Virus record (IMG/VR): IMGVR_UViG_3300012936_000183
Coordinates: 1 to 23,045 of that record
Reading direction: 5' to 3' (one strand)
From: a virus
Length of the DNA stretch: 23,045 nucleotides
Each line of letters opens with the position of its first letter. Position 1 is the first letter of the stretch. Positions 1 through 23,045 of the stretch are shown in pieces. The notes under the pieces are model-generated. The model searched no databases. It was not told the origin of the DNA and was given only the letters and a program-made list of their open reading frames with translations. A program made the translations under genes and the position numbers.

Positions 1-2
1 TA

Positions 3-38
3 CAAGAGATTAAAACAGGTATAAACATAAAATTTTAA
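3..38 (+). CDS. Possible 3' end of an upstream gene (partial)
   Basis: A reading frame open from the window edge ends at TAA 36-38, giving a C-terminal fragment of about 11 residues (QEIKTGINIKF). It stops four bases before the endolysin ATG, the tight spacing seen throughout this genome. In flavobacterial phages a tail or fibre gene often precedes the lysis genes, but nothing in so short a fragment shows its function. It could be chance. Confidence 0.3.
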   Translation, partial: QEIKTGINIKF

Positions 39-41
39 TAA

Positions 42-500
42 ATGCAAATAAGCAAACATATTTCTTATAAAGAAGCAGTACATAGCGCAACAGCTAAACG
101 TAGAGGTATCGAAAACGTACCTAACGAAGATCAATTAGATAATATGTATAAAGTAGCAGAATTTATATTTGAGCCTTTAAGATTGTATGTAGGTGGTCCG
201 ATAAAAATAACCTCTTTTTTCAGAAGTCCAGAAGTCAATATAGCGATCGGAGGGTCAACAAAATCACAACATTGTCAGGGACAAGCAATTGATGTTGATG
301 ACGTGTTCGGTTATAAAACCAATTATGAAATGTTTAACTACATAAGAGAGAATTTAGATTTTGACCAACTAATATATGAATTTGGCTCTAATGATAATCC
401 GGATTGGGTACATTGTTCTTATGTGTCAAAAAAAGAAAATCGTAATAGAGTTTTAAGAGCGATAAGAGAAAACGGAAAAACAAGATACGAATTATATTAA
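42..500 (+). CDS. M15-family peptidase, probable endolysin
   Basis: A 152-aa zinc peptidase of the M15 (D-Ala-D-Ala carboxypeptidase / L,D-endopeptidase) family, likely cutting peptide cross-links of host peptidoglycan at lysis. The fold signature is clear: SFFRSPEVN around residues 58-66, then SQHCQGQAIDVD around 75-86, which supplies His77 and Asp84 as zinc ligands in the SxHxxGxAxD motif, and DWVH at 121-124, which supplies the third ligand His124. Glu113 in IYEFG is a candidate for the catalytic acid region. There is no signal peptide or cell-wall-binding domain, so export would depend on the holin two genes downstream. Its length is normal for a single-domain phage enzyme. Its stop overlaps the next start (TAATG), so it is translated as part of a lysis operon. 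Confidence 0.85.
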   Translation: MQISKHISYKEAVHSATAKRRGIENVPNEDQLDNMYKVAEFIFEPLRLYVGGPIKITSFFRSPEVNIAIGGSTKSQHCQGQAIDVDDVFGYKTNYEMFNYIRENLDFDQLIYEFGSNDNPDWVHCSYVSKKENRNRVLRAIRENGKTRYELY

Positions 501-643
501 TGGACTTTTCGGTTATACTTTTATTACCAAACGGCATAAATATTGGGTTTAATTATTTCCCAGCAAACGAAGAATTTAATTATGAAGAGTTAAATATATA
601 TTTATTATTTGTTCAATTAAAATGGAGATTTTATTATGAGTAA
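500..643 (+). CDS. Small conserved phage protein in the lysis cassette (47 aa)
   Basis: This short gene starts at ATG 500 in a TAATG overlap with the endolysin stop and overlaps the holin start by 8 bases, so it sits between two lysis genes by translational coupling. The protein begins MDFSVILLLPNGINIGFNYF and continues with an acidic NEEFNYEEL stretch and an aromatic end (LFVQLKWRFYYE). I recognise this pattern (a hydrophobic start, a GI-x-Y-FP turn, then Y-x-x-L-x-LY) from small proteins next to lysis genes of flavobacterial phages. No function is known to me. It may be a membrane-associated accessory, such as an antiholin or spanin-like helper, but that is inference from position and hydrophobicity only. 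Confidence 0.7.
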   Translation: MDFSVILLLPNGINIGFNYFPANEEFNYEELNIYLLFVQLKWRFYYE

Positions 644-1091
644 AAAAAAATTTAAAGAAACTACAGTAGGAAAATTATTATTAGGTGCAGCAAGTGTTAT
701 AAATCCTACGCTTAGTAATGTGTTACAAGGTGTTACAACGCCGCAAGAAGCAATTGCCGAAATAACTAAGTCAGACGCCCCTCAAGAAGATAAAATTAAA
801 CTTCAACAATTAATATACGATCAGCAGACAAAAGAGATGAATGAGATTAGCGCTAGATGGAAAGCTGATAGTATGTCAGATTCTTGGTTAAGTAAAAACG
901 TGCGTCCATTAGTTTTAGTGTGGTGTATTGTTATATTTTCTTTTGCAGGTATATTAGATAGTATTGAAAATGTGCCTTTTCATATTAACGATACTTGGAA
1001 TGATACATTTGAAAAAATTATGATGTCCACAGTCTTAGCCTATTTTGGAGGACGCTCGAGCGAAAAAGCTATTGGTTTATTTAAAAAATAG
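636..1091 (+). CDS. Holin, GTA-type 3TM holin family
   Basis: A 151-aa protein resembling the 3TM holins described for gene transfer agents and many phages. The diagnostic part is SDSWLSKNVRPLVLVW at about residues 81-96, followed by a hydrophobic segment (about 91-106). After a polar loop, a second hydrophobic stretch (about 127-137) runs into YFGGRSSEKAIG near 136-147; a conserved AYFGGRSxEK end is typical. The N-terminal half is a soluble helical region, with a weakly hydrophobic GKLLLGAASVI near residue 12. Role: inner-membrane permeabilisation to release the endolysin encoded two genes upstream. ATG 636 overlaps the preceding gene. Confidence 0.8.
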   Translation: MSKKKFKETTVGKLLLGAASVINPTLSNVLQGVTTPQEAIAEITKSDAPQEDKIKLQQLIYDQQTKEMNEISARWKADSMSDSWLSKNVRPLVLVWCIVIFSFAGILDSIENVPFHINDTWNDTFEKIMMSTVLAYFGGRSSEKAIGLFKK

Positions 1092-1206
1092 GCATATATA
1101 TAATTTATATATATTATTTATATAGTAAGTTGTTTAAGCAACATGTATATATTATTTATATATATAATAAAATTATATAAAAATTTTGTAAATTAAAAAT
1201 AAATTT
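1092..1206 (+). repeat. AT-rich intergenic tract with 17-bp direct repeats around a small hairpin
   Basis: This gap is almost entirely A and T. The 17-mer TATATATTATTTATATA occurs at 1108-1124 and again at 1146-1162. Between the copies lies an inverted repeat GTTG-TTTAAG-CAAC (1129-1142), able to form a stem of about six pairs. The flanks are alternating AT and partly self-complementary, so a larger cruciform is possible. It separates the lysis genes from the TTG-started nuclease gene. It could be a weak terminator, a DNA-unwinding element or simply low-complexity sequence. Confidence 0.5.
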
Positions 1207-1602
1207 TTGAAAAAAGTTAAAAGAAAAACTCTTGTTAAAAAATTAGATGCAATATTTAGCGAATATATAAGGCGTAAATATGCCGACAAAAACGGTATAG
1301 TTAAATGTTATACTTGTAATAAGAAAGCATATTGGAAAGGTGAGGGTATGCAAAATGGACATTTTATTAGTCGATCTAGTAGAATATTAAGGTGGAGACA
1401 AGACAACTGCCGTCCGCAATGTTACGCGTGTAATTGTATGAGATACGGGCAGGCTTATATTTTCGGTGCTAATTTAAATAAAGAATATGGATTTAATAAA
1501 GCAGAGGAATTGTTAATAGAAAGTAAGAAAATTATTAAACAATCTGATCAAGATTTATTAGATTTGATAAATATATATAAACAAAAAGTAGAGACATTAT
1601 AG
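1207..1602 (+). CDS. NinG/Rap-like recombination endonuclease
   Basis: A 131-aa protein matching the lambda NinG (Rap) family, structure-specific nucleases that act on recombination intermediates such as D-loops and Holliday junctions. Key features in order: a basic N-terminus (KKVKRKTLVKKLD), a first Cys pair CYTC at 34-37, MQNGHFISR at 48-56 with His52, LRWRQDNCRPQC at 61-72, and a second Cys pair within CYACN (72-76). The fixed order CxxC, NGHF, DNxRPQC, CN is the family signature of a zinc-stabilised HNH-like fold. The start must be TTG at 1207, because the next in-frame ATG (residue 48) would cut off the first Cys pair. It stands alone between the AT-rich tract and a strong terminator. 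In this phage it may work with the RecE-like exonuclease at 6575. Confidence 0.85.
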   Translation: MKKVKRKTLVKKLDAIFSEYIRRKYADKNGIVKCYTCNKKAYWKGEGMQNGHFISRSSRILRWRQDNCRPQCYACNCMRYGQAYIFGANLNKEYGFNKAEELLIESKKIIKQSDQDLLDLINIYKQKVETL

Positions 1603-1622
1603 TTTTTTTTTCCTTTGTTTTG

Positions 1623-1655
1623 AAGAGGTTTATTTCGGTAAGCCTCTTTTTTTTT
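1623..1655 (+). terminator. Rho-independent terminator after ninG-like gene
   Basis: AAGAGGTTTA (1623-1632) pairs with TAAGCCTCTT (1639-1648) in a 10-bp stem with one G-U pair and loop TTTCGG, followed by an uninterrupted T run to 1655. This is the strongest terminator in the left half and ends the transcript that carries the nuclease gene. Confidence 0.9.
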
Positions 1656-1665
1656 ACTAACAATA

Positions 1666-1696
1666 GTTTATTTTTAAAATATTTTTTATAACTTTA
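1666..1696 (+). promoter_or_regulatory. Candidate host-type promoter for the early replication genes
   Basis: After the terminator, TAACTTTA at 1689-1696 matches seven of eight positions of the Bacteroidota -7 consensus TAnnTTTG. A weak -33-like GTTTA lies 18 nt upstream (1666-1670). A promoter is expected here because transcription must restart after the terminator. The sequence is so AT-rich that such a match has little weight alone. Confidence 0.3.
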
Positions 1697-1711
1697 ATAA
1701 AAATTAAAATT

Positions 1712-1837
1712 ATGGAAACACCAAAAGATCAACTTATAGAAATGTATTATAGAAGAATACAAGCTATGGAATTTAAAATTAATCAATTACAAACCAAATT
1801 AAATAAAAACAATGAAAGGAAAAATAACACACATTAG
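1712..1837 (+). CDS. Small helical protein (41 aa), unknown function
   Basis: The frame from ATG 1712 encodes METPKDQLIEMYYRRIQAME followed by FKINQLQTKL and a polar tail. It is a single predicted amphipathic helix with heptad-like hydrophobic spacing and may form a short coiled coil. It is the first gene after the terminator and overlaps the next gene by 26 bases, in keeping with the compact early operon. I do not recognise a family. Confidence 0.55.
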   Translation: METPKDQLIEMYYRRIQAMEFKINQLQTKLNKNNERKNNTH

Positions 1838-2168
1838 TCCAAGAGGCGAATATTCAAACGCTTCGGGAGTATTTAACAAGTATCAAGTAAGATTTGATGA
1901 CGGTAAAGAATATAACTTTCTCGCAAAAGGAGATTTTAAAAAGTCTGTGGGAGATTTAGTTGATTACAACGTAACCAATGAAGAATACAAAACAGCTAAG
2001 CTAGAATACAATCCTCAACCTATAGTAAACAACAATAGTAAAGATCAACTTATTATTCGTCAATCAATGGTAAAGGCAGCTTGTGAATTTCACAGCAGTC
2101 GTCCACAATCAGACATCCATACAGTTTTAGCGGATAGTCAATTATTAATAGATTTTATAAACAAATAA
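1812..2168 (+). CDS. OB-fold-like nucleic-acid-binding protein (118 aa)
   Basis: The N-terminal 65 residues look like a small beta-barrel: GKITHISPRGEYSN, a YQVRFDDGKEYNFLAKGD strand pair, then VGDLVDYNVTNEEYKTAKL. The repeated pattern of a strand, then GD-x-V-x-Y, then AKL is what OB-fold proteins of phage replication modules look like. The C-terminal part (IIRQSMVKAACEFHSSRP onward to LLIDFINK) is helical and resembles the tail of a protein type I associate with flavobacterial phage single-strand DNA binding or recombination accessory proteins. It is followed three bases later by a DUF3127-type OB protein, which supports a role in binding single-stranded DNA during replication or recombination. 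The specific function is inferred, and no catalytic motif is visible. Confidence 0.55.
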   Translation: MKGKITHISPRGEYSNASGVFNKYQVRFDDGKEYNFLAKGDFKKSVGDLVDYNVTNEEYKTAKLEYNPQPIVNNNSKDQLIIRQSMVKAACEFHSSRPQSDIHTVLADSQLLIDFINK

Positions 2169-2171
2169 AAA

Positions 2172-2513
2172 ATGAGCCAAATGTCAATAAAAGGAAAAGT
2201 AAAAAAAATAACAGAAGTAGAAGAAAAAGGTAATTTTAGAGTAAGAAAGTTAATATTAGAAACAATGGATAAATATCCACAAGTAGTAGCTCTTGATTTT
2301 ACTCAGAACAATGTTGGATTGCTAGACGACCCTATATGTAAAATAGGAAACTATGTAGAAGTGTTTTACAACGTAAGAGGTAGAGAGTGGACTAATGCAA
2401 ACAATCAAATCCTTTATTTTACTAGCTTACAAGGATGGAGAGTAAGAGAGTATAAAGAGGAGGTCTCCACATACGACCAAGCACCAGACAGAGAAGATGA
2501 TCTTCCATTCTAA
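2172..2513 (+). CDS. DUF3127-like single-strand DNA binding protein
   Basis: The 113-aa product matches the DUF3127 pattern common in Bacteroidota and their phages: IKGKVKKITEVEEKGNFRVRKLILET, then YPQVVALDFTQNN, KIGNYVEVFYNVRGREWTN and YFTSLQGWRV. These are the successive strands of an OB barrel. The C-terminus ends DREDDLPF, an acidic tail with a terminal Pro-Phe, very like the protein-interaction tip of bacterial SSB (DDDIPF). This suggests it coats single-stranded DNA and recruits replication partners through its tip. ATG 2172 is used; a second ATG four codons later is equally good. A strong terminator follows at once, and the helicase gene lies just beyond it. Confidence 0.75.
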   Translation: MSQMSIKGKVKKITEVEEKGNFRVRKLILETMDKYPQVVALDFTQNNVGLLDDPICKIGNYVEVFYNVRGREWTNANNQILYFTSLQGWRVREYKEEVSTYDQAPDREDDLPF

Positions 2514-2529
2514 TTAACTTTTAAAATAT

Positions 2530-2554
2530 AGGGGGTTTCGTGCCCCCTTTTTTT
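2530..2554 (+). terminator. G5/C5 hairpin and T-run, terminator or attenuator before the helicase gene
   Basis: GGGGG at 2531-2535 pairs with CCCCC at 2543-2547 (plus the flanking A-T pair), with loop TTTCGTG, followed by seven T at 2548-2554. The helicase ATG begins at the very next base (2555), so the T-run is also the ribosome-binding region of the downstream gene. Read-through or partial termination would set the ratio of SSB-like protein to helicase. Confidence 0.85.
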
Positions 2555-3475
2555 ATGCTTATAAACTACGATGAACATATAAATAAACTAAACGACTTTA
2601 GAAAAGGTAAAGTTAAAGAGGCTTTAAAGTTAGGTAATAAAGAACTAGACGCTTCATTCCGCTTTGTTGCCGGAAATATGAATTTTATACTAGGGCATAA
2701 TAATGTTGGAAAAACACATTTTACTTTTTATCTTATGTTATTATACTCACTAAAACACAATATTAAATGGTTAGTTTTTTCGTCAGAAAATGATGCAGTA
2801 CAGCTAATAAAAAAATTAATTGAATTTATTGAAGGCAAACCAATAAATAAAATTCAAGAATCAGATTACGAACAATCAAAAGAATTTGTATATAATCATT
2901 TTAAATTTGTAGATGTAAACAGACAATACACTTATAAACAACTTTTAAAGTTAGCCACAAAAGTTAAAGAAGCTTGGGATTATGATGGATTACTAATTGA
3001 TCCTATAAATTCATTAAAGAAAGATTTAAGAAACACAAACGGCTATGAATACAATTACGTTCAATTAACCGATATTCGCATTTTCTCTAAAACACATAAT
3101 ATATCAACTTGGATATGTGCACATGCTGTAACCGAGGCATTAAGAAGAAAACATTCACCAAATCATGAATATGGGGGCATGACTCCTCCTCCCACAATTG
3201 GAGATAGCGAGGGAGGCGCTGTAAATGGAAATCGTTGTGATGATTTTTTAATATGTCATCGTTACATAAGTTCGCCTGATGCTTGGATGTATACAAGACT
3301 TTATGTAGCAAAAGTAAAAGAAATGTCTTTAGGATATAAACCAACAAGTCACGAATCTCCAATATTATTTAAATCAATATTAAATAATGTAGGCTTTGAA
3401 ATAGGCGGTTATAATTTAATTAAATATCGAACTAATAAACAATTAAAAATTGACAACTCTCGAAAAGCTTGCTAA
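2555..3475 (+). CDS. DnaB/Twinkle-like RecA-fold replicative helicase
   Basis: A RecA-fold ATPase of 306 aa. Walker A is GHNNVGKT at residues 47-54; a helix and strand (WLVFSSEN, 72-79) lead to Walker B, GLLIDPIN at 145-152. WICAHAVTEALRRKH at 186-200 matches the His-switch region of T7 gp4, Twinkle and DnaB helicases (usually HPRK), followed by PPTIGDSEGGAVNGNRCDDFLICHR (212-236), the counterpart of their YDISGSAHWxNKADNGxxVHR block. It is shorter than DnaB because only the helicase core is present, with no primase domain. I chose ATG 2555. The in-frame GTG at 2540 would put the start inside the terminator hairpin and add only MPPFF. Its 3' end overlaps the sigma-factor gene by 26 bases. Confidence 0.75.
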   Translation: MLINYDEHINKLNDFRKGKVKEALKLGNKELDASFRFVAGNMNFILGHNNVGKTHFTFYLMLLYSLKHNIKWLVFSSENDAVQLIKKLIEFIEGKPINKIQESDYEQSKEFVYNHFKFVDVNRQYTYKQLLKLATKVKEAWDYDGLLIDPINSLKKDLRNTNGYEYNYVQLTDIRIFSKTHNISTWICAHAVTEALRRKHSPNHEYGGMTPPPTIGDSEGGAVNGNRCDDFLICHRYISSPDAWMYTRLYVAKVKEMSLGYKPTSHESPILFKSILNNVGFEIGGYNLIKYRTNKQLKIDNSRKAC

Positions 3476-3947
3476 AAAACATAAAACTTGGATTCGCTAC
3501 GTCATTTCGTTCGGTTGTGATCCCGCTATAGCCGAGGACATAGTTCAAGAGTGCTATATAAAAATTGACAAATTATTATCAAAAGGTTTAAATATTAATT
3601 ACGGTGAAGAAATTAATTATTTTTACGTATATAAAACATTGAAAACATTGTATGGAGATTTATTAAGACAAAATAAAAAAATAAAAAAAGTTGATATAGA
3701 TGCTTTAAACAAGTATATAATTGAAGAAGAAGAGCAGGTAAAAAATATTGATGTATCAAAAAAAATGCAAGAGCTAAACAAAATTTTAAATTCAATTTAT
3801 TGGTATGATCGCAAAGTTTTTGAAATTATATCAAGTGGAGTAACTATTGCAGAACTATCACGAAAAACAAATATAACATATGCCTCGTTATATAATACAT
3901 ATAAGAATGTTAAAAATACAATAAAAAAAAATATACAATGGGATTAG
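3450..3947 (+). CDS. ECF-like sigma factor, candidate late-gene activator
   Basis: The 165-aa protein has the layout of a small sigma-70-family factor. Residues 11-45 (WIRYVISFG, then DPAIAEDIVQECYIKI) match sigma region 2.1-2.2, where AEDIVQEvFikl is the RNA-polymerase clamp helix. A basic segment follows (LRQNKKIKK, 72-80), and after an acidic linker (89-100) the C-terminus (125-158) forms a helix-turn-helix, VTIAELSRKTNITYASLYNTYKNV, equivalent to region 4. The start is TTG 3450, inside the end of the helicase gene; no upstream ATG preserves region 2. It probably redirects host RNA polymerase. The five CGTTATA elements before the structural operons are obvious candidate targets, since ECF -10 boxes often begin CGT. 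That link is inference. The alternative is a small non-sigma HTH regulator. Confidence 0.7.
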   Translation: MTTLEKLAKKHKTWIRYVISFGCDPAIAEDIVQECYIKIDKLLSKGLNINYGEEINYFYVYKTLKTLYGDLLRQNKKIKKVDIDALNKYIIEEEEQVKNIDVSKKMQELNKILNSIYWYDRKVFEIISSGVTIAELSRKTNITYASLYNTYKNVKNTIKKNIQWD

Positions 3948-4069
3948 GGGATTTAATAGAAAAAATCACGACATACACAGGAATTAAATGGATTGTTAAA
4001 AAAATTTACGGCAATGATTGTGGTTGCGATAAGCGAAAAGAAAGAGCAAACAAAGTAAAACTATGGTAG
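3938..4069 (+). CDS. Small conserved phage protein with CxC motif (43 aa)
   Basis: Overlaps the sigma gene by 10 bases and the next gene by 7. The protein reads MGLGDLIEKITTYTGIKWIV, then KKIYGNDCGCDKRKERANK and a short end. The pattern GLGDxIxKxTxxxGIK followed by a CGCDKRKExxNK end is one I recognise from very small proteins of flavobacterial phages. The CGC with adjacent basic residues may bind metal or nucleic acid, but no function is known to me. Confidence 0.65.
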   Translation: MGLGDLIEKITTYTGIKWIVKKIYGNDCGCDKRKERANKVKLW

Positions 4070-4266
4070 AAAAAGACCGAAAAAAATGGGAAAAGTTTTT
4101 AAATAGAAAAAATCAAAGCGAATTAAACAGGCAACAAATAAAGCTTGTAGCACGTTTACATTCTGAATTGTATAACCATAAATATTCTGAGCCTTGCACT
4201 TGCAATGGTAAAATATATAGAAGTTGGATTGAAGAAATAAATAAAAAATATAAAAAAACAAATTAA
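4063..4266 (+). CDS. Small basic phage protein with CTC motif (67 aa)
   Basis: A 67-aa, Lys-rich helical protein that starts inside the preceding stop region (ATG 4063). The C-terminal half carries LVARLHSELYNHKYSEPCTC followed by NGKIYRSWIEEINKKY. This HxxxYNHxYxxPCTCxGK..W...iN pattern recurs in small flavobacterial phage genes near the replication region. His and Cys residues could form a small zinc site, but that is only a guess. It lies in a chain of three tiny genes after the sigma factor. Confidence 0.6.
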   Translation: MVEKDRKKWEKFLNRKNQSELNRQQIKLVARLHSELYNHKYSEPCTCNGKIYRSWIEEINKKYKKTN

Positions 4267-4268
4267 TT

Positions 4269-4409
4269 ATGCCATTACCAAAACCAAAACAAAACGAAAC
4301 AAGAAAAGACTTTATGCAAAGATGCATGAATAACAGTGTTATGATTACAGAATATAAAGACGCAAATCAAAGAATTGCAGTCTGTTCGTCTATTTTTAAA
4401 AAAAAATAA
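4269..4409 (+). CDS. Small conserved phage protein, 'RCM...QRxAVC' type (46 aa)
   Basis: The frame from ATG 4269 encodes MPLPKPKQNETRKDFMQRCM, then NNSVMITEYKDANQRIAVCSSIFKKK. The pattern PKPKxNExxxxFxxRCMxxxxMxxEYxDxxQRxAVCxS is familiar from short phage proteins and from the N-termini of some phage head proteins in Bacteroidota. The paired Cys residues (19 and 39) may form one site. Function is unknown. It is the last gene before an intergenic promoter region. Confidence 0.65.
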   Translation: MPLPKPKQNETRKDFMQRCMNNSVMITEYKDANQRIAVCSSIFKKK

Positions 4410-4447
4410 GCCTTTTTATAGATAAAAAAGTAAAAAAAGTAAAAAAA

Positions 4448-4497
4448 GTTGCAAAAAATTTTTTTTTATTAACATTTGTTTGTATATTTATACTATA
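4448..4497 (+). promoter_or_regulatory. Probable host-type promoter for the second early operon
   Basis: The 105-bp gap between 4410 and 4514 holds a T-tract (4459-4468), then AACATTTG at 4471-4478 and TATATTTA at 4483-4490. Both resemble the Bacteroidota -7 box TAnnTTTG; TATATTTA matches seven of eight positions. A TTG at 4449-4451 sits about 18 nt before the TAACATTTG version. The arrangement of a long T-run, TTAACATTTGTTTG and TATATTT resembles promoter regions of flavobacteria. Start near 4497 would leave a short A-rich leader before ATG 4515. Confidence 0.55.
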
Positions 4498-4514
4498 ATT
4501 AAAAACAAAACAAA

Positions 4515-4640
4515 ATGAAAAACACATTAATTAACAAGTACACAGAAAGATTAAATCAATTAACAAGAGAGGGTAAAAAATACTCTACTAAATGGTTTGA
4601 GATTAACAAACAAATACTAATATTAAAATACAAAAAGTAA
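4515..4640 (+). CDS. Small basic protein (41 aa), unknown function
   Basis: First gene after the 4448-4497 promoter region and followed directly by a hairpin terminator, so it may be made from its own short, abundant transcript. The product is MKNTLINKYTERLNQLTREG, then KKYSTKWFEINKQILILKYKK: Lys-rich and helical, no Cys. I do not recognise it. A promoter-gene-terminator unit this small suggests an early host-takeover peptide, but that is inference from layout. Confidence 0.55.
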   Translation: MKNTLINKYTERLNQLTREGKKYSTKWFEINKQILILKYKK

Positions 4641-4647
4641 TTAACTC

Positions 4648-4669
4648 GGGGGGAGTAAAATCCCCCTTT
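4648..4669 (+). terminator. Hairpin terminator after the 41-aa gene
   Basis: GGGGGA (4649-4654) pairs perfectly with TCCCCC (4661-4666), loop GTAAAA, followed by only three T and then A. The short T-run suggests partial termination, allowing some read-through into the genes from 4683 onward. Confidence 0.65.
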
Positions 4670-4682
4670 AAAAACAAAACAA

Positions 4683-4829
4683 ATGAAAACACTTATAGAT
4701 GAATTAGTAATATTAGAAGACTACGCAGTAACAGGTACGTTTAAATGGCGTTCGGAGATTGATCCTACTTGGGAACCGATGATTTGGAATGAAACTTTTG
4801 AATGTTGGACTAAAAATTATTGTGGATAA
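4683..4829 (+). CDS. Small acidic Trp-rich protein (48 aa), unknown function
   Basis: The frame starts at ATG 4683 behind an A-rich leader and ends at 4829. The product MKTLIDELVILEDYAVTGTF continues KWRSEIDPTWEPMIWNETFE and ends CWTKNYCG. It is notable for four Trp in 48 residues, an acidic charge and a terminal CxxxxxC. The gene downstream starts (GTG) inside its last codons. I recognise no family. It is supported as a gene by its position between a hairpin and a coupled downstream start. Confidence 0.5.
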   Translation: MKTLIDELVILEDYAVTGTFKWRSEIDPTWEPMIWNETFECWTKNYCG

Positions 4830-5121
4830 AAAAATAAACAATCTTAAAGAAATGGAGATATGGGCAGATATTCATTATCTCGCTGGTATTATATTAAAAC
4901 AAAGTAAGAAAAAAAAATCTAACACTCTTAATGATATGGCTGCGGCTATTTCTAGACTTACTTTTTACTTTCACGAAAACCTTAATAATAAAAAACTTTA
5001 TCAAAAAGCTATATCAGATTATAGATTAGCAAAAAACAGAGCTATTGAAAGAGCAAGAAAAGCAGAGGGTGAAAATCAAAAATTAAAAATTAAATTACAA
5101 AAAAATGGTTATAGACAATGA
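4822..5121 (+). CDS. Conserved helical phage protein (99 aa), unknown function
   Basis: The protein is all-helical: NNLKEMEIWADIHYLAGIIL, a Lys-rich loop, then NDMAAAISRLTFYFHENLNN, and a C-terminal basic coil with YRLAKNRAIERARKAEGENQ. I recall similar proteins (EmELW.DI.YLA ... K..tYndm ... SklsyfLHE ... YR..K.rAIERARKAE) in flavobacterial phages, always uncharacterised. I prefer GTG 4822, which overlaps the upstream stop by 8 bases; ATG 4852 would give 89 residues and TTG 4789 lies inside the upstream gene. The C-terminal coil may oligomerise. The next gene overlaps its end by 17 bases. Confidence 0.6.
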   Translation: MDKKINNLKEMEIWADIHYLAGIILKQSKKKKSNTLNDMAAAISRLTFYFHENLNNKKLYQKAISDYRLAKNRAIERARKAEGENQKLKIKLQKNGYRQ

Positions 5122-5245
5122 AACATTTGGACACTTTAGAATATTAAAACAAATGAAAAACAAAAAAAAAGTAGATGATGATTTATTAAAAGCTAAACAA
5201 CTTTTAAATAAACATGGTTTTACAGTTATAGATTTAAAAAAATAA
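5105..5245 (+). CDS. Small basic protein (46 aa), unknown function
   Basis: ATG 5105 lies inside the end of the preceding gene. The product starts MVIDNETFGHFRILKQMKNK and ends AKQLLNKHGFTVIDLKK. The last 20 residues resemble a helix-strand unit (AkqLLxKxGFTVidlk) seen in other tiny phage proteins. The alternative ATG 5153 would give a 30-aa peptide of just this unit. Function unknown. Confidence 0.5.
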   Translation: MVIDNETFGHFRILKQMKNKKKVDDDLLKAKQLLNKHGFTVIDLKK

Positions 5246-5252
5246 AAACCGA

Positions 5253-5537
5253 ATGTCAAAGGATAATAATAATATTTTGCTTAACGCGAATGAAATAATA
5301 TTTAATCGTAAAGAAGAAAAGCAAAGACAATATGGGCCGATTGATGAATCAATAACTAAAGCCGCCCGCGTTGCATCAGAATTAACAAATAAAGATATTA
5401 CAACTGAAGATATGTATAAATGTCTTATAGCTCTTAAAATAAGCCGTATGGCATATAATATAAAGAAAGATACAATGCTTGACTGTGTAGGATATATAGC
5501 CGCTTTAGATTCATTTAAAAATGGCGGATATGAGTAA
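5253..5537 (+). CDS. DUF6378-like phage protein (94 aa)
   Basis: The 94-aa product carries a pattern I recognise from a phage-specific helical family often found next to nucleotide-metabolism genes: KEEKQRQYGPIDESI near residues 20-34, AARVASELTNKDITTEDMYK at 38-57, and CLIALKISRMAYN then KKDTMLDCVGYIAAL towards the end. The ER.xxYG, CxiALKxaR and kDxxxDxxGYxA signatures match DUF6378 as I remember it. Such proteins look like all-alpha MazG-like folds without the full catalytic acid set, so a nucleotide-related role is plausible but unproven. It overlaps the thymidylate-synthase-like gene by 17 bases. Confidence 0.6.
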   Translation: MSKDNNNILLNANEIIFNRKEEKQRQYGPIDESITKAARVASELTNKDITTEDMYKCLIALKISRMAYNIKKDTMLDCVGYIAALDSFKNGGYE

Positions 5538-6285
5538 ATTTGAAAAAAAGTATAAAAAATTATTACACAGTTGTTTAAATAAAGGAATTAAATGCGAAAA
5601 TCGAACAGGTATTGATACATATAAATTATTTAATAAATCTTTAAGGATAAATATAAATAAAGGTTTTCCGATCATAACTGGTAAAAAAATATTTTTTAAA
5701 AAAGCATTAGCTGAATTTAAATGGATATATGAAGGCCGAACAGATTTAAATTATTTACATAAGCATAATATATATTGGTGGGATGATTTTGCAAAAAATA
5801 ATGATTTAGGTAAAGTGTATGGTTATCAAATAAGAAAATTTAACGGAGTAATAGATCAAATAGAATATGTAAAAAAAGAATTATTAAATAATTCAAGACG
5901 CGCAATTATTACATTATGGAATCCGTCAGAATTACACGAACAAGCATTGCCTTGCTGTTATACACAATTAAATTTTGTTAGAATAAATTCTTCTTTAAAT
6001 CTTTCTATATCTTTTAGAAGTTCAGATTTATTTTTAGGGCTACCATACGATATAATATTTGGAGCTTTGTTTTTACAAACTATTGCAAATGAATTAAAAC
6101 TATTGCCGAATCAATTAGCATTAAACTTAGCGGATGCGCATATTTATAAAAATCATAAAAATCAAGTATTAAAATATTTAAATGAATCAATATATAAATT
6201 ACCAAAATTAACAGGTGATTATAATAATTATACTTTAAAAAATTATAAAAGCGGTGATTATATAAAAGCAAAATTAGTAGTATGA
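5521..6285 (+). CDS. Thymidylate-synthase-family enzyme, possibly a dCMP (hydroxy)methylase
   Basis: A full-length (254 aa) ThyA-fold protein. Family landmarks: ENRTG at 26-30, the VYGYQ block at 99-103, SRR at 125-127 (phosphate-binding Arg126/Arg127), the nucleophile Cys146 in LPCC, RSSD at 166-169, LGLPYD at 172-177 and DAHIY at 205-209; the last sets fall on the same residue numbers as in E. coli ThyA. Two positions depart from ThyA. Asn177, which reads the uracil ring of dUMP, is Asp here (PYD instead of PFN), and the His after the nucleophile is Tyr. Asn-to-Asp at this site is the known mark of dCMP hydroxymethylases such as T4 gp42 and switches preference to dCMP. So the product may methylate or hydroxymethylate dCMP using a folate cofactor rather than make dTMP. 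It overlaps the MazG-like gene by 4 bases. The family is certain; the substrate is inference. Confidence 0.8.
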   Translation: MADMSKFEKKYKKLLHSCLNKGIKCENRTGIDTYKLFNKSLRININKGFPIITGKKIFFKKALAEFKWIYEGRTDLNYLHKHNIYWWDDFAKNNDLGKVYGYQIRKFNGVIDQIEYVKKELLNNSRRAIITLWNPSELHEQALPCCYTQLNFVRINSSLNLSISFRSSDLFLGLPYDIIFGALFLQTIANELKLLPNQLALNLADAHIYKNHKNQVLKYLNESIYKLPKLTGDYNNYTLKNYKSGDYIKAKLVV

Positions 6286-6572
6286 GTTATTTTAGTAAAA
6301 TACGCCTGTGGGCAAAAGAAAAAAACATTTTAGATCAAGGGGATATAAAAACACAATATATAAAATTGCAAGAAGAATCGGGGGAATTAGCCGAGGCAAT
6401 ACTAACAAATAATAAAAAAGAAATAAAAGACGCTATAGGCGATATGGTAGTGGTATTAACTTCATTAAGTTATTTTAGTGGTTTCACAATAGAGGAAGCA
6501 ATTGAATCAGCTTATAATGAGATAAAAAATAGAGAAGGTAAAATAATTAATAATACATTTGTAAAAAACTAA
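6282..6572 (+). CDS. MazG-like nucleotide pyrophosphohydrolase
   Basis: A 96-aa all-alpha NTP pyrophosphohydrolase. The metal-binding signature EExxE...ExxD is present: Glu31, Glu32 and Glu35 in LQEESGELAEAI, then Glu47 and Asp50 in KEIKDAIGD with Asp54 completing the site, followed by the hydrophobic helix MVVVLTSLSYF. It removes pyrophosphate from an (d)NTP to give the monophosphate. Its start (ATGA) overlaps the stop of the ThyA-family gene, so the two are coupled. If that enzyme takes dCMP, this protein could supply it from dCTP, as gp56 does for gp42 in T4. Other options are dUTP or house-cleaning activity. Confidence 0.8.
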   Translation: MSYFSKIRLWAKEKNILDQGDIKTQYIKLQEESGELAEAILTNNKKEIKDAIGDMVVVLTSLSYFSGFTIEEAIESAYNEIKNREGKIINNTFVKN

Positions 6573-6574
6573 AT

Positions 6575-7600
6575 ATGAGAATAGTTGCTAAAAAACCATC
6601 ATGGAAACATATAACATTTAAAACGCCTAAAATAGCATTTGCAGAATGGGCTAAGAACGGAGTAAAAATAAAAATAAAAGATGAAGAATATATTTTTAAA
6701 TCCCATGATGAAATACATCAATTAAATGTTTGTATTAATCCTTCTTTTCACAACACTGATTCTTGTTACATAACAGTATCAGAATTAAAAAGTATATATG
6801 AAAAGAGCAAAAGAAAACAAACAATTAAATTGTTAAATGGCCAATTATATAATAAAGATGAATTATTAAAAAAAATGTATAATGATACTTTTTATTACGG
6901 CGAATTAGGGAAACACGCTTTAAGTTCTTCGGCTATTAAATATTTATTAGATTCGCCTAAAAGTTATGCAAGAAGTTTAAACTTTTCAACAGACTCCCGA
7001 GCTTTTAAAATGGGCAGGCTAATACATTTAGCTGCATTAGAGCCGGATAAGTTACAGTCTTTATGTCATATAGTAGAGGTGCAATCTGCAGTAACAAAAG
7101 CATATAAAGATAAAGTAAAAGAAGTAGGCAGCGATCAATTTGTCTTTACGCGAAAAGAATATGATAAAGCAATGTATTCAGTAGACGCTTTGTTGCAAAA
7201 TGATATATGGCAACAATTAACAAAAGGGGCATTGTTGGAACAACCCGCGTTTGATATAGTTAACGGCTATCCTTTCCGCGCTAAAGCAGATGTATTAGGA
7301 GCAGACTATGTAGCTGATTTGAAAACAACAAGTGATCTTAAAAGCTTTCCTTATAGCGCTCGTAAATATTCTTATGACGTTCAAGTTTATCTATACTGTT
7401 CAATATTTAAAATTTCTTATGATAAATTCTTTTTCTTTGTTATTGATAAATCTTCAGGCGACTTAGGATATTATGATGTAAGTGAAGAGTTTTATAATTC
7501 AGGCAAAGACAAAGTAGAGTATGCTTTAAAAATATATGAAACATTTTTTGTAAAGCAAGAGCAAGAGTTAAATGAATATATAATAAAAGGAACATTATGA
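6575..7600 (+). CDS. RecE/Exo VIII-like PD-(D/E)XK exonuclease with extra N-terminal domain
   Basis: Residues about 110-325 match the RecE-type (PDDEXK_12) nuclease: LSSSAIKYLLDSPKSYARSL, then FKMGRLIHLAALEP at 144-157 with His151, Glu222, YPFRAKADVLG with Asp239, VADLKTT with Asp248 and Lys250 (the D-x-K of the catalytic core), and YDVQVYLY with Gln270. It should degrade one strand of dsDNA 5'-3' to feed recombination or genome maturation. The first ~105 residues (KPSWKHITFKTPKIAFAEW and following) form a separate Lys-rich domain that I do not recognise. No RecT/Bet/Erf-type annealing protein is apparent in this window; the OB-fold proteins at 1812 and 2172 or the NinG-like protein could be partners. 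ATG 6575 follows the MazG stop by two bases, and the next gene overlaps its end by 4. Confidence 0.8.
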   Translation: MRIVAKKPSWKHITFKTPKIAFAEWAKNGVKIKIKDEEYIFKSHDEIHQLNVCINPSFHNTDSCYITVSELKSIYEKSKRKQTIKLLNGQLYNKDELLKKMYNDTFYYGELGKHALSSSAIKYLLDSPKSYARSLNFSTDSRAFKMGRLIHLAALEPDKLQSLCHIVEVQSAVTKAYKDKVKEVGSDQFVFTRKEYDKAMYSVDALLQNDIWQQLTKGALLEQPAFDIVNGYPFRAKADVLGADYVADLKTTSDLKSFPYSARKYSYDVQVYLYCSIFKISYDKFFFFVIDKSSGDLGYYDVSEEFYNSGKDKVEYALKIYETFFVKQEQELNEYIIKGTL

Positions 7601-8028
7601 TAGAAGCAAAAAAAATAGCAGAATATATTAAAGAACTATCTGGTATAAACCCATTTGAAAATACGCGCAAAAGAAAAAACATAGAAATAAGATCTTTACT
7701 TACATTTATGTTAAGGCATCATTGCGACATGAAATTTAAAGAAATAAAAAATTTTTATATAAATAATGGTAAAAACTATGATCACGCCACTGCTATATAT
7801 AGTTTAAAGTCTTACGAAACGCATAGAAGATATAATCCTCTTCTTGATAAATATTTTGATCTTACCTTATTAATATTAGCAGATAAATCAAAACTTCAAA
7901 AAGCTTTAATAAATCATATAGTAGATAATACGCTAGAAAAAGATTTAAAGAAAGTTTTAAAATTAGTAGATAGCTTACCAAAAAAAATTAATACTAGTAA
8001 AGATCATATAATAGCAGGCACAGAATGA
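7597..8028 (+). CDS. DnaA domain IV-like DNA-binding protein
   Basis: A 143-aa protein whose middle (residues about 30-82) resembles the DnaA C-terminal DNA-binding domain: EIRSLLTFMLRHHCDMKFKE, IKNFYINNGKNYDHATAIYS, LKSYETHRRY. The GKNYDHATAIYS segment corresponds to the DnaA signature GxRDHSTVxHA, and the preceding helix pair to RxxxxYLxRexxxxSxxxIG. There is no AAA+ ATPase domain, so it is not a complete initiator. The C-terminal part is a Lys-rich helix pair. It may bind phage or host origin-like sequences, to recruit the helicase encoded at 2555 or to interfere with host initiation. DNA binding is likely; the target is not visible. Confidence 0.6.
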   Translation: MIEAKKIAEYIKELSGINPFENTRKRKNIEIRSLLTFMLRHHCDMKFKEIKNFYINNGKNYDHATAIYSLKSYETHRRYNPLLDKYFDLTLLILADKSKLQKALINHIVDNTLEKDLKKVLKLVDSLPKKINTSKDHIIAGTE

Positions 8029-8168
8029 AAAATAAAAAATGGACACATAAACAAAAGATAGCGCAGATAGAAAGAATAACCGCTAATCTATATATAATGA
8101 TAGATAAAATATCTAAAGAAATAATAGAGATTAAAAAAAGACTGCCGGAACAAAATTCTGAAAACTAA
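8025..8168 (+). CDS. Small coiled-coil protein (47 aa), last early gene
   Basis: ATG 8025 overlaps the upstream stop by 4 bases. The product (MKNKKWTHKQKIAQIERITA, then a helix NLYIMIDKISKEIIEIKKRL and a polar tail) is a basic N-terminus followed by a leucine/isoleucine heptad helix, probably a dimer-forming coil. Its last codons and stop carry the first late promoter: the A-rich box lies in codons 42-44 and the TAA is joined directly to CGTTATA. Unknown function. Confidence 0.6.
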   Translation: MKNKKWTHKQKIAQIERITANLYIMIDKISKEIIEIKKRLPEQNSEN

Positions 8169-8175
8169 CGTTATA
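8150..8175 (+). promoter_or_regulatory. Late promoter P1 (ACAAAA-N13-CGTTATA) for terminase genes
   Basis: ACAAAA at 8150-8155, 13 nt, then CGTTATA at 8169-8175, the same composite motif as at four other structural-operon heads. Here the ATG (8202) is 33 nt after the C, unlike the 12 nt of the other sites, leaving a leader of about 20 nt that contains a hairpin. The A-rich box is inside the coding end of the preceding gene. Confidence 0.75.
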
Positions 8176-8177
8176 TA

Positions 8178-8197
8178 CTTGAATAATCAAGTTTTTT
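8178..8197 (+). terminator. Small hairpin plus T6 in the terminase mRNA leader
   Basis: CTTGA (8178-8182) pairs perfectly with TCAAG (8187-8191), loop ATAA, followed by TTTTTT (8192-8197) and then the terminase ATG at 8202. Terminator-like in form, but the stem is short and AT-rich. It may stop early transcripts arriving from upstream or act as a leader structure. Confidence 0.4.
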
Positions 8198-8201
8198 CAA
8201 G

Positions 8202-8435
8202 ATGAGTACACACGGAGGCAAACGAGAAGGGTCAGGCAGAAAAGCGAAAGCTGAGGAAATAAAATTAGTTGAAAAATTAACTCCGCTAGAGCCTTTAGCA
8301 TTTGAAGCTTTAAAAAAAGGTTTAGAGAAAGGCGACTTTAAATATGTGCAACTATATTATAATTATGTAGCAGGAAAACCAAAAGAAACAAAGGACATAC
8401 ATATAAATGAAGATGTACCCTTATTTATTGATTAA
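8202..8435 (+). CDS. Terminase small subunit-like protein (77 aa)
   Basis: The protein starts MSTHGGKREGSGRKAKAEEI, a basic GGKReGsGRK opening found at the start of many phage small terminase and DNA-packaging proteins, then KLTPLEPLAFEALKKGLEKG, DFKYVQLYYNYVAGKPKETK and an acidic end. The helical PLEPxAxxALxxGLxxGDfxxxxLYxxYxxGKPK block is what I recall of small terminases in flavobacterial phages. It should recognise phage DNA and load the large subunit. At 77 aa it is short for the family. Its stop overlaps the large-subunit ATG (TAATG), the canonical terS-terL coupling. It is the first gene under late promoter P1. Confidence 0.7.
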   Translation: MSTHGGKREGSGRKAKAEEIKLVEKLTPLEPLAFEALKKGLEKGDFKYVQLYYNYVAGKPKETKDIHINEDVPLFID

Positions 8436-9604
8436 TGCAACTAACCAAAACCTCAGCGCTAAATAAACTTCGAGAACTAAATAAAAGAGTTCGCATAATT
8501 AGAGGAGGATCATCAGCAGGTAAAACAATAGCTATTATAGCAATACTTATAGATTATGCAATTCGCAATAAAGGAAAAGAAATAAGCATAGTAGCTGAAT
8601 CAATACCGCACTTGCGTAGAGGTGCTTTAAAAGACTTTCTTAATATCTTAAAGGGGTTGAATAGGTATGATGATAGAAAGTTTAATAAGAGTACCTTAAA
8701 ATACGAATTCAGTAATGGTAGTTATATAGAATTCTTTAGTACAGATCAGCCGGACAAATTAAGAGGTGCAAGAAGAACAGACTTATTTATTAATGAGTGC
8801 AACAATGTGAGCTTTGATTCCTACCAACAATTAGCAGTTAGAACATCTGGCAATATATGGCTTGACTATAACCCTGCTAACTTATTTTGGGTTGACAAAG
8901 AATTAATAGGACAGCAAGATGCGAACTTTATCACACTAACATACAAAGACAATAACAGCCTACCAGAAACAATAGTAAAAGAAATAGAGAAAGCAAAGAC
9001 AAAAGCTAAAACCTCAACGTATTGGGCGAATTGGTGGAAAGTGTACGGGCTAGGACAGATAGGTAGTTTAGAGGGTGTATGTATTCCTGATTGGAAACCT
9101 ATAGACCAAATACCTAATGAAGCTAGATTATTATGTGCAGGTCTTGACTTTGGTTATTCTGTTGATCCCTCAACTATTATAAGATTATATAAATGGAATG
9201 ATGCTTATATCTTTGATGAGGTATTATATCGTAAGGGAATGTTAAACAGAGATTTAAGTTACTTTATAAAACAAAACAATATACTAGAACACATATACGC
9301 AGATAGTGCAGAGCCTAAGTCTATACAAGAGTTAAGAAACTATGGACATAGAATATTTCCTGTTACAAAAGGTAAAGACTCAATAGTCTATGGTATTAAC
9401 CTAATTAATCAAAATGAAATATATGTAACCTCAAAGTCTAAAAACCTTATTAAAGAATTACAAGGCTACGTATGGGACAAAGACAAAGAAGGTAATAATT
9501 TACAAAAACCCACAGGTTTACATCCTGATTGTATTGATGCAGCACGATATGCTTTAATGATGCAATTAAAAAATCCAAACAAAGGAAAATACATAATTCA
9601 ATAG
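8435..9604 (+). CDS. terL: Terminase large subunit
   Basis: A 389-aa packaging motor of the Terminase_3/PBSX type. The ATPase half has Walker A GGSSAGKT at 24-31, an adaptor region after VAESIPHLRRGALKDFL, and Walker B DLFINE with catalytic Glu121. Motif III-like TYKDN at 169-173 follows. The nuclease half has the RNase H-like acidic residues: Asp238 in GLDFGYSVDPSTI, Asp290 in HIYADSAEPKSI, and Asp368 in HPDCIDAARYAL near the C-terminus. It threads DNA into the procapsid using ATP and cuts the concatemer. Full length for its type. It is followed by late promoter P2, while the portal it docks on is encoded about 11.6 kb downstream, an unusual separation. Confidence 0.93.
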   Translation: MQLTKTSALNKLRELNKRVRIIRGGSSAGKTIAIIAILIDYAIRNKGKEISIVAESIPHLRRGALKDFLNILKGLNRYDDRKFNKSTLKYEFSNGSYIEFFSTDQPDKLRGARRTDLFINECNNVSFDSYQQLAVRTSGNIWLDYNPANLFWVDKELIGQQDANFITLTYKDNNSLPETIVKEIEKAKTKAKTSTYWANWWKVYGLGQIGSLEGVCIPDWKPIDQIPNEARLLCAGLDFGYSVDPSTIIRLYKWNDAYIFDEVLYRKGMLNRDLSYFIKQNNILEHIYADSAEPKSIQELRNYGHRIFPVTKGKDSIVYGINLINQNEIYVTSKSKNLIKELQGYVWDKDKEGNNLQKPTGLHPDCIDAARYALMMQLKNPNKGKYIIQ

Positions 9605-9606
9605 TT

Positions 9607-9632
9607 TTAAAACTTTTTATTTCTACGTTATA
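9607..9632 (+). promoter_or_regulatory. Late promoter P2 (TTAAAA-N13-CGTTATA) for the tail operon
   Basis: TTAAAA at 9607-9612, 13 nt, CGTTATA at 9626-9632, and the ATG at 9638, 12 nt after the C. The upstream box is the most divergent of the five (TT instead of AC), but its AAA core is in register. A perfect 12-bp palindrome AGTTTTAAAACT (9603-9614) covers the box, so a regulator could bind there. Confidence 0.75.
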
Positions 9633-9637
9633 TAGGT

Positions 9638-10288
9638 ATGAGAAAACAAGTTATAGTACCTGATTCACTAAACGAAATTACACTAGAACAATATCAAAAA
9701 TATCTTAGTATACAAGACAAAAATGAAGATGAGACATTTTTAGCTATCAAGATGATAGAAATATTTTGTGGTATTAAAGCAGATTTAGTTTTAAAAATGA
9801 AAGCTACTAGCATAAAAGATATTACAAGTGTGCTAAGTGAAATGTTTAATCAAAGCCCTCCTCTAGTTAAAGAATTTAAAATGAATGGTATTGATTATGG
9901 TTTTATTCCAAAATTAGAAGATATGACTTTTGGAGAGTATGTTGATTTAGATACTAATATAGGAGACTTTGATAATATGCATAAAGCAATGGCCGTTCTT
10001 TATCGCCCAATAACCCAAAGATATAGAGATAAATATTTAATAAGTGAATATACAGGAGATGATTCTGAAAAAATGAAGGATATGCCAATGGATGCTGTGT
10101 TAGGTTCTATACTTTTTTTTTATCATTTAGGGACGGACTTGTCGAGAACTATGCTGAATTATTTGGAGGAGGAGGAGGCAATGAATATAGTGCAGCAGCA
10201 AATTTTGGAAAAAAGTGGGGGTGGTATCAATCAATTTTCACACTCGCTCAAGGGGATATTAGAAGATTTGAAAATATCACTAAATTAA
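9638..10288 (+). CDS. Tail assembly chaperone-like protein, zero-frame product
   Basis: This 216-aa protein heads the tail operon. Recognisable family parts: VPDSLNEITLEQYQKYLSIQ at the N-terminus, then IEIFCGI, a FIPKLEDMTFGEYVDLDTNI block, MHKAMAVLYRPI and DAVLGSILFFYHLGTDLSRT. This is the pattern of a protein I associate with the chaperone position of flavobacterial phage tail modules. The C-terminus (MNIVQQQILEKSGGGINQFS ... LEDLKISLN) is encoded over a region where the -1 frame is also coding (see 10120-10377). Like lambda gpG it would coat the tape measure protein during tail assembly and not be part of the virion. The start is fixed by late promoter P2, whose -10 box ends 5 nt before this ATG. 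Confidence 0.65.
   Translation: MRKQVIVPDSLNEITLEQYQKYLSIQDKNEDETFLAIKMIEIFCGIKADLVLKMKATSIKDITSVLSEMFNQSPPLVKEFKMNGIDYGFIPKLEDMTFGEYVDLDTNIGDFDNMHKAMAVLYRPITQRYRDKYLISEYTGDDSEKMKDMPMDAVLGSILFFYHLGTDLSRTMLNYLEEEEAMNIVQQQILEKSGGGINQFSHSLKGILEDLKISLN
10114..10120 (+). other. Candidate -1 ribosomal frameshift site (T TTT TTT)
   Basis: Inside a run of nine T (10113-10121), the zero frame reads CTT TTT TTT TAT, so the heptamer T TTT TTT at 10114-10120 is a perfect X XXY YYZ slippery site. After a -1 slip the new frame is read as TTA TCA TTT onward without a stop to 10375. The next stop upstream in the -1 frame is at 10066-10068, just before the site. Confidence 0.6.
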
Positions 10289-10377
10289 ATATACACGAAT
10301 GTTTATATGCTTTAAGTTTTATGAAAGATAAAGCAGAGCTTGAAGCAAAACAAATTAAAAAACAAATGAAAAAATGA
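10120..10377 (+). CDS. -1 frame extension of the tail assembly chaperone (GT-type product)
   Basis: The -1 frame is open from 10069 to TGA 10375-10377 with no ATG, GTG or TTG before 10321, so it can only be reached by frameshifting from the 9638 gene. Its translation includes NYAELFGGGGG, NEYSAAANFGKKWGWYQSIF, TLAQGDIRRFENITKLNIHE and CLYALSFMKDKAELEAKQIK. The KWGWYxSIFxLAxGDIxRFxxxTKL pattern is strongly protein-like and is one I know from flavobacterial phage tail genes, while the same bases also encode the zero-frame C-terminus. The fusion would be about 246 aa. It matches the conserved G/GT arrangement of long-tailed phages, in which the T extension recruits tail tube protein. That the slip occurs at the T-run is inference. 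Confidence 0.65.
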   Translation, partial: LSFRDGLVENYAELFGGGGGNEYSAAANFGKKWGWYQSIFTLAQGDIRRFENITKLNIHECLYALSFMKDKAELEAKQIKKQMKK

Positions 10378-10505
10378 TAGAAATATTAGAGCACTTATTA
10401 GGTTTATGTGGGGAACCACACTTAAATATATTTACGTTAATGATTTTATTAGCTATGCCATTAACATATACACAAATAAGAAAAAAAAGAAAAATAAATG
10501 AGTAA
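10374..10505 (+). CDS. Small single-TM phage protein (43 aa)
   Basis: ATG 10374 overlaps the frameshift product's stop (ATGA). The protein begins MIEILEHLLGLCGEPHLNIF, then a hydrophobic helix TLMILLAMPLTY and a basic end (RKKRK), so it should be a membrane protein with its C-terminus in the cytoplasm. The EHLLGLCGExHxN motif is conserved in many Bacteroidota phages, always in the tail gene region. No function is known to me. It overlaps the next gene by 8 bases. Confidence 0.65.
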   Translation: MIEILEHLLGLCGEPHLNIFTLMILLAMPLTYTQIRKKRKINE

Positions 10506-10971
10506 TCAAGGAGTAAGAGGATATTATCAAATAACAGAAACTATTAAGACACAGTTATTAGCTGATGAGAATGTTAACACAGTAACAACAGGCGATATAA
10601 CAGAAATAGATTTATCTAAACAAACAATATTCCCTTTAAGCCATATTATAGTTAACAATGTTACAATACAAGAACAAGTGTTACAATTTAACATAAGTGT
10701 TTTAGCTATGGATGTAGTAGATCAATCTAAAGATGAAACCACAGACATATTTAGAGGCAATAATAACGAGCAAGATGTTATTAATACACAATTAGCCGTA
10801 GTCAATAGATTAGTAGGAGCATTAAGACAAGGCACAATACATAGGGATTTATACCAATTAGATGGAGAAGTTTCGTGTGAATTTTTCTATGAAAGGTTTG
10901 AAAATCTAATGGCAGGAGTTACTTGCACTTTTGATGTATTTGTAGCAAACGATATAAACCTATGCGACTAA
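10498..10971 (+). CDS. Tail completion/terminator-like protein (157 aa)
   Basis: The protein runs GVRGYYQITETIKTQLLADE, VNTVTTGDITEIDLSKQTIF, PLSHIIVNNVTIQEQVLQFN, then VLAMDVVD, a polar loop and NTQLAVVNRLVGALRQGTI, ending GVTCTFDVFVANDINLCD. A mixed alpha/beta layout with a long N-terminal helix, an LPLxHI-like strand and a final T-x-x-FDVFV strand is typical of tail terminator/neck proteins (lambda gpU / HK97 gp10-neighbour class). Position supports this: it is followed by a gp10-like protein (overlap 10 bases). Assignment is by pattern and context only; no catalytic residues are expected. Confidence 0.55.
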   Translation: MSNQGVRGYYQITETIKTQLLADENVNTVTTGDITEIDLSKQTIFPLSHIIVNNVTIQEQVLQFNISVLAMDVVDQSKDETTDIFRGNNNEQDVINTQLAVVNRLVGALRQGTIHRDLYQLDGEVSCEFFYERFENLMAGVTCTFDVFVANDINLCD

Positions 10972-11480
10972 AAGACACTAAAGACATATTAAACAAGTTC
11001 GCTAAGTATGTGGTACAACAATCAAAAAGTAACCTTACTAAGCAAAGAAAAAATGTAACTAAGAATTTATACAATAGTATTGACTATAAAATAAATGAAT
11101 ATAAAGATAGCATCGACTTGTTATTTAGTATGGAAGATTATGGGGCATTTCAAGACTTAGGGGTAAGTGGTACAAAAACAAAATATAACACTCCTTACAG
11201 TTATCGAACAAAGATGCCCCCAAGCAAAGCATTTAGTGGATGGGTAGTAAGAAAAGGATTAAGTGGCACTAGAGATAAAGCAGGAAAATTTGTACCTAGA
11301 AAATCTTTACAATATGCAGTAGCAAGAGGTATATTTGAACACGGTATAAAGCCTAGTATGTTTTTTACCAAACCTTTTCAAAGAGCGTTTAAATATCTAC
11401 CACAAGAATTAAGAGATGCATTTGTTTTTGACATAGAGCAAGACAAAATGTTTTTTCCACAAAATATGAACAAAAATTAA
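10962..11480 (+). CDS. HK97 gp10-like neck / head-tail joining protein (172 aa)
   Basis: The N-terminal amphipathic helix (LNKFAKYVVQQSKSNLTKQ) followed by NVTKNLYNSIDYKINEYKDS, LLFSMEDYGAFQDLGVSGTK and a C-terminal GIFEHGIKPSMFFTKPFQRA match the layout of HK97-gp10/Bppu-type proteins, which have a helix, a YGxFxdxG strand loop and a final IxPsxFF helix. The central insertion YSYRTKMPPSKAFSGWVVRK with GKFVPRKSL is typical of the flavobacterial phage version. It probably joins or completes the tail at the neck. Encoded between the completion protein and tail proteins. Confidence 0.6.
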   Translation: MRLKDTKDILNKFAKYVVQQSKSNLTKQRKNVTKNLYNSIDYKINEYKDSIDLLFSMEDYGAFQDLGVSGTKTKYNTPYSYRTKMPPSKAFSGWVVRKGLSGTRDKAGKFVPRKSLQYAVARGIFEHGIKPSMFFTKPFQRAFKYLPQELRDAFVFDIEQDKMFFPQNMNKN

Positions 11481-11482
11481 TT

Positions 11483-12415
11483 ATGGCAAATATATTATTA
11501 AGAAGCCCGTACTTCGAGACAGTTACAACAGGATCACATCTATCTGCTAAGTTAGAATTAACAATAGATGGTACTTTAAGATATACAATAATTAAAAATG
11601 CTACATCTAATAGAACCGTGTTTGAAATAGCTAGTTTAGCTAAAGATTATTATAACGTAGATGTATCTCTTTTAGATACTGTAGCAATTTCAGGGACTTG
11701 GTATGCATATGATGCTATAGATGGAGGAGGTACACAATTAGCCACCTCTTCATTTACCCACACAGGTTATTTTGGTTATTCTTTATTTACAGATGGTGTA
11801 AATACAACTATAAACAATACTAATGCTGAACTTACTAATACAGGTGGTTCTCAAATTATATATCTACCAGATAACACAGCAGGCTATGCTTATGATATGA
11901 ATAGTGGTACTGCAACTCTTGCAACGATAAGCACGTCGGCAACAAGCGTAGCAGCAGCATCAGGTAATTACACTTGGACAATAGAGCGAATATGCAACCC
12001 TACTTATACACCTATAGAAGTTAACTTTATCAATAAGAATGGAGTGCCTCAGAATCACTATTTCTTTTTAAAATCAACAAAGAATTTAAGAACAAAAGCA
12101 GATAATTATAAGAAAAATATATTCGATTATTCCTCGTCTAATTATAACAGGAAACATCATCAAAACGCTGTATTTAATAAAAATGGCAATATAAGATATA
12201 CTTTAAACACCGACTATATGATAGAAGCATATAATGATGTAATGCAGGATTTGTTATTAAGTGAATATGTTTGGATTGATTATGATGGTATATCATCTCA
12301 GCCTGTTGTTGTTACATCTAGTTCATTTAAGTATAAAACATCAGTAAATGACAGATTAATACAATACACGATAGAAGTAGAACAAGCAAATCAAATTATT
12401 AATAATATACTATAA
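11483..12415 (+). CDS. Tail structural protein (310 aa), probable tail tip or baseplate component
   Basis: The N-terminal 200 residues are rich in Thr, Ser, Asn and Gly and predicted beta (ILLRSPYFETVTTGSHLSAK, LELTIDGTLRYTIIKNATSN, FEIASLAKDYYNVDVSLLDT). The C-terminal third is more specific: NKNGVPQNHYFFLKSTKN, a basic tyrosine-rich stretch (RTKADNYKKNIFDYSSSNYN), YDVMQDLLLSEYVWIDYDG and a final SFKYKTSVNDRLIQYTIEVE. The FINKnGvpq...F and LLLSEyVWI parts are seen in tail-module proteins of Bacteroidota phages encoded just upstream of the large tail protein, as here (no gap before 12416). It is a structural protein with no enzymatic motif visible. Confidence 0.6.
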   Translation: MANILLRSPYFETVTTGSHLSAKLELTIDGTLRYTIIKNATSNRTVFEIASLAKDYYNVDVSLLDTVAISGTWYAYDAIDGGGTQLATSSFTHTGYFGYSLFTDGVNTTINNTNAELTNTGGSQIIYLPDNTAGYAYDMNSGTATLATISTSATSVAAASGNYTWTIERICNPTYTPIEVNFINKNGVPQNHYFFLKSTKNLRTKADNYKKNIFDYSSSNYNRKHHQNAVFNKNGNIRYTLNTDYMIEAYNDVMQDLLLSEYVWIDYDGISSQPVVVTSSSFKYKTSVNDRLIQYTIEVEQANQIINNIL

Positions 12416-14599
12416 ATGAAGCGTGAGGTACAATTATATATATCTGATACTAGAGTTGATTTATTCAAAGATGAAACAATAAGTATCACAGATTCTATAC
12501 AGAACATTTCTGATATAAGTAAAGTATTTACACCATTTTCTAAAACATTTAATTTACCAGCATCAGCAACAAATAATAAACTATTTCAACACTATTATAA
12601 TTTTAACATTAGAGATGGTTTTGATGCAAGGTTCCAAGTATCTGCAAAAATAGAAATTAATTTTGTTCCATTTAGAAATGGTAAAATCAGATTAGAAGGT
12701 GTGTCTATGAAAAACAATAAGCCTTATTCTTATAAGGTAGTTTTCTTTGGAGAGCCATCAAGTCTAAACGATTTATTTGGTGAAGAGGATTTAAGCTCTT
12801 TAAACCCATTATCTACATATGACATTGAGTATAATTTAGATGATTTATTAAATGCTTTTAAAACTGGTTTACAAAGTACAGGAGTTTTAGCAACTAATGA
12901 TTCTAATAGAAACATAGTAGTCCCTCTTATAACTTTAAAAAATTATTATACTTATGATACACCTAGCACAAATAGATTAGACACAGGTAGTTTTTCAGAT
13001 ATAAAAAATGAAGTAAAACCTGCTATAAAAATTAAAAGAATTATTGAAGCAATACAAACTCAATATAATATTGCTTTTAATATGGTAGATGAACATACAG
13101 ACGAATTTGTATTAACTGAAGATGGATCAATAGCTTTAGACGAAAGTGGAAATCCTATAGTGCAAGAAGGTGCAACAACTGATATAAAAACTTTTTTTGG
13201 AAGTGAAATGTTTGATGAGCTTTATTTATGGTTACATAGAGAAAAAACTCCATCAAGTGCTGAAGGAGCTACTCCAACACAATATGGCGTAGATCAAACA
13301 ACTAGAAATATAAAATATAAACTTTCAACATATACTTCGCTTTATCCTACTTGTGGCAGCGCAGATGTTTTATCAGGAGATAACTTAACTGTAAATGAAG
13401 GGGAATCATATACAATAAGAATTAGGTTAGCACCAAGTATTACAACGAATACAGGTGAAATTATAGTTAGAGACATAACAACAAACGAAATACTATACTA
13501 CAAAGAAAATATAGCATTTAATTCATCATCAACAGTAACAGTAATTCTAACTGATTTAACAAGTGGTACATTAAGTTCAAGAACATATAAGCCTGAAATA
13601 AGAATTAATTGTCAAACAGTACAAACATTTGCTTCATTAAATGCTTGTGGTAATGTTGGTATGCAAATAGATAAAACAGTAGGTGGAGTTACTACAAATC
13701 ACTTTTACGGAAATGCAAGTACAATAGTTTTAGGCTTTGGTGTTTTTATACAAGACTATTTACCTAAAATGAAAATAATTGACTTTTTAGCTGGTTTATT
13801 TAAGATGTTTAATTTAGTTGCTTATACTAAAGTTGACAGCAGTACTATTTATGTAGAAACCTTTGATGACTATATGACTAAGGGGGTAGTAAGAGATATT
13901 ACTGAATATATAGATATATCACGATCTAACATAAATCGTCCAGTTCCTTATAGTAGAATTAACTTTAAATACTCACCTCCTGTTACTCAAACTAGTTTAA
14001 GGTTCATAGATAAATTTGCACAAGTATTTGGAGATTTAAAATATCAAGCGCCCGAGAAATATGATGGACAAGAGTTTAATCAAAATTTACCTTTTGAAAG
14101 AAGTGTATTAATAAATTTAGTAACTAATTCAGGAGCTATTACTAATAATATTTTAGGTTGGTGGGTAGATGCAGACAGTAAAACTGCTTTAGGAAAACCA
14201 TTTATATTTTTTAACAGACTAACTGATGCAAGTAGTTATCCTCTTTTTGTTTCGCAAACAACATATAATGCGCCATCAAATGTATCTGTAGATGAAAATC
14301 ATACTTTAAACTTTAATGCAGAGTATAGTGAATTTAACAGAGATATAAATGAAAATAGTTTATTTAAAAGATTTTATGAGCAATATATTATACAGACATT
14401 TCAAGAAAATGGTAGAATTATAAAATTATCCGCTCAATTGCCAATAAGTTTTATGTTAAACTATGAGCTTAATGATATTATGCAAATTAACGGAGAACAA
14501 TATTATATAAATAGTATTAATATGAATTTAGCAACAGGCAAATCAGAATTAGAATTAATAGTAAAAACAGCAGAATATACAAATAGCGTACTGACATAA
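12416..14599 (+). CDS. Large tail/baseplate protein of flavobacterial phage type (727 aa)
   Basis: The largest gene in the window. The N-terminus DLFKDETISITDSIQNISDI, SKVFTPFSKTFNLPASATNN, KLFQHYYNFNIRDGFDARFQ and FVPFRNGKIRLEGVSMKNNK is a signature I know from a family in which Bacteroidota phages encode a tail hub or baseplate protein (SkvFtpFsktFnlPAS, HYYNxNIxxGFDAR, PfRxGkIkLEGV). Residues about 320-420 form a Thr/Ser-rich beta insertion (YTIRIRLAPSITTNTGEIIV and following), perhaps a carbohydrate-binding or immunoglobulin-like domain. The C-terminal region (IDFLAGLFKMFNLVAYTKVD onward, ending YELNDIMQINGEQYYINSIN) resembles the gp27/hub-like fold. Cell contact or hub function is inferred from family and position before the tape measure. 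Confidence 0.7.
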   Translation: MKREVQLYISDTRVDLFKDETISITDSIQNISDISKVFTPFSKTFNLPASATNNKLFQHYYNFNIRDGFDARFQVSAKIEINFVPFRNGKIRLEGVSMKNNKPYSYKVVFFGEPSSLNDLFGEEDLSSLNPLSTYDIEYNLDDLLNAFKTGLQSTGVLATNDSNRNIVVPLITLKNYYTYDTPSTNRLDTGSFSDIKNEVKPAIKIKRIIEAIQTQYNIAFNMVDEHTDEFVLTEDGSIALDESGNPIVQEGATTDIKTFFGSEMFDELYLWLHREKTPSSAEGATPTQYGVDQTTRNIKYKLSTYTSLYPTCGSADVLSGDNLTVNEGESYTIRIRLAPSITTNTGEIIVRDITTNEILYYKENIAFNSSSTVTVILTDLTSGTLSSRTYKPEIRINCQTVQTFASLNACGNVGMQIDKTVGGVTTNHFYGNASTIVLGFGVFIQDYLPKMKIIDFLAGLFKMFNLVAYTKVDSSTIYVETFDDYMTKGVVRDITEYIDISRSNINRPVPYSRINFKYSPPVTQTSLRFIDKFAQVFGDLKYQAPEKYDGQEFNQNLPFERSVLINLVTNSGAITNNILGWWVDADSKTALGKPFIFFNRLTDASSYPLFVSQTTYNAPSNVSVDENHTLNFNAEYSEFNRDINENSLFKRFYEQYIIQTFQENGRIIKLSAQLPISFMLNYELNDIMQINGEQYYINSINMNLATGKSELELIVKTAEYTNSVLT

Positions 14600-14748
14600 T
14601 GATAAGAAATATAATAGAATTATTGCCTTATTTAAAAGGCGAAACAGAAAATATAAGAATAGCACAAGGCAAATACAAAATGCCAGAGACTATTAAAGAA
14701 GGTTATAAACAAATAAAACAAGAGCTATGGCAAAGAAAGTCTATATAG
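14599..14748 (+). CDS. Small protein between tail hub and tape measure (49 aa)
   Basis: ATG 14599 overlaps the upstream stop (TAATG) and the frame ends 22 bases inside the tape measure gene. The product is MIRNIIELLPYLKGETENIR, then IAQGKYKMPETIKEGYKQIK and a short end. It is helical and mildly basic. Its overlap on both sides supports real translation. I recognise the type (a short protein always preceding the tape measure in related phages) but not its role. Confidence 0.55.
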   Translation: MIRNIIELLPYLKGETENIRIAQGKYKMPETIKEGYKQIKQELWQRKSI

Positions 14749-16505
14749 ATTTTGAGTTAAGATACAAAGAAGCTGTCAAGAACTTAGATGAAATGCAAAA
14801 AGAGTATTCTAAGTTAGAAAAGCAAGTAGAAAAAACTTCAGAGTCTCAACAAGAATTAGGTAACATATTAGACACTACTACAGGTGGAGCTGTTACTAAA
14901 TTTAAAAATCTTAGAGGTACTCTAGGAAATGTTATTAAAAGTTTTAAATCATTAAGAGTAGCGATCTTAGCTACTGGTATTGGTGCTTTAGTTATTGCTC
15001 TAGGTTCTCTAGTTACAATGTTCCAAAACTCAGAAGAGGGACAAAACAAGTTTGCTAAATTAATGACACAAATAGGAGTTGTTACTGGCAACGTAATAGA
15101 TATTGTTAGTGATTTTGGTAGTGTAATGTTTAATGTGTTTACAGGAAACTTTAAAGCAGCAGGAGAAGCATTAAACGAAGTTACAGAGGGTATAAAAAAC
15201 TTTGGGGAAGAGACAGCTAAAGAAATAAAAGTTGCTGGCGAATTATCTGACAAAAGAGCTAAAGCTGATAAATTAGAAAGAGATTTAATTGTAGAAAGAG
15301 CTGAGGCAACACGAAAATTTAATGAGCTAAGAGAAAAGGCTGCAGACAAAGAAAATTTCACCGCACAAGAAAGAATTGATTTCTTAGTAGAGGCTGGTAA
15401 AATAGAAGAAGAAATAACACTTAAAGAAATAGATGCAGCTAGGTTAAGGTTTGAGGCAAAAAGAGATGAAAACAAATTATCACAATCAACTAAAGAGGAT
15501 TTAGATGAAGAAGCAAGACTTAAAGCTGTATTAATTGAACTCGAGGCTGGAAGATTAAAGAAACAAAAAACTTTAAATGCGGAGTTGACTACTAATAGAC
15601 GAGAAGCTAAAGCAGAAGAAATAGCGGATGAAAATGAACTAGCTGCACTAAAGAAAAGTATTAGAGAAGCAGAGGCTGTTTCTGAGGAAGATAAAAGGGC
15701 TTTAGAATTACAAAAAATAGATGAGCATTATCAAAATTTAATAGATAAAGCTATAGAAAATAATTTAGCTACCGATGAGCTTGAAAACGCACAAAGACAA
15801 GCTAAGCTAGATAAACAAGCTGAGTTTGATGCTGAAGATGATAAAAAGAAACAAGAGAAAAGGGATAAAGAATTAGCTGATGCCCAAGCTGTACTAGATG
15901 AGGAAGCAAAAATAGAAGCCCAAAGAGTTGCATTAAGAGAAAAAACTTTTAATAATGCAGTTCAATTAGCAGGCGCAGAAAGTCGTTTAGGCAAAGCGTT
16001 GCTTTTAGCAAAACAACTTATTCTAGCTAAAGAATTTATATTAGACGCAAAAAAACAAATTATGGCTGCTAAAAGTGCAGTAAATCAAGCCACTCTTAAT
16101 GCTGCTGAAGCAAGCACAGAAACAACCGCATCAGTTGCAAAAGCTGCAAATGCCGCGCCTCCTCCTTTTAATATACCTTTTATATTAAGTGCTATAGCTA
16201 CAGGAGCTTCAGTAATTAGTGCGGTTAGAGGTGCAGTAAAAGCTACTAAAAAAGCTGCAGCAAGTACAGGAATAGGAGGTGGAGGTGGAGCTTCACTTGA
16301 AAACATTAGTACACCTACCATATCTGACGTAAGTGGCGGAGAATCGGTTACTCCTCAACTGGGATTAGCTGGTGGTTCAGGAATAAATCAAATAGCTCAG
16401 GCATTTGGACAGCAACCTCCAGTACAAGCATTTGTAGTAAGTGGAGACGTAACAACAGCTCAAGAACTAGACAGAAACATAATTACAAGTGCAAGTATAG
16501 GATAA
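14727..16505 (+). CDS. Tape measure protein (592 aa)
   Basis: A long, mostly helical protein. Residues 10-45 form a first coiled coil. A hydrophobic segment at about 76-98 (LRVAILATGIGALVIALGSL) is followed by a second weaker one (118-140); both are typical of tape measures, which insert into the host membrane at injection. Residues about 170-410 are a charged coiled coil rich in Glu, Lys and Ala. A second hydrophobic stretch (480-505) precedes a Gly-rich turn (515-522), and the C-terminus QAFVVSGDVTTAQELDRNII matches the end of tape measures in flavobacterial phages. At 592 residues it predicts a fairly short tail of roughly 90 nm by the usual 0.15 nm per residue. It should act with the chaperone pair at 9638. 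Last gene of the P2 transcript. Confidence 0.85.
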   Translation: MAKKVYIDFELRYKEAVKNLDEMQKEYSKLEKQVEKTSESQQELGNILDTTTGGAVTKFKNLRGTLGNVIKSFKSLRVAILATGIGALVIALGSLVTMFQNSEEGQNKFAKLMTQIGVVTGNVIDIVSDFGSVMFNVFTGNFKAAGEALNEVTEGIKNFGEETAKEIKVAGELSDKRAKADKLERDLIVERAEATRKFNELREKAADKENFTAQERIDFLVEAGKIEEEITLKEIDAARLRFEAKRDENKLSQSTKEDLDEEARLKAVLIELEAGRLKKQKTLNAELTTNRREAKAEEIADENELAALKKSIREAEAVSEEDKRALELQKIDEHYQNLIDKAIENNLATDELENAQRQAKLDKQAEFDAEDDKKKQEKRDKELADAQAVLDEEAKIEAQRVALREKTFNNAVQLAGAESRLGKALLLAKQLILAKEFILDAKKQIMAAKSAVNQATLNAAEASTETTASVAKAANAAPPPFNIPFILSAIATGASVISAVRGAVKATKKAAASTGIGGGGGASLENISTPTISDVSGGESVTPQLGLAGGSGINQIAQAFGQQPPVQAFVVSGDVTTAQELDRNIITSASIG

Positions 16506-16531
16506 ACAAAAAATTAATTTAATACGTTATA
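16506..16531 (+). promoter_or_regulatory. Late promoter P3 (ACAAAA-N13-CGTTATA) for the protease operon
   Basis: ACAAAA at 16506-16511, 13 nt, CGTTATA at 16525-16531, ATG at 16537 (12 nt after the C). It begins one base after the tape measure stop (TAA 16503-16505), so the entire 31-bp gap is promoter. Confidence 0.8.
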
Positions 16532-16536
16532 ATAAT

Positions 16537-18108
16537 ATGAAGATTATAGAACTTATTTTAGGAGATGGTGTATTTTCAGGAATAGAAGCTATTTCACTTG
16601 TTGAATCTCCTGCAATTGAAGAAGACTTTATAGCTTTAAAATCTCAAGAAGTTAAATTAGCAGAAATATCTAACGAAAAACGAATTTTAATGGGCGCTTT
16701 ACTTGTGCCTAATAAACCAATATATAGAAAAAGTGGTAAAGAAGAATATTATATATATTTCTCTAAAAAAACAATAGAAAAAGCATCTCAGCTTTATTTA
16801 ATGAATGGTAATCAAAATAATACTACTTTAGAACATCAGTACTCTTTAAAAGGGCTAACATTAGTAGAATCTTGGTTAGTAGAAGATGAAGTACACGATA
16901 AATCTAGAAAATATGGTTTAGATGTGCCACTAGGTACTTGGATGGGAGCAGTAAAAGTAAACTCTGATGAAGTTTGGGATGAATATGTAAAAACAGGAAA
17001 AGTTAAAGGATTTAGTATAGAGGGTTATTTTGCTGATAAAGCAGAACGTCCACAAGAACCAATAAATGACTTTGAAGAAGAAGAGGCAGCAGAAATGCTT
17101 TCTGTAATTAGATCAATTATAAAAAAAGATGCTAGACTTAAAGAAGGTGAAAGAAGAGAGTTTGAATCATATAGTGATTATCCTCAAGCACTTAAGAATA
17201 ATGCTAAAAGAGGTATAGATTTAAATGAGAAAGTAAAGAATAAGTGCGCTACTCAAGTTGGCAAGATAAGAGCTAAACAACTATCACAAGGTAAACCAAT
17301 CTCTAAAGAAACTATAAAGAGAATGTACTCTTATTTAAGTAGAGCGCAGGAATATTATAATGAATCAGACAAAGAGGCTTGCGGCACTATATCTTATTTA
17401 TTGTGGGGTGGTAAAGCAGGTTTAAGATGGGCAGAATCTAAATTAAAAGAATTAGGAGAAATAGAATTAGCTTCTATGATTGTTAATGAAGATTTTGCAA
17501 TTATAGATGATAGATTAGCTTACTCAACACAAGAAAAAGCCGAAGAAATGGCAAAGAACATAGGTTGCAAGGGTTTTCATACTCACGAATACGAGGGTAA
17601 GACTTGGTATATGCCCTGCGAGTTTCATGTCAAAGAAGATATGAATAAATGCCCTAAGGGTTTTAAAAAAGTATATGGTAAATGTGTAAAGATGGCAGAG
17701 GTAGGCAAAAGAGGGGGAATTAAGAAATCTCCTAAAGCGCCAAAGTCAGATACACCAAATCCGAACCCAAAAGGTAAGGGCACAGCAAAAGGCGACGCCT
17801 CAACAACAAGAGGGGCTAAAGTATCTAAAAAAGATGAAGCTACATTAAAAAAAAAGTCAGATGAGTTTAACGAGAGATACAAAAAGAAATTAGGGTATGG
17901 TGTAAATGTAGGAATGTTAAAGGCGGTATTTCAAAGAGGTTTAGGAGCTTTTAATGTTTCAAGAAGCCCAAGAGTAAAAAGTGCTTCTCAATGGAGTTTT
18001 GCTAGAGTAAATGCTTTTTTATATTTAGTTAAAAATGGCAGGCCTCAAAACAAAAAGTATACAACAGATTTTGACTTATTACCAAAAGGTCACCCTAAAA
18101 AACAATAA
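16537..18108 (+). CDS. Multidomain XkdF-like prohead protease
   Basis: A 523-aa modular protein. Residues 45-165 match the XkdF-type phage serine protease (S78_2): RILMGALLVPNKPIYRK, YYIYFSKKTIEKASQLYL, TTLEHQ with candidate His100, then WMGAVKVNSDEVWDEYVKTG and KGFSIEGYF with candidate nucleophile Ser160. Residues 210-305 (SDYPQALKNNAKRGIDLNEK to WGGKAGLRWAESKLKEL) form a helical domain seen fused to head genes in other Bacteroidota phages. Residues 326-364 are a small EKAEEMAKNIGCKGFHTHEY ... YMPCEFH His/Cys unit, followed by a Cys pair (372 and 383) in CPKGFKKVYGKCVKM. A Pro/Lys/Gly linker (394-420) leads to a C-terminal DUF5824-like domain (QRGLGAFNVSRSPRVKSASQ, FLYLVKNGRPQ, LLPKGHPKK). 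It should mature scaffold and capsid. Only the protease assignment is functional; the other domains are known to me only as conserved. Confidence 0.8.
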   Translation: MKIIELILGDGVFSGIEAISLVESPAIEEDFIALKSQEVKLAEISNEKRILMGALLVPNKPIYRKSGKEEYYIYFSKKTIEKASQLYLMNGNQNNTTLEHQYSLKGLTLVESWLVEDEVHDKSRKYGLDVPLGTWMGAVKVNSDEVWDEYVKTGKVKGFSIEGYFADKAERPQEPINDFEEEEAAEMLSVIRSIIKKDARLKEGERREFESYSDYPQALKNNAKRGIDLNEKVKNKCATQVGKIRAKQLSQGKPISKETIKRMYSYLSRAQEYYNESDKEACGTISYLLWGGKAGLRWAESKLKELGEIELASMIVNEDFAIIDDRLAYSTQEKAEEMAKNIGCKGFHTHEYEGKTWYMPCEFHVKEDMNKCPKGFKKVYGKCVKMAEVGKRGGIKKSPKAPKSDTPNPNPKGKGTAKGDASTTRGAKVSKKDEATLKKKSDEFNERYKKKLGYGVNVGMLKAVFQRGLGAFNVSRSPRVKSASQWSFARVNAFLYLVKNGRPQNKKYTTDFDLLPKGHPKKQ

Positions 18109-18227
18109 TGGCTCGAAAGGTTGTTAGAACATATGTAAAACCAAAACGTAAATCGCATCCTCATAGCAAAAATGCGAGTGCAGGTAAAACAGGATATAAA
18201 AAAAAATATAGAGGACAAGGGAAATGA
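18108..18227 (+). CDS. Very basic small protein (39 aa)
   Basis: ATG 18108 overlaps the protease stop (TAATG). The protein MARKVVRTYVKPKRKSHPHS continues KNASAGKTGYKKKYRGQGK. It has about 16 Lys/Arg residues and no acidic residue. The xPHSKNAxxGKTGYKKxYRGQGx end is one I recognise from small proteins encoded next to head genes in Bacteroidota phages. A nucleic-acid-binding or packaged-DNA role is plausible from charge alone, but unproven. Confidence 0.7.
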   Translation: MARKVVRTYVKPKRKSHPHSKNASAGKTGYKKKYRGQGK

Positions 18228-18325
18228 AAAAAATATGTTTATTTATACAGTGGATAACCTTTAAAAAAGTTTGTTTAGGATATTGCCAAAAAGGTTTATG
18301 CGCTAAAAAAAATAAAAAACAATAA
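18224..18325 (+). CDS. Tiny Cys-rich basic peptide (33 aa)
   Basis: Start ATGA overlap with the previous gene. The product MKKICLFIQWITFKKVCLGY then CQKGLCAKKNKKQ has four Cys (5, 17, 21, 26), a hydrophobic centre and a Lys-rich end. Coding is supported mainly by tight coupling on its upstream side and by the next ATG two bases after its stop. I do not recognise a family. Confidence 0.45.
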   Translation: MKKICLFIQWITFKKVCLGYCQKGLCAKKNKKQ

Positions 18326-18327
18326 AA

Positions 18328-18471
18328 ATGAGAAAAGTAATCATACCAGCAAAAGCTAGCCCGAGGGGTGGTAGAAGAGGATGTTTATGTGAAGATAACA
18401 CCTATTCTGTTAAATGTTGTGATGGTAGCATAAGAGCGCAAGGTATAGGCAACATAACAAAAACACCATAA
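18328..18471 (+). CDS. Cys-rich 'CLC..YS.KCCDGS..AQGIG' protein (47 aa)
   Basis: The product MRKVIIPAKASPRGGRRGCL, CEDNTYSVKCCDGSIRAQGI, GNITKTP carries the motif RGCLCxDxxYSxKCCDGSxxAQGIG, which I recognise as a widespread short element of Bacteroidota phage structural regions, alone or attached to other proteins. Four Cys (19, 21, 30, 31) could bind zinc or form disulfides in the virion. A 53-bp gap containing late promoter P4 follows. Confidence 0.7.
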   Translation: MRKVIIPAKASPRGGRRGCLCEDNTYSVKCCDGSIRAQGIGNITKTP

Positions 18472-18493
18472 TTAAAATAAAAAAACCAAAAAT

Positions 18494-18519
18494 ACAAATA
18501 TAAATTAATAATCGTTATA
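18494..18519 (+). promoter_or_regulatory. Late promoter P4 (ACAAAT-N13-CGTTATA) for scaffold and capsid
   Basis: ACAAAT at 18494-18499, 13 nt, CGTTATA at 18513-18519, ATG at 18525 (12 nt after the C). The base before CG is T instead of the A seen in the other four. It precedes the most highly expressed products, scaffold and capsid. Confidence 0.75.
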
Positions 18520-18524
18520 GTAAT

Positions 18525-19151
18525 ATGAAAGCAACAGAAATCTTAAAAAATATCAAAACTTTCTTAGGAGAAGAAACAATAGAAGAAACTCCAGTAGAAC
18601 TTCAAGAAGAAGTTACAGAGGAAGTAAAAGTAGAGTTAGCACAAGCTAAACTTGAAAACGGAACACTAGTAGAATCAAGTTCATTTAAAAAAGGTGATGA
18701 AATTTTTATCATAACAGATGATGAAAAAGTAGCTATGCCCGTCGGAGAATACGTTATGGAAGATGGTAAACTTCTTGTGGTTGAAGAAGAAGGTATTATC
18801 GCTGACTACAGAACTGTTTCTGATGACGTACCCCAAAAAGAAGATAAAATGAAAGAAGATGAAATGAAGGAAGAAATGGATGAAGAAGCAGCAGTTTATG
18901 ACTGGAAGGGTATGGAAAAAAGAATTAAAAATCTTGAAGACGCTATTGCAGATTTAAAATCTAAAATGGGAGAAAAAGAAGATTTTGAAAAAGTTGAGCA
19001 AGAAGTAAAGCAACAGTTATCAGAAACACCTGCTGCTGATCCTATTACTCATAGTCCAGAAGTGGACAATAAGAAAATCAATCTAAAGTATGCAAACAAA
19101 AGAGCGCAGTCTTCTTTAGATCGTGTATTAAGTAAAATGTATAATAATTAA
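18525..19151 (+). CDS. Scaffold-like / capsid-assembly protein (208 aa)
   Basis: A strongly acidic protein directly upstream of the capsid gene. Residues 25-95 form a beta-rich domain (ELAQAKLENGTLVESSSFKK, IFIITDDEKVAMPVGEYVME, KLLVVEEEGIIADY), resembling a decoration-like fold attached to scaffolds in related phages. Residues 105-160 (DKMKEDEMKEEMDEEAAVYD, WKGMEKRIKNLEDAIADLKS) are a charged coiled coil, as in scaffolding proteins. The C-terminus is Lys/Arg-containing (NKRAQSSLDRVLSKMYNN), typical of capsid-binding ends. It would direct procapsid assembly and be removed by the 16537 protease. The role comes from composition and position; the sequence family is not certain. Confidence 0.65.
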   Translation: MKATEILKNIKTFLGEETIEETPVELQEEVTEEVKVELAQAKLENGTLVESSSFKKGDEIFIITDDEKVAMPVGEYVMEDGKLLVVEEEGIIADYRTVSDDVPQKEDKMKEDEMKEEMDEEAAVYDWKGMEKRIKNLEDAIADLKSKMGEKEDFEKVEQEVKQQLSETPAADPITHSPEVDNKKINLKYANKRAQSSLDRVLSKMYNN

Positions 19152-19163
19152 AATTAATTTAAA

Positions 19164-20093
19164 ATGGCAAATCCAACTTATACCGCTGGAACTTACTCAG
19201 GTGAATTTAGTGGTAAAATCATAGGCAGTGCATTGTTATCAGCTTCTACTTTAGATGCAGGAGCGATTACAATTATGCCTAACGTAAAGTACAAATCTGT
19301 ATTACAGGTAGGTGCTTGGGCAAATGTAGTAAAGGGTGCATCTTGTGATTTTGATAGCACTACTACTACTTTAACTTTAACAGAGAAAGTATTAGAGGTT
19401 AAAGAACTTCAAGCTAATGCTCAGTTATGTAAAAAAGAACTTAGAGATGAATGGCAGGCGGTTGAGATGGGATTCTCGGCTTATTCAGAAATCCCCGCTT
19501 CTTTCGAGGAGTATGTGCTTTCTAGAGTAGCTGCTCAAGTAGCAGATGCTACAGAGACTTCAATTTGGGCAGGTGCAGCAGGTGCTGATGACTTTGATGG
19601 TTTTCAAGCTTTATGTGCTGGTGATGGTACTGTAGTTGATGTTACAGGTACTGCTGTTGATTCAGCTAATGTAATTGCAGAAATGGGTAAAATGATTGAT
19701 GCTGCAAATGTTGCATCTTTATCGAAACCTGATATTACTCTTTATGTATCAAATAATATAGCTAGAGCTTATATTAGAGCTTTAGGTGGTTTCGGTACAG
19801 CTGGTTTAGGTGCAGCGGGTGTTAACAATCTAGGTACTTCTTGGTATTCTAACGGAGCTCAATTAACTTTTGAGGGTATTCCTGTATTTGTTTGTAATGG
19901 TATGGCTAGTGATAGAATGATCCTTACTTACAAGAGCAACCTTTTCTTTGGTACCGGACTTTTATCAGATCATACGGAAGTAAGATTTATTGATATGGCT
20001 GACAAAGACGGGTCTCAAAACGTAAGAGTAATTATGAGATATACTGCAGGATGTCAAATCGGAGTAGGAGCAGATATTGTTTACTATTCTTAA
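19164..20093 (+). CDS. Major capsid protein, HK97 fold
   Basis: The 309-aa product has the order and composition of an HK97-fold capsid protein: an N-arm (MANPTYTAGTYSGEFSGKII), TLDAGAITIMPNVKYKSVLQ, TTLTLTEKVLEVKELQANAQ, a long spine helix (IPASFEEYVLSRVAAQVADA, TETSIWAG), an Ala/Gly-rich A-domain with ITLYVSNNIARAYIRALG, and the C-terminal strands EGIPVFVCNGMASDRMILTY and VRVIMRYTAGCQIG. It has the LDAGAxTixPNVKYK and IPxxfEexxlxrxaaqvAdatE patterns of flavobacterial phage capsids. It lies right after the scaffold-like gene and before a strong terminator, so it ends the main part of the P4 transcript. Codon choice is more G/C-containing than in the early genes, as expected for a highly expressed protein. 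Confidence 0.88.
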   Translation: MANPTYTAGTYSGEFSGKIIGSALLSASTLDAGAITIMPNVKYKSVLQVGAWANVVKGASCDFDSTTTTLTLTEKVLEVKELQANAQLCKKELRDEWQAVEMGFSAYSEIPASFEEYVLSRVAAQVADATETSIWAGAAGADDFDGFQALCAGDGTVVDVTGTAVDSANVIAEMGKMIDAANVASLSKPDITLYVSNNIARAYIRALGGFGTAGLGAAGVNNLGTSWYSNGAQLTFEGIPVFVCNGMASDRMILTYKSNLFFGTGLLSDHTEVRFIDMADKDGSQNVRVIMRYTAGCQIGVGADIVYYS

Positions 20094-20104
20094 TAACTAA
20101 TCTA

Positions 20105-20131
20105 AGAGGGGTAGTTAACGCTACCCTTTTT
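20105..20131 (+). terminator. Terminator after the capsid gene
   Basis: GGGTAG (20109-20114) pairs with CTACCC (20121-20126), loop TTAACG, extended outwards by G-U and A-U pairs, followed by five T. Partial read-through would give lower expression of the tail-tube-like gene, which has no CGTTATA promoter of its own. Confidence 0.85.
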
Positions 20132-20147
20132 ATAATAAATATATAAT

Positions 20148-20684
20148 ATGGCTTGTTTATTAACTAAAGGTAGAAATATACCATGTAAATCAGGGGTAGG
20201 TGGCTTAAAGTCAGTTTACTTTGCAGATTTCGGCACTTTAGGTGCAATTACTATTACAGATTTTGAAATAGCATCTATTGCAGGTAGCCCTACTTTATAT
20301 CAGTTTGATCTCAAAGGCAACTCTACGATGGAAACCACAGTAACAAGTTCTAGAGAAAATGGTACTACATTTTATGAAAGTACTTTAACTTTAAACTTCA
20401 CTTTCCAAGACAGACACACTCAAGAAGAGATAAGACTTCTTGCTATTGCACGTCCACATATTTGGGTTGAGGCTTATAGTGGCGAAGCAGGTAGCTCTTA
20501 CTATTTAATGGGTAAGGTTAATGGCTGTGAGCTAACTTCAGGAACATTTTCAAATGGAGCAGCAATGGGAGACTTAAATGGTTACTCATTGACGTTTGTA
20601 GCTACAGAAATGGCTGCGCCAGACTTTACAGTTTCAACAGTTGTAACAGGTGCTTCTCAAGGTTCTAAAATAACTCCTAACTAA
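20148..20684 (+). CDS. Major tail tube-like protein (178 aa)
   Basis: The protein opens ACLLTKGRNIPCKSGVGGLK, SVYFADFGTLGAITITDFEI and continues with YQFDLKGNSTMETTVTSSRE, NGTTFYESTLTLNFTFQDRH, LLAIARPHIWVEAYSGEAGS, then YYLMGKVNGCELTSGTFSNG and GDLNGYSLTFVATEMAAPDF. The TxGRxiPCKxxxGGxKxvYFxdfG start and the FxLKGxSxmeTTvxSSRENGTTFfE block are what I know from a major virion protein of flavobacterial phages, most likely the tail tube: beta-sandwich strands with a G-x-x-x-GDLxGYsxTxvaxE end. It lies between two terminators, behind the capsid gene, so it is made by read-through or from an unseen promoter. Confidence 0.65.
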   Translation: MACLLTKGRNIPCKSGVGGLKSVYFADFGTLGAITITDFEIASIAGSPTLYQFDLKGNSTMETTVTSSRENGTTFYESTLTLNFTFQDRHTQEEIRLLAIARPHIWVEAYSGEAGSSYYLMGKVNGCELTSGTFSNGAAMGDLNGYSLTFVATEMAAPDFTVSTVVTGASQGSKITPN

Positions 20685-20712
20685 TAGGGTTTACTTTGTA
20701 TCAAAATAAATT

Positions 20713-20743
20713 AAGGGGTATGTAAATCATATCCCTTTTTTTT
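20713..20743 (+). terminator. Strong terminator 1 of a tandem pair
   Basis: AAGGGGTATG (20713-20722) pairs with CATATCCCTT (20728-20737) in ten pairs (one G-U), loop TAAAT, with T-run to 20743. It closes the capsid/tail tube transcript. Confidence 0.9.
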
Positions 20744-20802
20744 ATATCTTTATTTAAACTTTATAAGTTTTCATAATTGAATATAGTTTTTGTTTAGTAG
20801 AA

Positions 20803-20830
20803 AGAGGCAGTTTAAGTACTGCCTTTTTTT
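20803..20830 (+). terminator. Strong terminator 2 of a tandem pair
   Basis: AGGCAGT (20805-20811) pairs perfectly with ACTGCCT (20818-20824), loop TTAAGT, T-run 20824-20830. It lies only a few bases before late promoter P5. Between the two terminators (20744-20802) I see no gene, only AT-rich sequence. Confidence 0.9.
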
Positions 20831-20834
20831 ATAC

Positions 20835-20860
20835 ACAAAATTTAAAGTTTGTACGTTATA
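20835..20860 (+). promoter_or_regulatory. Late promoter P5 (ACAAAA-N13-CGTTATA) for the portal operon
   Basis: ACAAAA at 20835-20840, 13 nt, CGTTATA at 20854-20860, ATG at 20866 (12 nt after the C). It starts five bases after terminator 2, a clean terminator-promoter junction. It drives the 121-aa gene and the portal. Confidence 0.8.
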
Positions 20861-20865
20861 TAAAT

Positions 20866-21231
20866 ATGATACACTTGACTACATCTGCTTCAGCTCAAAC
20901 TATGAAAATAATTCCGAGAAGTTATGCTGGTACAGTAAGTATGATATTAAGAGACGATTCAACAAACGCTTCTACAACTTATTCATCTATTAGTACAACA
21001 ACAGACAAGAATTACTTAGTAATATCTAAAGCATTAAGCCCTGTATTAGTAGAAGGTAGATTTTATGACTTAACAGTTAAACAGGGATCAAGTGTTATTT
21101 ATAAAGATAAGATATTTTGTACTGATCAAACTATTAATCAATCTAACAATGATTATTATTCAGTAAATGACGGAGCTTATACAGTTCCAACTGGTACAGA
21201 TGCTTATGATAATGATTATATTATAATATGA
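20866..21231 (+). CDS. Conserved structural protein upstream of the portal (121 aa)
   Basis: The product MIHLTTSASAQTMKIIPRSY, then VSMILRDDSTNASTTYSSIS, TTTDKNYLVISKALSPVLVE, GRFYDLTVKQGSSVIYKDKI and FCTDQTINQSNNDYYSVNDG has a beta-strand pattern. I recognise it as a family (MIHxTTxsxaqxxxiipR; vIYKDKIFxTDQTINQSNNDYYSVN; DNDfIII) found in flavobacterial phages beside portal or capsid genes. No enzymatic motif is present; it is probably a small virion or neck component. It overlaps the portal start by 4 bases (ATGA). Start is fixed by promoter P5. Confidence 0.65.
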   Translation: MIHLTTSASAQTMKIIPRSYAGTVSMILRDDSTNASTTYSSISTTTDKNYLVISKALSPVLVEGRFYDLTVKQGSSVIYKDKIFCTDQTINQSNNDYYSVNDGAYTVPTGTDAYDNDYIII

Positions 21232-23045
21232 AAAATAAAACAGAATTAAGTATTGTTAATTTAAGCACGTATACTTCTCCGCAAGTAAAAGAAAAAGCTG
21301 GGGCTGATTGGATTGAATTCGGATCTGATAATAACTATTTTCAATACCTAATCGACAGGTATAATGGCTCACCAACTAATATGGCTATTATAAATGGTAT
21401 TTCCGAAATGATTTACGGAAAAGGCTTAGATGCTACTAATTCTAATAAGAAACCAGAAGAATATGCAATGATGATTACTTTATTTAAAGATGAGGTGGTT
21501 AGAAGATTATGTTCTGATTTAAAGTTAATGGGACAATGTGCAATACAAGTTATTTATTCTAAAGATAGAAGTAGAATTGTAAAGTTAGAGCATATTCCTG
21601 TAGAAACTTTAAGAGCAGAAAAATGCAATGATAAAGGAGAAATACCTGCATATTTTTATTTTAATGATTGGGCTAAATATCGTAGAGGTAATAAACTAAA
21701 AAGAATACCTGCTTTTGGAATGTCAAACGAAGGACTAGAAATATTATATGTAAAGCCTTATAGATCAGGTTATAAATATTATAGTCCGCCAGATTATGAG
21801 GGGGGAACTCAGTACGCCGAACTTGAACAAGAGATTAGTAATTATCATCTTAACAACATTCTAAATGGACTAGCTCCAAGTATGTTAATTAATATGAATA
21901 ATGGGACACCATCTCCAGAGGAAAGAGAGATGATAGAGCAAAGAATATACCAAAAGTTTTCTGGTAGTTCTAATGCTGGTAAATTTATTTTAGCATTTAA
22001 TGATGATCCTGCAACTGCAGCAACTATAGAACCTATACAATTAAGTGACGCGCATAATCAGTATCAGTTTTTAAGTGATGAAAGTTCTAAAAAAATTATG
22101 GTAGCTCATAGAGTAGTAAGCCCTATGTTACTTGGAGTAAAAGACAATACTGGTTTTGGTAGCAATGCAGACGAATTAAAAACAGCTAGTATATTAATGG
22201 ACAATATGGTAATACGCCCCTTTCAAACGCTTTTAATTAACGCTTTTGATAGAATCCTTGCTTATAATGATATATCGCTTCATTTATACTTTAAAACGCT
22301 TCAGCCGCTTGAATTTACAGACTTAACTAATGTGGTAGATGCTGAAACAAGAGAAGAAGAAACAGGAGTTAAATTATCAGAGAATAAAGAAAATACAAAT
22401 CTTTCTGATCTTGACAAGTTTATAAACTTAGGGGAAAATGAAGAAGATTTATTAAAAGATTATGATTTAATTGATGAACACGAGGTAGACTATGATTTAG
22501 AGGATGAATTAGATGCAAACATTGAGCAATTAAACAATGAAGTAAAATTAGCTAGAGTAGGTAAAGCAACCCCGTATAAAGAGAGTGAGCAAGACGGCAA
22601 AAGTAAAAAAAAGGGTAAAGAAGATGTTACATACTTAGTTAGATATATGTACACTAAAGCAGCGGGTGAAGCTGATTCATCTCGTGAGTTTTGTGTAAAA
22701 ATGATGGCAGCTAATAAAGTTTATCGTAAAGAAGATATTCTTGAAATGAGTGATAAACCTGTAAATGCTGGGTTTGGAAAAGGTGGTGCTGCAACATATT
22801 CAATATGGCTTTGGAAAGGCGGAGCAAGATGCTTTCATAGATGGACTAGAAAAATATATGCTAGAAAAGATGGCGATAGAAGTTTAGGAGATACTGTAAG
22901 TACAAATAAAGCAATTAAAGATGGTTTTAAACCTAAAACAAATAATAAAAAGGTAGCTATAGCACCTAGAAATATGGAATACGAAGGGTACACTGCTGCA
23001 TATTGGAATAAGATGGGATTTACTTATGATAATTTAAAGAGGTAA
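21228..23045 (+). CDS. Portal protein with C-terminal extra domain (605 aa)
   Basis: The N-terminal ~380 residues are a portal: WIEFGSDNNYFQYLIDRYNG, SPTNMAIINGISEMIYGKGL (entry wing), LCSDLKLMGQCAIQVIYSKD, IVKLEHIPVETLRAEKC, YHLNNILNGLAPSMLINMNN, EEREMIEQRIYQKFSGSSNA, a crown-side HRVVSPMLLGVKDNTGFGSN and a final IRPFQTLLINAFDRIL stem helix. An acidic linker (about 385-455) leads to a distinct C-terminal domain (about 465-605): YLVRYMYTKAAGEADSSREF, CVKMMAANKVYRKEDILEMS, NAGFGKGGAATYSIWLWKGG, ARCFHRW and RKIYARKDGD. This C-domain is one I know at the end of portals or as a minor head protein of Bacteroidota phages, similar in placement to Mu gpF-like minor head proteins. The window ends exactly at the stop. 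Full length. Confidence 0.85.
   Translation: MKNKTELSIVNLSTYTSPQVKEKAGADWIEFGSDNNYFQYLIDRYNGSPTNMAIINGISEMIYGKGLDATNSNKKPEEYAMMITLFKDEVVRRLCSDLKLMGQCAIQVIYSKDRSRIVKLEHIPVETLRAEKCNDKGEIPAYFYFNDWAKYRRGNKLKRIPAFGMSNEGLEILYVKPYRSGYKYYSPPDYEGGTQYAELEQEISNYHLNNILNGLAPSMLINMNNGTPSPEEREMIEQRIYQKFSGSSNAGKFILAFNDDPATAATIEPIQLSDAHNQYQFLSDESSKKIMVAHRVVSPMLLGVKDNTGFGSNADELKTASILMDNMVIRPFQTLLINAFDRILAYNDISLHLYFKTLQPLEFTDLTNVVDAETREEETGVKLSENKENTNLSDLDKFINLGENEEDLLKDYDLIDEHEVDYDLEDELDANIEQLNNEVKLARVGKATPYKESEQDGKSKKKGKEDVTYLVRYMYTKAAGEADSSREFCVKMMAANKVYRKEDILEMSDKPVNAGFGKGGAATYSIWLWKGGARCFHRWTRKIYARKDGDRSLGDTVSTNKAIKDGFKPKTNNKKVAIAPRNMEYEGYTAAYWNKMGFTYDNLKR

Follow-up and report, generated by a model that had tools for sequence, protein, structure and literature searches.

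The protein encoded at positions 5521 to 6285 (plus strand) of the viral DNA analyzed here belongs to the thymidylate synthase (TS) family and is predicted to be a phage dCMP C5-methylase, which would make 5-methyl-dCMP for 5mC-containing phage DNA. We give this reading a probability of roughly 0.62; fold, active-site residues, clade membership, and gene cassette could all be established from sequence. The extent to which 5mC would replace C in the phage DNA is only weakly indicated.

In the proposed mechanism, Cys146 would attack C6 of dCMP, Asp177 would read the amino group and N3 of cytosine, and methylene-tetrahydrofolate would provide the one-carbon unit. A TS-like finish—hydride transfer from the folate under a closed C-terminal latch—would yield 5-methyl-dCMP and dihydrofolate. 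A neighboring MazG-type enzyme probably cuts dCTP to dCMP, which would both supply the substrate and remove the unmodified triphosphate. The 5-methyl-dCMP would be phosphorylated by a putative kinase and incorporated into the phage DNA in place of C, where 5mC might shield against restriction.

Gene layout, fold, and substrate

The window—the whole stretch of 23,045 bases that was analyzed—comes from a viral record, is a fragment without known lineage, and has a G+C content of 30%. Its left-hand part encodes NinG, a DnaB-like RecA-fold protein, and DUF3799/exonuclease VIII, that is, replication and recombination functions; to the right of these follow terminase, tail, capsid, and portal genes. 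The 3′ end of the gene of a DUF6378 protein (5253 to 5537, plus strand; PF19905, E 3.5e-14), a candidate partner of the TS gene, overlaps the TS gene start, and at its other end, the TS gene shares the sequence ATGA between its stop codon and the start codon of a MazG gene (6282 to 6572, plus strand; PF03819, E 2.1e-8; phrog_1992, E 1.5e-32). The TS reading frame comprises 254 residues. Since most relatives begin at its residue 4, the ATG at 5530 is probably the true start; the residue numbering shared with E. coli ThyA, as originally proposed, thus holds for the reading frame but is partly a coincidence of the start chosen.

The original prediction had recognized a ThyA-family enzyme, and a full-length match to PF00303 (residues 9–249, E 7.1e-62) places the protein in the thymidylate synthase superfamily. 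Its AF2 model (pLDDT 92.6) superposes on E. coli and Mtb ThyA with 1.1 Å over 247 residues, to the last residue; T4 gp42 is absent among the 50 structures listed for this comparison, which does not bear on how similar the two folds are. With the dTMP synthase ThyA of E. coli, the protein shares 36% identity, the fold, the latch, and the catalytic residues. The residue table confirms the sites predicted to be kept—the nucleophile Cys146, Arg126/127, Arg166, Asp169, His207, and Tyr209—and adds Arg28, the catalytic Glu65 (Glu58 in E. coli), Trp87 (Trp80), and Tyr100 (Tyr94). Unlike ThyA, however, it carries Asp for Asn177 (GLPYD instead of GLPFN), Tyr for His147, Cys for Pro145, Asn for Gln151, and Phe (F90) for Trp83. 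The first two exchanges had been called correctly: the alignment is gap-free around the nucleophile site, and both residues are fixed in 70 relatives. The putative cytosine-reading motif DLFLGLPYD (D169 to D177) lies at 6025 to 6051 and the LPCCY stretch (L143 to Y147), with the nucleophile and a TS-like Leu three positions before it (−3), at 5947 to 5961, both on the plus strand. The residue preceding the nucleophile is Pro in nearly all TS and Cys (PCC) throughout the family of the window enzyme; this Cys had been overlooked, as had the residues that separate methylases from hydroxymethylases.

A dTMP-making thymidylate synthase is expected to have Asn at position 177, whereas the window enzyme has the Asp of cytosine-specific TS homologues. 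According to work by Hardy and Nalivaika, Liu and Santi, and Graves et al., as cited in PMC8670742, position 177 sets the choice between dUMP and dCMP, and the exchange of Asn for Asp turns a TS into a dCMP methylase. Among the 433 environmental TS of the MetaGPA study, no residues predicted cytosine modification of the phage DNA better than Asp at 177 and the residue at 147 (PMC8670742). The MetaGPA Asp177 homologues resemble the window enzyme in pairing Asp177 with a changed residue 147, in having a MazG/PRA-PH-type pyrophosphohydrolase nearby, and in coming from environmental phages; they differ in that methyl and hydroxymethyl products were not told apart for them (PMC8670742). Because Asp177 together with a non-His residue 147 is this published mark, dCMP rather than dUMP is the likely substrate of the window enzyme—a strong inference, and in line with the original prediction. 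Modified cytosine in the phage DNA, also predicted, is likely as a consequence (residue marks in PMC8670742).

Viral contigs were scanned for GLPYD-type and GLPFN-type motifs, blind to neighboring genes. Residue 147 is His in all 114 aligned Asn177 viral TS, whereas the 107 distinct Asp177 viral TS carry His (50), Tyr (40), Pro (9), Phe (5), or another residue (3). Agarwalla et al. reportedly found in 1997 that in the N229D variant of L. casei TS, His199 (E. coli His147) holds the new Asp, and that removal of this His raises the dCMP activity. MilA-type CMP hydroxymethylases have Lys in place of Arg126, and Ala instead of the Ser that follows Arg166. Neither exchange is found in the window enzyme, which keeps Arg126 and Ser167/Ser168 and is hence of the deoxyribose type, with MilA compared by its published residues only.

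Most viral relatives are 60–96% identical to the window enzyme, with values down to 56%. Pro144, Cys145, Cys146, Tyr147, and Asp177 are invariant in 70 of the 70 relatives from viral contigs that cover these sites. The codons vary silently (58 GAT and 11 GAC for Asp177; 52 TGT and 17 TGC for Cys146), so the fixed Asp177, Cys146, and Tyr147 reflect selection rather than chance or sequencing error. Bacterial genomes gave only five matches, the best with 41–42% identity and mostly of another Asp177 type (LPPCH); hence, the family is viral within what was searched. The window and 12 related contigs (14 to 31 kb) carry a single TS each. A literature search did not find an enzyme assay for any member of this clade.

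Methyl or hydroxymethyl product

The original prediction took Asp177 as a mark of dCMP hydroxymethylases. Asp177 is a mark of cytosine and not of hydroxymethylation, since the product of the engineered Asn-to-Asp TS is 5-methyl-dCMP (as reported in PMC8670742). Hydroxymethylation in T4 gp42 is tied to other features: Asp145, three residues before the Cys, activates water, and D145N is dead; Ser94 stands two before Tyr96; and the C-terminal tail is absent (PMC6400193). Among the controls, position −3 is Asp in the gp42 of T4, CC31, and Aes516, and Glu in that of PEi20. SPO1 gp29, a dUMP hydroxymethylase (L076:9101-10252), has Asp at −3 and keeps Asn177; the acid at −3 therefore tracks hydroxymethylation, and Asp177 tracks cytosine.

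None of the three gp42 features is found in the window enzyme, and the label of a hydroxymethylase mark is not supported. Position −3 is Leu143 in this family, with Ile in a few relatives. Instead of Ser/Thr two before the catalytic Tyr, the sequence reads Lys98-Val99-Tyr100, with Lys at the place of T4 Ser94. The C-terminus ends in a TS-like IKAKLVV, and that of two relatives (L048 and L062) in IKAPLAI, which is close to the canonical TS end. In the model, residue 254 coincides with the final residue of ThyA structures in the closed state, the site of the TS latch. With the T4 signature missing at −3 and at Lys98 and a TS-like latch predicted, hydride transfer and a methyl product are moderately favored. 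The −3 Asp rule is based mainly on mutants of one enzyme, T4 gp42, and the pocket of the window enzyme is only partly TS-like, with Asn for Gln151 and Phe for E. coli Trp83—a residue that limits solvent in the site—the latter bringing it slightly closer to the pocket of gp42. The enzyme validated in MetaGPA is a 5hmC carbamoyltransferase; a domain of this type had no match in the 50 contigs with Leu143/Asp177 enzymes searched here.

The comparison with individual enzymes and the tree give a similar placement. T4 gp42 shares the TS fold and Asp179 (equivalent to 177), but matches the window enzyme only locally, with 21% identity over 126 residues. In phage Xp12, 5mC replaces all C of the DNA (PMC9206674). 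Its group was represented in our comparisons by a close relative, the dCMP methylase gp63 of Stenotrophomonas phage AXL1, which shares GLPYD with Asp177, Ser168, and an adjoining pyrophosphohydrolase gene with the window system; it is, however, only 34% identical, has Pro147 as well as Asn at −3, and differs at the C-terminus. Since the Xp12-group enzyme departs from the window enzyme at −3 and in the tail, no close enzyme has a proven methyl product. In a tree of 68 proteins (IQ-TREE, LG+C20), the PCCY clade containing the window enzyme has a support of 100/100 and joins two other Asp177 groups at 99/96. These groups sit within a 100/99 clade that also contains ordinary Asn177 TS, while gp42, the Microbacterium proteins, and the SPO1 protein fall outside of it and the Xp12 group forms a separate clade. 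In the tree, the window enzyme is therefore nearer to ordinary TS than to any hydroxymethylase, and not of the Xp12 clade. The placement far from gp42 and SPO1 gp29, in a large clade with ordinary TS, does not support the hydroxymethylase of the original prediction. The tree settles neither the branching order of Asp177 groups and Asn177 TS nor the number of Asp177 origins.

Some Asp177 enzymes do carry Asp at −3, namely those of three viral contigs (L148, L162, and L179) and of one contig from a bacterial MAG (L096), and by this residue are likely true hydroxymethylases. In the viral pattern scan, the residue typical of hydroxymethylases occurs in only a small minority of Asp177 enzymes. A protein of the cultured Salmonella phage SE13 (Rosemountvirus; L221:301-1185), annotated as a plain thymidylate synthase, combines Asp177, Tyr147, Leu143, and a TS-like tail; it is likely a dCMP methylase as judged by these residues, and might serve as a cultured proxy for the methyl question.

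Neighboring genes

The TS gene travels with its neighbors: a MazG gene is found in 69 of 71 loci of relatives, and 66 of these 71 have a DUF6378 gene next to the TS. In the viral pattern scans, 89 of the 111 Asp177 loci have a MazG of the window type no more than 3 kb away, versus none of the 119 Asn177 loci, and DUF6378 is nearby in 36 of 111 versus 0 of 119. These loci stem from related phages and are not independent events, but the difference is striking. The flanks searched were of similar length (median 3.9 kb for Asp177 and 4.3 kb for Asn177 loci), and most matches were immediate neighbors. With a looser cut-off of E 10 and the filters switched off, the matches near Asn177 TS did not rise above chance level. 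This distribution suggests, with moderate strength, that MazG is the dCTP-to-dCMP partner of the window enzyme. The protein passes the PF03819 cut-off and has the metal motif EExxE...ExxD, with E31, E32, E35, E47, D50, and D54 conserved; its predicted substrate is dCTP, or dNTP more generally. MetaGPA likewise describes PF01503-type pyrophosphohydrolases adjoining TS on modified contigs, and in T4, as annotated, gp56 does for gp42 what MazG would do here. A profile comparison of MazG with T4 gp56 gave no relationship. In many relatives, the MazG following the TS bears a GIY-YIG-like N-terminal extension of ~150 residues (e.g., L010:10755-11513 and L048:10753-11502), while that of the window is bare.

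For DUF6378, the AF2 model (pLDDT 82) consists of four helices, and E22, K23, Y27, G28, E43, D53, K62, R65, D73, and D77 are invariant. Profile comparisons with the MazG of the family and with T4 gp56 gave nothing for the idea of a MazG/gp56-like pyrophosphatase; no sequence relative was found in the PDB, and neither Foldseek nor VIA-align returned a confident fold match.

In AXL1, genes for DHFR and dCMP deaminase stand beside the TS; neither was found in the window. Neither the window nor the 12 related contigs gave a match to the families of thymidylate kinase, dCMP deaminase, or DHFR, and another 50 Asp177 contigs likewise lacked a DHFR match. Hence, the presence of DHFR cannot separate methylases from hydroxymethylases in this set, and 5-methyl-dCMP kinase and dihydrofolate recycling must come from the host or from unrecognized genes. 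The uncultured podophage MedDCM-OCT-S28-C10 (L073:19164-21185) has a row of genes for a MazG-like pyrophosphatase, a P-loop kinase, an Asp177 TS that is 57% identical to the window enzyme, and a dCMP deaminase; a kinase can, therefore, travel with an Asp177 enzyme.

Alternative readings and implications

The next most probable reading is the hydroxymethylase of the original prediction—similar to T4 gp42, but admitting water differently—which would place 5hmC into the phage DNA. It would agree with the Asp177 common to both enzymes, with the partial opening of the pocket by Phe in place of Trp83, and with the MetaGPA selection, which does not tell 5mC from 5hmC (PMC8670742). We nevertheless regard it as unlikely in view of the Leu at −3, the missing Ser/Thr before the Tyr, the retained C-terminal tail, the distance from gp42 and SPO1 gp29 in the tree, and the lack of a 5hmC carbamoyltransferase domain in the 50 contigs of related type.

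An ordinary dTMP-making TS, from a lineage that tolerates Asp177, is less probable again. Such an enzyme could nest among ordinary TS and keep all other catalytic residues just as the window enzyme does, but Asp177 is fixed in the relatives together with Tyr (rarely Phe) at 147—the pair tied to cytosine-modified DNA—and a MazG of the window type is never found beside the 119 Asn177 viral TS. The exchange of Asn for Asp itself shifts the preference of TS to dCMP (as stated in PMC8670742). The kinase and deaminase genes of the podophage relative would fit a dTTP route, yet in AXL1, too, the Asp177 enzyme has a deaminase as its neighbor. The same gene row could be read in a further way, which we consider the most improbable of all: dCMP might be methylated and the product mainly deaminated to dTMP, serving thymine supply instead of DNA modification. 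dCMP deaminases can accept 5-methyl-dCMP; against this stands the absence of a match to this enzyme family in the window and the 12 related contigs. A phage dCMP methylase remains our preferred reading.

More tentatively, and rather doubtfully as a whole, the enzyme may represent a large and diverse class of environmental phages with all-5mC genomes, made by a cassette of two or three genes—an Asp177/Leu143 TS, MazG, and often DUF6378—of an origin separate from that of Xp12. This putative class includes contigs of ~30 kb in which a phage kinase or DHFR was not found. If true, calling a hydroxymethylase from Asp177 alone would be wrong for most such viral enzymes, and the classes with Leu or Ile at −3 would place 5mC, not 5hmC, in the phage DNA. 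The family would then offer enzymes for the production of 5-methyl-dCMP, and its phages would be confronted with different restriction and modification-dependent defenses of their hosts.
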